Below, piece after piece: positions 1 through 62,611 of a DNA stretch of 62,611 nucleotides. The translations under genes were made by a program, and so were the position numbers. Every line of letters begins with the position of its first letter. Within the stretch, counting starts at the first letter, position 1. Under the pieces are notes generated by a model, which saw nothing but the letters and a program-made list of their open reading frames with translations, had not been told where the DNA came from and ran no database searches. This DNA comes from an uncultured Bacillota bacterium (lineage in GTDB: Bacteria; Bacillota; Clostridia; Christensenellales; Borkfalkiaceae): contig CASEHS010000007.1 in the NCBI GenBank assembly GCA_949287815.1, positions 1 through 62,611 on the forward strand, in the 5' to 3' direction.

Positions 1-98
1 CTTCTGTATTTGATAATCTCGGTAAAGGCGCGTCGGGTGCTGCTGTTCAATGTATGAATATCATGTGCGGATTGGATGAAACCACTTCATTACTGTAA
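1..98 (+). CDS. argC: N-acetyl-gamma-glutamyl-phosphate reductase, C-terminal end (partial)
   Basis: Only the last 31 codons are present; the gene enters from the left edge. The frame starting at base 3 reads [19 protein letters not shown] and stops at 96-98. The NLxKGASGxAVQ..N pattern is the conserved C-terminal segment of ArgC, which reduces N-acetylglutamyl phosphate to the semialdehyde in arginine synthesis. argJ and argB follow, as expected for an arg cluster. The identification rests on this short motif plus context. Confidence 0.85.
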
Positions 99-214
99 TC
101 ATAGTTTTTTTTAAATTTATTGATTTGTTTTATAGGTTTTATGGTATAAAAAAGATTTTAGTATATAATTTATAAATCAAATACGGTAGAGAGAAAAATC
201 GGAGAATTTAATTT

Positions 215-1429
215 ATGAAAAAAATGGCAGGCGGCGTGTGTGCCGCACAAGGATTTACGGCTAACGGGGTACATTGCGGTATCAGAAAAAACAAGCAGAA
301 ACGAGATCTTACGTTGATCGTCAGCAGTGTGAAGGCAAGTGCCGCTTGTGTATATACTCAAAATCTTGTAAAAGGTGCGCCCATTCTGGTTACAAAAAAA
401 CATGTTGTTGATGGGTATGCACAAGCTATCATCTGCAATAGCGGAAATGCAAATACATGCAATGCAAAAGGTGTAGAAATTGCCGAAGGTATGTGCGGTC
501 TTGTAGAAAAATACGCTTCCATTCCTGCGGGCGATGTAGTAGTTGCGTCGACAGGTGTTATCGGACAACCTCTTTCGTTGGAACCCATAGAGGGCGGGAT
601 GCAGGAGCTCGTTAATGGTTTAGGGGATCAGAACAGCCTTTATGCTGCGCAAGGTATCATGACGACAGATACAGTCGATAAGCAGATCGCTTATACTTTT
701 GAGCTTGGCGGTAAGGAGTGCAAGATAGGGGCGATCGGTAAAGGCGTCGGTATGATAAATCCCAACATGGCAACTATGTTGATTTTTATAACAACAGATG
801 TTTCCATTTCTCCCGAAATGTTACAAAAAGCATTGTCTTCCGATGTTAAAGATTCGTTTAATATGGTCAGTGTAGACGGAGATACATCGACAAACGATAT
901 GGTTTGCATTCTTGCGAACGGGCTCGCAAATAATCCGACTATTACGGAAGCGGATAAAGACTTTTCAGTTTTCAAAAAAGCTTTGAAGAAGGTAACGACT
1001 TATTTGTGCCGTCAGATCGCTAAGGATGGAGAGGGGGCGACAAAATTATTGGAATGTAAAGTGTCGGGTGCGAAAAATAAAAAGACCGCCCGTATTGTTG
1101 CAAAATCGGTTATTAAGTCGTCATTATTTAAGGCCGCTATGTTCGGGGCTGACGCAAACTGGGGCAGGGTTCTTTGTGCTATCGGCTATTCGGGCGGAGA
1201 TGTTGATGTTTCTAAAGTCAGTGTTGCGTTCGAAAGCAAAGCGGGTTTTGTTCAAGTTTGCGAAAATGGCAGCGGTATAGATTTTTCGGAAGAATTGGCA
1301 AAGAAAGTGCTTTCGAAAGATGAAATAGAAGTCTTGATAGAATTAAATGACGGAAATTCCAAAGCAACTGCATGGGGTTGTGATCTTACTTACGATTATG
1401 TAAAGATCAACGGGGATTATCGGACCTGA
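215..1429 (+). CDS. argJ: Glutamate N-acetyltransferase / amino-acid N-acetyltransferase ArgJ
   Basis: The protein has 404 residues, full length for the family. ArgJ transfers acetyl from N-acetylornithine to glutamate and, when bifunctional, also from acetyl-CoA. It is an Ntn-type enzyme made as one chain and self-cleaved. Visible landmarks are the oxyanion-hole motif STGVIG (residues 112-117) and the cleavage motif KGVGMINPNMATML, placing the nucleophile at Thr187 after Ala186. The C terminus ends in the usual T.Y motif (LTYDYVKINGDYRT). A GGAG site precedes the ATG. It sits between argC and argB. Whether it is mono- or bifunctional cannot be read from the sequence, and no separate ArgA is seen here. 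Confidence 0.95.
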   Translation: MKKMAGGVCAAQGFTANGVHCGIRKNKQKRDLTLIVSSVKASAACVYTQNLVKGAPILVTKKHVVDGYAQAIICNSGNANTCNAKGVEIAEGMCGLVEKYASIPAGDVVVASTGVIGQPLSLEPIEGGMQELVNGLGDQNSLYAAQGIMTTDTVDKQIAYTFELGGKECKIGAIGKGVGMINPNMATMLIFITTDVSISPEMLQKALSSDVKDSFNMVSVDGDTSTNDMVCILANGLANNPTITEADKDFSVFKKALKKVTTYLCRQIAKDGEGATKLLECKVSGAKNKKTARIVAKSVIKSSLFKAAMFGADANWGRVLCAIGYSGGDVDVSKVSVAFESKAGFVQVCENGSGIDFSEELAKKVLSKDEIEVLIELNDGNSKATAWGCDLTYDYVKINGDYRT

Positions 1430-1485
1430 GTTTTGAAATTTTGTTTAAATGATTTAGAGTTTTATTAAACTTTGGAAGGTTTTTT

Positions 1486-2355
1486 ATGAATAATAATTTT
1501 AACGATAAACAAATAAAAGCGCAGGTTTTGACGGAAGCACTTCCTTATATTCAGGAATATTCGGGAAAAGTAGTCGTGATTAAATATGGCGGCAACGCTA
1601 TGATCAACGACGAGTTAAAAGTTTCCGTAATGCGTGATATCGTTTTGCTGAACCTTGTTGGTGTAAAAGTTGTTCTTGTGCATGGCGGTGGCCCTGAAAT
1701 TTCCGAAATGCTTAAAAAAATAGGGAAAGAGTCTGTTTTTATTAATGGTCTTCGCTATACAGATAAAGAGACTGCTGAAATTGTTCGTATGGTTTTGGCT
1801 GGAAAGATCAATAAGTCTTTGGTTAATCTTATTGAGCAGATCGGCGGAAAATCGATTGGCCTTTGCGGTATGGACGGACATATGATGAAGTGCGAAATGG
1901 CGGATCCTAAACTCGGTTATGTCGGAAAGATCGTGGATATGGATACCAAGGTGATCACGGATGCTTTGGATTTGGGATATATCCCCGTCGTTTCAACGGT
2001 TGGATATGACGATGAGGGCAATGTATATAATGTCAACGCTGATACAGCATCTGCCGTCATTGCAGGTGCTTTAAATGCGCAAAGTCTTATTTTGATGACG
2101 GATATAAAAGGCGTTCTATGTGATAAAGAAGACGAGAACAGTCTTATTGAAAAAATTTATGTCAGTGATATTTCTTCTTTAATTAAACAGGGAATTATTT
2201 CTGGAGGAATGATTCCTAAAATCGATTGTTGCAAAGAAGCGATTCGCAGGGGCGTTAAAAAAGTATTTATTACAGACGGAAGGGTTGCTCATTCTATTCT
2301 TGTGGAAATTCTTTCCGATCAGGGCATAGGGACAATGTTTGTAAACGGAGACTGA
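1486..2355 (+). CDS. argB: Acetylglutamate kinase
   Basis: The protein has 289 residues. It phosphorylates N-acetylglutamate with ATP in the committed part of arginine synthesis. The amino-acid-kinase fold is shown by the N-terminal VVIKYGGNAM glycine loop, the LVHGGGPEIS substrate-binding segment, NVNADTAS for the nucleotide and KG..ISGGMIPK near the end. The N-terminal helix region typical of arginine-inhibited kinases is present in outline, so feedback inhibition by arginine is plausible but inferred. An AAGG site lies upstream. The stop codon lies inside the left arm of a terminator, so argCJB can form its own transcript. Confidence 0.95.
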   Translation: MNNNFNDKQIKAQVLTEALPYIQEYSGKVVVIKYGGNAMINDELKVSVMRDIVLLNLVGVKVVLVHGGGPEISEMLKKIGKESVFINGLRYTDKETAEIVRMVLAGKINKSLVNLIEQIGGKSIGLCGMDGHMMKCEMADPKLGYVGKIVDMDTKVITDALDLGYIPVVSTVGYDDEGNVYNVNADTASAVIAGALNAQSLILMTDIKGVLCDKEDENSLIEKIYVSDISSLIKQGIISGGMIPKIDCCKEAIRRGVKKVFITDGRVAHSILVEILSDQGIGTMFVNGD

Positions 2356-2376
2356 TTTTTAATCGGTCTCTTTTTT
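2348..2376 (+). terminator. Intrinsic terminator overlapping the argB stop codon
   Basis: A 10-bp stem (GAGACTGATT with AATCGGTCTC, one G-T wobble) and a TTT loop are followed by six T. The left arm contains the TGA stop of argB. It separates argCJB from argD, which has its own promoter downstream. Partial read-through is possible. Confidence 0.75.
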
Positions 2377-2423
2377 CAGGTTTAATTGAGGTAAGACTTT
2401 TCTTTAAAAGTGTTCTTAAAAAA

Positions 2424-2452
2424 TTGCGTTTGACGACAATTTATGATAAAAT
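2424..2452 (+). promoter_or_regulatory. Candidate promoter for argD
   Basis: TTGCGT and TAAAAT are separated by 17 bases, just downstream of the argB terminator and 18 bases before the argD start. An AGGTG ribosome site lies in the remaining leader. The -35 box is imperfect. Confidence 0.45.
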
Positions 2453-2470
2453 AGTAAAAATAGGTGCGTT

Positions 2471-3637
2471 ATGAATTTTAGTGAACTCAAAGAAAAAGAC
2501 AAAGAGTATATTGCGGGTACATATAACAGGTTTGCTGTAGATATTTACGAGGGAAACGGAGCGACGTTGCGTTCTGCGGACGGAAAAGAATATATTGATT
2601 TTGGAAGCGGGATTGCGGTGAACATTTTCGGAGTAAACGATCGGGAATGGAAAGATGCCGTGATTTCTCAAATCAATAAAGTACAGCACGCATGCAATTT
2701 ATATTATACGCAGCCTCAGGCAGATCTTGCGGAGTTGCTTTGCAAAAAGACAGGGGCGAAAAAAGTCTTTTTTTCCAATTCTGGCGCGGAAGCGAATGAA
2801 TGTGCGATTAAAGCGGCAAGAAAATATTCGTTTGACAAATACGGGGAGGGAAGATATGAAATCGTAACTTTAAAGAATTCCTTTCACGGCAGAACGCTGG
2901 CAACTCTGTCTGCGACAGGTCAACCCGCTATGCATAAATATTTTATGCCGTTTGTAGACGGGTTTTCTTATGCCGATCCGAATTTTGAAGGCGTTTCGGG
3001 TTTGTGCGGCAAAAAGACCTGTGCAGTCATGTTGGAATTGGTTCAAGGAGAAAGCGGGGTTAATCCTCTCGATAAAGAGCAGGTAAAAAAGATCGCCGAG
3101 TTCTGCAAAAAAAGAGATATTTTGCTGATCGTCGATGAAGTTCAGACGGGTAACGGCAGAACCGGTAAATTATATTGTTATCAGAATTACGGGATAATAC
3201 CGGATATTGTTACGACGGCAAAAGGGCTTGCGGGCGGACTTCCGCTTGGGGCTACGATGTTTTTTGAGAAATGCGAACATACTTTGAATGCGGGGGATCA
3301 CGGGTCTACTTTTGGAGGAAATCCAGTGGCTTGCGCAGGTGCATTGAGTATACTAAAAAGAATTGACGATCAGCTGATGCTGGAAGTACAGGGTAAGAGC
3401 GATTATTTAAAGACTCATCTTTCCCGAATAAAAAATGTTCTCAGTGTTACGGGAATGGGGTTGATGTTGGGTCTGGAAATAAACGGAAATGCTCGGGAAG
3501 TTGCCGATCGCTGCCTGAAAAAGGGACTGATCGTTCTTACGGCAAAAAACAAATTGCGTTTATTGCCTCCTTTGACAATCGGAAAGGGCGAAATAGATGA
3601 AGGGTTGAGAATTTTAAATGAGGTGTTATCCGAATGA
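2471..3637 (+). CDS. argD: Acetylornithine aminotransferase
   Basis: The protein has 388 residues, a class-III PLP aminotransferase of normal length. It converts N-acetylglutamate semialdehyde to N-acetylornithine using glutamate. Visible motifs are the phosphate-binding FSNSGAEANE segment, the FHGRT signature, DEVQTGNGRTGK with the cofactor-contacting Asp, and TTAKGLAGGLPLGA carrying the Schiff-base lysine. Substrate could overlap with succinyldiaminopimelate or ornithine aminotransferases, but placement between argB and argF settles the role. The gene overlaps the next start by four bases (ATGA), implying translational coupling to argF. Confidence 0.95.
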   Translation: MNFSELKEKDKEYIAGTYNRFAVDIYEGNGATLRSADGKEYIDFGSGIAVNIFGVNDREWKDAVISQINKVQHACNLYYTQPQADLAELLCKKTGAKKVFFSNSGAEANECAIKAARKYSFDKYGEGRYEIVTLKNSFHGRTLATLSATGQPAMHKYFMPFVDGFSYADPNFEGVSGLCGKKTCAVMLELVQGESGVNPLDKEQVKKIAEFCKKRDILLIVDEVQTGNGRTGKLYCYQNYGIIPDIVTTAKGLAGGLPLGATMFFEKCEHTLNAGDHGSTFGGNPVACAGALSILKRIDDQLMLEVQGKSDYLKTHLSRIKNVLSVTGMGLMLGLEINGNAREVADRCLKKGLIVLTAKNKLRLLPPLTIGKGEIDEGLRILNEVLSE

Positions 3638-4539
3638 AACATTTATTAAAACTTGCAGATCTGACGAGTGAGGAAATTTTTGGAATATTAAATCTTGCAG
3701 ATCAACTCAAATACGAGCGTGAACACAATATTGAGCATCCCCATCTCAAAGGGAAGAAGCTCGGTATGATTTTTCAGAAGTCTTCGACGCGTACAAGGGT
3801 CAGTTTTGAGGTCGGTATGACAGAGCTTGGCGGAAGCGCGTTGTTTTTGTCCGACCGCGATTTGCAGATCGGCAGAGGCGAACCGATCAAAGATACGATC
3901 AGGGTGCTTTCTCGTTATCTCGACGGTATTATGATTCGTACTTTTGCTCAGAAAGACGTGGAGGAACTGGCTGAATACGGTTCTATTCCTATTATAAACG
4001 GTTTGACAGATTACTGCCATCCTTGCCAAGTCCTTGCAGATTTAATGACGATCCGTGAGTATAAAGGCGGTTTCAAAGGTCTGAAACTTTGCTTTATCGG
4101 CGACGGAAATAATATGGCAAACTCGCTGATTGTCGGCGGAATAAAAATGGGCATGGAAGTTGCGATTGCTTGTCCCGATAATTATAGACCTGACGCGGAA
4201 ATTTGTAAATGGGCATCGGAGAACGGAAAGTTGACAGTTACTTCGGATATCATGGCTGCGGCACAGGGAGCGGATGCTGTTTATACGGATGTATGGGCTT
4301 CTATGGGACAGGAGAGTGAAAAAGCGGAGCGTGAAAAAGTGTTCCGCGGATATTGTGTGGATAATAAAGTTATGGCAGTTGCTAAACCTGATGCTATTGT
4401 TTTGCATTGTCTGCCTGCGCACAGGGGCGAGGAAATCACGGAAGAAGTGTTTGAGTCGCACGCCAAAGAAATCTTTGATGAGGCTGAAAACAGGCTTCAT
4501 GCTCAGAAAGCGGTGCTCGTTAAATTATTAAAGCATTGA
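3634..4539 (+). CDS. argF: Ornithine carbamoyltransferase
   Basis: The protein has 301 residues. It condenses ornithine and carbamoyl phosphate to citrulline. The carbamoyl-phosphate site SSTRTR lies at residues 50-55, DYCHPCQ follows in the middle, and VLHCLPAHRG holds the ornithine-side cysteine near residue 260. HCLP distinguishes ornithine from aspartate carbamoyltransferases. The start overlaps argD by four bases. carA and carB, which supply its carbamoyl phosphate, follow. An anabolic role is inferred from that context, since no arcA or arcC is nearby. Confidence 0.95.
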   Translation: MKHLLKLADLTSEEIFGILNLADQLKYEREHNIEHPHLKGKKLGMIFQKSSTRTRVSFEVGMTELGGSALFLSDRDLQIGRGEPIKDTIRVLSRYLDGIMIRTFAQKDVEELAEYGSIPIINGLTDYCHPCQVLADLMTIREYKGGFKGLKLCFIGDGNNMANSLIVGGIKMGMEVAIACPDNYRPDAEICKWASENGKLTVTSDIMAAAQGADAVYTDVWASMGQESEKAEREKVFRGYCVDNKVMAVAKPDAIVLHCLPAHRGEEITEEVFESHAKEIFDEAENRLHAQKAVLVKLLKH

Positions 4540-4615
4540 CAAAATCGTAAATAGAATTTTTTGTTTATCACATCCGAAAAAATTTTGAAGTTAAAATAAT
4601 TTATAAGGTATGTAT

Positions 4616-5695
4616 ATGAAGGAAGAAAAAGTTTATCTAACATTACAGAACGGACAGGTGTTTGAAGGAAAGCGGTTTGGTGCAAAGGGCAGCGTCATTG
4701 GCGAGTTAGTATTCACTACGGGCATGACGGGTTATATTGAAACACTTACCGATCCGAGCTATTACGGGCAAATAGTTGTACAGACTTTTCCGCTTATCGG
4801 TAATTACGGTATGATTTTATCTGACAGGGAAAGTAAGAAACCTTACCTTTCGGCTTATATCGTAAGGGAATACTGTGAAACGCCTTCCAATTTCCGTTGT
4901 GAAGGAACGATCGATGACTTTTTAAAGAAAAATAATATTGTGGGTGTATACGGGATTGATACTCGCGAACTTACCCGTACGGTCAGGGAAGCAGGTGTGA
5001 TGAACGCCGTAATTTCTTCCCAAAAGGTGAGCGATCTTAAAGAAGTAAAGGCGTATTCCGTAAAAGACGCGGTGATGAGCTGTACTTGTAAGGAAAATAA
5101 AATATACAATCCGGAATTAGCCAAGAGAAAAGTCGTTTTATGGGATTTCGGGGCAAAGGAGAATATTGTTCGCGAGCTTGTAAAACGTGACTGCCAGGTT
5201 ATCCGTGTTCCTGCATGGACTACCGCGGAGGAGATCCTTGCGCTTTCGCCCGACGGACTTATGCTTACCAACGGCCCCGGGGATCCTGCAGAAAATACTT
5301 CCATTATAGAAAATATTAAAAAAATTGCTGGAAAACTTCCTATTTTCGGAATTTGTCTCGGACATCAGTTGTTTGCGCTTGCTATGGGTGGCGCGACAAA
5401 GAAAATGAAATATGGTCACAGGGGTGCGAATCAGCCAGTAAAAGAGTTAAGCACGGGAACAGTGTATATTTCCAGCCAAAACCACGGTTATGAAGTTGTC
5501 AGCGACTCGATAAAAAACGTGGGGAAACTGAGTTTTATCAACGTCAACGACGGAACGTGCGAAGGGGTGGAATATCCCGAATTAAATGCGTTTACGGTTC
5601 AGTTCCATCCTGAAGCGTGTGCAGGACCTTTGGATGCGAGGGATTTATTTGATAAATTTATGAACCTGATTGACGGAGGAAAAAAGAATGCCTAA
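4616..5695 (+). CDS. carA: Carbamoyl-phosphate synthase small subunit (glutaminase)
   Basis: The protein has 359 residues from this start. It hydrolyses glutamine and channels ammonia to CarB. An N-terminal CarA domain (FEGKRFGA, FTTGMTGYIETLTDPSY) precedes a class-I amidotransferase domain with the nucleophile Cys near residue 247 in GICLGHQ and the His-Glu pair in QFHPEA. An upstream in-frame ATG at 4610 is only one base from the AAGG ribosome site, whereas the ATG at 4616 is seven bases from it, so 4616 is preferred. The 3' end overlaps carB by eight bases. Confidence 0.95.
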   Translation: MKEEKVYLTLQNGQVFEGKRFGAKGSVIGELVFTTGMTGYIETLTDPSYYGQIVVQTFPLIGNYGMILSDRESKKPYLSAYIVREYCETPSNFRCEGTIDDFLKKNNIVGVYGIDTRELTRTVREAGVMNAVISSQKVSDLKEVKAYSVKDAVMSCTCKENKIYNPELAKRKVVLWDFGAKENIVRELVKRDCQVIRVPAWTTAEEILALSPDGLMLTNGPGDPAENTSIIENIKKIAGKLPIFGICLGHQLFALAMGGATKKMKYGHRGANQPVKELSTGTVYISSQNHGYEVVSDSIKNVGKLSFINVNDGTCEGVEYPELNAFTVQFHPEACAGPLDARDLFDKFMNLIDGGKKNA

Positions 5696-8600
5696 GAGAA
5701 GCGATATTAAAAAAGTTCTTGTGATCGGATCGGGTCCGATCGTGATCGGTCAGGCTGCTGAATTTGACTATGCGGGTGCGCAGGCGTGCCGAGTGTTGAA
5801 GGATGCGGGTGTAAATGTTGTTCTTTGCAATTCCAACCCCGCAACAATTATGACGGATAAAGCGCTTGCGGATGAAATTTATCTTGAACCGCTCACCTTG
5901 GAGTCGATCAAGAGAATCATCATTAAAGAAAGACCTGACAGTCTTCTCGCTTCGCTTGGCGGACAAACGGGACTTACGATCGGGTGTCAGCTTGCCAAAG
6001 AGGGTTTTCTCGATAAATGGGGCGTAAAGCTTATCGGTACGAAAGTAGACGCTATCGACAGAGCGGAAGACCGCGAATTGTTTAAAGAAACGATGCAGAA
6101 AATCGGTCAGCCTGTCGTGCCTTCGGATATAGCATACACGGTTGAAGAATGTGTTGAGGTAGCCAATAGGATAGGTTATCCTGTCATTATTCGTCCCGCA
6201 TTTACGCTTGGCGGCGCCGGCGGCGGCGTTGCGTTCAATGAAGAGGAATTGCGTACGATCTCACATAACGGACTTATGCTTTCTCCGATTACGCAGGTGC
6301 TTGTTGAAAAATACATTTACGGTTGGAAAGAAATTGAGTTTGAAGTTTTGCGTGACAGTCACGGCAACGTAATAACTGTTTGCTCAATGGAAAACTTTGA
6401 TCCGGTCGGAATTCATACAGGTGACTCTATCGTAATCGCGCCTGCAGTTACTCTTTCCGATAAAGAATATCAGATGCTGCGCAGTGCATCACTGAAAATT
6501 ATTACCGAATTGCAGATAGAGGGCGGCTGTAACTGCCAGTTTGCTTTAAATCCCAATTCTTTCGAGTATTCTGTTATTGAAGTAAATCCGAGGGTATCTC
6601 GTTCCTCGGCTCTTGCAAGTAAAGCGACGGGTTATCCTATCGCAAAAGTAGCTACCAAGATCGCGCTTGGCTATACACTTGATGAAATCAGAAACGACGT
6701 GACGGGAGAAACGTTTGCCTGCTTTGAGCCTACGATCGACTATGTTGTCGTAAAACTTCCTAAATGGCCGTTTGATAAATTTCTTTATGCAAAACGCGAA
6801 CTCGGCACGAGGATGAAAGCGACGGGCGAAGTGATGTCTATCGGTACAAGCTTTGAAATGGCGATCATGAAAGCTGTTCGCGGTGCTGAAATTTCTCTGT
6901 CTTCGCTCAATCTTGATAAATATTCGGGAAAAGATTTGAGGGAGGAACTCAAAAAACTTTCAGATGAGCGTTTATTCACCGTGTTTGCTGCGTTAAAGGC
7001 GGGCATATCTGTCGATGAGATTTTTGAAATAACAAAAATTGATCGTTGGTTTATTGAAAAGCTGAACAATCTCGTGAAGTTCGAAAACAGACTGAAGACG
7101 GAAAAACTTACGAGAAAATTGTACGATGAGGGTAAACGACTCGGTTATCCCGATAAGGAATTGGAGAAAATTTCGGGACAATCTATTCCTTACCATCGCA
7201 AAGCCGTCTATAAAATGGTAGATACCTGCGCGGCGGAATTTGCGGCAGCCACTCCGTATTTTTATTCTACTTACGATGATGCGGCGCATGATGAAGCGAC
7301 ACCGTTTATTAAAGATAGCAAGAAAAAACGAATCATTGTAATTGGTTCGGGACCTATCCGTATCGGACAGGGTATTGAATTTGACTATTCGTCTGTACAT
7401 TGCGTCTGGACGTTGAAACAACTCGGTTATGAAGTGATTATCATTAACAATAACCCTGAAACGGTTTCTACCGACTTCGATACCGCGGACAGGCTGTATT
7501 TTGAGCCGCTTACACCCGAAGACGTGCAGAATGTTATCGATAAAGAAAAGCCTTACGGTGTCGTTATAACGTTTGGCGGCCAGACAGCGATTAAACTTTG
7601 TAATTATCTGGATAAACATGGAGTCAGGATCCTTGGTACTTCTGCTGACAGTGTAGATATGGCGGAAGACAGAGAAAGGTTTGATGAACTTCTTGAAAAG
7701 TTTGGCATCAGCAGACCTAAGGGACTTACCGTAATGACAAAGGAAGAAGCACTTGCTGCGGCTGATAAATTGGGTTATCCTGTGCTTTTGAGACCTTCAT
7801 ATGTTATTGGCGGACAGAATATGACGATTGCATTTACGGAGAACGATATTTCCAGATACATGGATGTCATTCTTGCGCAGAAGATCGAAAATCCTGTTCT
7901 TTGCGATAAATACCTGATGGGGCAGGAGCTGGAAGTCGATGTCATCAGTGACGGAGTCGATGTGTTGATTCCGGGTGTTATGCAGCATATTGAGCGTGCA
8001 GGCGTTCACAGCGGAGATTCCATCGCTGTCTATCCTCCTTATAATCTGAGCGATATTATGCTTGCCAGAATCATTGAATGTTCCACTCAGCTTGCACTTT
8101 CATTAAAAACAAAAGGCCTTGTAAACATTCAGTTCTTGGTATATAACGGGGAGTTGTATGTTATAGAAGTAAATCCTCGTGCATCGCGTACGATCCCTTA
8201 TATCAGTAAAGTTACGGGAGTGCCGATGGTTGAGCTTGCAACGAAAATAATTGTCGGTGCGAAACTTAAAAAACTCGGTTACGGTACAGGTCTCTATAAG
8301 CGTTCGCCTTACTTTGCCGTAAAAGTTCCCGTATTTTCTTTTGAAAAACTCAACGATGTCAACTCTCAGCTCGGACCGGAAATGAAATCTACAGGTGAAG
8401 TTCTCGGTATCGGTAAAACAGTTGAAGAGGCGCTTTTCAAAGGATTAGTTTCAGCAGGATTCAAACTTTGTCATCCAACGAAAGACAGGCATGCTGGCGT
8501 ATATTTCACGATCAACGATCAGGATAAGTTTGAAATTTTGGGGCTTGCCAAAAAGTTCAGCGATCTTGGGTTGGATATCTATGCTACAAAGGGAACAGCG

Positions 8601-9734
8601 GAAACGATCAGAACTTTGGGAATTGACGTTACGACGGTTGACAGACTTTCCCAAAGCGATGAAATTCTGCGCCTGATGGACGAAGGAAAGGTAGATTATA
8701 TAGTTTATACCGGTAAGACGGATATGGAATCGATTGACGATTATATTCGTATGTATCATCACGCGATCCTGCTCGGTATAACCACGCTTACATCTCTTGA
8801 TACAGCGAATGCGCTTGCCGATATTATTGCCAGCCGTTTTAATGAAGACAATACGGAACTTGTTGATATCAATAATCTCAGAAAAGAGAAGACAAAACTT
8901 GCGTTTGTGAAAATGCAGAGTTGCGGCAACGATTATATTTTCTTTGATAACATGGACGGTAAGATCACATGTCCTGAATCGTTGGCGATCAACTTTGTTG
9001 ACAGGCATTACGGAATCGGTGGCGACGGCATCACATTAATTGAAAAATCGGATGTTGCCGATGCGAAGATGCGTATTTTCAACAAAGACGGCAGTGAAGG
9101 CGCAATGGCTGGTAACTCGATACGCTGTGTTGCTAAATATCTTTACGATAATGGCTTTGTGAAAGGTAATAAGGTATCGATAGAGACGCTCAGCGGTGTT
9201 AAGACAATGACACTTTTCACTTTCAACGGGCAGGTCAGTTCGGTGAGTGTGGATATGGGCAAAGCGGTTTTGGATGGAAAATCCATTCCTTCTACGCTTG
9301 AAGGAGAAACCGTAGTTGCAAGAGAGATAGAAGTTGCGGGACAAAAATATAATGTAACACTTGTGAATGTAGGTAATCCTCATTGCGTGGTGTTCTGTGA
9401 TAAAGTCGACGCGGTGGATATGCCGTCTGTAGGACCTGCGTTTGAATATTCTCCTGTATTTCCTCAGAGAGTAAATGCTGAATTTGTGCGTGTTGTCAAT
9501 GATAAAACATTAAAAATGCGCGTTTGGGAGAGAGGCAACGGAGAAACACTCGCTTGCGGAACAGGTGCGGCTGCCAGTGTTGTTGCTGCGGTATTGAACG
9601 GTTATTGCAAAAAAGATGAGGACATTACCGTAAAACTTCGCGGCGGAGATCTGATCGTAAGGTATTGTTCGGACGGATCGGTGATACTGACTGGCGGAGT
9701 AAAGCTCGTATTTGAAGGTTCTGTGGAGTTTTAA
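5688..9734 (+). CDS. carB: Carbamoyl-phosphate synthase large subunit fused to diaminopimelate epimerase (CarB-DapF)
   Basis: One uninterrupted frame of 1348 residues. Residues about 1-1065 are a complete CarB: two ATP-grasp halves (VIGSGPIVIGQAAEFDYAG and VIGSGPIRIGQGIEFDYSS) and the C-terminal MGS-like regulatory domain. Residues about 1068-1348 are a complete DapF, which interconverts LL- and meso-diaminopimelate for lysine and peptidoglycan. The junction reads KEKTKLAFVKMQSCGNDYIFFDN, with no ATG where DapF normally starts. In the DapF half the second catalytic Cys is present (LACGTGA, Cys1290), but the first is Ala1141 in MAGNSIRC, where E. coli has QCGNGARC. The start at 5688 follows GGAGG; an upstream TTG at 5670 overlaps the ribosome site and is rejected. 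The carB role is certain; activity of the DapF half is not. Confidence 0.93.
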   Translation: MPKRSDIKKVLVIGSGPIVIGQAAEFDYAGAQACRVLKDAGVNVVLCNSNPATIMTDKALADEIYLEPLTLESIKRIIIKERPDSLLASLGGQTGLTIGCQLAKEGFLDKWGVKLIGTKVDAIDRAEDRELFKETMQKIGQPVVPSDIAYTVEECVEVANRIGYPVIIRPAFTLGGAGGGVAFNEEELRTISHNGLMLSPITQVLVEKYIYGWKEIEFEVLRDSHGNVITVCSMENFDPVGIHTGDSIVIAPAVTLSDKEYQMLRSASLKIITELQIEGGCNCQFALNPNSFEYSVIEVNPRVSRSSALASKATGYPIAKVATKIALGYTLDEIRNDVTGETFACFEPTIDYVVVKLPKWPFDKFLYAKRELGTRMKATGEVMSIGTSFEMAIMKAVRGAEISLSSLNLDKYSGKDLREELKKLSDERLFTVFAALKAGISVDEIFEITKIDRWFIEKLNNLVKFENRLKTEKLTRKLYDEGKRLGYPDKELEKISGQSIPYHRKAVYKMVDTCAAEFAAATPYFYSTYDDAAHDEATPFIKDSKKKRIIVIGSGPIRIGQGIEFDYSSVHCVWTLKQLGYEVIIINNNPETVSTDFDTADRLYFEPLTPEDVQNVIDKEKPYGVVITFGGQTAIKLCNYLDKHGVRILGTSADSVDMAEDRERFDELLEKFGISRPKGLTVMTKEEALAAADKLGYPVLLRPSYVIGGQNMTIAFTENDISRYMDVILAQKIENPVLCDKYLMGQELEVDVISDGVDVLIPGVMQHIERAGVHSGDSIAVYPPYNLSDIMLARIIECSTQLALSLKTKGLVNIQFLVYNGELYVIEVNPRASRTIPYISKVTGVPMVELATKIIVGAKLKKLGYGTGLYKRSPYFAVKVPVFSFEKLNDVNSQLGPEMKSTGEVLGIGKTVEEALFKGLVSAGFKLCHPTKDRHAGVYFTINDQDKFEILGLAKKFSDLGLDIYATKGTAETIRTLGIDVTTVDRLSQSDEILRLMDEGKVDYIVYTGKTDMESIDDYIRMYHHAILLGITTLTSLDTANALADIIASRFNEDNTELVDINNLRKEKTKLAFVKMQSCGNDYIFFDNMDGKITCPESLAINFVDRHYGIGGDGITLIEKSDVADAKMRIFNKDGSEGAMAGNSIRCVAKYLYDNGFVKGNKVSIETLSGVKTMTLFTFNGQVSSVSVDMGKAVLDGKSIPSTLEGETVVAREIEVAGQKYNVTLVNVGNPHCVVFCDKVDAVDMPSVGPAFEYSPVFPQRVNAEFVRVVNDKTLKMRVWERGNGETLACGTGAAASVVAAVLNGYCKKDEDITVKLRGGDLIVRYCSDGSVILTGGVKLVFEGSVEF

Positions 9735-9736
9735 AA

Positions 9737-10315
9737 ATGAAGGAAGTTTTTTACGAGGAAAGCGTTGATCTTCATAACCAACAATCGGCCAAACCGAAAT
9801 ATATGGTGTTTACAGTTTGCGGTTGGTTGTCTTGGGTTCTTGCTTTTCTGTCGGGAATTAATACACTTATAGGTGCCAGCGGGCTGATTGCAATAATGAT
9901 CAGTTTGGTTCTGACAGCGTTGATGATTTTTTCAGCGGTGTTCCTTTTGACTAAAAGACATTCGTTCTATATCAGTTACGACTACACCTTTGTTTCGGAT
10001 GAATTGCGCATCTCGAAAGTATTGCATTACAGGAAAAGAAAACATCTTTATTCGATCGGTTCAGACAGAATCATTCAGATCGGCAGGGTGGATTCGGAGT
10101 CTTATAAAAAATTAAAAAAGTCTCCTGATATCAAGGAAGAGATCCTGACTCCGAACAGCGAAGCTGAAGAAGATAAAGAGTTTATTTATATTTATGCGAC
10201 AACAAATGTAGGGAAAAGACTTCTCATTTTGGAGTGTCGTATGCAGCTTATTGCAAATATCGTAAGATATATGAACAGAATGGTGCTTGAACCTGAATTT
10301 AATAAAAAACAATGA
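9737..10315 (+). CDS. Two-TM membrane protein of unknown function
   Basis: The protein has 192 residues. Two adjacent hydrophobic helices span about residues 28-45 and 50-75, followed by a hydrophilic, mostly basic then acidic domain. The pattern (paired helices, then about 110 cytoplasmic-like residues) resembles small bacterial membrane proteins carrying a PH-like domain, but no diagnostic motif is seen, so no function is given. It starts two bases after carB, and its stop overlaps the next start by four bases, so it is probably co-transcribed with both. Confidence 0.75.
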   Translation: MKEVFYEESVDLHNQQSAKPKYMVFTVCGWLSWVLAFLSGINTLIGASGLIAIMISLVLTALMIFSAVFLLTKRHSFYISYDYTFVSDELRISKVLHYRKRKHLYSIGSDRIIQIGRVDSESYKKLKKSPDIKEEILTPNSEAEEDKEFIYIYATTNVGKRLLILECRMQLIANIVRYMNRMVLEPEFNKKQ

Positions 10316-11433
10316 TATATTTAGATAATGCCGCTACCGCCCGCCCGAACGGCGAGGCGGTAAAAGCGGCGCTGCATTTTTTAGAAAAAGATTTTTATAA
10401 TCCTTCGGCAATGTATAAGGAAGGATTTCAGATCCATAGGGAAGTTGAATCTGCAAGGAAGAATATTTTAGCAAAAGTGGCAGATATTGCGGCTTTTGAT
10501 TTTATTTTTACATCTTGTGGGAGTGAATCGGATAATCAGGTTATCTTCTCCTGTGCAAGAAGGGGTAATTTTGTAACTACCTTGGGTGAGCATGCTGCGA
10601 TATTTAATTCTGCCGCGGATCTTAAAAGGCGCGGGGTCGAAGTAAGGTTTGCAAAATTAAAAAATGACGGCAGTGTAGATGAAGAAAATTTGTTGTGCCT
10701 TGTAGACGCAAATACGACATTGGTTTCGGTTATTCATGTTAATAATGAAACAGGTGCAATAAATGATATCGCTTCAATAGCTAAGAAGGTCAAAACGAAA
10801 AATCCTTCTACGGTTTTTCATAGCGATGGCGTTCAGGCGTTTGGAAAAATTCCTTTCAGGATGTCAGCTGCTATTGATTTTTATTCAGTGAGTGCTCATA
10901 AAATCGGTGGAATCAGAGGCATTGCTGGTTTAGTTCGCTCTAAAAAGAAAAATTTATTTCCATTGATTTATGGCGGAGGTCAGGAAGGCGGACTTCGCGG
11001 CGGTACGGAAAACGTTTTTGCTATCAAACAGTTTGAGTATGCTGCGGAACAGAAATTTTTAAATCTTGAAAAAGATTTAAAAAAGGTTTCTAGTTTAAAT
11101 GAAATAGTAAGGGCTGGATTGGATAAGAATTTGTTCCGAATTTTATCGTCGGAACAAGCTTCTCCGTATATACTGAGTATATCGGCTCCGGGACTTCGTG
11201 GCGAAACGCTTATGCACATGATCAACGATCAAGGAGTATTGGTCGGTACTGGTTCGGCATGTTCTTCCAGAAACCGCTATTCGAGAGTCATACTTGCTTG
11301 CGGTGTCGAGGAACGATACGCGGAAGGTGTGTTGCGTATTTCTTTCAGTGCTGAAAATACCGAAAAAGAAGTGACGGATGCTGTAAAAATAATTAATGAA
11401 TGTGCGGCAAAATTGTCGGAAAGCCTGAAATAA
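10312..11433 (+). CDS. Cysteine desulfurase (IscS/NifS type)
   Basis: The protein has 373 residues. It is a class-V PLP enzyme that removes sulfur from cysteine and holds it as a persulfide. Visible are the N-terminal YLDNAATA motif, the cofactor lysine in SVSAHKIGG, and the catalytic cysteine in GTGSACSSR near residue 318. Its partner here is almost certainly ThiI, which follows after a short gap, so the persulfide sulfur probably goes to tRNA 4-thiouridine. In Bacillus the equivalent pair is NifZ-ThiI. Overlap with the preceding gene (ATGA) indicates coupled translation. Confidence 0.92.
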   Translation: MIYLDNAATARPNGEAVKAALHFLEKDFYNPSAMYKEGFQIHREVESARKNILAKVADIAAFDFIFTSCGSESDNQVIFSCARRGNFVTTLGEHAAIFNSAADLKRRGVEVRFAKLKNDGSVDEENLLCLVDANTTLVSVIHVNNETGAINDIASIAKKVKTKNPSTVFHSDGVQAFGKIPFRMSAAIDFYSVSAHKIGGIRGIAGLVRSKKKNLFPLIYGGGQEGGLRGGTENVFAIKQFEYAAEQKFLNLEKDLKKVSSLNEIVRAGLDKNLFRILSSEQASPYILSISAPGLRGETLMHMINDQGVLVGTGSACSSRNRYSRVILACGVEERYAEGVLRISFSAENTEKEVTDAVKIINECAAKLSESLK

Positions 11434-11455
11434 TTCGGAGAAAATAATAAATTTT

Positions 11456-12610
11456 ATGGAAAAGATAATCATCATACGCTACTGCGAAATTCATCTTAAA
11501 GGCAAGAATCGCGGCTATTTTGAAAAAGTATTTATGATCAATTTGGAGAGAGCTCTTGCTGGCATCAGACATGAGATCCGCCGTCCGAGCGGAAGGTATG
11601 TAGTAGAAAATTTTGATGAATCGAGAACGGAAGAAATTGTTTCAAAGCTTTCTAAAGTTTTTGGTGTGCATACTTTGAGCATCGGTTTGAAAGTTAAAAC
11701 TGATCTGGATGTAATTTATAATACAGTTAAACAGATCGCTCCTCAGACAGGTACATTTAAGGTTGAAACAAATCGTGCGGATAAAACATTTCCTTTAAAC
11801 TCAATGGAATTAAATGCAGAAATCGGCGGCAGGCTTCTTGCCGATTATCCTGCTCTTAAAGTTGATGTTCATAATCCTCAAAAAGTTTTGTATATTGATC
11901 TTCGTGAGAATGGTAGCACACTCATTTTTTCAGATATGATCAAAGGCGCAGGAGGAATGCCTGTCGGAACGGCGGGAAAGGGAACTCTTCTGTTGTCAGG
12001 CGGAATCGACAGTCCTGTTGCGGGTTATATGATCGCTAAAAGGGGTATGCAGATAGAAGGGTTGCATTTTCATAGTTATCCTTATACTAATATGCAGGCG
12101 AGGGAAAAGGTTGAAGAGCTTGCCCGTATTTTGGCTGGGTATACGGGTGGGATGACGCTTCATATTGTAAGTGTTACTCATATTCAGGAGCAAATTCATA
12201 AAAATTGTCCGGCGGAAATGATGGTCACTTTGTTGCGCAGATTTATGATGCGTATAGCAGAAAAGATTTCAGAAAATACAGGTTCGCAATGTATTATAAC
12301 AGGTGAGAGCTTAGGTCAAGTGGCGAGTCAGACAATCGAAGGTATGACCTCTTCTAATGCTGTAATACAAAATCTGCCTGTTTTGCGTCCATTGGTAGGT
12401 TTTGATAAGACAGAGATTATTGAAATCGCCAGAAAGATAGGTACTTTTGAAACGTCAGTATTGCCTTATGAAGACTGCTGTACAGTTTTTCTACCCAAGC
12501 ATCCTGTTATCAAACCTGACTTGAAAAAGGTTGAAGAGGCGGAATCGAAGCTTGATGTGGAAGCTTTGATTCTTGAAGCGCTGAGCGGTGAAGAGATTGT
12601 TAAATTGTAA
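11456..12610 (+). CDS. thiI: tRNA 4-thiouridine sulfurtransferase ThiI
   Basis: The protein has 384 residues. It adenylates and thiolates uridine 8 of tRNA. Domain order is an N-terminal ferredoxin-like region, a THUMP domain (about residues 60-165) and a PP-loop ATPase domain with LLSGGIDSPVAGY near residue 182. No rhodanese extension is present, as in the short ThiI of Firmicutes, so sulfur must be handed over through conserved cysteines such as the CC of YEDCCTVF. The upstream cysteine desulfurase is the expected donor. Thiazole synthesis is a less likely role because no thi genes are nearby. Confidence 0.93.
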   Translation: MEKIIIIRYCEIHLKGKNRGYFEKVFMINLERALAGIRHEIRRPSGRYVVENFDESRTEEIVSKLSKVFGVHTLSIGLKVKTDLDVIYNTVKQIAPQTGTFKVETNRADKTFPLNSMELNAEIGGRLLADYPALKVDVHNPQKVLYIDLRENGSTLIFSDMIKGAGGMPVGTAGKGTLLLSGGIDSPVAGYMIAKRGMQIEGLHFHSYPYTNMQAREKVEELARILAGYTGGMTLHIVSVTHIQEQIHKNCPAEMMVTLLRRFMMRIAEKISENTGSQCIITGESLGQVASQTIEGMTSSNAVIQNLPVLRPLVGFDKTEIIEIARKIGTFETSVLPYEDCCTVFLPKHPVIKPDLKKVEEAESKLDVEALILEALSGEEIVKL

Positions 12611-12629
12611 GCCGAGTAATTATGTGGGC

Positions 12630-12870
12630 AAGTCAAAACCACCAGTGAACTGGTGATTTGCACAGACCCTAAAAGGGTAAACTACCAGCCAACCCGTTAA
12701 CGGGTATCGCTTTTGCTATAGCGTCCTATCGCACGGCGCACCTGTAAAACAGGTTCCTCTTACTATAAAGGAGCAAAATCGCATTAGCAATATGGTAAAC
12801 TTCTATAATTATAAAATTTGCTAAAGCATTTTTTTATCTTCCCCCAGTAAAACTGGGGGTTTATTCATGC
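12630..12870. mobile_element. Palindrome-rich insertion, probably a non-autonomous IS200/IS605-type element (MITE)
   Basis: This gap holds no gene but at least five short hairpins in a row: CACCAGTGAACTGGTG (12640-12655), ACCCT/AGGGT (12666-12678), ACCCGTTAACGGGT (12692-12705), ACCTGT/ACAGGT (12740-12754) and CCCCCAGT/ACTGGGGG (12841-12859). An orphan ribosome site AAAGGAG (12767-12773) has no reading frame after it. Strong imperfect end hairpins, no inverted terminal repeats and a structured leader before a ribosome site resemble an IS200 element whose tnpA was deleted. The ends are approximate and the family assignment is inference; a structured RNA gene is the alternative. Confidence 0.45.
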
Positions 12871-12883
12871 TAAAGCGCCAATT

Positions 12884-12918
12884 AAAAAAATCCTTACGCG
12901 ATTTGCGTAAGGATTTTT
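12884..12918. terminator. Bidirectional intrinsic terminator between thiI and the DUF1508 gene
   Basis: A 9-bp stem (TCCTTACGC with GCGTAAGGA) is flanked by A7 on the left and T5 on the right, so it can end transcription from both converging genes. Confidence 0.8.
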
Positions 12919-12990
12919 AAAAATTCAAGTATTGAATTGTTAGTCTGATTTTAACTTTATTTAGTTGAAATTTAATTAGTGGGGTAAGGT

Positions 12991-13746
12991 TTACTCATTG
13001 TCTGAATTAATTTCTACAATTACAACTGCAGATTCGGCAAATCTCTTCACAGAATCGGCTGCATTTTCACAACTTGATTTCGTTTTATAAGTTTCGCCTG
13101 TACAGAGTAATTGCTTAGAACCGTTGAGGATTTTAAAGAAATATTGATTATTTTTACTTCTTGAAATAACAATGTTTCCTTTCAAAATATTGTTTTTGTG
13201 TGTTTTAATTCCATTTTTAGCTCCTTGAACGGAAGTGTATTCAATACTTTGTAAAAGTTTTTCTCCGTTGGAGGCATGAAGAGTAAAGTAGTAAGAATTA
13301 TTTTCAGCATTTTTTCTTACTATCCATTTTCCGGTATATTTTTTTTCATCGTCAGGAGCTGATACTGTTTTATCAATAGCGGGCTCGGAGGATTTCAAAG
13401 ACTGAGATGAAGCAGAAGATGCTTGCTCTTTCGTATTCTTTACAGTATCACTTTGAATATCGTCGGGGGATGAGCTGATTTGCGTATCGTCTTTATCCGA
13501 AGCAGAATCTGAAAGGACAGGGGAATTATTGTTTTGCTTTTCACTGCTGGCACTTTCAGAAATTGCTTTTTGTTCTTCCTTTAAATCATTGTCTTGATTT
13601 GTTGTTGTAGCAGTGGAATTGTTTTTCTTCTTTTTAGAAAGCAAAATACATGCAGTTATAATAAGAATAACAATAACAGCGATTATTGCGATTGCAATAA
13701 TGGAAAGCCAAACATTGTCTTTAAAATAATCAAAAATTTTTTCCAT
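12991..13746 (-). CDS. Membrane-anchored protein with two DUF1508 (YegP-like) repeats
   Basis: The protein has 251 residues. One transmembrane helix spans about residues 11-36, followed by a KKKK stop-transfer. A long Ser/Asp/Lys-rich linker (about 40-130) leads to two YegP-type modules (about 137-190 and 193-245) recognisable from KWIVRKNAENNSYYF..ASNGE..L and the matching second copy. YegP modules are small beta folds of unknown function. The ATG at 13746 is chosen because AGGTGA lies five bases upstream; an in-frame ATG eight codons earlier has no such site. The gene is divergent from the oxidoreductase and has its own promoter. Confidence 0.75.
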   Translation of the reverse strand: MEKIFDYFKDNVWLSIIAIAIIAVIVILIITACILLSKKKKNNSTATTTNQDNDLKEEQKAISESASSEKQNNNSPVLSDSASDKDDTQISSSPDDIQSDTVKNTKEQASSASSQSLKSSEPAIDKTVSAPDDEKKYTGKWIVRKNAENNSYYFTLHASNGEKLLQSIEYTSVQGAKNGIKTHKNNILKGNIVISRSKNNQYFFKILNGSKQLLCTGETYKTKSSCENAADSVKRFAESAVVIVEINSDNE

Positions 13747-13774
13747 AATATCACCTGTAATTTTTTTCAACTAT

Positions 13775-13803
13775 ATAGTAATACAATCGAAAGAAATTGT
13801 CAA
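13775..13803 (-). promoter_or_regulatory. Promoter for the DUF1508 gene
   Basis: On the minus strand TTGACA and TACTAT are separated by 17 bases, upstream of the ribosome site. It faces away from the promoter at 13850, giving a divergent promoter pair. Confidence 0.65.
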
Positions 13804-13849
13804 GTGCATATGGATACAACATTATAAAATCTGGAATCATAGGTTATAA

Positions 13850-13878
13850 TTGACAAAAATACAGAAATGAGATACAAT
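13850..13878 (+). promoter_or_regulatory. Near-consensus promoter with the start codon at +1
   Basis: TTGACA, a 17-base spacer and TACAAT. Six bases separate the -10 box from ATG 13885, so the expected transcription start falls on or next to the start codon. An upstream ATG at 13867 lies between the boxes and is therefore not the start. Confidence 0.8.
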
Positions 13879-13884
13879 ATTTTT

Positions 13885-15099
13885 ATGAAAAAAAGAGATG
13901 TGAAAGTAGCAATTATCGGAGGCGGTGCATCGGGGTTGATATGTGCATTAAAACTTTCCGATGCGGGATTGAAAAACATTACGATCTTTGAAAGAAATGA
14001 TCGTTTGGGTAAAAAGTTGTCATCGACAGGAAACGGACAAGGCAATATAACCAATTTAAATATGGGAATAGAGCATTATTGTTCATCCGGATTGCAAAAA
14101 GCAAAAATTGTGCTTGAAGAATTTGATGAAAAATCTTTAATTTCTTATTTTACCGAACTGGGAGGTTGTTTTGTTTCGGATGATCGAGGGCGCGTTTATC
14201 CTTCGTCGTATCAGGCAGCTTCTGTTACTGATCTTCTGCGTTTTGCCGTTCAGGATAAAAATATTTGTTTTTGTTGCAATGAATACATAAAGGATGTTTC
14301 TATTTCAAAAGATCAGTTTCGTATTTGTTCCGAAAAATCGGAATATTTTTTTGATTATGTTGTAGTCTGTACGGGAGGACAAGCTTCAAAACATTTTGGC
14401 ACAGATGGGAATGGTTATGAAATTGCAAAAAAATTCGGACACAGTATTACGCGCTTGCGTCCGACGTTGGTTCAATTAAGAGCAGAAAAACAAAAGATAA
14501 AAGGGCTAAAGGGCGTAAAATGTAATTGTAAAGTAAAATTACTATCTCAGGCTAACAGGCTTTTTTGCGGGGATCTGCTTTTTACTGATTACGGGGTAAG
14601 TGGCGATGTGGTTTTTAAGTTGTCGACTTATGCTAAAGAGAATGATGTTGCAATTATTGATTTTTTGCCGCAAATTTTGCAAAATGATTTGCAAAATATT
14701 TTGATCTGCAAAATGAATAAGTATCCTGAAATGGCGGCTGAGAATTATTTGCGTTGCATCATTAATAGTGCTTTGGCAAGGTTGATTTTAAATATTATGA
14801 AAATCAACCCCGCTGCTCCTTGTAAAACGATAACGGATGTTCAAGGTTTGGTCAGAAACATTAAAGAATTTCGTTTGGGGTTGGAAGGAGGACTGGGCTT
14901 TGATACTGCCCAGGTAACACAGGGCGGAATTTTAATGTCCGAAGTCGATGAATATCTGATGAGTAACTTTAGGAAGAATTTGTTTTTTGCTGGGGAAATA
15001 TTAGATGTAGACGGTGAGTGTGGAGGATATAATTTACAATGGGCATTTTCAAGCGGTGCCAGATGTGCCCAAGGAATTATCAGGCAAGTTGAGTTATGA
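13885..15099 (+). CDS. FAD/NAD(P)-dependent oxidoreductase, HI0933/BaiN family
   Basis: The protein has 404 residues from this start. The Rossmann dinucleotide site is VAIIGGGASGLICALKLSDAG at the N terminus with FERNDRLGKKLSSTGNGQGN right behind, a pairing typical of the HI0933/YhiN flavoproteins. The C-terminal FAD motif is FFAGEILDVDGECGGYNLQWAFSSG. Family members include the bile-acid enzyme BaiN, but most have no proven substrate, so none is assigned. The message appears leaderless. Its stop overlaps the next gene's start by four bases (ATGA), and that gene is also a flavoprotein. Confidence 0.9.
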   Translation: MKKRDVKVAIIGGGASGLICALKLSDAGLKNITIFERNDRLGKKLSSTGNGQGNITNLNMGIEHYCSSGLQKAKIVLEEFDEKSLISYFTELGGCFVSDDRGRVYPSSYQAASVTDLLRFAVQDKNICFCCNEYIKDVSISKDQFRICSEKSEYFFDYVVVCTGGQASKHFGTDGNGYEIAKKFGHSITRLRPTLVQLRAEKQKIKGLKGVKCNCKVKLLSQANRLFCGDLLFTDYGVSGDVVFKLSTYAKENDVAIIDFLPQILQNDLQNILICKMNKYPEMAAENYLRCIINSALARLILNIMKINPAAPCKTITDVQGLVRNIKEFRLGLEGGLGFDTAQVTQGGILMSEVDEYLMSNFRKNLFFAGEILDVDGECGGYNLQWAFSSGARCAQGIIRQVEL

Positions 15100-16628
15100 G
15101 AATTGATAATATAAAATTAAGAATAGATGAAGATGAAACAAGACTGCGTGAAATCGTAGAGAAAAAATTGCGTGGTCGATGTCATTATTTAAAAATCCTG
15201 AAAAAATCGCTGGATGCACGTGATAATTCGGATATTCGATGGGTTTATTCAGTCGATGCTGATTTAAAACCTAAAAAAGAAGTAAAAATAGTATTATCTC
15301 AGACAAATGCAAGAGAAAAGAGAATAGTTATAGTGGGAAGCGGTCCTGCTGGATTATTCTGTGCTGTGAGATTGGTCGATCGGGGATTTAAACCGATAAT
15401 ATTAGAGCGAGGTGGTTCTGTAGAAGAAAGGGTGAAGCAGAATAAGCGGTTTTTTAAGGAAAAAATCCTTGATGAAAACTGTAACATTCAATTTGGGGAA
15501 GGCGGTGCTGGAACATTTTCGGACGGAAAGTTAAATACACAGACGAACAGTCCGCTCAACCATGATGTTTTGGAGATTTTTGTTCGATTTGGTGCGCCTG
15601 AAGAAATTTTGTATCTGAATAAGCCTCATATTGGCAGTGATAATCTTCAAAAAATTTTGGTAAATATCAGAAAATATATTATAGAACGGGGAGGTAACTT
15701 TTATTTTCATCAAAAATTCTGTGGGATAAAAATGAAGGATGGTGCACTGTTTGCGGTAAATTCTGAAAACACGAAGTCTGGTGAAATAAATGAAATTCCC
15801 GCAGATATTTTGGTGCTTGCTATAGGGCACAGCAGTAGAGATACATTTAAAATGCTTTTTGATTCCGGAATGTTTATGGAGCAAAGAAAGTTTGCTGTTG
15901 GGTTCAGAATTGAGCATTTGCAAGAAAAAATCGGCTATGCGCAGTACTCTGCGTGGCATAAATTGCTGCCTCCGGCTGATTATAAACTGGTAAGTCATGC
16001 TGGAGAGCGTACTGTATTTACTTTTTGTATGTGCCCGGGTGGATACGTTATTCCGTCTGCCAGCGAATTTGGCGGAGTAGTTACAAACGGTATGAGCAAT
16101 TATGCGCGTGACGGAATAAATGCCAACAGTGCTGTACTTGCTCAGGTTAAAAAAGAGGATTTTGGTTCGCACGTTTTGGATGGGGTTGAATTTCAACGAA
16201 AAATAGAGCAAGCGGCATTTCTTGCGGGCGGCAGCGATTTTTCGGCACCAGTGCAACGCGTCGAGGATTTCCTTAATGGAAAGAAATCGTGTGGCTTTGG
16301 GGATGTTTTGCCGACATATAGTGCTGGTGTTACGTTTTTTGATCTTAATAAACTTTTTGAAGAGAAAATCTCCTATTCTTTGCGAAGCGGAATTGTTGAT
16401 ATGGACAGAAGGCTGAAAGGGTTTGCTGATCCGGATGCTGTTCTTACCGGAGTTGAAACAAGATTCTCATCACCTGTAAGGATTGTGCGTGGTGATAATT
16501 TCGAAAGTATAACGCATCCAGGTGTTTTCCCTTGCGGGGAAGGGTGTGGTTATTCAGGCGGTATTACAAGTTCTGCGGCAGACGGTTTGCGTATTGCTGA
16601 GAGAATTTTTGATAAGTTTTCAAATTGA
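15096..16628 (+). CDS. FAD-dependent dehydrogenase of the COG2509 type
   Basis: The protein has 510 residues. An N-terminal domain of about 95 residues precedes the FAD-binding motif IVIVGSGPAGLFCAVRLVDRG and the ILERGG acidic segment. GGAGTFSDGKLNT follows, and the C-terminal PCGEGCGYSGGITSSAADG motif is characteristic of this uncharacterised dehydrogenase family. No substrate is known. It is coupled to the upstream HI0933-type flavoprotein by a four-base overlap, suggesting a shared operon. A long terminator hairpin follows after about 100 bases. Confidence 0.88.
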   Translation: MRIDNIKLRIDEDETRLREIVEKKLRGRCHYLKILKKSLDARDNSDIRWVYSVDADLKPKKEVKIVLSQTNAREKRIVIVGSGPAGLFCAVRLVDRGFKPIILERGGSVEERVKQNKRFFKEKILDENCNIQFGEGGAGTFSDGKLNTQTNSPLNHDVLEIFVRFGAPEEILYLNKPHIGSDNLQKILVNIRKYIIERGGNFYFHQKFCGIKMKDGALFAVNSENTKSGEINEIPADILVLAIGHSSRDTFKMLFDSGMFMEQRKFAVGFRIEHLQEKIGYAQYSAWHKLLPPADYKLVSHAGERTVFTFCMCPGGYVIPSASEFGGVVTNGMSNYARDGINANSAVLAQVKKEDFGSHVLDGVEFQRKIEQAAFLAGGSDFSAPVQRVEDFLNGKKSCGFGDVLPTYSAGVTFFDLNKLFEEKISYSLRSGIVDMDRRLKGFADPDAVLTGVETRFSSPVRIVRGDNFESITHPGVFPCGEGCGYSGGITSSAADGLRIAERIFDKFSN

Positions 16629-16733
16629 TTTTTTTCTTTAAATTCATTTTTTTTTCATAAAATAATCATATTTCCGTATTATAATCTAAGCATAAAAGTT
16701 GTTCACACAAAACTTTTTTCATATTCTCTCACT

Positions 16734-16775
16734 ATATTATGCCGGACCGCGACTGCGATCCGGCATAATATTTTA
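16734..16775 (+). terminator. Strong intrinsic terminator after the flavoprotein operon
   Basis: A 13-bp outer stem (ATATTATGCCGGA-type arms at 16734-16746 and 16759-16771) and an inner CGC/GCG pair with a GACT loop are followed by a T-rich run. A weaker hairpin AAAAGTT/AACTTTT at 16694-16717 precedes it. The rest of the 16629-16955 gap holds a 29-codon frame (ATG at 16838) with no convincing ribosome site, and the pfk promoter. Confidence 0.75.
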
Positions 16776-16909
16776 TTTTGGAGATCGGAATAAAATAATT
16801 TACATTTTAAATTTTATAAGATGGGGATAAAAATTGTATGTTTAACAAAAAAATTTTGAAATATGTTTTTGCTTATGAAGGGAGGTTTTCTGATAATTAT
16901 TTTCAATTC

Positions 16910-16938
16910 TTGACAACAAAGTTGTGATATTGTAAAAT
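16910..16938 (+). promoter_or_regulatory. Consensus promoter for the phosphofructokinase gene
   Basis: TTGACA, a 17-base spacer and TAAAAT. A CGGAGG ribosome site follows at 16945-16950. Confidence 0.8.
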
Positions 16939-16955
16939 AGAAATCGGAGGTCGTT

Positions 16956-18026
16956 ATGAAAATTGGTATTCTTACTAGCGGAGGGGATTGCTCCGGTTTA
17001 AATGCAGTGATACGTGCGATAGGTTTATACGCTTATTCAAATATAAAAAATGCTGAAATTTACGGGATTCCGGATGGATATGGCGGTTTGATTCGCGGGG
17101 AATATTTTCCGTTGAAGAAGGACGTGCTTTCAGGAATTCTTGATCGTGGCGGCACCATTTTGGGAACATCAAGGCAGCCTTTCAAACAAATGACGGTTGT
17201 GTCCGAGTCGGGAGAATCTCGATTGGATAAAATGTGTGCAAATTATAAAAAGGCGGGGTTTGATTGTCTGTTTACGTTAGGGGGAGCGGGTACTCATAAG
17301 ACTGCGGCACTGCTTTGTATGGAAGGATGTAATGTAATAGGATTACCCAAAACGATTGATAATGATATTTACGGGACAGATATTACGTTTGGTTTTCAAA
17401 CGGCGGTAGAAGTGGTAACGGACAGTATAGACCGTATAAAGACGACAGCGGCAAGTCATGGCAGAACCATGATTGTGGAGATCATGGGGAACAAAGCAGG
17501 TTGGCTTACGCTTCATTCAGGGATCGCTGCGGGAGCTGACATGATATTGATACCCGAGTTGCCGTTTGAGCCTGAAAAAGTTTGTGAGTTTGTTTCGGAA
17601 AATCTGAAAAAAGGAAATGGCTACAATATTATTGCGGTGGCAGAAGGCGCGTTGCCGGCTTCAGAAGTCAAATTAAAAAAATCGGAGCGCACGTTTGTTC
17701 GTTCGGCAAGAGGCGAAACGACTGCATCGATGCATTTGGCAGAAATCATTCAGCAGCAAACCGGTTCGGAAACGAGAGTTTCTGTTTTAGGCTATTTGCA
17801 AAGGGGCGGAACTCCCTGTGCTTATGACAGATTACTGGCATCAAGATTGGGCGGTTTTGCGGGTCAATTAGCTAAAGAAGGTAAATTTGGTGTTACTGTA
17901 GCAGTTTCAGGGTCGAAAATTACATTTAATGCACTTTCTGAAATTGCAGGGAAATATAAGTTTGTTGATCCTAACGGGCAAATTGTATCGTTTGCAAAAA
18001 GCATTGGAATCGGATTTGCAGACTGA
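16956..18026 (+). CDS. 6-phosphofructokinase, PFK superfamily with variant phosphoryl-donor site
   Basis: The protein has 356 residues. It phosphorylates fructose 6-phosphate in glycolysis. The donor loop GGDCSGLNAVIRA is at residues 9-21 and the catalytic segment PKTIDND at 131-137. The lysine of PKTIDND is the residue usual in pyrophosphate-dependent or mixed-substrate enzymes, where ATP enzymes have PGTIDND. The following signature reads GGAGTHKTAALL (residues 109-120), with Ala111 where the Mg-contacting Asp of GGDGS usually lies. The protein clearly belongs to the superfamily, but donor specificity (ATP, PPi or both) and strict catalytic competence cannot be read off. It has its own promoter and stands alone. 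Confidence 0.85.
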   Translation: MKIGILTSGGDCSGLNAVIRAIGLYAYSNIKNAEIYGIPDGYGGLIRGEYFPLKKDVLSGILDRGGTILGTSRQPFKQMTVVSESGESRLDKMCANYKKAGFDCLFTLGGAGTHKTAALLCMEGCNVIGLPKTIDNDIYGTDITFGFQTAVEVVTDSIDRIKTTAASHGRTMIVEIMGNKAGWLTLHSGIAAGADMILIPELPFEPEKVCEFVSENLKKGNGYNIIAVAEGALPASEVKLKKSERTFVRSARGETTASMHLAEIIQQQTGSETRVSVLGYLQRGGTPCAYDRLLASRLGGFAGQLAKEGKFGVTVAVSGSKITFNALSEIAGKYKFVDPNGQIVSFAKSIGIGFAD

Positions 18027-18152
18027 GAAATTGCAGAATGTCTGATCAAGAGTATGGTTTTATAACTTCAAATTGTTCGAGAAAACAATTTACTGATGGA
18101 GTTTTTACGATAAAAGCAAAAAAATTTAGGAAAGCAGTAGGAGCGGAATTGT

Positions 18153-19184
18153 ATGTTATATTCGGTAATAGATATAAGTTCAAGCAGTTTATCAATGATC
18201 ATTGCTGATCATAGTTCTGAAAAAACAGAGATAATTTTTAAGGACAGAACAAGTTTAAGTCTGATACATTATTTGGAAGGGAAGAAATTGTCAGAACGAG
18301 GTCAAGATAAATTAACCGATTTTTTAAAAGCAATGCTTGATAAATGCAGAAGATTCAATGTTAAATATTGTTATCTGATTTCGACGGCTGCGCTTCGTTA
18401 TATACAGAATTATGCGGAAGTAAACCAAAAGGTTTTTGAAAAGACCGGTTTGACAGTTAATTTTATTGACGGGAAAACGGAAGCATTTTGTGATTATATA
18501 GCCAATCAGTATTATTCATCTTATGAGAAGCCTGTTCTGATTGATTTAGGTGGAAAAAGCCTTGAAATTTGTGATTTGTCAAAGACAGACAAAGAGGACA
18601 TGGTTTGTTTTGATTTCGGTTTATTAGATCTTCATCGGAAATTTATCCGTCAGATCCAACCTACGGAGAAAGAAGTAAAAGATATCAAAAAGTTTGTTGT
18701 TGAAAAATTTAACGACGCAGAGTTACCGAAACAAGATGTGTTTAAAACAGCTGTGATGGTTGGGGCTACAAGCAGGGCGATTTACGATATTTATCTTGAT
18801 TTTACAGAAGAGAAAGATAATGCTGATGTTAAAACTATCAAATATAAAAAGTTTAAAAAGCTAGTGTATTGCTTGCTGTACGGTTCGGAGCGTTCTAATC
18901 TGATTTTAAATAATGCTCCGGAAAAACTTTATCTTATCGCATCGGCTGCGATAACTTTGAAAGTGTTGTTTAAGCGTTTTGATGTCGATTCGATTGTTGT
19001 AAGTGACCGAGGCGTTAAGGAAGGTTACTTGCAACTGGTTCTTGAAGGAAAAGAAGTAGGCATTGCGTGTGACTTGGAAAGTGAATTGCCGCACAGCGAT
19101 GAACATATTTCTGAACAAAGTATTCAAAAAAATAAAGGCAAGAAAAAGAATAAATCCGAAAATACGAAAGTTTCGGATAAGTAA
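18153..19184 (+). CDS. Ppx/GppA-type exopolyphosphatase-like protein
   Basis: The protein has 343 residues of the actin/hexokinase/Hsp70-like ATPase fold. The phosphate-1 loop is VIDISSSSLSMIIAD, the Ser/Thr segment is LISTAALRYIQN, and the second phosphate motif is PVLIDLGGKSLEICDL near residue 130. Ppx removes terminal phosphates from polyphosphate; GppA converts pppGpp to ppGpp. Pairing with ppk1 just downstream favours polyphosphate metabolism. The canonical loop sequence G[ST]NS is replaced by SSSS and EGGG/DIGGGS by DLGGKS, so activity may differ. The C-terminal tail is lysine-rich. The preceding gap (18027-18152) holds no supported gene. Confidence 0.8.
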   Translation: MLYSVIDISSSSLSMIIADHSSEKTEIIFKDRTSLSLIHYLEGKKLSERGQDKLTDFLKAMLDKCRRFNVKYCYLISTAALRYIQNYAEVNQKVFEKTGLTVNFIDGKTEAFCDYIANQYYSSYEKPVLIDLGGKSLEICDLSKTDKEDMVCFDFGLLDLHRKFIRQIQPTEKEVKDIKKFVVEKFNDAELPKQDVFKTAVMVGATSRAIYDIYLDFTEEKDNADVKTIKYKKFKKLVYCLLYGSERSNLILNNAPEKLYLIASAAITLKVLFKRFDVDSIVVSDRGVKEGYLQLVLEGKEVGIACDLESELPHSDEHISEQSIQKNKGKKKNKSENTKVSDK

Positions 19185-19246
19185 AAAATTAATTAGGCAA
19201 GATTTGTCAGAGCGGAAAAATTAACTGTGCGTAAGGAGCGTAGAGA

Positions 19247-21313
19247 GTGAAAACCGTCAGCAAAAAAAATAAATTTATAAAAGGGATTTACGTAAATCGT
19301 GAATTCAGTTGGTTGTTGTTTAACAAAAGAGTTTTGGAACAGGCAACAGATTTAACGAATCCTCTTTTGGAACGGGTTAAATTTTTATCGATATTCGGTT
19401 CAAATCTTGATGAGTTTTTTATGGTGCGAGTCGGTAGTCTGTTTAATGAACAACTGACGCATCCGCAGGCGCAGGATAATAAAACAGGTCTTACGGCAGC
19501 AAAACAACTTGACGGTATCTGTGCAGAGGTCAACAAATTGTATGCAAGCAGGGCAAATGTTTACACAACTTTGAGAAAAGAACTCAACAAGAACGGACTT
19601 AAAATACTTCGGGCGTCAGATCTTACCGATTTACAAAAAAAATCTTGTTATGAAATATTTTCATCGCAGGTTTTGCCGTTGTTGTCGTTAATGGTGTTGG
19701 ATGCAAAGCATCCCTTGATGCAATTTGAAAATATGCGCAGTTATATGATCTATGATCTGGAAAGAGACGGAAGACGTATGATTGGGGTTATGGCGATCAA
19801 TTCCGCACTAGACAGATTATATAAGGTCAACGGCGGTAAAAAAGTTAAATTGATCCCTCTTGAAGAGCTGATTCGCGCATTTGGCCACAGTGCTTTTATT
19901 GGATATACTGTGAAAGATAAAATGTTGCTTAGGGTAACCAGAAACGCTGATTTTGATACAAATATCGATGATACGGATATTGAGCGTGATTTTTCACAGT
20001 TTATGAAGGAAAAGGTTGAGTCGCGTGCAAGGATGAACGTTGTCCGACTTGAAGTAGATAACAATAATTCAAAGCTCAAAGATTTTGTTTTAAAACATTT
20101 AAAAATAAATCAGAAGTTTTGTTTTTGTGACAGACATTTTTTTGATTATAAATTTATGTTCGGTTTAGGAAAATATTTATCCCAGACCGAAACGGCAAGA
20201 TTAAAATATCCTCCGTTTAAGGGAAAAATCAGTGAAGAAATCGCAAATAGCCAATCTTTGATAGACCTGGTTTTTAAAAAGGATATTTTTCTTTCTTACC
20301 CGTATGACAGTATGTCACCCGTTTTGGATCTTCTTGCGCAGTGTGCAGAGGATGAGAGGGTTCATTCAATTAAAATAACAATATATCGTTTGGCTAATCA
20401 TTCAAGGATCGCTGAACTTCTTTGCAAGGCAAGTGAAAACGGAAAACAAGTAACCGTTGTTATTGAGCTTTGTGCAAGGTTTGATGAAGAAAATAATATG
20501 TACTTTGCAGGAAAACTGCAAGAAGCGGGTTGTACTATTATTTACGGAATGGAAAACTATAAAGTACATTCCAAGATCATTTCGATTGTGTTTAAAGACG
20601 GGGATGAAATAAAGTATATAACTCATCTTGGTACAGGCAATTATAATGAGTCTACGAGTACTCAATATACCGATTTAAATATTATTACTTCTGATCAAAA
20701 GATCGGGGAAGATGCCGTTTCGTTTTTCAGAAATATAGCTATTTGTAACACGGATTATCGTTATAATCGGTTGTTAGTTGCTCCACATACGCTGAAATCG
20801 GGATTGATAAATTTGATTGACCGTGAAATCGTTAAGGCGAAAGAGGGCAAGGAAGGTTATATTTTAGCAAAAATGAACAGCTTGACCGATAAAGATATGA
20901 TCGATAAACTGGAAGAGGCGAGTATTGCAGGGGTAAAGATAGAACTGATTGTCAGAGGAATTTGTTGTTTATTGCCAGGAGTTCAAGGTAAGACGGAAAA
21001 TATAAGGGTAATCAGCATAGTGGGAAGATTTTTAGAGCATTCTCGTGTCTATTCGTTTGGTCGTGGTGAAGACAGGAAAATGTTTATTTCCAGTGCCGAT
21101 CTTATGACCCGAAATACCGATAAGAGAGTGGAGATTGCCGCTCCCGTTTTGGATAAAACAATAGCAGATAAAATTGAGAAAATATTGCAGATAATGCTTG
21201 CTGATAATATCAAGGCAAGGAAACTGTGTTCGGACGGGAAATACCGAAAAGTGGAAACATTGGGTGAAATGCTCGATGCTCAGTCGTATTTTTTAAAGAA
21301 CGTAGGTAAATAA
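19247..21313 (+). CDS. ppk1: Polyphosphate kinase 1
   Basis: The protein has 688 residues, full length. It reversibly polymerises the gamma phosphate of ATP into polyphosphate. An N-terminal domain (YVNREFSWLLFNKRVLEQA) is followed by the head domain and two phospholipase-D-like catalytic domains. The phosphorylated histidine lies in YKVHSKIISIV. Conserved arginines appear in IYRLANHSRIAE, and LGTGNYNEST follows. The start is GTG, with AAGGAG nine bases upstream. Together with the Ppx-like gene it forms a polyphosphate synthesis and breakdown pair, and a terminator follows at once. Confidence 0.94.
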   Translation: MKTVSKKNKFIKGIYVNREFSWLLFNKRVLEQATDLTNPLLERVKFLSIFGSNLDEFFMVRVGSLFNEQLTHPQAQDNKTGLTAAKQLDGICAEVNKLYASRANVYTTLRKELNKNGLKILRASDLTDLQKKSCYEIFSSQVLPLLSLMVLDAKHPLMQFENMRSYMIYDLERDGRRMIGVMAINSALDRLYKVNGGKKVKLIPLEELIRAFGHSAFIGYTVKDKMLLRVTRNADFDTNIDDTDIERDFSQFMKEKVESRARMNVVRLEVDNNNSKLKDFVLKHLKINQKFCFCDRHFFDYKFMFGLGKYLSQTETARLKYPPFKGKISEEIANSQSLIDLVFKKDIFLSYPYDSMSPVLDLLAQCAEDERVHSIKITIYRLANHSRIAELLCKASENGKQVTVVIELCARFDEENNMYFAGKLQEAGCTIIYGMENYKVHSKIISIVFKDGDEIKYITHLGTGNYNESTSTQYTDLNIITSDQKIGEDAVSFFRNIAICNTDYRYNRLLVAPHTLKSGLINLIDREIVKAKEGKEGYILAKMNSLTDKDMIDKLEEASIAGVKIELIVRGICCLLPGVQGKTENIRVISIVGRFLEHSRVYSFGRGEDRKMFISSADLMTRNTDKRVEIAAPVLDKTIADKIEKILQIMLADNIKARKLCSDGKYRKVETLGEMLDAQSYFLKNVGK

Positions 21314-21325
21314 TAATCAGGTTTT

Positions 21326-21360
21326 CAGGGAAGTGTCAAAAAGACATTTCCCTGTTTTTT
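21326..21360 (+). terminator. Intrinsic terminator after ppk1
   Basis: A 12-bp stem (CAGGGAAGTGTC with GACATTTCCCTG, one wobble), an AAAAA loop and a run of T. Confidence 0.85.
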
Positions 21361-21430
21361 TAACAAGGGAATTTTTCAAAGTTTATGGGCAGAGTGAGCA
21401 TAGAGGAAATGTGTTTCTGTCTGTAATTTC

Positions 21431-21459
21431 TTGATTTTTTTTTATTTATATTGTATAAT
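21431..21459 (+). promoter_or_regulatory. Promoter of the M50 protease-scpAB operon with the start codon at +1
   Basis: TTGATT, a 17-base spacer and TATAAT. Six bases separate the -10 box from ATG 21466. This is the same arrangement as at 13850, so the message is probably leaderless; no Shine-Dalgarno site is present. Confidence 0.75.
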
Positions 21460-21465
21460 TTGATT

Positions 21466-22176
21466 ATGGAAACTTATATTCAATGGATGGTCGAGCTTCT
21501 TGCGGCATTTGTGGCTGTATGCGTTGTGCTTTCTTTGCACGAGTTTGCGCACGCATTTGTCGCGTATAAATGTGGGGATCCGACTCCGAAATTTTACGGA
21601 AGACTAACAGTTAATCCGGTCGCTCATTTTGACCCCTTGGGCTTGATCATGTTTACGGTAGCGGGATTCGGTTGGGCAAAGCCTGTGCCGATCAACCCGA
21701 ATAATTTTAAAAAATATAAAAAAGGACTCGCACTGACGGCTGTTGCAGGGGTGGTAATGAATTATATTACAGCCTTCCTTTTTTGTCCGTTGTTTTTGAT
21801 AGTATTGTATTATGTGCGTGTTCCTTGGTGGCCGCTGCAACAGTTCTTATATCAAACCACATATTTTTTGTTCGCTTATTCACTGGGGTTTTGTGTGTTT
21901 AACCTGATACCGCTGCCTCCTTTGGACGGATGGCGTGTAGTCCAGGCTGTAAATAAAAGCCGCGGTAAAGTTTATCGTTTTTTTGAAAGATACGGCAATA
22001 TGATTTTACTGATATTGATCGGTATTCATTTTTTGGTAAATTTCATGACGAATTATGGCGCAACTGCACTTTTAGGCAGTTATTTAAGTTACATTGATGT
22101 TTTAGGTTATATCATGAGTTTTGCGACACAGATTCTCGGTTGGCCGATTAGCGAATTCTGGGGGCTGATTTTCTGA
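21466..22176 (+). CDS. Site-2 protease family (M50) membrane metalloprotease
   Basis: The protein has 236 residues of mostly hydrophobic sequence with about five membrane segments. The zinc-binding motif SLHEFAHAF (HExxH) lies in the first helix, and the second conserved motif NLIPLPPLDGWRV (NPxPxLDG type) lies in a later helix. It is a member of the short M50 proteases like YwhC/SpoIVFB relatives that cut within the membrane; the substrate is unknown. An in-frame TTG lies five codons earlier, inside the -10 box, so ATG 21466 is used. The gene overlaps scpA by one base, and the protease-scpA-scpB order is common in Clostridia. Confidence 0.9.
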   Translation: METYIQWMVELLAAFVAVCVVLSLHEFAHAFVAYKCGDPTPKFYGRLTVNPVAHFDPLGLIMFTVAGFGWAKPVPINPNNFKKYKKGLALTAVAGVVMNYITAFLFCPLFLIVLYYVRVPWWPLQQFLYQTTYFLFAYSLGFCVFNLIPLPPLDGWRVVQAVNKSRGKVYRFFERYGNMILLILIGIHFLVNFMTNYGATALLGSYLSYIDVLGYIMSFATQILGWPISEFWGLIF

Positions 22177-22964
22177 TGAAAAATGCAACTGAAAATTTTG
22201 AATCGGTCGTAGATTATACGACTATATTAGAAAATTTTGAAGGGCCGCTCGATTTATTGCTGTATCTCATTAAACAGGAGCAGATCGAGATCAAGGATGT
22301 GTTTGTTTCAAAAGTTACAGAGCAATTTCTCGAATATATGAAGGGATTGCCGTACATAGATATTGATAAGGCAAGCGAATATCTGAGCATTGCTTCGGCG
22401 ATATTAGAGATCAAAGCTAAAAGCCTTGTTCCCGCGATCGTTGAACAGGAAGAGGATCAGGAAGACGGGGAAGCCGTTTTGATCCGTGCGTTGGAAGAAT
22501 ATAAACTTTTAAAAGAAGAAAGTGCGAAACTGAAAGAACTGGAAACGATCGGTTTTTATTATAAAGAACCGGATAAAAATGTCGGCGAGGCAAAAATCGT
22601 TTATAAGGATTTTAATCTGGAAGGATTGCTGAAAGCGTTTACCGACCTTATGCTCAGGCAGGAAGCGAAAATGCGCGAAGCGGGCATACAGAGAGAGATC
22701 CCGAAAGAAGTCTATACGATTCCAGATAGAGCCAATTATATTTGTAAAGCAGTGGCGGAACATGAGTCCGTTGCGTTTGATGATTTGTTTTCCGCTCATT
22801 CATCGAGAAGCGAAATCATAGTCACTTTTCAGGCACTACTTGAACTTTTAAAACATCAGTTTATAAAAGTGACGCAAGGTGATACTTTTGATAAGATTTA
22901 TATAACGAGTAATCCAGACAGAAGCGAGGAAGAGTTCATTGGAGATTTTGGAGAATCTGAGTAA
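22176..22964 (+). CDS. scpA: Segregation and condensation protein A
   Basis: The protein has 262 residues. ScpA is the kleisin subunit that bridges the Smc ATPase heads and recruits ScpB in chromosome condensation. The N-terminal signature FEGPLDLLLYLIKQEQIEIKDV and the following SEYLSIASAILEIKAKSLVP are diagnostic. The C-terminal winged helix, which contacts the Smc cap, is seen around ELLKHQFIKVTQGDTFDKI. The start overlaps the protease stop, and the end overlaps scpB by 26 bases. No smc gene is in the window. Confidence 0.94.
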   Translation: MKNATENFESVVDYTTILENFEGPLDLLLYLIKQEQIEIKDVFVSKVTEQFLEYMKGLPYIDIDKASEYLSIASAILEIKAKSLVPAIVEQEEDQEDGEAVLIRALEEYKLLKEESAKLKELETIGFYYKEPDKNVGEAKIVYKDFNLEGLLKAFTDLMLRQEAKMREAGIQREIPKEVYTIPDRANYICKAVAEHESVAFDDLFSAHSSRSEIIVTFQALLELLKHQFIKVTQGDTFDKIYITSNPDRSEEEFIGDFGESE

Positions 22965-23658
22965 TATACTTGAAAGTATTTTGTTTGTATCCGGTAATCC
23001 GGTTCCCGTTGACATTATAGCCGAAAAACTCGGGGTAAGCGAAAAAGATGTGCGGGATGCCGCTAAGAAATTGCAGGAAAGGTATTCCGAAAAGGGTGGA
23101 ATACGCCTTCTTACATTTAATAAAAAATTGCAACTTTCCAGCAATCCCGAATATAAAGATTATGTATCGTCTGTTTTGAATCCGATCAAAGAGCGTGAAT
23201 TTACAAGAACAATTTTGGAATGTTCGGCGATCATAGCGTATAAACAGCCGATTACAAAAGGTGAATTAGAAAGTTTGCGCGGTTTAAATTGCGATTATGC
23301 GATTCATACGTTGTTGGAGTTAAAAATGATAGAGCCGGTAGGCAGGAAAGATGCGGTCGGCAGGCCGATCCTGTATGCAACTACGGACAATTTTTTGAAA
23401 CGATTCAAACTGAACAGTATTGAAGATCTGCCTGATTATGATACATTGATGGAAAGCATCGCCAAATTGCACGCGGACGAGCCGGATTCTTATCTCTATG
23501 CCAATAATGTTTATGTGGACAATGAAAGTGCGGAATCGGGTGAAACGGCGGAAAAGGCTGACGCTCAGCAGTCGGAAAGAGAAACTCCTGTTCCGAAAAG
23601 CGATCTGCCTGATTTTTTGCAGGATTTGGATGAAGACGATCTTATTAAAATCGAATAA
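22939..23658 (+). CDS. scpB: Segregation and condensation protein B
   Basis: The protein has 239 residues. ScpB dimers bind the middle of ScpA. Two winged-helix domains are visible (ILFVSGNPVPVDIIAEKLGVSEKDV and TILECSAIIAYKQPITKGELESLRG, then GRKDAVGRPILYATTDNFL). The acidic C-terminal tail of about 60 residues is low complexity. The start is a TTG at 22939 with GAGGAAG upstream, giving the expected MEILENLSNILESILF beginning; no ATG exists in the right place. The bidirectional terminator right after it separates it from the converging clpB. Confidence 0.92.
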   Translation: MEILENLSNILESILFVSGNPVPVDIIAEKLGVSEKDVRDAAKKLQERYSEKGGIRLLTFNKKLQLSSNPEYKDYVSSVLNPIKEREFTRTILECSAIIAYKQPITKGELESLRGLNCDYAIHTLLELKMIEPVGRKDAVGRPILYATTDNFLKRFKLNSIEDLPDYDTLMESIAKLHADEPDSYLYANNVYVDNESAESGETAEKADAQQSERETPVPKSDLPDFLQDLDEDDLIKIE

Positions 23659-23662
23659 AGTT

Positions 23663-23694
23663 AAAAGCGCTCTCCAAAAAGGGGAGCGCTTTTT
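23663..23694. terminator. Bidirectional terminator between scpB and clpB
   Basis: AAAAGCGCTCTCC pairs with GGGGAGCGCTTTT (one wobble) around a five-base loop. Flanking A and T runs serve both directions. Confidence 0.85.
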
Positions 23695-23704
23695 AGTGCT
23701 TGGA

Positions 23705-26299
23705 TTATTTGATTGTGACGTAAAAATCGCCGTTTTTTGCATTGACTTCTATGACGTTGCCGGGTTGTAAGTCGTTTGCGATCATAGTTCTTGCAATAAG
23801 TGTTTCGATTTTGCTTTGTAAATACCGTTTCAAAGGTCTTGCACCGTATACAGGATCGTAACCGTTTTCAATAATAAGATCTTTTGCGAGCGGGGTAATG
23901 ACAAGTCCGAGTTGTTTATCTTTTAACCTTTCAGTCAGATCTTGTATCAAGAGATCAATAATTTTTGTTATATTGTCTTTTGTAAGAGGTTTATAATAAA
24001 CGATCTCATCGAGACGGTTAAGAAATTCCGGACGGAAACTCTGTTTGAGCAGATCAGAAACTTTTTCTTTTGCGCTTTCTTCTATATCACCGTTTTCATT
24101 GATTCCGTCGAGGAGATAAGAAGAACCGAGGTTGGAAGTAAGAATGATGATCGTGTTTTTGAAGTCGACCGTTCTTCCTTGGGAATCGGTAATTCTTCCG
24201 TCGTCAAGCACCTGTAAGAGTATATTAAACACATCGGGATGAGCTTTTTCGATTTCATCGAACAAAACAACGGAATAGGGTTTTCTTCTTACGGCTTCGG
24301 TTAGCTGTCCGCCTTCGTCGTAGCCTACATATCCGGGAGGCGCGCCGATGAGCCTGGATACGGAAAATTTTTCCATATATTCGGTCATATCTATTCTGAC
24401 CAGATTGTGTTCGTCGTCAAAAAGACTTTCTGCAAGCGCTTTCGCAAGTTCGGTTTTTCCTACGCCGGTTGGACCGAGGAACAGGAATGAACCGATCGGT
24501 CTGTTTGGATCTGCGATGCCGGCTCGTGAACGAATAATTGCCTCAGTCACTTTTGTGACGGCTTCGTCCTGACCGATAACACGTTTGTGCAGTATCTCGT
24601 CGAGATGAAGGATCTTTTCGCGTTCACCTTCCATAAGTTTTGAAAGGGGAATTCCTGTCCAGCGGGAAACGACTTTTGCGATTTCTTCTTCCGTGACCGT
24701 ATCGCGCAGAAGGGTATTTTTTTGAACGGTACCGCTCTTTTGCGCTTCTTCAAGTTTTTTCTGCAATTCAGGCAAACGGCTGTATTTCAGTTTAGCCGCG
24801 CGCTCATAATCGGAAACACGCTGTGCTTCTTCGATTTCTGCATTGACTTTTTCGATTTCGGCTTTTGTATCGGAAACGGCGTGTATGCTCTGTTTTTCAT
24901 TGTTCCATTGCGCTTTCATGACATTAAAGCGGTCTCTCAATTCGGCAAGTTCTTTTTGAATATTATTCAAACGTTCTTTGGAAAGGGAATCGGTTTCTTT
25001 TTTGAGAGCCATTTCTTCAATTTCAAGCTGCATGATCTTTCTGGCAATGTCATCCATTTCGGCTGGCATGGAGTCGATTTCCGTACGAATGGTAGCGCAT
25101 GCTTCGTCTACAAGGTCAATTGCTTTATCAGGGAGGAATCTGTCAGAGATATAACGATGGGATAGGGTCGCCGCGGCGATCAGTGCCTGGTCGTGTATCT
25201 GAACTCCGTGAAAGACTTCATATCTTTCTTTCAGACCGCGGAGAATGGATATCGTATCTTCGACCGTCGGTTCATCTACCATTACAGGCTGAAACCTTCT
25301 TTCGAGTGCAGCGTCTTTTTCAATATATTTTCTGTATTCGTCGAGCGTTGTTGCACCGATACAATGCAATTCACCTCTTGCCAACATAGGTTTTAAGAGG
25401 TTGCCTGCATCCATTGCGCCGTCGGATTTACCTGCGCCGACAATGGTGTGAAGTTCGTCAATGAAGAGTAGAATTCTGCCTTCGCTTTTTCGGATTTCAT
25501 TGAGAACGGCTTTCAGCCTTTCCTCAAATTCACCCCTGAATTTTGCACCTGCGATCAAAGCGCCCATATCGAGAGCAAATATAGTTTTATTTTTCAAACC
25601 TTCGGGAACGTCTCCGCGTACGATTCTTTGCGCAAGACCTTCGGCAATAGCGGTTTTACCGACGCCCGGTTCACCGATCAAAACAGGGTTGTTTTTTGAT
25701 TTTCTGGAAAGAATACGTATAACGTTTCGTATTTCATTATCTCGGCCGATCACTGGATCAAGTTTTTGATCTTTGGCACGTTGAACGAGATCGAATCCGT
25801 ATTTATTGAGGGCGTCATAAGTGCTTTCGGGATCGTCTCCCGTAACTCTTCCGCTCTTTACTTTTTTCAGTTCGGTAAGGAAAATATCTTTTGTAAGCCC
25901 GAAAGAACGGAAAATGTTGCGCAATTCATCCGTTGCATGATCGAAAACGGAAAGCATGATATGTTCTACCGATACATATTCATCTTTCATTGATGTTGCA
26001 AGTTTTTCCGCTTCGGCAAGTATTCTGTCGGTAACGGGTGAAATGTAAATTTTATCCGGTTCACGCCCGCTGCCGCTTACGGCAGGGATCTTACTGATCG
26101 CAGTATCCAAAACCGAAAGCAGTTTATCGCAGTCGATTCCTGATTTTTTTAAAAGCTGGGGGATAAGTCCGCCTTCCTGATCGATAAGAGCATATACCAA
26201 ATGCTCAGGCATGATTTGCATGTTTTGATTTTCTATAGCGATGTTTTGTGCGGATGTCACCGCTTCAAGTGCTTTTTTTGTGAACTTTTGAGCATTCAT
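23705..26299 (-). CDS. clpB: ATP-dependent disaggregase ClpB
   Basis: The protein has 864 residues from this start, typical for ClpB. It unravels aggregated proteins with DnaK. Domain order: N-terminal repeats ([16 protein letters not shown]), AAA1 with Walker [10 protein letters not shown] and Walker B LFIDELHT, a coiled-coil middle domain (about residues 400-520) that marks ClpB rather than ClpC/ClpA, AAA2 with GPTGVGKTE, and the C-terminal domain. The start is the ATG six bases after AGGAGGTG; a GTG within that site is rejected. It forms an operon with an upstream ribbon-helix-helix protein. No CIRCE or obvious CtsR site was seen. Confidence 0.96.
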
Positions 26300-26313
26300 A
26301 ATGATCACCTCCT

Positions 26314-26970
26314 TTAAATGAGCTGAACGCCGCTGTTCAGATAGCTTAAATATCTTTTCTCTATGTCTTGTGTAGAATTGAATTTTCCGCTTAAGTAACT
26401 TTTCAGCATTTCGTCAAAAGTGGCGATATAATTGCTGATTGCGTTTCCGATCTGTTCTTCTGAATAATCAGAATCGTTCGGTACTGCAAATGTCCTTAAA
26501 AATTTACCGTTTTCCATTCCGTAAGAAATAGCATCTTTGGCAAAAAAGTGTTGAATGTATATATTCTCCAGTTGGATCCATATCTTAAAGAATCTTGTAA
26601 GTTCCAGTAACAGCTCCGCAGACTGAGTTCTGAAAATTATTTTTAATTCGCCTATGGTTTCCTTGGGAGTGCGGTACATCTCGACTTCATATCGAATGGT
26701 AGGGCGATAATGATATTTTAAGGAGCTTTTTATAGACATTGTCATATCGTTAGGTTGAGAGTATAACAAAAAACTGTCCCGATTTCCGATCATTTGCTCA
26801 ATAATATCAAAAATATTCCTTACATGTTTTTCAGGTGTGGTAAGTGATACGTATTCGGCAAGGATCTGATTTACAAGATTAGATCGGTTGGTATTTTTTT
26901 CATTTGCAAGCGCATCAATGGCGTTGATTACATCTTCAGCCAACATTAAGCTGTACATGTTTTTTTTCAT
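26314..26970 (-). CDS. Ribbon-helix-helix protein encoded upstream of clpB, possible regulator
   Basis: The protein has 218 residues. The first about 45 residues fit a ribbon-helix-helix DNA-binding fold: a short strand (MYSLMLA), a helix (EDVINAIDALANEKN), then NRSNLVNQILAEYVSL, the classic NRSxxVNxxL turn. The remaining about 170 residues are not recognised; they are mixed alpha/beta, without cysteines or a membrane helix, and could be a sensing domain. It shares an operon with clpB (14-base gap to the clpB start). An autoregulating heat-shock or proteostasis regulator is inference. Confidence 0.75.
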   Translation of the reverse strand: MKKNMYSLMLAEDVINAIDALANEKNTNRSNLVNQILAEYVSLTTPEKHVRNIFDIIEQMIGNRDSFLLYSQPNDMTMSIKSSLKYHYRPTIRYEVEMYRTPKETIGELKIIFRTQSAELLLELTRFFKIWIQLENIYIQHFFAKDAISYGMENGKFLRTFAVPNDSDYSEEQIGNAISNYIATFDEMLKSYLSGKFNSTQDIEKRYLSYLNSGVQLI

Positions 26971-27000
26971 AAGCTTCCTCCTTTTTCTCAGGATATCTAT

Positions 27001-27028
27001 AGTATACTCGCTTTTTAAAATTTGTCAA
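27001..27028 (-). promoter_or_regulatory. Promoter of the RHH-clpB operon with a palindrome at the -10 box
   Basis: On the minus strand TTGACA, 16 bases and TATACT. The -10 box sits in an AGTATACT palindrome, a plausible operator for the RHH protein. GGAGG precedes the start. Confidence 0.65.
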
Positions 27029-27092
27029 TATTTTTATATAAATTTTATTGCAATTATATAAAAATTAATTCAAATTAAAACAAGAGAATTGA

Positions 27093-27121
27093 TTGCAGGA
27101 AATGATTAAAAAGTATATAAT
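27093..27121 (+). promoter_or_regulatory. Candidate promoter for the small gene at 27216
   Basis: TTGCAG, a 17-base spacer and TATAAT in an AT-rich stretch. Confidence 0.5.
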
Positions 27122-27215
27122 GAATAAAAAATAAAAATCCGCACATATTTTTCGCATGATATTTGAGATAGAATTGATTGCGGCAATAGTTGCGGGAATG
27201 GCAGGAGGGGTTTAT

Positions 27216-27629
27216 ATGCAGGATCAGTGTGAGCTCTCAGAGTTTTTTTCAAAAGCAGAGCAGATCAGGATTTGGGAAGAAGGAGAAGCGAAAGAATTTT
27301 CTCATGGATCTGAACTGTTTCAGGGAATTTTATATAAATGGAATGAAATGATAAAAGACTCATTTCAGATGCCGGCTTTCGGGGTCAGTATTGATAAGCT
27401 TACTCGGGAAGAAATGAAGAAAGGCTTATGGGTGGAATTTTTGTTTAATAAGGATGAAAAATGTAACGGAATGCCGTTCTCGAAATTGCTTATAGCAATC
27501 CGACCCGATTATTGTGGATTTAATGTTGTCAGGTACTGTGAGGATGGTTACAACGGAAGGTGTTTTTATCTGGACTTACAGGGGGGAAATATGACGGATT
27601 TTTATGAATATTTAAAACAAGTAATTTGA
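27216..27629 (+). CDS. Hypothetical protein, 137 residues
   Basis: A soluble, acidic protein with several cysteines and aromatic residues. It is not recognised as a member of any named family. The ATG at 27216 is chosen because AGGAGGGG ends five bases upstream; an in-frame ATG 20 codons earlier has none and would put that ribosome site inside the coding sequence. It stands alone between a divergent clpB operon and a bidirectional terminator, with its own promoter. Codon use looks like the neighbours. Confidence 0.65.
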   Translation: MQDQCELSEFFSKAEQIRIWEEGEAKEFSHGSELFQGILYKWNEMIKDSFQMPAFGVSIDKLTREEMKKGLWVEFLFNKDEKCNGMPFSKLLIAIRPDYCGFNVVRYCEDGYNGRCFYLDLQGGNMTDFYEYLKQVI

Positions 27630-27644
27630 AAAAATTATAATTGA

Positions 27645-27677
27645 GAACCCCGCGGCAAAATTGCCGCGGGGTTCTTA
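27645..27677. terminator. Bidirectional terminator
   Basis: A perfect 14-bp G+C-rich stem (GAACCCCGCGGCAA with TTGCCGCGGGGTTC) and a two-base gap lie between two converging genes. Confidence 0.8.
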
Positions 27678-29453
27678 TTAAATTTCAATATTCGCGTATG
27701 CTTCAAGTATGTTTTCAAGTTTTTGAGCGTCATCCGCATTTTCTATAAAAGTTTTATAGCATTGACATACGTTTCCGTTTTGATCAAAGCCGGTGTCGTT
27801 ACATTTTTTACACCGATATTGAGGAATCAGCATTTCCTCGGTAAGGTGCATACTTTGCAAAAGCTTTTTACGTTCTTTTTTAAGAAGATCCAATTTTTCG
27901 GAAAGTTCGGATGTATCTCCGCCAAGGGCATCAGCTTTTGCGAGTTTGATTTCTGTGGATTTTATTTCTTCTTCATTATTTTTGAAGTTAGCGTTGCTGC
28001 GGGCAATTTTGAGATAATGCTCCGCCTGATCCTGAGCGCGCTCGCGAAGATTAAAGTAATAGTTTCGGACTTTATTTCGAAACTCTTTGTCTTGTTCGTC
28101 AGGTTCGGCTCTATAACTGGGTGCGGCGGGGGGCGTGGATTGCAGCTGATCAGTGCTGAATATGTTTTTAGCTTTCCAAGAGGAGAGTATAGAGTTGATA
28201 TAAGGGATAGGGCTGGTTTTGCCGTTTGCTAATTCTGCGGCTTTTATAATCATTTCGTCTGAAAATCCCCAGTTTCTCCAATTTTTAAGACAATCTCTGT
28301 CCCAATTATTGACTCGCCTTGTAATTCCTGCAATTTGAAGTATCTGTCCTGCGAATTGTTGTTCGCGGCCTTCTTGTTCTGTATAAGCAACAATGCTTTC
28401 AGCGGAAACGACGCCGCGATCGAGTAGTTTTTTAATAAGTTCATCCATTTTTTCAAAAGACTTCTTTTCTCTTTTGAAGCAATATTTTGCAAGATTTATC
28501 AAAGAGGTGTCTTCATATCCTGCTGCAAGCCAGAAACTTACAAAATTGTCGATATAGGGATCGATAACCTGACAGTATACACCCAATTCTCGGGCGATCA
28601 GAATGGTTAAATTCCTGATCTCGGTTTTACGGGAAAGGAAATCGCGGATTTCTGCTTCGGAATATTTTTTATTGGAGTACAGCTCGGTAAGAATTTCATC
28701 CAGCTTTGCAAGTCCGCCTTTTTTGTGTAAGGAAGCCACAAATTTAATCATTTCGACTTCAAAATCAAAATCGCCTGTCCATTTCCGCAGTAATTTATAG
28801 TCGTCGGGTTCAGGCTTTTTGGAGGAGCCCATTGCTCTTAATATTTTTGCTATATCACCACTTTGTACGACATAATCCGAAAGTTTTTTCTCGATGCTTT
28901 CCACCGTGGTGATTCCTTCGGCGGCAAAGTTTTTTGCGACCTGTAAAATGTAATTTTGTGAAATGGATTCGCCTTTTAAGTCAACGCAATATTTAACAAT
29001 AAGGATAAGTGCTTCCGGTTTTACCGAGTATTGTTCCATGAACGAAAAATATTTTTCGAATTCGCCCGTAGAAATCATTTTTTTCGGCATCAGTGTCTGT
29101 ACAGCCTTATTGAAATCAGAATATTTTTCGGTATGTATGCGTTTAGGTTTGCCTTTGGTGAAATCAGCAGGGAAATATCTTACCGAAAGAGGCTCAGAAG
29201 ATACGATTTCCAAAAGGTCGAAATCTTCCCAAAAGCGGAAAGAATCCAATATTTTTTCTTCTGAAAGGTTGAGTGCTTTTGACATTTCCGTAACAGAATA
29301 ATCTTCCTGAACATTTTGGCACAGATATAATCCGTATAAATAAACTTTTACGGCGTCACCATCGGAAAGAGCCATATATTTATTGATAAATTGATTCTCA
29401 ACATTAGTGTAGGAAGAAAGGGAAAACTCCTTTGAATATGAACAAAATCCCAT
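27678..29453 (-). CDS. DnaD-domain replication protein with a C-terminal DnaC/DnaI-like zinc region
   Basis: The protein has 591 residues. The N-terminal about 90 residues resemble the winged helix of DnaD/DnaB primosome proteins (YSVTEMSKALNLSEEKILDSFRFWEDFDLLEI). The middle holds repeats of the DnaD-type helical domain (for example DPYIDNFVSFWLAAGYEDTSLINLAKYC and NRVNNWDRDCLKNWRNWGFSDEMIIKAAELA-like segments). A coiled coil (about 470-545) follows, then a cysteine set C548xxC551...C563xC565 with DTGF between. That last region is like the N-terminal zinc region of clostridial helicase loaders, but no AAA+ loader domain follows: the gene ends at a terminator. Role in helicase loading at restart or initiation is inferred. 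Confidence 0.82.
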   Translation of the reverse strand: MGFCSYSKEFSLSSYTNVENQFINKYMALSDGDAVKVYLYGLYLCQNVQEDYSVTEMSKALNLSEEKILDSFRFWEDFDLLEIVSSEPLSVRYFPADFTKGKPKRIHTEKYSDFNKAVQTLMPKKMISTGEFEKYFSFMEQYSVKPEALILIVKYCVDLKGESISQNYILQVAKNFAAEGITTVESIEKKLSDYVVQSGDIAKILRAMGSSKKPEPDDYKLLRKWTGDFDFEVEMIKFVASLHKKGGLAKLDEILTELYSNKKYSEAEIRDFLSRKTEIRNLTILIARELGVYCQVIDPYIDNFVSFWLAAGYEDTSLINLAKYCFKREKKSFEKMDELIKKLLDRGVVSAESIVAYTEQEGREQQFAGQILQIAGITRRVNNWDRDCLKNWRNWGFSDEMIIKAAELANGKTSPIPYINSILSSWKAKNIFSTDQLQSTPPAAPSYRAEPDEQDKEFRNKVRNYYFNLRERAQDQAEHYLKIARSNANFKNNEEEIKSTEIKLAKADALGGDTSELSEKLDLLKKERKKLLQSMHLTEEMLIPQYRCKKCNDTGFDQNGNVCQCYKTFIENADDAQKLENILEAYANIEI

Positions 29454-29475
29454 TGGTAAAACTCCGGTTCAACGC

Positions 29476-29504
29476 TTGATTTATTTTCTGTTTTGCGCTA
29501 TACT
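29476..29504 (+). promoter_or_regulatory. Promoter for sbcDC
   Basis: TTGATT, a 17-base spacer and TATACT. Its -10 box abuts the minus-strand -10 box at 29505-29510, so this and the dnaD promoter probably compete. Confidence 0.6.
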
Positions 29505-29533
29505 ATTATATAAATTATTTGACGTAAAAGCAA
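29505..29533 (-). promoter_or_regulatory. Promoter for the DnaD-like gene
   Basis: On the minus strand TTGCTT, a 17-base spacer and TATAAT, back to back with the sbcDC promoter. Confidence 0.6.
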
Positions 29534-29592
29534 GATAATTTGCCAATTTTTTAAAAAATCCGCAAATACTTTCTTGGGCAAAACGGAGTGTT

Positions 29593-30765
29593 ATGAAGAT
29601 TTTGCACACATCCGACTGGCATATCGGAAAGCGACTGAATAAAAGAGAAAGATTAGACGAGCAGCGTGATGTTCTCGATGAACTGATTTCGGTATGTGAA
29701 AAAGAAGTAGTAGATCTTGTGCTTGTTGCGGGGGATATTTTTGATACGTTTTTGCCGTCAGCGGAAGCGGAAGAACTTTTTTATGAAAAGGTGACCGAGC
29801 TCGCAGGAAAAAACAGAGCAGTATTGTTGATCAGCGGCAATCATGACGACAATGTTCGTTTAGGTGCGGCAACTCCGCTTGCGGAGCGGCACGGTATATA
29901 CATTTACGGAAGTTCGGGTTATATTCCTAAGACTACCGAAGGCCGTAAAATCAATGTCGCAGAAGCAGGCACAAACCACATAATCTTTTCAAAAGGCGAA
30001 GAAAAAGTATTCGTAAATGTTTTGCCGTACCCGAACGAGGCAAGGCTGAAAGAAGATAAGAATCCGAATGAAAGTTTTTACGATAAAATTTCAAGATGGA
30101 TTTCTATCGGAGAAGAAAAAAACACAAGTAAATTACCTTCAGTATTTTTGTCGCATCTGTTTGTTGCAGGCGGAATAAGCAGTGAAGGAGAGCGGGATAT
30201 AGACCTTGGCGGTGCAAGGGCGATACCATTGTCACTTCTTCCCCAAAGCGATTATGTTGCATTGGGACATCTGCATAGACGGCAACTTTTTTCAGGGAAT
30301 GTTTGTTACAGCGGTTCAATTCTGCAATACGCTTTTGATGAAGCGGGTATGGAAAAGTCTTTTGTCATTTTTGATCTTGACAAAAGCGGCGTTCAAAATC
30401 TGAAAAAAGTGCCGATAAAATCGGGACGGCAGTTGGTTCGGTTGAGTGCCGATTCGATCGAAAAGGCGGTTGAACTTCTGAAAAATTATCCGGATTGCCT
30501 GATCGAGCTTGCTTTATATCTTTCTGAGCCGTTGATCCAATCGCAAATGTCTGTTCTGAAAGAGGCGAACGAAGGTCTGTTAACAGTAATACCCGTAATT
30601 TCAAATTCAGATATACAAATCACCGCTGAACGGAGAAGCTGTTTGTCTGCGGGACAGTTATTTAGTGAATTTTATAAAAGCCAATACAATGAGGAGCCAT
30701 CGGACGAACTGAAAGAATTGTTTTTGTCCATCATAGGGGAATCGAATGAAACCACTTCGTCTTGA
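29593..30765 (+). CDS. sbcD: Exonuclease subunit SbcD (Mre11 family)
   Basis: The protein has 390 residues. It is the nuclease half of the SbcCD complex, which opens hairpins and processes double-strand breaks. The metallophosphoesterase motifs are all visible: HTSDWHIGK, VAGDIFD, ISGNHDD and LGHLHR. The C-terminal capping domain follows. GGAG precedes the ATG. The end overlaps sbcC by 20 bases, as usual for this pair. Confidence 0.95.
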   Translation: MKILHTSDWHIGKRLNKRERLDEQRDVLDELISVCEKEVVDLVLVAGDIFDTFLPSAEAEELFYEKVTELAGKNRAVLLISGNHDDNVRLGAATPLAERHGIYIYGSSGYIPKTTEGRKINVAEAGTNHIIFSKGEEKVFVNVLPYPNEARLKEDKNPNESFYDKISRWISIGEEKNTSKLPSVFLSHLFVAGGISSEGERDIDLGGARAIPLSLLPQSDYVALGHLHRRQLFSGNVCYSGSILQYAFDEAGMEKSFVIFDLDKSGVQNLKKVPIKSGRQLVRLSADSIEKAVELLKNYPDCLIELALYLSEPLIQSQMSVLKEANEGLLTVIPVISNSDIQITAERRSCLSAGQLFSEFYKSQYNEEPSDELKELFLSIIGESNETTSS

Positions 30766-33421
30766 ATTTTCAGGTATCAATAGTTTTTCGGAAAAGGCGG
30801 AGATCGATTTTTCCCGATTATTGTCGGGAGGCGTTTTCGGAATTTTCGGCGATACGGGAAGCGGTAAAACAACTATCCTTGATGCAATGATTTTTGCTTT
30901 GTACGGACGTATCGATCGGGCAAGAAGCGGTGCAGGCAGTGAAATCATCAATTATAACTGCGAAAAAGGTTATGTCATTTTCGATTTTGAAATACAAACG
31001 GATAAAGGCCGTAAAATTTACCGAGTGGAAAGAGAGATCCGCCGAAAAAATTCTGCGCAAAAGCTTGAACTTTCTGAATTGGACGGTAACAGCGTTCATT
31101 GTGTAAGCGAGGGTGTAAAAAACACAAATGCCAAAATAGAGGAAATTGTAGGAATACCGTTTGACGATTTTTTAAAGTGTATTGCATTGCCGCAGGGTGA
31201 GTTTGCACAATTTGTAAAAGCAAGCAAGGGCGAGCGCATGGATCTTATTTCCCGTCTTTTCGGTTTGCAGGCTTACGGAAATTTGTTAAGCAATGCCTTA
31301 AAAATTCGAGAGAGCGAAGCGCAGTCCGATTACGATAAAGCAGAAGGGGCTTACAACGGTTTAACAGATTATACTGCCGAGGGCGCAAAGCTCTTGGATG
31401 AGGAATTCGAGTCTGCAAAAAAACAAGTGGAAAGACTTGAAGCGGATTTTATAAAAGAGCGTGCGGCTCAAGATAAGCGTAAGTTTGATTTTGACAAGTC
31501 AAAAAGGCTGACGGCATTTGAGCGTGAAAGAGAAAAACTTCTGTTACAAAAAGAAGAAATGGAAGAAAAGAAGTCTGCGCTCAAAAAGATCCCCGAGGCA
31601 GATGAAATATTGCAAACTTTTACGGAGAATGTAAAAATTAAAGAAGCCGTTCAGCGTGAGCAATGTTTACTTGAAAAAATTGCAAAAGAAAAAGAGTTTA
31701 TAATTAACAGAACGGAAAGCTTGATTCAGAAGCGCAATCAGGAAGATTTTGAAACAAAACTTACAGAAATAAAATCAAAAGTTGTAAATAAAGAATACTA
31801 TCGTTCAGATTCTGAAAAGTTAAAACGTTTAAAAGCCGAACGTGAAGAATTAAGAATCAGATATGTAAAAGACGGCGAAAAGATTGAGACTACTGAAAAA
31901 GAACTTGTTCATTTTTTGGCTGAACGTGCAAAAACAGAGCAGGAAGCAGAGAAGTTTTCTTCCGTTACATTTGAAAAATTGTTCGGGGAAAAAATAGAAA
32001 GCGAATTACTCAAAGCCGAATACGAATCAAGCCTCAAATATTTTTCAGAAAAACTTAGAGAGTTGGAGACAGATTACTTTGAGGAAAGCAGACTGTACGG
32101 GAAAGTTCATGAGGAATTGATTGGTCGTATCAGTCATTATAAAACTTTTTTGACAGATGACCATACCGGACAACAAGGAAGTATTTTTACAGATATCAGT
32201 AAATTTTTGGAAGAAAAAGAGAAGCTGGTCAGTAAATTACATGAAATCGATTTAAATAATACTAAATTGCAAAACGATAAAACAAAAATAACCGAAGAAC
32301 TTGAAGAGATCAAGGTTAAAGGGCTTGAAATCAAAAACAATATTGAAGAGTTAGAGAATCGCCTGAAAGCAGCGGTCGGGGAAGATTATCGAGGTGACTT
32401 TGATAAGTTTTTTGCTGAGCTTGAAAGAAAGCAGAAAGAAATCAGTCAAGCTTTGGAACAGTCTTTAAAGGATGAGTCAGAGCTTCGCGAAAAGAATCTT
32501 GCTTTGGAAAAAGAGGAAAGTGCAAGTTTGGCAAGGCTGAATCAGTTTTCAGAAAAACAGGAAGAATTACGTAGTAAGCTAAAAGAAAAATTGGAAAAGT
32601 CAGCGTTTGATTCGGCAGAAGAAGCAAAATTGTTTTTAAAAAAATATCCCGATCAGCAAAGGCTGAAAGACGAAACGGACGGATATGAGAAAGCAGTTTA
32701 TCAATGTGAGGCCAATATCCTCGAAATCAAAAATGATTCAGATTTTAACCGAATAGAAGAAAAAGATTATGTTGAATCAAAAGAAAAATTCGAGGAATTG
32801 GAAAGAGCAAGAGAAAATACGAAATCGGAGCTAAAAGTTCTTAAAAGTAAAATTGAATCATATCATCTTGCTTTACAAAAGAAAGCAGTGCAGGAAAAAG
32901 AACTTGCGGAAAAGCGAAAGAAACTTGAAACGATCCTCAAATTAAAATCTCTAATACGTGGTAACGCTTTTATGGAGTTTGTTGCGGGAGAATACTTATC
33001 CGATATCTCCGTTGCGGCAACAAAGACACTGTTAAAGCTTTCAAACGGAAGATACTTTATCCGTTATAATCAGGGATTTTTTGTCGGCGATAATTTTAAT
33101 GGCGGAAATTTGAGAAGTGTAAATACGCTTTCAGGTGGAGAAACTTTTTTGGTTTCGCTTTCGCTTGCTTTGGCGCTGTCCGCTGCGATTTATGCTAAAT
33201 CTATGAAACCGATCGAATTTTTCTTTCTTGACGAAGGGTTCGGAACTCTCGATGAAAAACTTGTGGATACGGTGATGGACAGCCTTGAAAAACTGCGGAG
33301 TACAAACTTATGTATAGGACTCATTTCGCACGTGGAAGAGTTAAAGCATCGTATTTCAAATAAAATATTAGTTACTCCCGCTACGGAAACCAGCGGTTCA
33401 AAAATTACAATAAATATCTGA
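30746..33421 (+). CDS. sbcC: Exonuclease subunit SbcC (Rad50-like ATPase) without a CxxC zinc hook
   Basis: The protein has 891 residues. Walker A FGDTGSGKTT lies near residue 34, the Q-loop in ALPQGEFAQF, and the C-terminal signature TLSGGETFLVSLSLALALS and Walker B FFFLDEGFGTLDE complete the ABC ATPase. Two long coiled-coil arms lie between (about residues 190-400 and 500-740). At the tip of the arms, where Rad50/SbcC proteins normally carry CxxC, there is no CxxC anywhere; the region reads LTDDHTGQQGSIF. The arms are also shorter than in E. coli SbcC. Dimerisation through a zinc hook is therefore not expected. Confidence 0.92.
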   Translation: MKPLRLEFSGINSFSEKAEIDFSRLLSGGVFGIFGDTGSGKTTILDAMIFALYGRIDRARSGAGSEIINYNCEKGYVIFDFEIQTDKGRKIYRVEREIRRKNSAQKLELSELDGNSVHCVSEGVKNTNAKIEEIVGIPFDDFLKCIALPQGEFAQFVKASKGERMDLISRLFGLQAYGNLLSNALKIRESEAQSDYDKAEGAYNGLTDYTAEGAKLLDEEFESAKKQVERLEADFIKERAAQDKRKFDFDKSKRLTAFEREREKLLLQKEEMEEKKSALKKIPEADEILQTFTENVKIKEAVQREQCLLEKIAKEKEFIINRTESLIQKRNQEDFETKLTEIKSKVVNKEYYRSDSEKLKRLKAEREELRIRYVKDGEKIETTEKELVHFLAERAKTEQEAEKFSSVTFEKLFGEKIESELLKAEYESSLKYFSEKLRELETDYFEESRLYGKVHEELIGRISHYKTFLTDDHTGQQGSIFTDISKFLEEKEKLVSKLHEIDLNNTKLQNDKTKITEELEEIKVKGLEIKNNIEELENRLKAAVGEDYRGDFDKFFAELERKQKEISQALEQSLKDESELREKNLALEKEESASLARLNQFSEKQEELRSKLKEKLEKSAFDSAEEAKLFLKKYPDQQRLKDETDGYEKAVYQCEANILEIKNDSDFNRIEEKDYVESKEKFEELERARENTKSELKVLKSKIESYHLALQKKAVQEKELAEKRKKLETILKLKSLIRGNAFMEFVAGEYLSDISVAATKTLLKLSNGRYFIRYNQGFFVGDNFNGGNLRSVNTLSGGETFLVSLSLALALSAAIYAKSMKPIEFFFLDEGFGTLDEKLVDTVMDSLEKLRSTNLCIGLISHVEELKHRISNKILVTPATETSGSKITINI

Positions 33422-33434
33422 CGGAGAAATCAGT

Positions 33435-35120
33435 TTGTCTACAAAAATGTTAACCCCCATAACGCTTTGGAATGATTTTGACGATTCTTTGCCGTTGAAT
33501 ACGGAGATCGTAAAAGAAACAGCGCAAGGGAATGCAAAACTTACTTATATTAAATTTTCAGGACGCGCATACGGATCTTCACGAGTGCGTATTTTCGGTT
33601 TATATGCAAAGCCTTTGACGGGAAGTTCTTTTCCTGCTTTGCTGATACTTCCGGATGTTGAGCATACTTGTGATGAGAATCTTGCTTTGCATTTTGTGGA
33701 AAAAGGCTATGCGGTTCTGATGGTTGATTATGGCGGTGTACGCGATAACGGGGATTATACGATTTATCCGGAAGAGCTTTCATATGCAAATTATAGAGAT
33801 GATAATTGCGCAAGAAGAACTCAATTCGTCGATGATACCGCAAAAGAAACTTCCTGGTATGAGTGGGTGGGCGTCGCAAGGTATGCATTGAAGTGGATGA
33901 GAGACTGTGAAGAAATCGGACTTGTTGGCGTTCTCGGGTTAAAACGAGGCGGAGATGTCGCGTGGCAGCTTGCGGCAACTGCGGATGTCGATTGCGTTAT
34001 TTCAGTTTGTGCGGGCGGATGGAATGCTTATCGCGGTATTTGTAAATTCGGGGATAATACCGAATTAAAGATGGATGATGAAAGATACCGTTTTTTGGCT
34101 GCGGTAGATGCTCAGGCATACGCGCAATATGTTAGGTGTCCGGTTTTAATGCTGTGTGCCACAAACGATTCCGGTTTTGATGCGGATCGCGCATTTGATA
34201 CTTTTGCACGTATTAATTCCGAGCAGGAAAAAACTTTTTATTTTTCTGCAAGATATGACGGGCATATTGGGAACAGTGCATTGAATGATTTACATCTTTT
34301 TACGGATAAATATCTGAAAGGTCGGGAAGTATTTATGCCTGAACCTGTTGAGATATCTATTGAAGAAGACGAAGGCGATCTTGTCGCAAAAATCCGCTTT
34401 GACAGAAACGGTGAAGCAAAGTATTATGAAGTTTATATGGCGGAAGATAATCTGGATTCTGCGACCAGAGATTGGACTAGAGGTTCACTTAAACGTGATG
34501 AAGGGGATGGCGTTGCATATTTTTATCTTAACGCTTATGAAGGCTCGAAGATGGTATTTGCTTTTGCCAAAGCAAAATACAGTTGCGGGTTTGCGGTTTC
34601 TTCCAAGATAGCGGTCAAACGTTTGGAAAAACGTTATTTAAACAGTTCATCTGTTAGCAGAATTCTTTATAGCAGTAAAGAAGGAACAGGCAGCTTTACG
34701 CTCAATTGCTACAATAAAAATGTTGTTGCTGATTGTTTTTTGGATAACACTCAAAAACCTGTATATTTAAAAGAAGGTCCTTGCGGTATAAAGGGCGTTA
34801 GTTCTTCTTACGGACTAAGACTGTACAGGTTAAGCGATTCAAGATATCGCCCGTCAGGAAATGCTTTATTAAAACTGGACGTATATTCGGATAAAGAGCA
34901 GGAACTGAATGTGAGTGTGGTTATTGCAGGGAAAGAAAAGCGTGAAGAATTTATATGTAAATTACGTTTACCCGGCGGAGAAAAATGGTTTAATTATATT
35001 TTAAGTGCAAAAGATTTTAAAAATGAAGTCAATAAGCCGCTTCCAGCTTTTTCTGACGGCACTTATGTGACGTTTTCAGCGGCAGACGAGTTTTGCCTGA
35101 ATAATTTTCTTTGGTTGTAA
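33435..35120 (+). CDS. Alpha/beta-hydrolase-fold protein with a non-canonical nucleophile elbow
   Basis: The protein has 561 residues. Residues about 40-290 follow an acyl-esterase/dienelactone-hydrolase order: LLILPDVE, GYAVLMVDYGG, an elbow at about 164-180, CPVLMLCATND and a late SARYDGHIGN. In the elbow GxSxG reads G168-L-K170-R-G172, so lysine replaces the serine. The C-terminal about 270 residues are beta-rich and may bind another partner. No signal peptide is seen. The start is TTG with GGAG upstream; an ATG lies four codons on. The acid and histidine positions may persist, but classic esterase activity is unlikely. It may be a binding or structural protein. Confidence 0.65.
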   Translation: MSTKMLTPITLWNDFDDSLPLNTEIVKETAQGNAKLTYIKFSGRAYGSSRVRIFGLYAKPLTGSSFPALLILPDVEHTCDENLALHFVEKGYAVLMVDYGGVRDNGDYTIYPEELSYANYRDDNCARRTQFVDDTAKETSWYEWVGVARYALKWMRDCEEIGLVGVLGLKRGGDVAWQLAATADVDCVISVCAGGWNAYRGICKFGDNTELKMDDERYRFLAAVDAQAYAQYVRCPVLMLCATNDSGFDADRAFDTFARINSEQEKTFYFSARYDGHIGNSALNDLHLFTDKYLKGREVFMPEPVEISIEEDEGDLVAKIRFDRNGEAKYYEVYMAEDNLDSATRDWTRGSLKRDEGDGVAYFYLNAYEGSKMVFAFAKAKYSCGFAVSSKIAVKRLEKRYLNSSSVSRILYSSKEGTGSFTLNCYNKNVVADCFLDNTQKPVYLKEGPCGIKGVSSSYGLRLYRLSDSRYRPSGNALLKLDVYSDKEQELNVSVVIAGKEKREEFICKLRLPGGEKWFNYILSAKDFKNEVNKPLPAFSDGTYVTFSAADEFCLNNFLWL

Positions 35121-35155
35121 AAAGCAATCATTTGCCTTTTCACAGGGATAAAAAT

Positions 35156-35338
35156 ATGTTATACTCATTGGGAGACAAAGTAATCACTAAAAAAAAGCAC
35201 CCTTGCGGCGGAGATGTATGGACGATCGTCAGGTGGGGAGCGGATGTAAAGATAAAATGTGATAAATGCGGAAGAGTGGTTTTAATGCCGCTGGAAACTT
35301 TTCGTAAGTCGGTTAAAATTCAGCAGGGGAAAGACTGA
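35156..35338 (+). CDS. DUF951 family small protein
   Basis: The protein has 60 residues. The pattern LGDKVITKKKHPCGGDVWTIVRWGAD..IKCDKCGR is the DUF951 signature with a KxHPCGxxxWxxxRxGAD core and a CxxC pair; such proteins usually sit near signal peptidase or RpsF genes in Firmicutes and may bind zinc or nucleic acid. A longer frame starting at GTG upstream exists, but ATG 35156 begins where the family does. The stop overlaps the lepB start by one base (TGATG). Confidence 0.85.
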   Translation: MLYSLGDKVITKKKHPCGGDVWTIVRWGADVKIKCDKCGRVVLMPLETFRKSVKIQQGKD

Positions 35339-35985
35339 TGAGCTTTGAAAATTCTTATAGGGATTTGCTGAACGAAAGAAAAAACGGTTTCACGGAAAAG
35401 ATGTCTTTTCTCAGATTTGCCGCGGTACTTTTGGCTGTCTGTCTGTGTCTTACCATAACTTTTACAAATTTATTGAATGTAGTGATCGTAGACGGATCGT
35501 CAATGCAACCTACGTTACAGGACGGGGATTATCTTTTTATCTATAAGACGCAGTCCATTGAACGTGGTGACATTGTAGTTTATGAGCGTGAGACCTATGA
35601 TAAAAATAATAATTTGGTAATTGTGCCGGTCATCAAGCGCGTAATAGCGGTGGAAGGTGATGTGATTTTTACCATGCAGGAAGATGGGAAAACAGTTCTT
35701 TACCGCCAAAATGCAGGTGAAGCGCAGGCAAGTGTGGTGGATGAACCGTACTTGAAAGAAAATTGGGAAAAAAATACAGTGATCAAAAGAATGGTCATTC
35801 CTGAAGGCGAATTTTTTGCAATGGGAGATAACCGAAATATCAGCTATGATTGCAGGGATTACGGGAGTGTACCGCTCAGTACAATAGATGGAGTAGTTAC
35901 TTCGTGTTCAATAAAAATGAAAAAATTCGTGACAGGATTTTTTAATATTTTCAATGTATTTAATATTAGAAAAACGGAGGCATAA
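35338..35985 (+). CDS. lepB: Type I signal peptidase
   Basis: The protein has 215 residues. One N-terminal membrane helix (about 25-50) anchors a periplasm-facing S26 serine protease domain. The catalytic serine is in VDGSSMQPTLQDGD and the general-base lysine in PVIKRVIAVEGD. GDNRNISYDCRDYGSVP is the conserved box. It removes signal peptides from secreted proteins. It is embedded in a run of small housekeeping genes with tight spacing. Confidence 0.94.
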   Translation: MSFENSYRDLLNERKNGFTEKMSFLRFAAVLLAVCLCLTITFTNLLNVVIVDGSSMQPTLQDGDYLFIYKTQSIERGDIVVYERETYDKNNNLVIVPVIKRVIAVEGDVIFTMQEDGKTVLYRQNAGEAQASVVDEPYLKENWEKNTVIKRMVIPEGEFFAMGDNRNISYDCRDYGSVPLSTIDGVVTSCSIKMKKFVTGFFNIFNVFNIRKTEA

Positions 35986-35987
35986 TC

Positions 35988-36842
35988 ATGAACGAAAAGG
36001 AAATAATTATCAGTTCAGACAGCACTTGCGATCTCGGAGATGCTCTTATTCAAAAATATGATATAAAGATCATGCCGTTGACGGTAATTTTGGGCTCTCA
36101 ATCTTATAAAGACGGGGAAAAAATTGTACCGGAAGATATATTCCGCTACGTGGAAGAAACGGACGAGCTTCCCAAAACCGCCGCCCCCAGCGTGGAAGAT
36201 TATGAAGCATTTTTCTCTCAGTTTGTTGACGCGGGAAAAACGGTAATTCACTTTAATATTTCATCTAAGGCTTCGGGCTCAAACGGATTTGCTGTGATTG
36301 CGCAAAAAAAATTCGGTGATAAAGTCCATGTGATCGATACACACGCTTTATCGACCGGACAGGGATTGCTTGTCCTGAAAGGCTGCGATTTGCGGGAAGC
36401 CGGAAAGTCTGCTGAGGAAATCGTGCAGACGATCATGTCTTTAAGAGATAAGGTAAACACATCTTTTGTGCCGGATACGTTGCGGTATCTTTTTAAAGGC
36501 GGCAGATGCTCTGCTCTCTCTTATTATGGAGCAAAGGTATTGTCAATTCATCCGTTGATTTCAATGAAAGACGGGCAATTATATCCGAAGAAGAAATATA
36601 TGGGCAATATGCAAAGGTGCCTTCGTAACTATGTAAAGGATTTGTTTGAAGAGTATAAAAAATACGATAAGACGCGTTGCTTTATTACTCATAGCGGTTC
36701 AGATCCCGAGCTTGTTGCAGCGGTAAAAGAACAGGTAGAGGGGCTGTTTGCGTTTGATGAAATTTTGGAAACAGTAGCCGGCAGTATTATAACGAGTCAT
36801 TGCGGAAAAAATACGCTTGGTGTACTTTTTATAACAGAATAA
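35988..36842 (+). CDS. DegV family fatty-acid-binding protein
   Basis: The protein has 284 residues. IISSDSTCDL at the N terminus and the FNISSKASGS motif, with serines contacting the fatty acid carboxylate, identify DegV/FakB. FakB proteins present fatty acids to the FakA kinase, but no fakA or DAK gene is nearby. Which lipid is bound cannot be told. It starts two bases after lepB with a ribosome site GGAGG. Confidence 0.9.
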   Translation: MNEKEIIISSDSTCDLGDALIQKYDIKIMPLTVILGSQSYKDGEKIVPEDIFRYVEETDELPKTAAPSVEDYEAFFSQFVDAGKTVIHFNISSKASGSNGFAVIAQKKFGDKVHVIDTHALSTGQGLLVLKGCDLREAGKSAEEIVQTIMSLRDKVNTSFVPDTLRYLFKGGRCSALSYYGAKVLSIHPLISMKDGQLYPKKKYMGNMQRCLRNYVKDLFEEYKKYDKTRCFITHSGSDPELVAAVKEQVEGLFAFDEILETVAGSIITSHCGKNTLGVLFITE

Positions 36843-36860
36843 ATTTAACGGAGTGTTTGT

Positions 36861-37445
36861 ATGAATATTGTATTCGATGACAATGATCTGATCTCATCTT
36901 TCAGACAAAAACGGCGAATTTTTTGGTTTTATGTTTTAACAGCCGTGATTTATGCCGCGCTTTGCATTTCCATGCTGATTTATTATATGGGGTTGCCTTA
37001 TAAGGATAGTATGCAACCACTGCCGAAATGGATCGTTTGGGTGTCTTCCTGTGTATTTGTGATATTCACATATTTATATATGGGTATCAAATTTCATCGT
37101 GCAAGAAGATATTATAAGCTGATCTCTTATTTATCCGTGGGAATGAAACAGGTCAACAACAGTATATTCCTTCGCTACGAGGAGCCTGAACTTAAAGAAG
37201 GCGTAGATTTTCATGTTCTGATTATGTCGGAATGGAGCAAAAAGAAGTCAGAGTATATGGACAGGAAAATTTATGCGGCTTTTGAAAAACCGTGCCCTGA
37301 ATTTCAGCGCGGAGATAAGGTGAGGTATCTCACACAAGGAAATGTTATTGTTGAGTATGAAGTCGTAGGTCATGATGATTCTTTTTCAGAGGAGAAAGAA
37401 AAAGAAGATAGAAATAAAAAACCGATCAGGATGGGAGAAATTTAA
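36861..37445 (+). CDS. Two-TM membrane protein of unknown function
   Basis: The protein has 194 residues. Helices lie at about 21-42 and 55-75, followed by a soluble domain of about 115 residues with KVRYLTQGNVIVEYEVVGHDD near the end, possibly an SH3-like or beta domain. It shares the size and layout of the two-TM protein at 9737 but no clear sequence identity is visible. Its position between degV and an ACT protein and the GGAG site support it as a real gene. No function is assigned. Confidence 0.72.
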   Translation: MNIVFDDNDLISSFRQKRRIFWFYVLTAVIYAALCISMLIYYMGLPYKDSMQPLPKWIVWVSSCVFVIFTYLYMGIKFHRARRYYKLISYLSVGMKQVNNSIFLRYEEPELKEGVDFHVLIMSEWSKKKSEYMDRKIYAAFEKPCPEFQRGDKVRYLTQGNVIVEYEVVGHDDSFSEEKEKEDRNKKPIRMGEI

Positions 37446-37448
37446 TTT

Positions 37449-37718
37449 ATGCGTGCAGTTGTAACGGTTACAGGAAAGGATAAAAAAGGTATAATAGCAA
37501 AAGTAAGTGCGTTTCTTGCAGAGAAAGGTGTAAATATTGAAGATATCAGCCAGACGATTTTGCAGGAATATTTTGCCATGATCATGCTTGTGGATATCAG
37601 TAATTCAAAGACGGAGCTTTCAGTTCTTGCAGGAGAATGCGAGAAACTCGGGGAGAGCATAGGAATGTCTATTCGTTTACAGCATGAAGCAATTTTTAAT
37701 GCAATGCATAATATTTAA
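37449..37718 (+). CDS. ACT domain protein (UPF0237 family)
   Basis: The protein has 89 residues, a single ACT domain: RAVVTVTGKDKKGIIAKVSAFLAEKGVNIEDISQTI. Such stand-alone ACT proteins probably bind an amino acid and are nearly always next to a DUF711 protein, as here, which suggests a shared but unknown role. The start is three bases after the upstream stop. Confidence 0.92.
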   Translation: MRAVVTVTGKDKKGIIAKVSAFLAEKGVNIEDISQTILQEYFAMIMLVDISNSKTELSVLAGECEKLGESIGMSIRLQHEAIFNAMHNI

Positions 37719-37740
37719 GACTTAAGTTGAGGCAATAGAT

Positions 37741-39096
37741 ATGTTTAATAAATATGACGTGCTTGAAACGATAGACATGATCGAAAGGGAACATCTCGAT
37801 ATCCGTACAATTACGATGGGGATATCACTGCTTCCTTGTATTTCTTCCGATGCAAAAACTACGGCTGACAAAGTTTATGATACAGTATGCAGAAAAGCTA
37901 AAGATATCGTAAAGGTTGCAAAACAACTTTCAGGTGAATATGGAATTCCGATTGTCAATAAAAGGGTGTCCGTAACGCCGGTAAGTTTGATTTGTGCGCC
38001 GTTTCCTCAAAACGCTGCTATGGTCGGCAAGGCACTTGACCGTGCGGCGAAAGAATTGGGAATTGATTTTCTAGGCGGATATTCTGCTCTCGTGCATAAA
38101 GGGACAGCAGATTACGAAAAAATATTTATAGAAAGCATTCCCGAAGTGCTTTGCGAAACGGAAAGGCTGTGTTCTTCTGTCAATATTGGTTCTTCGAAGT
38201 CGGGGATCAATATGGATGCTGTAAAACAGATGGGTGAAATCGTAAAGGAGACGGCAAGGTTGACGGCTTCTACGGACGGGCTTGGTTGCGCAAAACTTGT
38301 GATTTTTGCCAATGCAGTAGAAGATAATCCGTTTATGGCAGGGGCGTTCCATGGTGTCGGTGAAAGCGATACGGTGATAAATGTCGGAGTATCGGGACCT
38401 GGTGTTGTTAAACACGCTTTGGAAAATATTCCGGATGCAAATCTGACCGATGCCGCTGAAACCATTAAAAAGACAGCCTTTAAAATTACGAGGGCGGGTC
38501 AGTTGATTGCGAAAGAGGCGGCAAAACGTCTGAATGCACAGTTCGGTATTGTGGACTTATCTCTCGCGCCTACGCCTGTTATGGGAGACAGTGTTGCCCA
38601 TATTCTGGAAGAGTTAGGGCTTGAATGCGTAGGTGGTCACGGTTCTACTGCGGCGCTTGCTATGCTGAACGATGCTGTTAAAAAGGGCGGCGTTATGGCA
38701 AGTTCTCATGTCGGCGGCTTGTCGGGTGCGTTTATACCGGTCAGTGAAGATATCGGCATGATCCATGCGGCAGAAAAGGGGCTTTTGAATATTGATAAAT
38801 TGGAAGCAATGACGGCAGTTTGCAGTGTCGGATTGGATATGATCGCAATCCCCGGAGATACTCCTGCAACAACTATCAGCGCGATCATTGCCGATGAAGC
38901 GGCTATCGGTATGATTAACAATAAAACAACGGCAGTGCGTGTGATACCTGTGCCGGGGAAAGGTGTCGGTGAGTGCGTAGAGTTTGGCGGACTGCTTGGC
39001 AGGGCGCCGATCATGCCTGTCAATACTACGGACAGTTCGAGATTTATCAATCGTGGCGGGAGAATACCTGCACCGATTCACAGTAATAAAAACTGA
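37741..39096 (+). CDS. DUF711 / UPF0210 (PFL) family protein
   Basis: The protein has 451 residues, full length. Recognised by [33 protein letters not shown]-type start, [10 protein letters not shown] and the [25 protein letters not shown]-like C terminus. The fold is related to pyruvate formate-lyase-like barrels but no reaction is known. It follows the ACT protein after 22 bases, an order conserved across Firmicutes. Confidence 0.92.
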
Positions 39097-39128
39097 TCTG
39101 AAAGTCGGAGGGGCAATAAGGAGCAAAT

Positions 39129-40907
39129 ATGGAAAGAAGCGAAGTTGAAAGCAAATACAAATGGAATACGAACGATATTTTCACTTCGGATGAAGAATGG
39201 GAAAGTTATTATACAAAGGCAATGCAGAGCCTTGATTTTTCAAAATTTCAGGGCAAACTGAATGAAGCAGAAAATCTTCTTGCCTTTTTTAAGAAGCAGG
39301 AAGAAGCGGGCAGAATGCTTGAACGGTTGCATTTATATGCGCATATGCGTCACGATGAAGATTCTAGGATATCTGCTTATACAGCCATGCAGGCCAAGGC
39401 AATTTCTTTGTATGTGCGTTTTTCTTCGGAGGTTTCTTTTGCCGAACCAGAACTTACGGCGCTTCCCGCTGAATTACTTGTATCTTTTTCAGAAGATAAA
39501 AGATTTTCTGATTATGATTATTATTTTCGTCAGTTGATCCGAAGTAAAGAACATATTTTGCCTGCTTCCGAAGAAAAATTACTCGCGGCAGGGGGAGAAA
39601 TATATTCTCAATTCCAAAATATTTTCTCTATGATAGACAATTCAGATCTAACATTTGGGGAAGTAGAGGACAAAGACGGAAAAACTATAACATTGACGCA
39701 TGGCACATACGGCGTTATCCTTCATGGTGAAGACAGGGAGTTGCGCCGTAAGGCATTTGAAAAATATTATAAATCTTATATTTCTTTTGCGAATACCATT
39801 GCGGCAACCTATTTCGGAAACGTTAAAAAAGATGTGTTTTTAAGCCAGGCAAGAAAATATTCTTCCTGTCTTCAAAGGGCTCTTTCAAACGAGGATGTAC
39901 CTGTTGTTGTGTATGACAATCTGATTTCTGCTGTAAATGAAAGTCTTGGTTCCATGCATAAATATATCTCTCTTAGAAAAGATTTGCTTGGGCTTTCAGA
40001 GCAGCATATGTACGATATATATGCGCCGCTGGTATCGGACGCGGAATTAAAGCTATCCTATGAAAAGGCTTGTGATCTTGTCATTGAAGGACTTGCCCCC
40101 TTAGGTGAAGAATATATTTCATTATTAAAGAAAGGTTTTTCAGAAGGCTGGGTCGATGTTTGTGAAACGACTGGTAAGCGCAGCGGTGCTTACAGTACGG
40201 GGATTTTTGGGATTCATCCGTATGTGCTGTTGAATTATCAGCCGACCACGCATGATGTGTTCACGATAGCACACGAGATGGGGCATTCATTGCACACTTA
40301 TTTTTCTAACCGCAGTCAGCCGTATGCCAAAGCGGATTACAGGATTTTTGTTGCCGAAGTTGCCAGCACAGTAAATGAGGTGCTTTTGTTAAAACATCTT
40401 TTGGCGGTGACGGACAATGAGAATCTTAAAAAGTATCTTTTAAATTATTACCTTGATATGATTCGTACGACGCTGCATCGTCAGACGATGTTTGCGGAAT
40501 TTGAGTCGGTTGCACATGATATGGTCGAAAAGGGCGAACCTTTGACCAGTGAGAATTTATGTGCGCTTTATCTTGATCTCAATAAAAAATATTATGGTGA
40601 CGGGATAGTTCATGACAGAGAAATTGCGTATGAGTGGTCGCGTATCCCGCATTTTTATACGTCATTTTATGTCTACAAATATTCTACGGGTATTATCAGT
40701 GCAATTTCAATTGCAAACGGCATATTAAAAGAAGGGGATGCTGCGGTTCGCAGGTATTTGTCATTCTTATCTTCAGGCGGAAGCGACAGTCCTGTCAATC
40801 TTTTAAAAATTGCCGGAATAGATCTTACGAAAAAAGAAGCATTTCAGATAGCAATGCGTGAATTTGATGAAACGCTTTTGTTGTTTGAAAAAATTTGTAA
40901 AAAATGA
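39129..40907 (+). CDS. pepF: Oligoendopeptidase F
   Basis: The protein has 592 residues. It is an M3 metallopeptidase that cuts short peptides in the cytoplasm. The zinc motif is FTIAHEMGHSLH, with the third ligand glutamate in FVAEVASTVNE about 25 residues later. RMLERLHLYAHMRHDEDSR near the start matches the family. AAGGAG lies before the ATG. Codon use is like its neighbours. Confidence 0.94.
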   Translation: MERSEVESKYKWNTNDIFTSDEEWESYYTKAMQSLDFSKFQGKLNEAENLLAFFKKQEEAGRMLERLHLYAHMRHDEDSRISAYTAMQAKAISLYVRFSSEVSFAEPELTALPAELLVSFSEDKRFSDYDYYFRQLIRSKEHILPASEEKLLAAGGEIYSQFQNIFSMIDNSDLTFGEVEDKDGKTITLTHGTYGVILHGEDRELRRKAFEKYYKSYISFANTIAATYFGNVKKDVFLSQARKYSSCLQRALSNEDVPVVVYDNLISAVNESLGSMHKYISLRKDLLGLSEQHMYDIYAPLVSDAELKLSYEKACDLVIEGLAPLGEEYISLLKKGFSEGWVDVCETTGKRSGAYSTGIFGIHPYVLLNYQPTTHDVFTIAHEMGHSLHTYFSNRSQPYAKADYRIFVAEVASTVNEVLLLKHLLAVTDNENLKKYLLNYYLDMIRTTLHRQTMFAEFESVAHDMVEKGEPLTSENLCALYLDLNKKYYGDGIVHDREIAYEWSRIPHFYTSFYVYKYSTGIISAISIANGILKEGDAAVRRYLSFLSSGGSDSPVNLLKIAGIDLTKKEAFQIAMREFDETLLLFEKICKK

Positions 40908-40931
40908 GGCTCTGTCTCATAGAGGAACAAT

Positions 40932-42389
40932 ATGCCAAACAATACAAATGTTTTGCCGAACAATCTTGAAGCTGAACAAGCTTTGCTCGGGTGCCTTTTG
41001 ATCGATAATGAAACTCAGGCAGAGATACTCGATAAGCTTTCAGAAGAGGATTTTTATCAGGAATCCCATCAGCTTATTATTGCGGCAATGAAAGATGCTT
41101 TCAATGCAAGAAAGCCTGTGGATGTGGTAACTCTTGCCGATCAGCTTTCTACAAATGCGCGGCTTGAAAAAGCAGGCGGGTTATCATATATTACAGACCT
41201 TGCAAAAATTACGCCTTCCGCGGCAAATTATAAATATTATTTTGAAATCGTTAAACGCGACAGTGTAAACCGTAAATTGATTCGCGCTTCGCAGGAAATT
41301 ATTGATACCGCTATGAAAAGTGTGGATTCGACGGAGAGCGTTGCGTTTGCGGAAAAAATGGTATTTGATATTTCCAAACGGTTGTACACATCAGCACTTG
41401 TGGATATGCGCGAAGATGACAGCTATGATCAGGTTCTGAGTAAGTTTGAAACGATTTCGACGGATGAGAATGCTTTGCGCGGAGTTCAGACGGGTTTTAC
41501 GAAGTTGGATAAAATTACAAACGGACTTCAAAAATCTGACTTTATTGTCCTTGCGGCTCGTCCTGGTGTCGGAAAAACGACAATAGGCATGAATATCGTA
41601 GAGCATGCGGCTTTGATCGATAACAGGGTATGTGCAATTTTTTCTTTGGAAATGCCGAGGGTTCAGCTTGCGCAAAGATTGCTTTGTTCTTTCGCTCGTG
41701 TAAGTATGTCAAAAGCGATGTCGGGCGATCTGACGCAAAGTGACTGGAAAAAATTGTGGAAAGCGAGCGCGGATCTGAAAAAAGCAAAAATATTTATAGA
41801 CGATTCTTCAAAGATATCTCCCGCAGAGATCTTGTCAAAATGCAGGCGTTTGAAATCCCGAAAAGAAGGGTTGGACCTTATAATGATCGACTATATTCAG
41901 TTGATGAGCAGTGGGTCAAGACGTCAGGAAGAGAACCGTCAACAGGAAATTTCAACTATAACCCGTAACCTTAAAATCATGGCAAAAGAATTGGACGTTC
42001 CTGTGTTGGCGCTTTCACAGCTTCGTCGTATATCATCCAAAGAAGAGCCTCAGCTTTCAGACCTTCGTGAATCCGGAGCTATTGAGCAGGATGCCGATAT
42101 CGTAATGTTTATACATCGTCCTGATGTAGCTGCGACACCTGAGGAACTTAAAAGCGGCAAAATCATTAAGGATGATGCTGATCTCATCATAGCAAAACAC
42201 AGAAACGGTGAGCTTGGTAGGGTTAAGCTTCGCTTCCGCGGCGATCAGGTTCGATATGTCAACCCGCCTCCCGGATATCTTCCGGACGAGCCGCCTGAAT
42301 CTGCGGCAAGGGCAGAGGAGGATGGTGATGAGTATCCTTCCGAAGATTATATGTCGGATGAAATGTACGGAGAGGAGGATGAAGGTTGA
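40932..42389 (+). CDS. dnaB: Replicative DNA helicase (DnaB type)
   Basis: The protein has 485 residues. It is the hexameric helicase that unwinds DNA at the replication fork. The N-terminal domain (LPNNLEAEQALLGCLLIDNE) binds primase. The RecA-like domain has Walker A AARPGVGKTT, Walker B LIMIDYIQLM, and DLRESGAIEQDADIVMFIHR. The acidic C terminus is of unusual length (about 25 residues of Glu/Asp). Called dnaC in Bacillus subtilis. A GAGG site precedes the ATG. No ribosomal L9 gene is next to it. Confidence 0.95.
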   Translation: MPNNTNVLPNNLEAEQALLGCLLIDNETQAEILDKLSEEDFYQESHQLIIAAMKDAFNARKPVDVVTLADQLSTNARLEKAGGLSYITDLAKITPSAANYKYYFEIVKRDSVNRKLIRASQEIIDTAMKSVDSTESVAFAEKMVFDISKRLYTSALVDMREDDSYDQVLSKFETISTDENALRGVQTGFTKLDKITNGLQKSDFIVLAARPGVGKTTIGMNIVEHAALIDNRVCAIFSLEMPRVQLAQRLLCSFARVSMSKAMSGDLTQSDWKKLWKASADLKKAKIFIDDSSKISPAEILSKCRRLKSRKEGLDLIMIDYIQLMSSGSRRQEENRQQEISTITRNLKIMAKELDVPVLALSQLRRISSKEEPQLSDLRESGAIEQDADIVMFIHRPDVAATPEELKSGKIIKDDADLIIAKHRNGELGRVKLRFRGDQVRYVNPPPGYLPDEPPESAARAEEDGDEYPSEDYMSDEMYGEEDEG

Positions 42390-42392
42390 TTT

Positions 42393-43388
42393 ATGCTTAC
42401 AAATGTTTCGCCGATCAACGCAGATTCTCTTCGTGTGGCCAAATCTATACTTGAAAAGGGCGGTGTGGTAGCGTTTCCTACGGAAACAGTTTACGGCTTA
42501 GGGGCGGATGCCCGTCTCGACAGTGCTGTGGAAGAAATTTATAAAATCAAAGGGAGACCGTCTGACAACCCACTGATCGTACACGTTCATCGTGATTATG
42601 ATTTGAGTTTATTGATCAGTGACGAGCAGCCTTATGTAAAAAAACTTCGAGAAGCCTTTTTACCTGGGCCTTTAACTTTGGTTTATCGCGGTAAAAATGC
42701 TGTCAGTAAAAAAGTTTCCTGTGGATTGGATACTCTTGCGATCAGAGTTCCTGCTCATGATGGGGCTCAGGAGTTTTTAAGAAGTGTAGATATGCCGATA
42801 GCAGCTCCTTCTGCAAATATTTCAAAACATATAAGTCCTGTTTCTGCAGAACATGTTCTGGAAGATCTTGGAGGAAGAATACCTCTTATTTTAGACGGAG
42901 GACGCTGTTCCGGTGGTATTGAGAGTACTGTGTGTGACGTAACAGGCGAAATCCCGGTCGTTCTCAGAAGCGGTTTGATATCAATGGAAATGATTGCGGA
43001 TGTTGTCGGCAGATGTGATACTTATATCCCTAAGGCGGGCGAACAGGTGCGTTCTCCCGGTATGAAATATAAACACTATGCGCCTAAATGTTCAACTTTA
43101 TTGTTTGAATTTAATCAGTTAGATGAAGCTCTTTTAGAGTTTAGAAGGCTTTTAGAACAAGGTAAACGTGTTTTAATTCTTTGTGAAAAGGAGATCGGTT
43201 ATTTATTTCCGAAAGAGTCGGTTTTAAATCTTGGAGCGACAGAAACAGAAATGGCGGCCAATCTTTACCAGCTTTTGCATGAAGGTGAAAAGCGTGCAGA
43301 TGTTTTGATTGGGATCGTCCCGAAAAAACATGACGGAATTATGGCGGGAGTGATCAATCGCCTTTCCAAAGCTTGTGCGGGTGAATAA
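42393..43388 (+). CDS. L-threonylcarbamoyladenylate synthase (Sua5/YwlC type)
   Basis: The protein has 331 residues. It makes threonylcarbamoyl-AMP for the t6A modification of tRNAs. An N-terminal YrdC domain (GGVVAFPTETVYGLGADARL, KGRPSDNPLIVHV, PSANIS) of about 200 residues is followed by a Sua5 domain (RSPGMKYKHYAPK), so it is the long Sua5 form. It lies three bases after dnaB. Sua5, YwlE and RpiB are neighbours here as in Bacillus, which supports the ywl-type identity. Confidence 0.93.
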   Translation: MLTNVSPINADSLRVAKSILEKGGVVAFPTETVYGLGADARLDSAVEEIYKIKGRPSDNPLIVHVHRDYDLSLLISDEQPYVKKLREAFLPGPLTLVYRGKNAVSKKVSCGLDTLAIRVPAHDGAQEFLRSVDMPIAAPSANISKHISPVSAEHVLEDLGGRIPLILDGGRCSGGIESTVCDVTGEIPVVLRSGLISMEMIADVVGRCDTYIPKAGEQVRSPGMKYKHYAPKCSTLLFEFNQLDEALLEFRRLLEQGKRVLILCEKEIGYLFPKESVLNLGATETEMAANLYQLLHEGEKRADVLIGIVPKKHDGIMAGVINRLSKACAGE

Positions 43389-43390
43389 TT

Positions 43391-43825
43391 ATGAAACGTA
43401 AAAAAGTTTTGTTTATCTGTACGGGTAATACTTGCAGAAGTCCTATGGCTGAGGCGTTATTTAGAGCGGAGATCAAACGCAGAAAAATTAAATTTGTTGA
43501 TGTTGCATCAGCAGGGATTTTTGCGGAAGGGAGTACTGTAATAAATGAAAACAGTGCAAAGTGTTTGACGGAATCTGGTATTGATTTTTCTAAGTTTCAC
43601 CCCAGACAGCTTACGCATAAAATGATAGAATCAAGTTTTTTGGTGTTTTGCATGACCAAAGATCAGTGTCAGCTCCTGGATAGTTTTGAAAATGTTCATT
43701 CTATTGAGGAGGTTGTGGGGTTTGATATACCTGATCCTTACGGTTATGATATCGATGTTTATCGGCATACGGCAGCTTTATTAAATGAGGCGATTAACAG
43801 TATAATCGATCGTTTTTTTTCTTAA
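43391..43825 (+). CDS. ywlE: Protein arginine phosphatase, YwlE type low-molecular-weight phosphatase
   Basis: The protein has 144 residues. The phosphate loop reads FICTGNTCRSPMAEALF. The threonine in CTGNTCRS is the feature separating arginine phosphatases (YwlE) from tyrosine phosphatases, which have Ile there; the general-acid motif is DPYGYD (DPYG). YwlE removes phosphate from phosphoarginine made by McsB on CtsR and Clp substrates. No mcsB is in this window, so the arginine role rests on the motif. It follows sua5 by two bases. Confidence 0.88.
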   Translation: MKRKKVLFICTGNTCRSPMAEALFRAEIKRRKIKFVDVASAGIFAEGSTVINENSAKCLTESGIDFSKFHPRQLTHKMIESSFLVFCMTKDQCQLLDSFENVHSIEEVVGFDIPDPYGYDIDVYRHTAALLNEAINSIIDRFFS

Positions 43826-43869
43826 AATTTTAATTTAAATAATTGCTAATGTAAAAAAGGAGCTAACTA

Positions 43870-43947
43870 TTGAAAAGTCAAGCAAAAAAGAGAAAGAATT
43901 ATAAAAATTTTTGGAGAAAAAAAGAGCACGACAAAAAAGCGGCATAA
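43870..43947 (+). CDS. Possible 25-residue basic peptide
   Basis: TTG start with AAGGAG eight bases upstream, then a Lys/Arg-rich peptide ending KKEHDKKAA. It overlaps the transposase terminator. The alternative is that the ribosome site at 43857-43862 originally served rpiB, now cut off by the IS110 insertion. That alternative is preferred, so this frame is doubtful. Confidence 0.2.
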   Translation: MKSQAKKRKNYKNFWRKKEHDKKAA

Positions 43948-43954
43948 GCCGCTT
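43933..43954 (-). terminator. Terminator of the IS110 recombinase gene
   Basis: Read on the minus strand AAGCGGC and GCCGCTT form a 7-bp stem around TTAT, followed by a T run. Confidence 0.75.
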
Positions 43955-43974
43955 ACGGATTAAGAAGTTAGTAA

Positions 43975-45135
43975 TCAAGCAGGTTCGGAGAAGGGAATGT
44001 TGCGGGAAAGGACAGCGAAGATAATCCGCACGAGTTTCTTCATGCCGTGGGACATGGCAACGTAATAATGCTTTCCTTGCGCCCGTTTTCGGTCAATGTA
44101 GGAACGGAAAGAAAGCGAATTGACGTAAGCCATATCGGCAGCACAGTAGAGAGCGCGGCGAAGATAACGCGATCCGTGTTTCACCATTGGAGTGTTGGTG
44201 GCTGTGTATTTGCCGGATTGGTATGTGGACGGTTCACACCCTGCAAAAGCAAGAAGTTTATCAGGGTTGTCGAAATTCTTAATATCGCCGATTTCGGAAA
44301 GGATCGTTGCGCCGAGCAGATTGCCTATACCGGGAATAGACGTAATGGGAGAATTAAGTTCAGCCATAACGGAATCGATTTCACTTTCAATTTCGGACAT
44401 TTGGGAAGAAAGAAACTGAATGCGTGTGACAGTTTGTTTTAACTCGAAAGCGTCGCCGTAGTTGTAAGTAGCAATGGAATTTTGTGCAAGGGATTTAAGT
44501 TGTTCGGCACGACCACGTTTCAACATTCCGCGAGAAAATTCGGATAAAATCTTAGTGAGTTTTAAGATGTTACACTCGGCAATATCTTTGGCGGAAGGTA
44601 AGACAGAAAGCAAGTTCAAAGAAGTATTTCCGTAAAGATTGCTGAAAAATCCTTGCAATTCGGGGAAAAGAACGTGCAAAAGCCGTCTGAAACGGTTTTT
44701 GAGGGGTTGGATTTCCTGAAACAGGCGAAAGCGTGCGCGGGTCATTGACTTTAAGACGGAAATGTTGTAAGATTGGGATTGGTAGGGATTAGCAACACCT
44801 GTCAATAACAATCTTGCTATGTAACGCGAGTCGTTTTTATCCGTTTTGGTTTTTCTCAGCGACGCAGCAGAGCGCAACCGTGAAACGGAAAGTGGGTTAA
44901 AGACCACAACCTCGAAGTCGTGAGTTTTGAGGAAGGACAGCAGATTGGACGAGTAATGACCGGTAGCTTCAATCCCTACTTTTATTTTGCCCCAAGGAGA
45001 GACTTGTTTCAAGAACGATGCAAATCCGGCGGCTGAATTTGCGAAGGTAAAGTTATCGCAGAGGACAACGCCGTCCGAATCAACGGCATATAAATCGTGC
45101 TTGTCCTTAGCGACGTCGATACCGACAAAGACCAT
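43975..45135 (-). CDS. IS110-family DEDD recombinase (transposase)
   Basis: The protein has 386 residues. It starts with the RuvC-like motif MVFVGIDVAKDKHDLYAVD. VGIEATGHYSSNLLSFLKTHDFEVVVFNP and TKTDKNDSRYIA follow, giving the remaining acidic residues. The C-terminal Tnp2 domain has SIPGIGNLLGATILSEIGDIKNF, the GCEPSTYQSGKY segment with the conserved catalytic serine and KHGSRYLRRAL. The start is the ATG eight bases after GGAGG; a longer in-frame extension lacks a ribosome site. These enzymes work with a bridge RNA from the element's own end. The gene appears intact. Confidence 0.93.
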   Translation of the reverse strand: MVFVGIDVAKDKHDLYAVDSDGVVLCDNFTFANSAAGFASFLKQVSPWGKIKVGIEATGHYSSNLLSFLKTHDFEVVVFNPLSVSRLRSAASLRKTKTDKNDSRYIARLLLTGVANPYQSQSYNISVLKSMTRARFRLFQEIQPLKNRFRRLLHVLFPELQGFFSNLYGNTSLNLLSVLPSAKDIAECNILKLTKILSEFSRGMLKRGRAEQLKSLAQNSIATYNYGDAFELKQTVTRIQFLSSQMSEIESEIDSVMAELNSPITSIPGIGNLLGATILSEIGDIKNFDNPDKLLAFAGCEPSTYQSGKYTATNTPMVKHGSRYLRRALYCAADMAYVNSLSFRSYIDRKRAQGKHYYVAMSHGMKKLVRIIFAVLSRNIPFSEPA

Positions 45136-45210
45136 AAAGATAACCTCCGAAGTAAAAATAATAACTCGTGGCGAACCATAAACGAAAAGCCATGTAATCT
45201 CGTGAGACAT

Positions 45211-45330
45211 AAAACGACGGAGCGTTATCTAACTAATCAACAAAAAGGCATAGACGCTATGGTCGGACTCTCCTTTCAACCGACAAGCGGTAAAACAAAC
45301 TGAACCGAACCACGGAATCTATGCCATTAT
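45211..45330 (-). ncRNA. Candidate IS110 bridge RNA region
   Basis: This structured stretch lies directly upstream of the recombinase. Outer arms GGCATAGA (45247-45254) and TCTATGCC (45319-45326) are perfect complements enclosing a GTCGG/CCGAC hairpin and a CATAG/CTATG hairpin. A promoter pointing toward the recombinase lies at its far edge. The exact 5' and 3' ends and the two recognition loops cannot be set by eye. The assignment rests on location and structure, as known for IS110 bridge RNAs. Confidence 0.4.
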
Positions 45331-45354
45331 ATCACCGGGAAAGACGCGGGGCAA
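45326..45354 (-). promoter_or_regulatory. Promoter reading into the IS110 non-coding end
   Basis: On the minus strand TTGCCC, a 17-base spacer and TATAAT, with TG one base before the -10 box (extended -10). Predicted start near 45319. The -35 box lies in a GCGGGG/CCCCGC hairpin spanning 45347-45376. Confidence 0.6.
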
Positions 45355-45460
45355 CCTTTGAAAAAGTTTTCCCCGCACCCTTTCCAAACAATATAACCAA
45401 AGTAATGTTGCTGACCCGTAGAACGGTCAAATCCAAACAACATTATTATACGAGATACAA

Positions 45461-45904
45461 ATGAAAATAGCTATTGCTTGTGATCACGGTGGACTTACTT
45501 ATAAAAATATTTTGATTAAATACTTGTCTGATTTGAGACATGAGGTCGTGAACTTTGGAACAGATACTGCGGATTCCTGTGATTATCCGGATTTTGCTCT
45601 GCCTGCTGCAGAAGCGGTTGCGTCAGGTGCTTGTGATACAGGTATATTGATTTGCAGTACAGGTATTGGTATATCTATAGCTGCCAATAAAGTGAAAGGT
45701 ATTCGATGTGCGCATTGTCACGATACTTATTCAGCAAAATATACCAGACTTCACAATAATGCCAATATGATTGCTTTTGGGCAAAAAATAATTGGGGAAG
45801 GTTTGATGTTGGAGATCGTGGATACATTTTTAAATACAGGATTTGAAGGCGGAAGACATCAGCGTCGTATTGATAAAATTAGTGCGATTGAAAAAAACAA
45901 CTAA
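45461..45904 (+). CDS. rpiB: Ribose 5-phosphate isomerase B
   Basis: The protein has 147 residues. It interconverts ribose 5-phosphate and ribulose 5-phosphate. The N-terminal ACDHGG, the NFGTDTADSCDYPD segment and GILICSTGIGISIAANK (active-site Cys) are diagnostic for RpiB/LacAB. A catalytic His is in NNANMIAFG. No Shine-Dalgarno site is visible before the ATG; the nearest good one (AAGGAG, 43857-43862) is on the other side of the IS110 element. Expression may therefore be reduced or depend on a promoter in the element. Confidence 0.93.
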   Translation: MKIAIACDHGGLTYKNILIKYLSDLRHEVVNFGTDTADSCDYPDFALPAAEAVASGACDTGILICSTGIGISIAANKVKGIRCAHCHDTYSAKYTRLHNNANMIAFGQKIIGEGLMLEIVDTFLNTGFEGGRHQRRIDKISAIEKNN

Positions 45905-45981
45905 TTTGCTTTTGGGTTTAATAATTCAAAGAAACGTAAATTTTTTGTTTTTCATATTATATAACCAAACAGGAGGAAACG

Positions 45982-46866
45982 ATGAAGAAGGTAAAAAAAG
46001 CAATCATACCTGCGGCAGGGTTTGGTACAAGATTCTTGCCGGTGACTAAATCTGTTTGCAAGGAAATGCTTCCGATTGTGGATAAACCTACTTTGCAGTA
46101 TATTGTAGAAGAGGCAGTCGCTTCCGGTCTGAAAGAAATTTTAATTATAACCGGCAGAAATAAAAAAATAATTGAAGATTTTTTTGATTATACACCCGAA
46201 CTAGATTCATTGCTTGAAGAAAAGGAACAAGAAGATTTGCTAAAATTATCCAGAGAAATGGAAAATCTTGCGGATGTGTATTTTATAAGGCAAAAGCATC
46301 CTACAGGATTTGCAGATGCTGTAATGTATGCAAAACCTTTTACTGGCGATGAGCCTTTTGCGATTTTGTTAGGGGATGATATCATTTATACGGAACAAAA
46401 TTGCAAACCGGGAATAAGACAGTTGGCAGATTCGTATGAGCTTACGAGTAAGACCACGGTAGCGGTAATGAATGTTTCTGATGATTATATTCCTAAATAT
46501 GCTAATATCAAGGCTCATGAATTGGATGAAAGATTGTGTGCGATAGAAAAGATCGTGGAAAAACCGAAGCTTTCTGAAAAATTCTCGAATGATGCTGTGA
46601 TAGGCAGGTATGTTGTTGATAAAAGTATTTACGGAGCAATAGAAAAGGTTCCTGTTCCTAAAAAAGGTGAGAAATATTTTACAGATGCTCTAGGGTTGCT
46701 TGCTAAAGAAGGAATGCTGAACGGTTATAAGTTTGAAGGCGTACGTTATGATGCGGGGAATAAATTAGATTATCTTAAAGCAAATGTTGAATTTGCGTTA
46801 AGAGATAAAGAGCTTGGTGCTGATTTTTGGGAATATCTTAAAAAATTAACGGAACAAAGCAGGTAA
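45982..46866 (+). CDS. galU: UTP-glucose-1-phosphate uridylyltransferase
   Basis: The protein has 294 residues. It makes UDP-glucose for polysaccharides and glycolipids. The nucleotide-binding AAGFGTRFLPVTKSVCKEMLPI, the LGDDIIYTE segment and YDAGNKLDYLKAN near the end are the GalU landmarks. AGGAGG sits before the ATG. It stands after rpiB with a 77-base gap and no clear promoter. Confidence 0.95.
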   Translation: MKKVKKAIIPAAGFGTRFLPVTKSVCKEMLPIVDKPTLQYIVEEAVASGLKEILIITGRNKKIIEDFFDYTPELDSLLEEKEQEDLLKLSREMENLADVYFIRQKHPTGFADAVMYAKPFTGDEPFAILLGDDIIYTEQNCKPGIRQLADSYELTSKTTVAVMNVSDDYIPKYANIKAHELDERLCAIEKIVEKPKLSEKFSNDAVIGRYVVDKSIYGAIEKVPVPKKGEKYFTDALGLLAKEGMLNGYKFEGVRYDAGNKLDYLKANVEFALRDKELGADFWEYLKKLTEQSR

Positions 46867-46867
46867 A

Positions 46868-48148
46868 ATGAGACAAAGGTTTTACAACGCAAAAATAATG
46901 CCTACGCCTTTTTCAGAAATTATAGAGGGCGAGATATGTACTGAAAACGGTTATATAGTATCGGTCGGAAAATCTGATGAGAAATTTGCGGCGGACCATG
47001 AAATAGACTGTGGGGGCAATTTGCTGATGAGCGGATTTGCCAACGCGCACACTCATGCTGCTATGTGCTTATTTAGGGGAGTTGCTGATGACTTACCGCT
47101 TTCGCAATGGTTATTTGACAGAATTTTTCCAATGGAAGAACATCTTACTCCCGAGGATGTCTATTGGGGGACGATGCTGCAGATAGCAGAATTCGTAAAG
47201 AATGGAATTACTTGTTTTGCGGATATGTATTTCTTTCCTGATTCTGTATATGAAGCAGCGAAAAACGCGGGTTTGTGTTTAGCGCTTTGTTGTGGGGCGA
47301 ATTCTTATTCTGATTACGATGTTCTTGCGTTTATAGAGAAAAATTACAATAAATATAGTACTATATCTGACAGAATTCGTTATTTCCCGGGCTTGCATGC
47401 GGAATACACTTGCGATGAGTCACTGATCAGCAAAGTAGCTGATTTTGCTGCTGAGGCTGGTTGCAAAACTTATATTCATTTATCTGAAACCTTGAAAGAG
47501 GTTGGGGATTGTACGGTAAAGCACAATGGATTGACGCCGCCTCAGTATCTTCATAAACTTGGATTTTTTGATAACGGAGGGTTGGCGGCTCATTGCGTTT
47601 ATTGTGATAAAGATGATATCGCTTTATTAAAGCAGTGTAATATTGTTCCGGTGATCAATTCGGCAAGCAATTTAAAACTTGCTTCGGGCATCGCTCCTGT
47701 TTATGCTATGCTAAATTTAGGTATTTCTCCTGTTCTTGGTACGGATGGAGCGGCAAGTAATAATGCTACGTCCATGTTTCGTGAGATGTACCTTTATTCT
47801 TGTTTGCAAAAAGAATCTTTGAAAGATGCTTCTATCGTTTCTGCAGGACAGGCTTTGCAGGCGGCTGTTGAAGGGTATCAGGCTTTAGGCTTTAACGGTG
47901 GTAAATTGGAATGCGGAAAATTTGCGGATTTTGTATTGGTAGATCTTAATTCTCCGTCTATGAGGCCGCTTTCTGATATTCGTAAGAATCTTGTATACAG
48001 CGCAGATTCCTCGAATATTCTTATGACTGTTTGCGGCGGCAAAATTGTTTACGATCGCGGAGAGTATCATATAGGTGAAGATTTAAATAAAATTTATTCT
48101 GAATGTTCTTTAAGAATTCAACGCATAATAAAATCAGCAGGTTTTTGA
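46868..48148 (+). CDS. Amidohydrolase, S-adenosylhomocysteine / 5-methylthioadenosine deaminase type
   Basis: The protein has 426 residues. The metal-binding motif ANAHTHAAM (HxH), LHAEYT..., HLSET and GTDGAASNNATSMF (Asp ligand) place it in the TrzN/MtaD group of the amidohydrolase superfamily, which deaminates 5'-methylthioadenosine, S-adenosylhomocysteine and adenosine. Relatives include chlorohydrolases and guanine deaminases, so the exact substrate is not certain. It begins two bases after galU; no methionine-salvage gene is nearby. Confidence 0.85.
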   Translation: MRQRFYNAKIMPTPFSEIIEGEICTENGYIVSVGKSDEKFAADHEIDCGGNLLMSGFANAHTHAAMCLFRGVADDLPLSQWLFDRIFPMEEHLTPEDVYWGTMLQIAEFVKNGITCFADMYFFPDSVYEAAKNAGLCLALCCGANSYSDYDVLAFIEKNYNKYSTISDRIRYFPGLHAEYTCDESLISKVADFAAEAGCKTYIHLSETLKEVGDCTVKHNGLTPPQYLHKLGFFDNGGLAAHCVYCDKDDIALLKQCNIVPVINSASNLKLASGIAPVYAMLNLGISPVLGTDGAASNNATSMFREMYLYSCLQKESLKDASIVSAGQALQAAVEGYQALGFNGGKLECGKFADFVLVDLNSPSMRPLSDIRKNLVYSADSSNILMTVCGGKIVYDRGEYHIGEDLNKIYSECSLRIQRIIKSAGF

Positions 48149-48195
48149 GGTTTTACTGTCAGTTAAATAATCTTTAAAGACAAGATGAGGTTTTT

Positions 48196-49170
48196 ATGGA
48201 TAAAGTATGGGCAACACTAAAGGAATTTGGTATTGAGTTTGTTACAAATACCGGGCTTTCGATTGTTCGAACAATCGCTTTTTTAGTTCTCGGATTAATC
48301 GTGATCAGGATTGTGCAAATTATAGCCCGCAGCACGACATTGAAAAGTAAACTGGATAATTCCGCGTCTACATTTATTGTGTCGGTTATCACAGTAGTGC
48401 TATATATAATTTTAATTTCTTTATTAATAAGCTCACTTGGTTTTTCAACGGCGGGGATTATAGCCGCTTTTTCTGCAATTGCGTTGGCTGTAGCGCTTGC
48501 CTTGAAAGACAGTCTTGGAAGCCTCGCAAACGGCGTTATTATAATTTTTACAAAGCCCTTTAAGAAGGGGGATTATGTAGAAATTAACGGTATAGACGGG
48601 TTGGTGCAGGATATCAGGTTGTTTAATACAAAGATTCTTACTTATAGTAATGATGAAATTATTATCCCGAACAGTGAAATTTTAAGTTCGAAATTAATCA
48701 ATTACAGCACTATGCCTGTTCGTCGTGTAGTAATTGATGTCCCGATTCCTTATGAAGTAGACATTGCTGACACGAAAAAGATAATTTTGGATTGTATTTT
48801 CTCTTATAAATATGTTGTAAAAACACCGGCACCGTCGGTTGTTCTTAAAGGATATGGGGATAGTGCTTTAAATTTTTCAGCAAGAGCATGGACTTTTAAT
48901 GAAAATTATTGGGATACTCTTTACGATCTTCATGAAGAAATATTCAATGCTTTGAGAAAGAATGGGATAGAAATTCCGTTTAATCAACTTGATGTTAACT
49001 TTTTTCAGGAGGGTAAACGAACGGGAAATAAACCAGAACAGTTGGGCATCGGAAAAATTATAAAAGTTAAAAAGAGTATAAGTTCGGATAAAAGCCAAAC
49101 AGAAAATACAGTAAGAAAGTCTAAAACAACAACCGATAAGACTACAAGCAAAGATCGGAGGAATTCATAA
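48196..49170 (+). CDS. Small-conductance mechanosensitive channel, MscS family
   Basis: The protein has 324 residues. Three membrane helices (about 15-35, 55-80 and 83-115) precede the pore-lining helix with GSLANGVIIIFTKPFKKGDYVEING, then the beta domain and C-terminal vestibule. It releases solutes under hypo-osmotic shock. The C-terminal about 40 residues are Lys/Ser/Thr-rich and probably disordered. GAGG lies before the start. The next gene begins at the adjacent base after the stop. Confidence 0.92.
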   Translation: MDKVWATLKEFGIEFVTNTGLSIVRTIAFLVLGLIVIRIVQIIARSTTLKSKLDNSASTFIVSVITVVLYIILISLLISSLGFSTAGIIAAFSAIALAVALALKDSLGSLANGVIIIFTKPFKKGDYVEINGIDGLVQDIRLFNTKILTYSNDEIIIPNSEILSSKLINYSTMPVRRVVIDVPIPYEVDIADTKKIILDCIFSYKYVVKTPAPSVVLKGYGDSALNFSARAWTFNENYWDTLYDLHEEIFNALRKNGIEIPFNQLDVNFFQEGKRTGNKPEQLGIGKIIKVKKSISSDKSQTENTVRKSKTTTDKTTSKDRRNS

Positions 49171-49644
49171 ATGACTATAAAATTATTGTTTTCCTATGGG
49201 GTATATTTTCTAATTATTATAATTGGTTTGTTGGTTTTGGGCATATTAAAGAAAAAAACGCGGTTACCTAAACATGCAGATTTTAAAAAGATGCTTGAAA
49301 ATTTTGAGGAAAAGTTATCGGCTGTTATTGCTTTGAAAAAAAATAAAGGTGATAACAATTATAATTTTTTTAAACGAATAACATCCTTGATTATGTTAAA
49401 CGATAAATTAATTTATACGGCTTCAGTTCTTGCAGAAAAAGAAAGGGATGTGCAGATCGATACGATTGCTTCTTATCTTGAAGAAGTGAAGGTAAATCTT
49501 GTGCCTTATAAATTTGGGAAAAAAGGTCAGGATGATGCGAGCGGGTTGCGTGGGGCGCAAAGAAAAATCAAACAGGCGATCAGTCTTATTGATAAAGTTT
49601 TGGAAAGAGATAAAGAATTATATCAAAGAAGGGCAAAAAGATGA
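49171..49644 (+). CDS. Single-TM protein of unknown function
   Basis: The protein has 157 residues. An N-terminal helix (about 5-25) is followed by a long, mostly helical Lys-rich domain. No motif is recognised. It starts at the base after the mscS stop and overlaps the next start by four bases, so it is translated with its neighbours. A cytoplasmic helical bundle tethered to the membrane is all that can be said. Confidence 0.7.
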   Translation: MTIKLLFSYGVYFLIIIIGLLVLGILKKKTRLPKHADFKKMLENFEEKLSAVIALKKNKGDNNYNFFKRITSLIMLNDKLIYTASVLAEKERDVQIDTIASYLEEVKVNLVPYKFGKKGQDDASGLRGAQRKIKQAISLIDKVLERDKELYQRRAKR

Positions 49645-50345
49645 AAAAAACTCTTATATGTATAGGAGGCGGGGAGTTAAGATCAAAAGAAACTATAAAA
49701 ATTGACGAATATATTGCATCAAAAGCAAAACAGCAAGCACAGGAAAAACGTGCATATGGTTTATTTATTCCGACGGCCAGTCATGACAGTATGCCGTACT
49801 TTAACAGTTTCAGGAAGACCTATACCTCCGTGTTTGATATAAAAGCCGATGTAGCTCTTACGGTATACGGAGAAATGAGTTACGAAAAAATTCGCGATAA
49901 ATTTTTAAAAGCGGATTTTATTTATGTGGGTGGCGGAGACACATTATTCATGCTCGACATGTGGAAAAAAACGGGGATGCTTGATTTGATCCGAGACGCA
50001 TATGAAAGAGGAGTGATTGTTTGCGGGCTATCAGCAGGAGCTATATGTTGGTTTGAAAATATGTACACTGATTCAGCAAGTAATTCAGAGGATAGTTATT
50101 CTTTACATTCGGGATTAGGTTGGATAAAAGGAACAATTTCTCCACATTATAATGTTCGTTCGCTTGACTTTGATAAAAAAATAGTTTATAATAATCTAGC
50201 TGCAATCGGGTTGGAAGACTGTTCTGCGATAGAATTAGTTGATGATAAGATTGTTTGTTCGATCAGTAGCGGTGGAAAAGCTTTTTATTTACATAAAGAA
50301 GAGGAATTAACAAAGAGCATTATCGAGCCGTGTATTTACTTGTAA
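49641..50345 (+). CDS. Peptidase S51 (dipeptidase E-like)
   Basis: The protein has 234 residues. The S51 nucleophile motif is VCGLSAGAICWFE, preceded by the DFIYVGGGDTLFMLDMW segment; the fold is glutamine-amidotransferase-like. Dipeptidase E releases N-terminal aspartate, but cyanophycinase and other S51 members share the motif, so substrate is not fixed. It overlaps the upstream gene by four bases and ends before tRNA-Leu. Confidence 0.85.
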   Translation: MKKTLICIGGGELRSKETIKIDEYIASKAKQQAQEKRAYGLFIPTASHDSMPYFNSFRKTYTSVFDIKADVALTVYGEMSYEKIRDKFLKADFIYVGGGDTLFMLDMWKKTGMLDLIRDAYERGVIVCGLSAGAICWFENMYTDSASNSEDSYSLHSGLGWIKGTISPHYNVRSLDFDKKIVYNNLAAIGLEDCSAIELVDDKIVCSISSGGKAFYLHKEEELTKSIIEPCIYL

Positions 50346-50420
50346 GAGTAAATAAATTGAAGTCGAATAAATAATAAAATCTGATTGTGAAGTCCGAGAA
50401 AAATATTTCCGAAAAAATTT

Positions 50421-50507
50421 GCGAGTGTGGTGAAATTGGCAGACGCGCTAGATTCAGGTTCTAGTGGGAGCAATCCCTTGCAGGTTCAAGTCCTGTCACT
50501 CGCACCA
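50421..50507 (+). tRNA. tRNA-Leu (CAG)
   Basis: An 87-base class-II tRNA with acceptor arms GCGAGTG and CACTCGC, a long variable arm (GTGGGAGCAATCCCTT), a TTCAAGT T-loop and encoded CCA. The anticodon loop TTCAGGT gives CAG. It marks the left edge of the island at 50508-59250. Confidence 0.95.
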
Positions 50508-50508
50508 T
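50497..50508 (+). repeat. Left copy of the candidate attachment repeat (tRNA-Leu 3' end)
   Basis: CACTCGCACCAT recurs as CACTCGGCACCAT at 59187-59199, with one extra G. The direct repeat may frame the island. Confidence 0.35.
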
Positions 50509-50513
50509 ACAAG

Positions 50514-50558
50514 AATAATACGAACCAAGACAGCAAGCCGAGGTTCGTATTATTTTTT
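50514..50558 (+). terminator. Terminator of tRNA-Leu
   Basis: A perfect 13-bp stem (AATAATACGAACC with GGTTCGTATTATT) runs directly into a T run. Confidence 0.85.
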
Positions 50559-50780
50559 GCCCGCGATTTCTTCGGAATGATTGTCCGATTGAAGTAGCCC
50601 CTCCGAATTTGCTTTTTCGGGAGGCTTAGTTTTGCATAGTTCCTCGCGGACGTCAACGGCCGCAAAATCGTCGCTGAAAACACCCCATATATAATAGACT
50701 TTTAGAGCCGAGTAAGGAATATTTTCCTTCTCGGCTCTTTTGCCGTCTATAAGGCATTTCCAGACTTGTACGCAACGATT
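50550..50780 (-). pseudogene. Possible C-terminal protein remnant on the minus strand
   Basis: An open frame of 77 codons with no start ATG, with coding-like text such as DGKRAEKENIPYSALK and FSDDFAAVDVREEL, ending near the tRNA-Leu terminator. It also covers the palindrome at 50704-50741, which may explain part of the apparent signal. The family is not recognised. The 50508-50896 gap otherwise contains two terminators and the leader of the next gene. Confidence 0.25.
50704..50741 (+). terminator. Hairpin terminator in the island's left edge
   Basis: AGAGCCGAG pairs with CTCGGCTCT and an inner AAGGAA/TTCCTT stem, followed by TTT. It may insulate the island from upstream transcription. Confidence 0.6.
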
Positions 50781-50896
50781 TTAACTTTGTCCCGTTGACT
50801 TCCGCAGACTTGCTATTTAGTGCACTGATATTTACCGTCCTATGCACCTTCGCCTCTTGCCGAAAAAGGCAAATCAATTCGGAGGTGTAACTCACA

Positions 50897-51565
50897 ATGG
50901 AAATGTTGGTAACAAAGTTCTCAAAAGGAAAGTATCGTAACGAAGGCGAACTGTTCGCCGAACCAATCTCTACGGATAACGTCAAACTCATGGGCGAGAT
51001 GATCGCTTTACAGGCGCTCCGCACCGTAAAGAAGTTTGATATGAAAGTTGCGGACAGATTGTATATCGGTCTCATCAAAGATCTGCACCATATGAGCGAG
51101 ATGGACTATATCGTATCAGACGGTTACGACGTAGCCCAGACTGCTATCTGCTTCCTGTATCAGTACGCCGGCAGAAAGGTTTCCGAGATTTGCGGTAAAG
51201 ACCGTAAAGGAAAGGAAATTACAATCAAACTTGCCTGCTATCGTGAGGTAGACAGATTCATCGATAGCTTACACAACCGCTCCGACAGACGCGGCGCAAT
51301 CGAATACATAGACTTTACGGACTACAAAGCATTACCGATGGACCCCGTGAACTGCTTCGAGAAAGAACAGACCGATTACAGCAAATACGATGAACTTGTA
51401 GCGGCGTTACAGTTATCCGCTTTGGAACTTGCCATTCTGAACTGCTATATGAACGGCATGAGGCAAGCAGAAGTATGCGCTGAACTCGGTATCGGCAGAG
51501 GTACTATCAATCACAGGAAAGCGAGCATCAGGCAAAGGTACTATTCTCTGTACGGCGAATTCTGA
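50897..51565 (+). CDS. Sigma-70 region-4-like helix-turn-helix protein of the island
   Basis: The protein has 222 residues. The C-terminal about 55 residues (LSALELAILNCYMNGMRQAEVCAELGIGRGTINHRKASIRQRY) form a sigma-70 region-4-type helix-turn-helix. The N-terminal part has no recognised sigma region 2, so it is more likely a mobile-element regulator than a full sigma factor. A good GGAGGTG ribosome site lies eight bases upstream. Base composition is richer in G+C than the flanks. It ends in a terminator of the same design as those in the two leader modules downstream. Confidence 0.75.
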   Translation: MEMLVTKFSKGKYRNEGELFAEPISTDNVKLMGEMIALQALRTVKKFDMKVADRLYIGLIKDLHHMSEMDYIVSDGYDVAQTAICFLYQYAGRKVSEICGKDRKGKEITIKLACYREVDRFIDSLHNRSDRRGAIEYIDFTDYKALPMDPVNCFEKEQTDYSKYDELVAALQLSALELAILNCYMNGMRQAEVCAELGIGRGTINHRKASIRQRYYSLYGEF

Positions 51566-51586
51566 TATGCCGTTGAACTTCATATC

Positions 51587-51627
51587 CCATTGAAAAGGCA
51601 GGCTTTCAATTGGAGGCTTGCTTTTTT
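51587..51627 (+). terminator. Terminator/antiterminator pair after the sigma-like gene
   Basis: Terminator: GCAGGCTTTC pairs with GGAGGCTTGC (10 bp, AATT loop), then T6. Alternative: CCATTGAAA (51587-51595) pairs with TTTCAATTGG (51604-51613) and would block it. The 3' arm TTGGAGGC..GC-T6 matches the terminators at 51952 and 52148. Confidence 0.7.
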
Positions 51628-51731
51628 ATGCATCAAGTTTACACTGCTTTTATGTCGTTGAATTTTCATTAAATTTCACTTACCAAATAAAAGACATATC
51701 GGACAATATTGAACTATACATTCAAGCATAT

Positions 51732-51762
51732 AGCCGTAATCGAATGAGATTGCGGCTTTTTT
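51732..51762 (+). terminator. Intrinsic terminator in the island
   Basis: AGCCGTAATC pairs with GATTGCGGCT (10 bp, one wobble), followed by six T. It has no gene directly upstream; it may end read-through from the sigma-like gene. The stretch 51628-51731 shows nothing else. Confidence 0.75.
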
Positions 51763-51773
51763 GCTATAAAGCA

Positions 51774-51802
51774 TTGCCTTTTAACTGCTATTGTGCTATA
51801 CT
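51774..51802 (+). promoter_or_regulatory. Extended -10 promoter of leader module A
   Basis: TTGCCT, a 17-base spacer and TATACT with TGC directly before the -10 box. The predicted start (51809) is the first base of the module A hairpin. The -10 area TTGTGCTATACT resembles module B's TTGTGATACACT. Confidence 0.75.
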
Positions 51803-51808
51803 AAAAAT

Positions 51809-51952
51809 GCGCTACAATTTAATGATCCGTATAAGGTTACACAACGGCATTGGTGTACCCTTTATATCCTTATACGGATAAATTGTAGCGCAAACAATTA
51901 AGGGGATACAACTATGCGGGCGTTCCCTTAATTGGGGGCGCTCTTATTTTTT
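51809..51952 (+). ncRNA. Leader/small RNA module A with attenuator
   Basis: About 144 bases. Tier 1: GCGCTACAATTT (51809-51820) with AAATTGTAGCGC (51880-51891), 12 bp. Tier 2: ATCCGTATAAGG (51825-51836) with CCTTATACGGAT (51868-51879), 12 bp. An apical TACAC/GTGTA stem lies inside. Then CAATTAAGGG (51895-51904) with CCCTTAATTG (51925-51934) competes with the terminator GGGCGTTCCC (51918-51927) / GGGGGCGCTC (51934-51943), which is followed by TTATTTTTT. The two hairpins share CCC...G, so only one can form. The module has its own promoter and could also act as a free small RNA. Confidence 0.75.
51914..51931 (+). CDS. Leader peptide A (MRAFP)
   Basis: ATGCGGGCGTTCCCTTAA, with AAGGGG eight bases upstream. 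The frame lies across the 3' arm of the antiterminator and the 5' arm of the terminator, so a ribosome here would change which hairpin forms. Too short to support on its own; the case rests on its paralogue in module B. Confidence 0.4.
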   Translation: MRAFP

Positions 51953-51975
51953 AGCAAATACCTGCGGCGCTGCTC

Positions 51976-52004
51976 TTGCAAAATCCGCCCGCTTGTGATA
52001 CACT
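51976..52004 (+). promoter_or_regulatory. Extended -10 promoter of leader module B
   Basis: TTGCAA, a 17-base spacer and TACACT with TGA directly before it. Predicted start 52011 is the first base of the module B hairpin, as in module A. Confidence 0.75.
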
Positions 52005-52010
52005 GTAATC

Positions 52011-52148
52011 GCTACACAAACTGAATATTCACATAACGGATACGAACAGGCATTTCGTATCTCTATTTTCCGTTATGTGAAAGTTTGTGTAGCAGCAATC
52101 GGAGATACTTTATGCGGGGCGTGTCTTCGGTTGGAGGCACGCTTTTTT
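52011..52148 (+). ncRNA. Leader RNA module B with attenuator, upstream of the BspA-like gene
   Basis: About 138 bases, with the same architecture as module A but mostly different bases. Tier 1: GCTACACAAACT (52011-52022) / AGTTTGTGTAGC (52082-52093), 12 bp. Tier 2: TTCACATAACGGA (52028-52040) / TCCGTTATGTGAA (52069-52081), 13 bp. Apical ATACGAA/TTCGTAT. Antiterminator: CAATCGGAGATAC (52096-52108) / GTGTCTTCGGTTG (52121-52133), 13 bp with wobbles. Terminator: GCGTGTCTTC (52119-52128) / GGAGGCACGC (52133-52142), loop GGTT, T6. Compensatory differences from module A support the pairing as real. Confidence 0.8.
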
Positions 52149-52177
52149 CTTTCCCCGCGAACGCAGCAGGAGGCTGA
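52112..52177 (+). CDS. Leader peptide B, abutting the BspA-like gene
   Basis: 21 codons starting MRGVSSVGG and ending ANAAGG. CGGAG lies seven bases before the ATG, in the loop of the antiterminator. The frame reads through the whole terminator hairpin and its T run, and its TGA stop is followed immediately by the ATG of the lipoprotein gene, so translation could be coupled. Shares the ATGCGGG start with leader A. Confidence 0.5.
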   Translation: MRGVSSVGGTLFSFPANAAGG

Positions 52178-55100
52178 ATGATGAAACGAAAACTGTTGGT
52201 TATCGTAATGGCTGTCGTAATGGTATTTTCATGTGCCATAGGATTTGCCGCATGCGGCGACAAAGGCGATGGCGGCGGTGGCGGAGGCGGGAACGGCACG
52301 ACCTATACCGTGACGTTTGAAACGGTCGGCGGTACGGCGATCGACCCCGTAGAGGTAAATGCTGGCGATACCGTGGCAAGACCTACCAATCCGACCAAAA
52401 CAGGTGCGGAATTTATAGACTGGTTCACTACGAGTACATATGAGGGCGACCCCTACGATTTTTCAACGCCTGTTAATTCCAACATCACATTGTATGCGCA
52501 ATGGTCGGATGAAAATTATGCGGTCGTATTTGATGTGAACGGCGGTTCCCCAGTTATCGAATATGCGACCTATGCCTACGGCACCGAGATAGACGAGCCT
52601 GACGATCCTGAGCGCGTCGGCTATACATTCACGGGCTGGTACACCGACGTGAAATGTACAAAGGCAGCTTCTTTCCCTTATGAGGTGACGAAACATACTC
52701 GTTTTTATGCCGGTTGGGAAAGCGCGCGCGAAGTGACGGTGAACTTTAAGATCGCTATGTTACGGGGCGACACGCGCGATATCAACTATGACGAAGAAAT
52801 ACTCGCTCCGATGACGATAACGGCAGGCGAAGAGCTTACCCAGCCCGAAAATCCGAAGGATATTACTTATCTCGATGAAGACGGAACGCATACGCTAAAA
52901 TTTTCCTATTGGAATTTTGATCCCGTTTACGGCGACTATTCCGATGCAGTGCTTTTCCCCGTGCGCACTACGGATGTCGAAGAGATTACACTGTATGCCG
53001 TGTACGTTGAGGTGGACGAAGAAGACACCTATGCAAGCCTTACCGTTCACCCGAATAACGGCGAAGAAGAAACGGTAATGTATGGCGTACAGGGCGAGGC
53101 GCTCGCCATTTCCAACCTCAACGAACACGACCCCGCGCCATTCTATTCGGATAAAAAACTTCCTCGCAATCCGGGTTACGAGGCAACAGGATATTTCAAG
53201 ACGCCTGATTTTGAATCCGGCACGGTATACGAAATTCCTTTCGTGCTTGAAAACGAGCAGAACGATGTATATATCCGTTGGGAAAAGAAGGATGATCTTA
53301 CCGTTACGTTCGACTATGGGTTCGACAGCATCGAAGACGAGACCGCCACATTCTCATATCGCGGGCTTATAGAGCGCCCCGAAAATAAAATGGTGACGGG
53401 CTACACCTTCGACGGCTGGTATTATGAATTGTATTCGGCAGTGGAAGAACAGCGCTGGAATTTTGAAACGGATACGGCTTCCACGGATATTACGCTCACC
53501 GCAAAATGGGTGAAGACAGCAACGGTGATCACTTACGACACATGCGGCGGGTATGAGCGCAATCCTGTTGCCGTCAGCCAGGGACGTGAGATAAAAGAAT
53601 TGCCCATCCCTGTCCGTCAGACTGGCGATACAGTTTATAACTTCCTCGGTTGGTATCTCGACAGCGGATATACGCAGGAAGCGGCGCTGCCTATGACAAT
53701 AAACGAGGATATTACCCTTTACGCAAAGTGGAGCAACGCAATAGACATCAGTTTATTTGAAATTCTCGACATAGGCGCGTCAAATGACTATGGCTATTCG
53801 ATTCGCGTGAGGTCGAATGCGAAGGAAGAGATTTCAGGTTCCGTTACTTTACCTGCACGATATGGAGGTGAAGACATCAGACGAATAGAAACGAATGCCT
53901 TTGCTGATTGCATAAATATAACCGAAATCATTGTTCCAGACACTGTTGCTTATTTATATCAAAATGCTTTCAGCGGATGTTCTTCGCTTGAAAAAATCAC
54001 TCTTCCCGAAACTTTGAAACAGATAAGCCGAGGCGCTTTTTCCGGCTGTGAAAAACTTGCCGAAGTAAATTTCCCTGATTCGGCATACAGCATTTATGCC
54101 GATATATTTGCCGATTGCCCGCTCATGCTTGAACAGCTTGAACAGGATACAGACGGTAATTACTATTGGGAATCAGCATTCCTCGGTAAGAGCTATGTGA
54201 CGGGCGAAAAGGTAGAAGACGATACGACGACTTCTGTAACGGTGCGTGATGGGACTACCGTCGTAGCCACATATTCGCTCTATTATATGAACGCATTGGA
54301 AACGGTGACTTTTGCCGATACGGTAAAATATCTGCCGAGCTATGTATTCCCTGCCAATGACGATTGCCCCATTAAAACGATCAATCTGCCGGCATCATAT
54401 ACCGAAGCTGGAAATCTGACTACGCATTTTCCCGTTAACGTGGAAACTTTTACGCTCTCCGATGCGAATGAGGAATTTGACTTGATTGACGGTTGCCTGA
54501 TATATGTTGATGATAACCGTCTGATTGCCTCTACCGTAAACGCAACAACTATCCCCGACGGCGTTGTGATCATCGGTGAAAGTTCGTTTACGAACAAAAA
54601 GACTGAAACTGTGGTCATACCCGATACCGTCACTACTATTCGCGAAAATGCCTTTGCAAACAGTTCGTTTACGAATATCAATCTTCCTGACAGTGTCGGT
54701 ATTCTGGACAGTACGGCGTTTGCGGGTTGCTCGGATATGCTCTCCATCACGTTCGGCGCCGGAATCAATTTGCAGAACGCTGCGCTGTTTGATGATATGA
54801 ACAAACTTCAAACGTTGAGCGTGAGCGCGAATAACCCGTATATGTACAGTCAGACGGACGTGCTTTACAGCAAGGCGACGAACACTATCATGTACTTTGC
54901 GCCCAAACACACCGGCCCCATAGAACTGGCTGAAGGGCTTGAAACTTTGCCTGCAGATGTTTTTGACATCAGTTCGGGTATCATTGAAAGTTTCGTCATC
55001 CCCGACAGTGTAACGGCGATTGAAGACGGTGCTTTCGACAGTATGTCTGTCGGTTCGCTCTACCTCGGTAAAAACGTACCCAAACTGAATGCCGATATGG

Positions 55101-58009
55101 GGTCGTTGATTTTGGTGAGCAGCGTGGAGGTTTCTGCTGAAAACCCGTATATGACATCGGTCGACGGCGTGCTTTACAGCAAAGACATGACCGAACTTTT
55201 GCTGTTCCCCGCTGAACGCGCCGGCTACGTTTTCCCCGATACCGTTACAAAGGTCGACGACTATATTTATATGCCATACCTCGATGACCTGACCGTCGGT
55301 GCGGGTATTACGCGCGAAACGTTTGAATTCCTTTTGTACGGCAATGAAGAAAACGGATGGGAGCCGGCCGTAACGTACGGTCTGAACACAGTAAATGTGA
55401 GCGCTGATAACAAAGAACTTACCATTTTTGAAGGCGTGGTGTATTCCAAAGACAAAAAGGAACTCGTTTATATCCCTTCGGGGTTTGACGGTGACCTTAT
55501 TCTGCCCAAAGAGATGGAAACTATCGGCTCATACTTTACGACGCGTTCTTCTTTGTGGCATGCAAGCGGCGAAGACGCCGACTACAACACGATCCATATC
55601 AAGACATTGCGCGTAGAAGAAGACAGTATGCTGCGGGAAATTTCCGAAAGCGCGTTTGTAAATATCGCCGATAGAAGCGGCGGATCTGCAAGTTTCCCCG
55701 CTTGGGTAGAAATAAATGAGTATGAATGGGCTGACACGCAAATGCAGGTGGACGAAGTTGACCTGTCTAATGCGACGGAACTTGAAAGCATCGGCTCTTA
55801 TGCATTCTACCGATTGGATACGCTTACTTCGGTAAAATTGCCTGAAACTTCGTATGCGCTCGGAGCGAGTGCGTTTGCTGATTGCACAAGCCTTGAAAGT
55901 GTCAGCGGACTGGCGCAGGCGACAGTAGACAATTCCTTCTATAACTGTCCGAAACTTTTTAACGAAGACGGACTGCTGATCATAGACGGCGTGTTGCTTG
56001 GTTTTGACATTTCTTCTTCGAATCCAAATTTGACCGGCGACCTTATTATACCGGAAAACGTCACAAAGATCGCAGGCGGTGCTCTCCGCTGGGTGGTTCT
56101 GCGCAGCATACGCATTCCCGATACAGTAGAGCTTGTATGCGAGGGCGCCATAGATCCTTCCGCAGATATCATCATCTATATTGAAGGTGAAAATACGGAG
56201 TATGAGGACGGCTGGTACGTTGACGGCGGCGATTGCGAAATCGTTATAATGAGGAACGGAGAATCCGAAAGCGGAGTTTACTACTATGTTGAACCCGAAA
56301 CAGGGCTGTATTACAGGCTCGATCCGAACGGTACGGCAAGCCTCATCAACGATAATTCCGCAACCGAAGCATGGGCGGGAAATGTAACGCTCGGCAATGT
56401 AGTGAACGGCGGGGAAGAATACATTCTCACTGAGATCGGAGAAAACGCATTCGGTGTAAATAGCAGCGGCATCACAGGCATAACCTTGCCGGATACTCTT
56501 ATCAAGATAGGCGGGAGTACCTTTGACTACATCGCCGTTGAGGAGCTCACCATTCCCGACAGTGTTGAAGAGATAGGTACTTTCCTGTTCTACGGCAACG
56601 AAACAATTAAAAGAGTGACGCTTTCATCGCAAATCACTGAAATACCGGATTATACATTCTATGGCTGCACAGTATTGGAAACGGTAGAGTGCGGAAATAT
56701 AACTTCCATAGCGGATAACGCATTCAACGGATGTATCAATCTGAAAGACTTTGACTTTACGAATGTTGAAACGTTAGGCGGTTATGCCTTCCGGGACAGC
56801 GGCATTACGCAGGCCAATTTCACAAAAGTAAAGACGATAGGCGACTATGCTTTCAGCGGCTGTTCCGCGCTTACAACGCTCACCATGAACGAAGGGCTTA
56901 CAAGCGTCGGGAAACAGGCATTTGGCGGAACGGGCATCAAAGAACTTTCCGTTCCCGCTTCGCTCACCGAGGTCGGCGACCACGCATTCTACGGCAACAG
57001 CGCGCTTGAAAAAGTTACGTTTGCTGGCGGTGTGTATGGCAAAGGTGCATTCCAGCAAAACGCAGTGCTCGCGACGGTGGTTTTTGTTGGCGGCATAGAT
57101 TACGAGGTTGGCGATCAGGCATTCTGGCAATGTACGGGGCTTACTTCAGTCACATTCGGTAACGGACTTACTTCTATCGGCGCCTATGCTTTCAGCGAAA
57201 CGGCGATAACGTCGCTTTCCTTCCCCGCAACATTAAAGACTATAGGAGACCATGCGTTCTATGATTGCATTACGACTGTTCCTGTTAAAGACGGAGAAAG
57301 TTACGAAACGCCTTCGCTCACTTCCGTTACATTTGCAGAGGGATTGGAGAGTATAGGCAATTACGCATTCTATCATGCAGCGCTTTCCGAAGTAACTTTC
57401 CCTAAAACACTTAAAATCATCGGGGATTATGCGTTTTATTATAATTTTACGCAAACACTTTCCGAAACGGACGGAACGCTGACTAAGACTGCTACATTGA
57501 AGAAAATCAATTTCAGCGAAGGGCTTACAAGCATCGGTACATATGCGTTCTATATGGCACCCGTTGAAAGTCTGGTAATGCCGGCATCGCTCACGGAATA
57601 CGGTGATCTTGCATTCCTCGGTTGTTCGTCGTTGAAAGAGGTAACTTTCGCGGACGGTTCAACAAATATAGGCGGAAAAGATGTCTTCCAGTGCAAAGCA
57701 CTCGAAAAGGTGACTTTCGGTTCGAGCAACGGGCTTGTGATCGCGGCAAGAACATTCTACGGTGCAAGTGCGCTGAAAGAGATTGTCTTTGCCGAAAATT
57801 GCGCGGTCAAAGAAATGGGTGATTATGCGTTCGGCAATACCGCGCTTACAGAATTTACTCTGCCCGGAGTTGAAGTTATGGGCAGGCAGGTATTCTACCA
57901 CTGCACAGGTCTGACTCTAACCGTTCCCTATGCCGAGGATGCATTGCCGGAAGGCTGGTCGACAAACTGGAACACCACGGCTGACGCGAAAGTCGTCTAC
58001 GCCGGGTAA
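52178..58009 (+). CDS. BspA-like leucine-rich-repeat surface lipoprotein with InlB B-repeats
   Basis: The protein has 1943 residues. A lipoprotein signal peptide ends in GFAAC (Cys26), followed by a Gly-rich linker, then five or six Listeria-Bacteroides (InlB B/Flg_new) repeats at about 45-570 (for example YTVTFETVGG..FIDWFT...ITLYAQW). From about 570 to 1940 there are many BspA-type LRR_5 units of the form AFxxCxxLxxVxLPxxLxxIGxxAF. It is exported and lipid-anchored and would be exposed on the surface; host or partner-cell adhesion is the usual inference. AGGAGG is four bases before ATG 52178 and seven before ATG 52181, so the second may be used. G+C is higher than in the flanks. Confidence 0.9.
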   Translation: MMKRKLLVIVMAVVMVFSCAIGFAACGDKGDGGGGGGGNGTTYTVTFETVGGTAIDPVEVNAGDTVARPTNPTKTGAEFIDWFTTSTYEGDPYDFSTPVNSNITLYAQWSDENYAVVFDVNGGSPVIEYATYAYGTEIDEPDDPERVGYTFTGWYTDVKCTKAASFPYEVTKHTRFYAGWESAREVTVNFKIAMLRGDTRDINYDEEILAPMTITAGEELTQPENPKDITYLDEDGTHTLKFSYWNFDPVYGDYSDAVLFPVRTTDVEEITLYAVYVEVDEEDTYASLTVHPNNGEEETVMYGVQGEALAISNLNEHDPAPFYSDKKLPRNPGYEATGYFKTPDFESGTVYEIPFVLENEQNDVYIRWEKKDDLTVTFDYGFDSIEDETATFSYRGLIERPENKMVTGYTFDGWYYELYSAVEEQRWNFETDTASTDITLTAKWVKTATVITYDTCGGYERNPVAVSQGREIKELPIPVRQTGDTVYNFLGWYLDSGYTQEAALPMTINEDITLYAKWSNAIDISLFEILDIGASNDYGYSIRVRSNAKEEISGSVTLPARYGGEDIRRIETNAFADCINITEIIVPDTVAYLYQNAFSGCSSLEKITLPETLKQISRGAFSGCEKLAEVNFPDSAYSIYADIFADCPLMLEQLEQDTDGNYYWESAFLGKSYVTGEKVEDDTTTSVTVRDGTTVVATYSLYYMNALETVTFADTVKYLPSYVFPANDDCPIKTINLPASYTEAGNLTTHFPVNVETFTLSDANEEFDLIDGCLIYVDDNRLIASTVNATTIPDGVVIIGESSFTNKKTETVVIPDTVTTIRENAFANSSFTNINLPDSVGILDSTAFAGCSDMLSITFGAGINLQNAALFDDMNKLQTLSVSANNPYMYSQTDVLYSKATNTIMYFAPKHTGPIELAEGLETLPADVFDISSGIIESFVIPDSVTAIEDGAFDSMSVGSLYLGKNVPKLNADMGSLILVSSVEVSAENPYMTSVDGVLYSKDMTELLLFPAERAGYVFPDTVTKVDDYIYMPYLDDLTVGAGITRETFEFLLYGNEENGWEPAVTYGLNTVNVSADNKELTIFEGVVYSKDKKELVYIPSGFDGDLILPKEMETIGSYFTTRSSLWHASGEDADYNTIHIKTLRVEEDSMLREISESAFVNIADRSGGSASFPAWVEINEYEWADTQMQVDEVDLSNATELESIGSYAFYRLDTLTSVKLPETSYALGASAFADCTSLESVSGLAQATVDNSFYNCPKLFNEDGLLIIDGVLLGFDISSSNPNLTGDLIIPENVTKIAGGALRWVVLRSIRIPDTVELVCEGAIDPSADIIIYIEGENTEYEDGWYVDGGDCEIVIMRNGESESGVYYYVEPETGLYYRLDPNGTASLINDNSATEAWAGNVTLGNVVNGGEEYILTEIGENAFGVNSSGITGITLPDTLIKIGGSTFDYIAVEELTIPDSVEEIGTFLFYGNETIKRVTLSSQITEIPDYTFYGCTVLETVECGNITSIADNAFNGCINLKDFDFTNVETLGGYAFRDSGITQANFTKVKTIGDYAFSGCSALTTLTMNEGLTSVGKQAFGGTGIKELSVPASLTEVGDHAFYGNSALEKVTFAGGVYGKGAFQQNAVLATVVFVGGIDYEVGDQAFWQCTGLTSVTFGNGLTSIGAYAFSETAITSLSFPATLKTIGDHAFYDCITTVPVKDGESYETPSLTSVTFAEGLESIGNYAFYHAALSEVTFPKTLKIIGDYAFYYNFTQTLSETDGTLTKTATLKKINFSEGLTSIGTYAFYMAPVESLVMPASLTEYGDLAFLGCSSLKEVTFADGSTNIGGKDVFQCKALEKVTFGSSNGLVIAARTFYGASALKEIVFAENCAVKEMGDYAFGNTALTEFTLPGVEVMGRQVFYHCTGLTLTVPYAEDALPEGWSTNWNTTADAKVVYAG

Positions 58010-58031
58010 ACAATCTTATTTAACCATTCAA

Positions 58032-58056
58032 AGCCGCTCCGCAAGGGGCGGTTTTG
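58032..58056 (+). terminator. Terminator of the BspA-like gene
   Basis: CCGCTCC pairs with GGGGCGG around GCAA, followed by TTTT. Confidence 0.8.
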
Positions 58057-58110
58057 TTATGTAAAAAACAGAGCGAAAAACAGGGCGAAAAATGAAAATG
58101 GCAGTTAGAC

Positions 58111-58299
58111 GTGCGCTTGGCTTATATACAAGTCGGCGGCTTCGCTGACGGTGCGGCTGATGCCGCACCGTCACCCGCTCGCTGCGCTCGCGGGCGCCGA
58201 AGCCAAGCGCACGCCCCGACAAAACAAAGCGGGCAAACGGAAATCAAAGGCGGCGACGGCGCGGGCGTTCGCCGCTGAACCGCTTGGCGAATCGCCCGC
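58111..58299. repeat. Cluster of very G+C-rich palindromes
   Basis: Outer arms GTGCGCTTGGCTT (58111-58123) and AAGCCAAGCGCAC (58200-58212) enclose TGACGGTGCGGC/GCCGCACCGTCA (58146-58173) and a CCCGC/GCGGG hairpin. A separate 13-bp arm pair GCGGGCGTTCGCC / GGCGAATCGCCCGC with one bulge spans 58261-58299. Open frames across it on both strands look like products of the base composition. It may be a MITE-like insertion, a recombination site or a structured RNA; nothing identifies which. Confidence 0.6.
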
Positions 58300-58311
58300 T
58301 TACACCGTCGC

Positions 58312-58385
58312 GCCGCGCCTTGATTTTCACCGTCATATGATCCGCTACGCCGCGCCTTGATTTTCACCGTCATATGATCCGCTAC
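58312..58385 (+). repeat. Perfect 37-bp tandem duplication
   Basis: The unit GCCGCGCC...ATCCGCTAC occurs at 58312-58348 and again immediately at 58349-58385 without a change. A further 9-bp hairpin (AAGTCGCAA/TTGCGACTT) is at 58409-58431. Confidence 0.9.
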
Positions 58386-58431
58386 CTTTTCTTTCACTCT
58401 ATCAGGGTAAGTCGCAAGCCTTTTGCGACTT

Positions 58432-59246
58432 TCAAACAAGATAGCACCCAGCCGCAAAAAAGAAATATTTGACTACATACTTTCGGGAAAGCTCATCTGC
58501 GGAAACTGCAAACACCGTATGAGCGGAGAAAGCGGTACTTCAAGGAACGGAGAAATCCATTACTACTATGTCTGTCTCTCAAAACGGCGCGGAAAGGCGG
58601 ACTGCGATTGCAAAGCCGTCAAAAAGCAAGAGTTAGAAGATTATGTCATCGACGCTACCGTCTCTATGTTGCAACGGAACAGCATCATCACGCAAATCGC
58701 GGAGACCATAGTCAAAGTGCATGAAAAGATCATGCGGGACAATTCGGGCTTGCAGATACTCATCAAGAAGAGAGACGAAGCGCAAAGAGCCGCAGACAAT
58801 ATCGTGAAAGCCATAGAGCAAGGCATCATCATGGACTTTACGAAAGACAGGTTGGCTGCGTTGCAGGACGAATTGAACAGGCTGGACATCGAGATAAACA
58901 AAGAACGCAGAAAACCTACGCCCACGTCACCGTGGAAGACGTGGAAAAGTATCTGCTCTCCAAAGTCTTTGAAGACCCGGACGATATCAAAACACGCAAA
59001 CTGCTCGTAAACACCTTCATCCGCGACATCCTCTGGTACGGCGACCACATCGTCATCACTTACAACTTCCAAGAGTACGCCGCAACGGACAGGTTCTGCA
59101 AATCCTATGTCGAGCAATTAGAAAAGCAGGTCGGGGACGCTTTCCGATCTGATTCTTCTTTCCCTTTGTGTTCGTACAAATTCCGGCACTCGGCACCATG
59201 TGATACACCTATTGCAATTCGAACCTCCGTGGTTGGACAGCAATAG
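58432..59246 (+). pseudogene. Large serine recombinase, N-terminally truncated and frameshifted
   Basis: Starting at KIAPSRKKEIFDYILSGKLICGNCKHRMSG the frame matches the zinc-ribbon and coiled-coil C-terminal part of large serine recombinases (two CxxC-type pairs, then a Leu-rich coiled coil to about 58910). Near 58912 the frame shifts by one base and continues as VTVEDVEKYLLSKVFEDPDDIKTRKLLVNTFI...DHIVITYNF. The catalytic resolvase domain is missing; the GC-rich palindromes and tandem repeat lie where it should be. It is a remnant of the integrase that probably brought in this island. The frameshift could also be an assembly error, but the N-terminal loss cannot. Confidence 0.85.
59187..59199 (+). 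repeat. Right copy of the candidate attachment repeat
   Basis: CACTCGGCACCAT, directly after the recombinase remnant, matches the tRNA-Leu end with one extra G. The bases before it (CAAATTCCGG) also resemble the T-arm. See 50497-50508. Confidence 0.35.
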
Positions 59247-59261
59247 GTGTTTTACTTTTTA
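59205..59261 (+). terminator. Terminator at the right end of the island
   Basis: ACACCTATTGC pairs with GCAATAGGTGT (11 bp) with an inner AACC/GGTT stem, followed by T-rich sequence. Confidence 0.7.
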
Positions 59262-59333
59262 CGAATAAAATATTGAAATAGATTATTAATAACCAAACAA
59301 TGGATAAAGGTACTATTTTTATCCACTAAACCC

Positions 59334-59382
59334 AATAAGAGCGTAAGTTGCATAATTTAACTTACGCTCTTATTACTTTTAT
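59334..59382. terminator. Long terminator hairpin in the AT-rich gap
   Basis: A perfect 16-bp stem (AATAAGAGCGTAAGTT with AACTTACGCTCTTATT) and nine-base loop, followed by a T-rich run on the plus strand. It may also serve the remnant reading toward it on the minus strand. Confidence 0.7.
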
Positions 59383-59513
59383 TTATTAATATATTGATTT
59401 AACTTTTCTTTTGGAGTTATTATAGGTTTTTCGTCCTCATTTAAAAGTAGGGTTACCCCTCCTCCATATCCAAAAAACTGAAACAAATAATTTATTCTTG
59501 TTTCTTTGTCTAC
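59379..59513 (-). pseudogene. Short C-terminal protein remnant in the AT-rich gap
   Basis: An open minus-strand frame of 44 codons without a start codon, reading RINYLFQFFGYGGGVTLLLNE to KEKLNQYINK and a stop. The composition is protein-like in an otherwise AT-rich, non-coding stretch. It is bounded upstream by a stop codon. It is not recognised. The gap 59514-59940 holds a T9G9 tract at 59840-59857 and an 11-bp inverted repeat (59881-59891 with 59925-59935), and otherwise nothing supported. Confidence 0.3.
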
Positions 59514-59940
59514 TCAGATTTGTTTTTTTTCAATTTTACCTTATACTTTAGATAATATTGTATAGATCAATATTTTAGATAGTAAATTAATCCCCAATAT
59601 ATATACATCTAAAAAAATATACAAATAAAAAAATATAGTTTTTTTCTGAATCGGACGATATTTTTAAATAATACTATCAAAGCTGTTGTACTAAAATGTT
59701 TTATGGAATTTTAAGATTTAAATTAAAAAAGAAATTCCATTCTTTGCTTTATTATAACGAATAAGTGCCATGAAAGATAAAAAATGAATACTAACATTTG
59801 ACTTTGTGCTTAGTTTCGGCTAAAATAGAATACAGTAAATTTTTTTTTGGGGGGGGGAAGCATAATCAAAAATTTTTTAAATTGACTTTAAAAGGTAATT
59901 ATAGTAAAGTCATGTTAAAGTCAATATTAATTGAAAAAAG

Positions 59941-59972
59941 AAAACCCCAATCACATGATACTGTGATTGAGG
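59941..59972 (-). terminator. Terminator of tRNA-Trp
   Basis: On the minus strand CCTCAATCAC and GTGATTGGGG form a 10-bp stem (one wobble), followed by TTTT. Confidence 0.8.
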
Positions 59973-59977
59973 TAATG

Positions 59978-60052
59978 TGGCAGGGGAGACGCGATTCGAA
60001 CACGCAACCTACGGTTTTGGAGACCGCTACTCTACCATTGAGCCACTCCCCT
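59978..60052 (-). tRNA. tRNA-Trp (CCA)
   Basis: 75 bases with encoded CCA. Acceptor arms AGGGGAG and CTCCCCT, anticodon loop CTCCAAA with anticodon CCA, T-loop TTCGAAT. Confidence 0.95.
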
Positions 60053-60131
60053 AAAAAGCTTATTCATTATATAACAAAAAAAATATTTAGTCAAATGGTT
60101 TTTTGACTGTTTACAAAAAAAGGAGATAAAA

Positions 60132-60944
60132 ATGAAAAAACAATACAAACTCGGTGTGATCGGTGGCGGCTTTATGGCGCAGGCAATTGTTAAAGGTGTG
60201 GTATATTCCGATTTTTTAAAGGCAAAAAAAATAATTGTATCTGATCCTTCCTCACTGGCGTTAGAAAAGATGGGGAGTATCGGGGTTCATACCAGTGTAA
60301 ACAATAGGGATGTCGCTGAAAATTCTGAGTTTGTGTTATTTGCGGTAAAACCTCAAAATTTTACAGAAATTTCTGAAAGTATACGCGGTTTACCTGTGGA
60401 AAAGGTTATTTCCATTATGGCAGGGGTGAAAAAACAAAAAATAAAGGATCATCTTTTTGGTAAATCCGTAAAAGTGGCGCGGGCAATGCCAAATTTACCT
60501 TGTTCAATCGGATCGGGTATGACTGCTGTTGATTTGAATGATTTTGCGTCTGACGCTGACGATTGTGCGTTTGTAAATTCTGTTTTTAATTGTCTGGGGA
60601 CAGTATTGGGCGTGTCTGAAGAAAAACTTAACGCTGTTACGGGAATAAGTGGCAGTGGACCTGCATATGTATATATGTTCATTGAAGGCTTGATCAATGC
60701 AGGGATTAAACAAGGTCTTACCGAGGATGAGGCCAAAACGCTTGCAGTTAATACTGTTTTTGGTGGGGCAGACATGGTTGCTCATTCGGAAGACAAGACG
60801 ATTTCAGAATTGATATCTGCTGTGTGCAGTAAAGGCGGAACGACGATACAGGCGGTAGAGTCTTTCAGAAATGACGATATGTATGGCATGATAGACAGAG
60901 CCGTTTCCGCATGTGTGAAACGTGCTGAGGAGCTTTCGGAATAA
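60132..60944 (+). CDS. proC: Pyrroline-5-carboxylate reductase
   Basis: The protein has 270 residues. It reduces pyrroline-5-carboxylate to proline with NAD(P)H. The Rossmann motif is LGVIGGGFMAQAIVKG, followed by FAVKPQN and ISIMAGVKK. The C-terminal signature VTGISGSGPAYVYMFIEGLINAG and AVCSKGGTTIQAV complete it. AGGAG precedes the ATG. proB and proA are not in the window. The following rnhA gene starts three bases after its stop. Confidence 0.95.
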   Translation: MKKQYKLGVIGGGFMAQAIVKGVVYSDFLKAKKIIVSDPSSLALEKMGSIGVHTSVNNRDVAENSEFVLFAVKPQNFTEISESIRGLPVEKVISIMAGVKKQKIKDHLFGKSVKVARAMPNLPCSIGSGMTAVDLNDFASDADDCAFVNSVFNCLGTVLGVSEEKLNAVTGISGSGPAYVYMFIEGLINAGIKQGLTEDEAKTLAVNTVFGGADMVAHSEDKTISELISAVCSKGGTTIQAVESFRNDDMYGMIDRAVSACVKRAEELSE

Positions 60945-60947
60945 TTC

Positions 60948-61388
60948 ATGAAAAAAGTAGAGTTATATACAGACGGCGCGTGTTCGGGAAATCCAGGTGC
61001 TGGAGGATATGGTGCGATTCTTATTTATAAAGGAATTGAACGGGAGATCAGCGGTGGAGAAGTCAGCACTACGAACAACAGAATGGAAATTTTTGCGGTT
61101 ATTGCCGGGCTGGAATGTTTGAAAGAAAGTTGTGAGGTTACCGTTTACAGTGATTCTGCTTATACAGTAAATGCGTTTACGGAAGGCTGGATTTACGGAT
61201 GGATGAAGAATAGCTGGAAAAAAGCAGACGGAAAGCCTGTGGCAAATTCAGAGTTATGGCAAAGGCTTTACGATCTTACCCAAAAACACAAAATTAAATT
61301 TGTGAAAGTAAAGGGCCATGCTGACAATGAATATAATAACAGGTGTGATGAATTGGCAAGGTCTGCGATCATAAAAATTAATGGTTAA
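60948..61388 (+). CDS. rnhA: Ribonuclease HI
   Basis: The protein has 146 residues. It cleaves RNA in RNA-DNA hybrids. Catalytic acids are Asp in VELYTDGACSGNPG, Glu in TTNNRMEIFAV, Asp in VYSDSAYTVNA, and the late Asp in RCDELAR; the His of VKGHADNEYNNRCD is also present. The basic protrusion (GWMKNSWKKADGKPV) is the E. coli type. It follows proC closely. Confidence 0.95.
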   Translation: MKKVELYTDGACSGNPGAGGYGAILIYKGIEREISGGEVSTTNNRMEIFAVIAGLECLKESCEVTVYSDSAYTVNAFTEGWIYGWMKNSWKKADGKPVANSELWQRLYDLTQKHKIKFVKVKGHADNEYNNRCDELARSAIIKING

Positions 61389-61522
61389 ACTAAAATAAAA
61401 AATAATTTTGCGTAAAGTTTTTAATTATACACAATAAAAATAATAGTAAAAATCTATTTTGTTTTCCGTTTGATTCAGAATCAGATGCTGAAAATTACTA
61501 CAAACGGGTTTGGATATTTATT

Positions 61523-62401
61523 TTGAAAATAATAAAAAAAATATTTCCGGATATTCTCGCTTTATTAAGTTCGGTAGCAACGCTAATATTGACAGTGTTG
61601 TGTATGCAAAACTTTAATAAAGGATTTTTATTTGAGTATCGTGCGGTAATTACTTCTGTTTCGGTTTGTCTAGAAATTTTATATATAGGATTGATGTTAT
61701 TTTTCAGGGTCAGAAAAACAGAATCTGTATTTAAATTTTTACTGACAGGCGTGGTTCTTGTCGCGCTGATATTGACAGGTTTATATGTCATTCAGAAGAC
61801 AGGCTTATGGGAAAAGATTGATACCGTAGAAAAATTGCGAGAGGTAATTGAGTCAACAGGTGTATGGGCACCGATCGTATTTATCATAGTGCAGTTTCTT
61901 CAGGTCGTTGCATTGCCCATACCGGGAACGTTGACAATCGGCGCGGGAGTTCTTGTTTTTTCTCATCCTATGCTTACCGCGCTGTACAGTTATATCGGGA
62001 TACTTTTGGGATCGATCGTTGCATTTTTTATAGGGAAAAGTATCGGTTATCGTGCAGCAGCATGGTTGGTCGGAAAAGACTCACTTGATAAATGGTTGGA
62101 AAAGGTTAAAGGTAAGGATAGGGTTATATTAAGTGCGATGTTTTTGCTGCCTCTTTTCCCTGATGATGTTTTGTGCTTTGTGGCTGGATTGTCTACAATG
62201 TCATGGAAATACTTTATTGTGATGCAGATCATAACAAGAGCAGTATCTGTTTTGACAACGGTATATACTCTTAATAACAGTATTATCCCTTATACGGAAT
62301 GGTGGGGGATTTTAATTTGGTGTATTATTGGCATTGCAATAATATGTTTATTTATTCTTCTTTATAAAAAAGGAGATATTATTGAAAAAAAATTTTTTTG
62401 A
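61523..62401 (+). CDS. TVP38/TMEM64 (DedA-like) family membrane protein
   Basis: The protein has 292 residues with about seven membrane segments. The VTT/DedA core motif reads LPIPGTLTIGAGVLVFSHPMLTALYSYIGILLGSIVAFFIGKSIGY, followed by LLPLFPDDVLCFVAGLSTMSW. Family members may act as lipid scramblases or transporters; the substrate is unknown. The start is a TTG with no strong ribosome site, and no ATG lies near. An SD-like GGAG at the 3' end serves the next small frame. Confidence 0.85.
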   Translation: MKIIKKIFPDILALLSSVATLILTVLCMQNFNKGFLFEYRAVITSVSVCLEILYIGLMLFFRVRKTESVFKFLLTGVVLVALILTGLYVIQKTGLWEKIDTVEKLREVIESTGVWAPIVFIIVQFLQVVALPIPGTLTIGAGVLVFSHPMLTALYSYIGILLGSIVAFFIGKSIGYRAAAWLVGKDSLDKWLEKVKGKDRVILSAMFLLPLFPDDVLCFVAGLSTMSWKYFIVMQIITRAVSVLTTVYTLNNSIIPYTEWWGILIWCIIGIAIICLFILLYKKGDIIEKKFF

Positions 62402-62566
62402 TTTTTTCAAAGGAAATCATCTGAAAGGATCGAAGAACCAAAGACAATTCACCTGCAGCAGGATAAGGTAAAACAAACAGAAAAAACTGTGATAAATCAA
62501 ACTGTTTCAGAAAAAAACAAGAAAAACACCTTGCAAGATAAACAGGAAAGCAATAAGTTCAGATAA
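62382..62566 (+). pseudogene. Small charged protein gene, apparently frameshifted
   Basis: TTG start with AGGAG six bases upstream, overlapping the end of the preceding gene. The first frame reads KKNFFDFFKGNHLKGS and stops at 62471. From about 62429 the frame one base off reads IEEPKTIHLQQDKVKQTEK and on to NKFR and a stop at 62566, with protein-like composition. Joined by one shift they give about 60 residues. That second frame is also the frame of the upstream gene, so a stop-interrupted tail is the alternative. Nothing else is seen to the window end. Confidence 0.35.
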
Positions 62567-62611
62567 CTTTTGAAATTAAGAAGCCCGCCTATGTTCTACC
62601 TATTTATAGAA

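Follow-up and report, generated by a model that had tools for sequence, protein, structure and literature searches.

The two tandem hairpin modules (A and B) that lie within positions 51774-52148 of the window, i.e., of the whole 62,611-nt stretch analyzed here, are likely members of a Clostridia family of promoter-fused attenuators working by RNA strand exchange. In the proposed mechanism, the transcript would open with a rod of two parts (P1-P2), whose first base is the start site; at the tip of the rod are a small hairpin (P3) and a loop that is single-stranded (J3/2). Downstream of the rod, the linker (R) could pair with the 5' arm of the terminator (T5') to give an antiterminator and hence read-through; alternatively, it could pair with the apical strand R', made up of the 3' strand of P3 and J3/2, in which case the terminator arm would be freed and transcription would stop. 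P3 would hide R', so that P3:R' and R:T5' would constitute the ON state and R':R and T5':T3' the OFF state of a five-strand exchange, with J3/2 acting as the toehold for the invasion of P3 by R. A signal that holds P3 closed or favors the antiterminator would turn on the surface-protein gene. We infer both that these pairings act as a switch and that such a signal exists; direct sensing of a small molecule and a protein have similar odds of being that signal. The features of the locus are collected in Table 1.

Table 1. Predicted features of modules A and B and of the downstream gene (window coordinates)
Feature	Positions	Strand	Basis
Promoter A: -35 TTGCCT 51774-51779, 17-nt spacer, extended -10 TATACT 51797-51802	51774..51802	+	sequence; family-wide placement
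Hairpin of module A	51808..51892	+	folding; P1/P2 covariation in family
Module A P1 (14 bp)	51808-51821/51879-51892	+	
Module A 5' bulge ATGA	51822-51825	+	
Module A P2 (11 bp)	51826-51836/51868-51878	+	
Module A P3	51838-51842/51853-51857	+	
Module A J3/2, 3' internal loop	51858-51867	+	
Strand R' of module A, from the end of the P3 loop through the 3' strand of P3 and J3/2; complementary to linker R	51851..51867	+	family pairing test
Linker R of module A; antiterminator 5' arm 51895-51907 pairs with 51922-51934	51893..51914	+	nascent folding; family test
Intrinsic terminator A: stem 51918-51927/51934-51943, U-tract to 51952	51918..51952	+	folding
Promoter B: -35 TTGCAA 51976-51981, 17-nt spacer, extended -10 TACACT 51999-52004	51976..52004	+	sequence; family-wide placement
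Hairpin of module B	52010..52093	+	folding; top score among own genome's six copies
Module B P1 (12 bp)	52011-52022/52082-52093	+	
Module B 5' bulge GAATA	52023-52027	+	
Module B P2 (13 bp)	52028-52040/52069-52081	+	
Module B P3, loop CAGGCAT	52041-52046/52054-52059	+	
Module B J3/2	52060-52068	+	
Strand R' of module B, from the end of the P3 loop through the 3' strand of P3 and J3/2; complementary to linker R	52049..52066	+	family pairing test
Linker R of module B; antiterminator 5' arm 52096-52108 pairs with 52121-52133	52094..52115	+	nascent folding
Intrinsic terminator B: core stem 52119-52128/52133-52142, U-tract 52143-52148	52119..52148	+	folding
Gene 3' of the modules, for a predicted lipoprotein of 1943 aa containing Flg_new (List_Bact_rpt) repeats and BspA-type LRR_5 repeats	52178..58009	+	ORF, Pfam

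The folding energies of both modules lie far below those of dinucleotide shuffles (z -6.7 for A and -8.2 for B; 0 of 200 shuffles in each case), and an equally long basal stem within the first three bases arose in 0 of 3000 mononucleotide shuffles of A and 4 of 3000 of B. Folding of nascent RNAs indicates that, among the lengths listed, the minimum-energy structure contains the antiterminator at 122-134 nt in A and 118-130 nt in B, and the terminator from 138 and 134 nt, respectively, with the two structures ~3 kcal/mol apart in both modules; the change comes once the 3' arm of the terminator has emerged. The original prediction of two promoter-hairpin-attenuator modules at this place is confirmed by sequence and folding, as are the common promoter layout (an extended -10 and a 17-base spacer in both), the 5' bulge of four to five bases and the mutually exclusive antiterminator and terminator hairpins. 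Its stem lengths of 12 bp for the basal and 12-13 bp for the second stem apply to module B and fail for module A. The predicted position before a surface-protein gene is likewise borne out by the Flg_new and LRR_5 repeats of the downstream ORF, the product of which would be a lipoprotein, judging from its N-terminus. In both modules a TGC[AG]GG stretch 5' of the terminator could pair with a CCCTGC/GCCCGC-like stretch (window positions 51904-51957 and 52113-52160), which could lengthen the hairpin in read-through RNA; among family members with TGC[AG]GG, such a stretch follows right after the U-tract in 30 of 65.

Several features of the surroundings may be noted in their own right. A 222-aa ORF at 50897-51565 reads like a sigma-like regulator of mobile elements and has no Pfam match. 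The terminator 3' of it (51590-51627) has a nested alternative hairpin (ATTGAAA/CTTTCAAT) as well as a AATTGGAGGC loop resembling the module terminators; it is perhaps the remnant of a third module, or a chance likeness. Further out, the flanking ORFs at 43975-45210 and 58423-59010 of the window resemble, on reading, an IS110-type transposase and a fragment of a recombinase.

The strongest sign that the modules are not a product of chance is that the arms vary between the family copies and nonetheless remain paired, extending across the family what had been claimed of the arms of A and B. When 93 members are aligned, changes on both sides are seen at every one of the 42 modelled pairs. The alignment is model-fitted, and the fraction of paired cells, 90.7% as against 37-49% in slid controls, leans to the model, as do the paired fractions of 99.0% for P1, 91-96% for P2, about 79-82% for P3 and 88% for the terminator; the same alignment gives a covariation score of 0.716 versus 0.199 in shuffles. 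In a set of 71 members 82.8% of the cells are paired, with the terminator helix, which is partly out of register there, at 62%. This pattern of compensated change indicates that the fold is under selection as RNA.

The family was delineated with three covariance models, namely R1, built from six copies in the same genome, R2, built from 71 members, and the broader R3; the first MAFFT alignment had placed the apical part wrongly, and the later models were made from search alignments. The genome itself (89.8% complete) holds six clear copies, A and B included, of which four (A, B, L009 and L010) precede three surface-type protein genes. The gene after L009 combines Flg_new with collagen repeats, and that after L010 combines LRR_5, a trypsin domain and Flg_new (Pfam). 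For the copy in L007, a clear same-strand gene close on its 3' side was not found, and the sixth (L008:90-197, minus strand) is without the terminator half and adjoins a gene that reads as a recombinase. R3 at E up to 1 returned four further weak rows in this genome; one is a copy already found, read on its reverse strand, and another, G000:C24:3575-3709 (E 8.7e-4 with R3), is a possible seventh copy.

Beyond this genome, R1 gave 90 matches in 31 of 61 genomes, its own included. The scans of the order, class and phylum scored 8 candidates per genome, so that the genome counts are lower bounds: with the own genome included, R2 matched at least 122 of 396 genomes and at least 39 of 142 genera of the order, and at least 89 of 391 genomes and at least 55 of 223 genera of the class. 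In the draw of 398 genomes from the phylum, the own genome alone matched with R2 and then R3 among the candidates scored; this draw also contained some genomes of the same class without the element. A deeper scan of ten genomes, picked for having matches, counted 5-20 copies in each and 121 in total. Among named records, a pattern scan that detects one subtype only retrieved 20 stretches, from Candidatus Gallimonas, Candidatus Coproplasma and uncultured Clostridia or Firmicutes. In IMG/VR, 39 contigs match the consensus pattern, 38 of them with a model match at E below 1e-9, and a blastn search of both modules and one IMG/VR copy against phage and plasmid records gave no match. The search for relatives that the original prediction had proposed thus uncovered a large family, with its expected home in clostridial mobile elements represented by the IMG/VR contigs only. 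In prophage-like IMG/VR loci (L222, L246, L219, L237 and others) the element stands before small PASTA-domain or unassigned genes, at least two of them (L222 and L246) leading PASTA-domain genes, and the genes downstream of such copies are possibly lysogenic cargo. For the analyses of parsed members a set of 175 matches was used, from which 10 identical or unparseable ones were left out, as was a minus-strand match in L062 that is the reverse reading of the palindromic rod; 3 more have no parsed terminator.

Inspection of the region upstream of the rod shows that, of 164 members, 149 have a -10 hexamer, searched for over 11 positions, that ends 5-6 nt 5' of the point where pairing begins. The hexamer matches TATAAT at 5 or 6 of 6 positions in 143 of the 164, versus 35 of 164 in one shuffle, and has a TG extension in 146; a spacer of 17 nt predominates, ties in the choice of the -35 having gone to 17. 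Such placement implies that the promoter belongs to the unit. Because the -10 stands at a fixed distance from the rod, transcripts very probably have the first base of the rod as their 5' end, and the predicted start sites agree with the original placement of the start on the first hairpin base. We know of no described riboswitch family with a promoter fused in this fixed manner.

Both hallmarks of a transcription attenuator, a terminator in the leader and an antiterminator that excludes it, are present in the element by sequence and folding. Across 162 parsed members, the terminator averages -16.8 and the antiterminator -12.9 kcal/mol, with a median difference of 3.85 kcal/mol and the antiterminator the more stable in 18. 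Since the terminator is usually the more stable of the two, the element is probably OFF at rest.

The linker R is reverse-complementary to T5' and also to the apical strand R', the latter being the second alternative pairing, which, like the size of the family, the original prediction had missed. The specificity of the two pairings was assessed by grouping 157 members into 47 clusters by linker sequence and comparing the own partners of the representatives, among which kinship remains, with permuted ones. The own R':R duplexes average -14.5 kcal/mol as against -9.3 for permuted partners (z -11.7, 0 of 5000), and own R:T5', i.e., the antiterminator, likewise stands out (z -13.3, 0 of 5000 permutations). 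In the same 47 clusters two strand controls gave z 0.7 and 0.1, and R':T5' gave z 2.0. J3/2, which is unpaired while P3 is closed, by itself retains a cognate signal with R (z -4.3, 0 of 10000; 44 clusters, from 140 members); its shuffled control gave z -1.2 and its reversed control keeps a weak signal (z -2.0, 225 of 10000). The P3 loop alone has no cognate signal with R (z 0.5), and a kissing of this loop with the antiterminator loop was rejected for this lack. A fold-back geometry with matched P1 and P2 lengths was also dropped, since these lengths show no correlation (r -0.16; 70 of 83 parsed members with three stems) and neither do those of the rod and J3/2 (see below).

Certain observations count against strand exchange: R':R would form a pseudoknot around ~25 bp of rod, and the lengths of J3/2 and the rod are not correlated (Spearman 0.09, P 0.26), as they might be under a tight geometric constraint. 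On isolated pieces, without a pseudoknot penalty, the computed stabilities favor the R':R duplex over the P3 hairpin in 94% of 149 members. When R':R pairing was tested again on the prophage-like copies, with ten representatives that are much alike, the signal was weak (z -1.7, 230 of 5000).

These same strands admit a second reading, which we regard as possible though tentative, namely protein-controlled antitermination, wherein an RNA-binding protein would recognize both the P3 hairpin and a similar R:T5' hairpin and stabilize the latter. R would then resemble P3 since both are binding sites, and R':R would be a by-product. Consistent with this, R directly resembles the 5' strand of P2/P3 (direct-repeat test, z -4.0, 1 of 10000), the P3 hairpin contains GG[CT]A in 111 of 149 members (17.4 in shuffles), and the advantage of the terminator over the antiterminator would make a stabilizer useful. 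However, J3/2 covaries with R even though a hairpin binding site has no need of J3/2, and the candidate antiterminator proteins find no support. In 17 element-bearing genomes, CAT_RBD (LicT/BglG-type) proteins were found in none and LoaP above the NCBIfam cut-off in none, with one weaker match to the LoaP model, probably NusG, in each of the 17. ANTAR proteins occur in 11 and are missing in 6, three of which are 98-99% complete and have 7-10 copies of the element. The element can thus do without LicT- and ANTAR-type proteins. The original prediction had left the decision to binding of a ribosome or a factor; a factor is possible, with none found, while the ribosome does not hold for the family (see below).

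Returning to strand exchange in cis, the genomic context of the element gives insights into what it might control. Among 140 members with sufficient flanking sequence, 113 are followed within 200 nt, on their own strand, by a gene start, scored as an ATG with a ribosome-binding site opening at least 100 codons, versus 13 of 140 in a mirror control, and the median distance from the end of the match to the start codon is 33 nt. By a simple pattern, 53 of the downstream products in these 140 have a lipobox-like N-terminus, as against none in the mirror control. This one-sided arrangement marks the element as the leader of the downstream gene, and it probably decides whether that gene is transcribed. 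The same evidence, together with an antiterminator that covaries and is needless for a small RNA, makes it unlikely that the units are free-standing trans-acting small RNAs with incidental read-through, even though each is a complete promoter-terminator unit with a stable hairpin and a 5' end paired from the first base, and, among the 153 members with sufficient flanking sequence, 23 lack a qualifying gene start in the next 200 nt.

Pfam analysis of the downstream proteins covered 99 of 130 references, 31 doubtful or repeated ORFs having been removed by hand. Altogether 60 families were matched, with BspA-type LRR_5 in 22 of the 99 proteins and zinc ribbons, SHOCT, PASTA, Flg_new and LytTR (two members) in a few each. 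In two loci (L103:1001-1708 and L110:3209-3898) the element leads a response-regulator-like gene, with LytTR in L103; such targets are a possible route to a regulatory cascade.

A further alternative, ribosome-mediated attenuation, was suggested by the ATGCGGG leader start that the original prediction had pointed out, and which is present after an SD-like stretch in both A and B. Here a ribosome starting or stalling on a short leader ORF would block the pairing of R and thereby set the terminator. Within the genus this idea has some appeal: TGC[AG]GG occurs in 49 of 71 members and some ATG, GTG or TTG with an SD in 55 of 71. Over 62 members of the family, the base 5' of TGC[AG]GG is A in 35, T in 15, G in 10 and C in 2, as in start codons. 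In other genera, however, TGC[AG]GG is found in 9 of 73 members, and an ATG with SD, present in 38 of 149 members overall, falls from 30 of 71 in the genus and 3 of 5 in the named records to 5 of 73. Because the ATGCGGG start is common in the genus and not in other genera, control by the ribosome is unsupported for the family and the start is not a family-wide feature. Further, there is no conserved leader peptide, because the frame in module A ends after five codons and that in L009 runs into the frame of the next gene; on inspection, the TGC may instead be kept for pairing with the GCA of the P3 loop. We hold this explanation, like that of free-standing small RNAs, to be unlikely. Finally, a MITE-like mobile or invertible repeat acting at the DNA level, with the RNA pairing as a by-product of inverted repeats, could account for the several copies per genome, the recombinase gene adjoining the L008 copy and the copies in IMG/VR contigs, but is very improbable, as the arms vary between copies and are kept by compensation where a fresh mobile repeat would retain arm sequence, and as promoter placement, antiterminator and gene orientation are conserved.

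The tandem arrangement of A and B recurs in the family, with 7 pairs among the 90 matches and 11 among the 121 (counted by eye). Of ten pairs measured, eight are 35-58 nt apart, which is just enough for a second promoter, and two are 147 and 149 nt apart. Under the strand-exchange model, a transcript from promoter A would have to pass two terminators and one from promoter B a single one. The partners are of differing sequence type in some pairs and alike in others. A and B, which read as different subtypes, fall in the former group, so that the predicted duplicated system stands as a pair of paralogues but not as a simple local copy. Orthogonality of the partners as a rule was rejected, with 3 of 7 parsed pairs (L047, L101 and L210) cross-pairing fully and three further pairs unparseable. 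A shared upstream partner gene was also considered and dropped: among 141 upstream genes the largest blastp group comprises the window locus, L055 and L057, and the next-largest groups have 3 members. A gene related to the one upstream of the tandem (ORF 50897-51565) also precedes tandems in L055 and L057, from two other genomes of the genus.

Comparisons with known systems place the element within the familiar kind of the transcription attenuator, as an apparently undescribed family of an unusual promoter-fused and tandem-prone form. Trp-type attenuators consist of a chain of mutually exclusive hairpins, which the element shares, unlike their leader ORF, which it lacks as a family-wide feature. 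In LicT/BglG (CAT_RBD) and ANTAR antitermination, the antiterminator hairpin overlaps the terminator and a protein stabilizes it; the overlap is comparable, whereas CAT_RBD proteins are missing from all and ANTAR proteins from some of the 17 element-bearing genomes, as given above. Strand-exchange riboswitches (fluoride, ZTP and yxjA purine; PMC11077080, PMC10085676, PMC9756952) likewise couple a folded 5' domain, an alternative linker pairing and an intrinsic terminator in cis control. The element differs from them in having no Rfam riboswitch match, a promoter fused at fixed distance, a sequence-variable rod and diverse downstream genes. Its structure is conserved, as are two sequence motifs, GG[CT]A in the P3 hairpin and CAA where the linker starts, each in 111 of 149 members. 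Tandem riboswitches (PMC9481103, PMC5912903) also place two switches in series before one gene, whereas in this family each unit has its own promoter and terminator.

In gene context the nearest published idea is the SLH motif (PMC6429828), a cis-regulatory riboswitch candidate described upstream of surface-protein genes, about 60% of the time before SLH-domain genes, partly in Clostridia and also in Synergistaceae and Negativicutes. The element is set apart from it by context and stated range alone, since, at E 0.001, no more than one of the 99 downstream proteins carries SLH; the protein downstream in L158 has SLH at E 0.0011 and misses this cut-off.

In agreement with the original statement that no known RNA class fits, Rfam 15 at the gathering threshold gave no match over the element in the window and 20 loci. 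For the module region at E up to 10 there were 15 matches, all below gathering and with plant miRNA models as the best, and for 20 further loci at E 0.01 none at gathering over the element. The motif is not named in the accessible portions of the open-access literature, including those of PMC8040213, PMC11109978, PMC2965389 and PMC6429828, with an unnamed entry in a supplementary motif list being possible. The earlier interpretation is, on the whole, partly supported. The wider proposition, that a promoter, a sensor rod and a three-way strand-exchange attenuator form a tandem-stackable cassette that represents an undescribed signal-responsive RNA class across Clostridia with up to 20 copies per genome, appears to us evenly balanced.

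If this is true, surface lipoproteins, small membrane and zinc-ribbon proteins and prophage-borne genes would come under one common signal. A single RNA cassette before many poorly characterized surface and accessory genes would define a Clostridia-wide regulon, lying in Clostridia known largely from metagenome assemblies and pointing to a shared signal. The family also provides an extensive natural alignment that covers a whole expression platform and shows the antiterminator and decoy pairings covarying. If R' acts as drawn here, it would represent a five-strand exchange circuit that has been kept intact while most of the stem sequences change.

What the first reader, a model, noticed from the sequence alone, without database searches (positions are those of the whole stretch)
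51774..52148. Two tandem, paralogous promoter-hairpin-attenuator modules before a BspA-like lipoprotein gene
Modules A and B share a promoter layout (extended -10, 17-base spacer), a transcription start on the first hairpin base, a 12-bp basal stem, a 5' bulge of four to five bases, a 12-13-bp second stem, an apical hairpin, an ATGCGGG leader start and mutually exclusive antiterminator and terminator hairpins. The paired arms differ in sequence between A and B but stay complementary. Seen directly: the arms, the promoters and the overlaps. Inference: this is a duplicated attenuation system in which ribosome or factor binding decides whether the surface protein is made. It matches no RNA class I know by name.
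Basis: partly seen in the sequence, partly recalled or inferred. Interest (0 to 1): 0.8.

Follow-up and report, generated by a model that had tools for sequence, protein, structure and literature searches.

The report
Undescribed Clostridia attenuator leader RNA family
Two stretches of RNA in front of a bacterial surface-protein gene belong to a switch-like RNA family that has no match in the public RNA library and recurs in many Clostridia species, often in front of surface lipoprotein genes; what the switch senses is unknown.

Summary
Modules A (51774-51952) and B (51976-52148) each have an extended -10 promoter 6 nt before a bulged hairpin of about 85 nt, then mutually exclusive antiterminator and terminator hairpins. 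No Rfam 15 family reaches its gathering score on them. Covariance models find relatives in 30 of 40 genomes of the genus, 71 of 297 of the order, 85 of 391 of the class and, in a phylum sample, 1 of 398, the window's own. On 78 aligned copies 40 of 41 pairs change on both sides. I found a further pairing: the 3' strand of the apical hairpin is complementary to the strand that starts the antiterminator (0 of 10,000 permutations as good). This suggests a five-strand switch: 1:2 with 3:4 reads on, 2:3 with 4:5 terminates. Within the order, 66 of 112 nearby downstream genes look like lipoproteins (background 16 of 378); outside it 0 of 20. A and B are two dispersed subtypes, not a fresh duplication. 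The ATGCGGG leader start is not conserved. The trigger is unknown, and no RNA data were available.

The parts
51774..51802 (+). promoter A: TTGCCT, 17-nt spacer, TATACT, TG before the -10
   Evidence: in 151 of 174 copies the -10 ends 6 nt before stem 1, TG in 159, 17-nt spacer in 158
51808..51892 (+). module A hairpin: stem 1 51808-51821 with 51879-51892, 5' bulge about 51822-51825, stem 2 about 51826-51836 with 51868-51878, apical hairpin between
   Evidence: covariation
51839..51857 (+). module A apical stem, strands 1 and 2 (about 51838-51842 with 51853-51857)
   Evidence: fold
51854..51862 (+). module A strand 2 (TGTACCCTT), complementary to strand 3 at 51900-51910; loop GCAT 51847-51850 complementary to ATGC 51914-51917
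   Evidence: read; family-wide test
51895..51934 (+). module A antiterminator: 51895-51904 with 51925-51934 (strands 3 and 4)
   Evidence: 13 covarying pairs over 78 copies
51918..51952 (+). module A terminator 51918-51943 and U-rich tail
51976..52004 (+). promoter B: TTGCAA, 17-nt spacer, TACACT, TG before the -10
   Evidence: read; position conserved in the family
52011..52093 (+). module B hairpin: stem 1 52011-52022 with 52082-52093, bulge 52023-52027, stem 2 52028-52040 with 52069-52081
   Evidence: model match 129 bits
52057..52063 (+). module B strand 2 (GTATCTC), complementary to strand 3 GAGATAC at 52102-52108; loop GCAT 52050-52053 complementary to ATGC 52112-52115
52096..52133 (+). 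module B antiterminator: 52096-52108 with 52121-52133 (strands 3 and 4)
   Evidence: covariation
52116..52148 (+). module B terminator and U-run
52153..52158 (+). CCCCGC, complementary to the antiterminator loop GCGGGG at 52114-52119
   Evidence: read; such complements in 39 of 62 genus copies, 2.7 expected
52178..58009 (+). 1943-aa lipoprotein gene with List_Bact repeats and BspA-type LRR_5, the gene served

Best explanation
A and B are two members of a family, without a match in Rfam 15, of transcription-attenuator leader RNAs of Clostridia whose promoter is locked to the RNA. Shown by sequence comparison: a promoter at a nearly constant distance, so that the RNA should start on or next to the first base of a bulged hairpin; five strands with alternative, covarying pairings; a start codon usually within 60 nt after the terminator. 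Inferred: strands 1:2 (apical stem) with 3:4 (antiterminator) let RNA polymerase read into the gene; strands 2:3 (apical 3' strand with the downstream strand) with 4:5 (terminator) stop it. The 5' bulge between two helices of about 12 bp probably lets the hairpin bend so that its tip reaches strand 3 beside the base of stem 1. A metabolite, ion or protein that favours or blocks this fold would set expression of the surface protein. In the tandem, transcripts from promoter A would pass two such checks, those from B one.
For: Folding beyond chance. On 78 copies 91.5% of cells paired against 63.5% shuffled, 40 of 41 pairs with changes on both sides, all 13 antiterminator pairs among them; on an alignment not fitted to the model 85.8% against 70.4% and 27 of 41 pairs. 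On 33 dissimilar copies own partners beat partners from other copies for strands 2:3 (-16.2 against -10.5 kcal/mol), antiterminator (-16.9 against -9.1), terminator (-14.0 against -9.0) and stem 1 (-12.1 against -6.1), each 0 of 10,000 permutations. Antiterminator and terminator share at least 5 nt in 166 of 168 copies and are balanced, mean -16.5 and -16.4. Promoter spacing 6 nt in 151 of 174. Median 34.5 nt from element to start codon, 113 of 148 genes within 60 nt. Distribution.
Against: No RNA data: start sites, termination and read-through are predictions. Strand 2:3 is weaker support than the stems: in the full unclustered set a median of 24.5 of 149 foreign partners do as well as the own one, and the own one is in the best 5% in 43 of 150, because members of a subtype share these strands. 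Lengths of stem 1 and stem 2 do not correlate (Spearman -0.17, p 0.055), which does not help the bend idea. Outside the order the downstream genes are of other kinds (0 of 20 lipoproteins). 16 of 174 copies had no gene by my rule. No ligand or binding protein is identified.
Confidence: 0.75

Rival explanations
1. A protein-dependent attenuator: an RNA-binding protein holds the bulged hairpin or the antiterminator and decides termination.
For: Many copies per genome form what looks like a regulon; bulged helices are common protein sites (established knowledge). ANTAR proteins occur in 31 of 40 genomes of the genus.
Against: LoaP-type control is unlikely: no genome of the genus has a second NusG (36 of 40 have one, 4 none). 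LicT/BglG-type is out: 0 of 40. ANTAR is missing in 7 of 30 genomes with the RNA and present in 8 of 10 without. Other or unknown proteins were not tested.
Confidence: 0.3
2. Leader-peptide or ribosome-coupled attenuation: a ribosome starting at ATGCGGG holds strand 3.
For: Strand 3 often resembles a Shine-Dalgarno site; in the genus 61 of 77 copies have such a site plus ATG, GTG or TTG.
Against: Missing in 61 of 91 copies outside the genus; ATG in only 37 of 168 overall; NTG before CRG absent in 88 of 174. The position is also needed for the loop pairing, which explains the letters without translation (inference).
Confidence: 0.1
3. Stand-alone small RNA genes with their own promoter and terminator that act in trans; the next gene has its own start.
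For: Own promoter and terminator; shared strands within subtypes could pair in trans (inference).
Against: Constant orientation and short distance to the next start codon; a covarying antiterminator makes no sense for a gene that always terminates.
Confidence: 0.1
4. A DNA-level feature (cruciform, operator or small mobile repeat) that happens to fold as RNA.
For: Dispersed copies and copies in viral contigs; no sequence alone excludes a role of the DNA.
Against: G-U cells outnumber A-C cells 240 to 59 (on a model-fitted alignment); covarying alternative pairings outside the main palindrome.
Confidence: 0.03

Closest known systems
Intrinsic-terminator attenuators of the trp type (established knowledge)
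   Same: Exclusive pairings 1:2/3:4 against 2:3/4:5 decide termination before the gene.
   Different: No conserved leader peptide; one of the strands sits in the tip of a long bulged hairpin; promoter spacing is part of the conserved unit.
Riboswitches and orphan riboswitch candidates with transcription-control platforms
   Same: Conserved structured 5' domain followed by an expression platform upstream of genes.
   Different: No ligand known; no Rfam family matches; transcription start fixed at the first stem base; gene set differs between lineages.
T-box leaders
   Same: 5' leader with antiterminator and terminator in Bacillota.
   Different: No Rfam T-box match; no T-box sequence seen by eye in the printed copies (sequence recalled from memory).
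Unnamed candidates of Fremin and Bhatt 2021 (PMC8040213; abstract, section 7 and found passages seen)

Membership tests
Intrinsic-terminator transcription attenuator | terminator with U-run between promoter and gene | tested here: met
Intrinsic-terminator transcription attenuator | antiterminator that overlaps the terminator and is conserved by covariation | tested here: met
   overlap of at least 5 nt in 166 of 168; covariation
Intrinsic-terminator transcription attenuator | regulated read-through | not testable with these tools
   no RNA data
Riboswitch | conserved structured domain upstream of genes | tested here: met
Riboswitch | specific binding of a small ligand | not testable with these tools
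   needs binding or probing experiments
Any family of Rfam 15 | score at or above a gathering cut-off | tested here: not met
   window; 20 loci and 8 loci of the about 160 fetched showed only tRNA and tmRNA; sub-threshold hits
Leader-peptide attenuator | conserved translated leader ORF | tested here: not met
   no site plus start in 77 of 168
LoaP-type antitermination | second, specialised NusG in the genome | tested here: not met
   one NusG in 36 of 40 genomes, none in 4, two in 0
LicT/BglG antitermination | CAT_RBD protein in the genome | tested here: not met
   0 of 40
ANTAR antitermination | ANTAR protein wherever the RNA is | tested here: inconclusive
   missing in 7 of 30 genomes with the RNA, but many are incomplete drafts

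The most novel reading that the evidence does not exclude
A and B represent a new riboswitch class of Clostridia: a bulge-hinged hairpin that binds a small ligand so that its apical strand captures or releases the antiterminator strand, controlling surface lipoproteins in one order and accessory or phage genes elsewhere; in tandem copies two sensors in series would combine two readings.
Probability: 0.4. Interest if true: 0.9.

Novelty: new variant of a known kind. Interest (0 to 1): 0.78.

Why it matters
A strongly covarying leader RNA found in about a fifth of the sampled genomes of its class (85 of 391), with up to seven matches in one genome of the genus and no Rfam entry, means that a layer of control over surface proteins of uncultured gut bacteria has no name yet. 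It makes a concrete question testable: which signal decides whether BspA-type and other lipoproteins are made. If the mechanism holds, a promoter locked to a hairpin whose tip is a switch strand would be a new design among attenuators.

Tried and rejected
Rejected: a general link to the sigma-like ORF P0001 upstream; homologues lie in 3 of 160 loci (L038, L039, L071), two of them the syntenic tandem locus. Rejected: recent local duplication of A and B. Rejected: a general lipoprotein sensor, since 0 of 20 genes outside the order look like lipoproteins. Taken as chance: sub-threshold Rfam hits. Uninformative: the pattern was badly built (its gap fits neither A nor B) and matched no more often than its reversed control (12 against 17). 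Led nowhere: P0001 in viral contigs; exact subtype-B motif in viral contigs (none); plasmids (none); phage records (one unannotated record); defence-family scan (each listed family in 1 or 2 of 129). Literature searches listed no paper that I could recognise as describing this RNA; they cover open-licence PMC text, I saw the listings, and opened only PMC8040213.

Rows dropped before counts: 2 of 37 scanner hits that were plainly other hairpins; 26 of the remaining 35 used for alignment A3; 8 antisense matches of 182 (leaving 174); 6 more without a clear stem 1 or with too little sequence (168), so that 'stem 1 pairs' is partly a selection rule; 33 of 168 as dissimilar representatives; 62 of 77 genus copies with a readable loop motif; 132 of 148 genes within 130 nt for the lipoprotein counts, 129 of those 132 scanned with Pfam, first 450 residues only. 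Four antisense matches were dropped from the tree. Order, class and phylum searches scored only 8-10 candidates per genome, so counts per genome there are capped; the phylum search used E 1e-4, the others 1e-3. R1 was built from genus copies, A and B included, so their own matches are by construction. E-values of these models are rough by the tool's own statement.

Full report
What is there. The window is contig C7 of a 1.885-Mb draft genome. Between a 222-aa ORF (50897-51562) and a 1943-aa lipoprotein gene (52178-58009; Pfam List_Bact repeats and LRR_5) lie two modules. Each has a promoter with extended -10 and 17-nt spacer, 6 nt, then a hairpin of two helices separated by a 5' bulge, then a region that can form either an antiterminator or a terminator with U-run. 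Both main hairpins fold better than all 200 shuffles. Rfam 15 has no match on them at gathering; a permissive scan of 801 bases gave only sub-threshold hits to microRNA, snoRNA and a streptococcal RNA.

Relatives. BLASTN of 51600-52180 against the own genome and 60 relatives gave many copies; all matches with E of about 1e-8 or below lie in genomes of the same genus, at 71-88% identity. From 35 copies found by a hairpin scan I aligned 26 and built a covariance model, R1. R1 matches 30 of 40 genomes of the genus, at most 7 matches per genome, and 71 of 297 genomes, 34 of 125 genera, of the order. A model from 78 copies, mostly of the order outside the genus, R2, matches 85 of 391 genomes, 50 of 223 genera, of the class. 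In a phylum sample it matches only the window's own genome, 1 of 398 at E 1e-4; this serves as a specificity control, though that sample held some genomes of the class, without matches. An exact subtype-B motif occurs in 28 stretches of named contigs, mostly labelled uncultured Clostridia, with Candidatus Gallimonas and Candidatus Coproplasma among them (both are class Clostridia in the NCBI taxonomy). That these belong to the GTDB order Christensenellales is recalled, not shown. Of the fetched loci, 28 were scanned with Rfam at gathering and showed only tRNA and tmRNA. Ten of 12 viral-contig loci tested carry a sense copy, 7 of them different in sequence, before genes I could not name.

Structure evidence. 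On the 78 copies 91.5% of cells are standard pairs (63.5% after shuffling), 40 of 41 pairs have changes on both sides, and sliding the partners by 1-3 columns drops pairing to 34-44%. That alignment is fitted to the model; the unfitted alignment of 26 gives 85.8% against 70.4%, 27 of 41 pairs with changes on both sides, and one of five measures was reached by 1 of 500 shuffles. G-U cells outnumber A-C cells 240 to 59 on the fitted alignment. Stem 1 has 11-13 bp in 109 of 141 measured copies and stem 2 has 11-14 bp in 96 of 141. A bulge of 3 nt or more is on the 5' side in 126 of 164 and on the 3' side in 10. The -10 ends 6 nt before stem 1 in 151 of 174 copies, TG precedes it in 159, the spacer is 17 nt in 158; 132 of 174 reach 9 of 12 consensus letters against 4.5% of shuffles.

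The further pairing. Apical hairpins of the subtypes differ, and the 3' strand of each is complementary both to its own apical 5' strand and to the downstream strand that starts the antiterminator: GUAUCUC with GAGAUAC in B, UGUACCCUU with AAGGG..UACA in A, UGUACUUC with GAAGUACA in C, and other letters in distant copies. This pairing was not part of the models. On 33 dissimilar representatives it is better with the own partner (-16.2) than with partners of other elements (-10.5 kcal/mol), and none of 10,000 permutations reaches it. In the full set of 150 the contrast is weaker (-17.7 own, -13.8 others, -11.0 shuffled; median rank 24.5 of 149), since members of a subtype share these strands. 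Hence five strands: 1:2 and 3:4 against 2:3 and 4:5. Antiterminator and terminator are balanced in predicted energy, -16.5 and -16.4 on average, the terminator lower in 81 of 168, as a switch would need. In the genus a complement of the antiterminator loop lies after the U-run in 39 of 62 copies, 2.7 expected; its role is unknown to me.

Genes served. For 148 distinct genes the median distance from element to start codon is 34.5 nt, 113 within 60 nt. Of the 132 within 130 nt, 66 look like lipoproteins by my rule, against 16 of 378 other ORFs of the same loci (Fisher 1e-30): 37 of 63 in the genus, 29 of 49 in the rest of the order, 0 of 20 outside the order. Of 129 scanned, 37 match LRR_5 and 10 Zn_Ribbon_1 in their first 450 residues. 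The lipoprotein rule is a simple pattern of mine, not a trained predictor, and my choice of the downstream gene favours good ribosome sites.

Two subtypes in series. In a midpoint-rooted FastTree of 62 genus copies, A and B fall into separate groups dispersed over the genus; I looked at no support values. Eleven tandem pairs less than 300 nt apart exist among 161 locus-strands; the order A then B recurs in L038, L039 and L040.

Mechanism. I take the family to be bistable attenuators whose hairpin, bent at the bulge, decides whether strand 3 is held by the tip (terminate) or free to form the antiterminator (read on). Which state the signal favours, and what the signal is, is not shown. The bend is inferred from geometry alone: the tip lies some 25 bp from the base of stem 1, and strand 3 begins a few bases after it; the lengths of the two stems do not correlate. 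Known protein antiterminators were tested in the genus: no second NusG, no CAT_RBD protein, and ANTAR proteins without a clear link to the RNA. A conserved leader start is not there.

Novelty. The kind, an attenuator leader, is known; the family has no match in Rfam 15 in the loci scanned and was not recognised in the papers that my searches listed. Supplementary tables and subscription papers were not seen.

Noticed in passing
window 50593-50620, 50860-50892 and ORF 50897-51562: The ribosome site of the sigma-like ORF lies in a long-range inverted repeat; the ORF has four further homologues in the own genome (five places with itself), and in L075 a hairpin seals the start of a homologue by eye.
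   Followed up: partly
window 52114-52119 with 52153-52158, and the like in genus copies: The antiterminator loop is complementary to a stretch just after the U-run, 39 of 62 in the genus against 2.7 expected; role unexplained.
   Followed up: partly
window 43975-45207 (-): IS110-type transposase ORF.
   Followed up: no
window 58423-59007 and tRNA genes 50421-50507, 59978-60052: Short ORF matching part of an integrase profile (phrog_95) after the lipoprotein gene, with tRNA-Leu and tRNA-Trp on either side; perhaps remains of an integrated element.
   Followed up: no
L259-L268 (viral contigs): Copies of the RNA in viral contigs before accessory-looking genes without a recognised function.
   Followed up: partly
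L178, L180, L181, L121, L134 and others: A second recurrent class of served genes begins with zinc-ribbon motifs: at least two CxxC in the first 60 residues in 18 of 132, background 12 of 378.
   Followed up: partly
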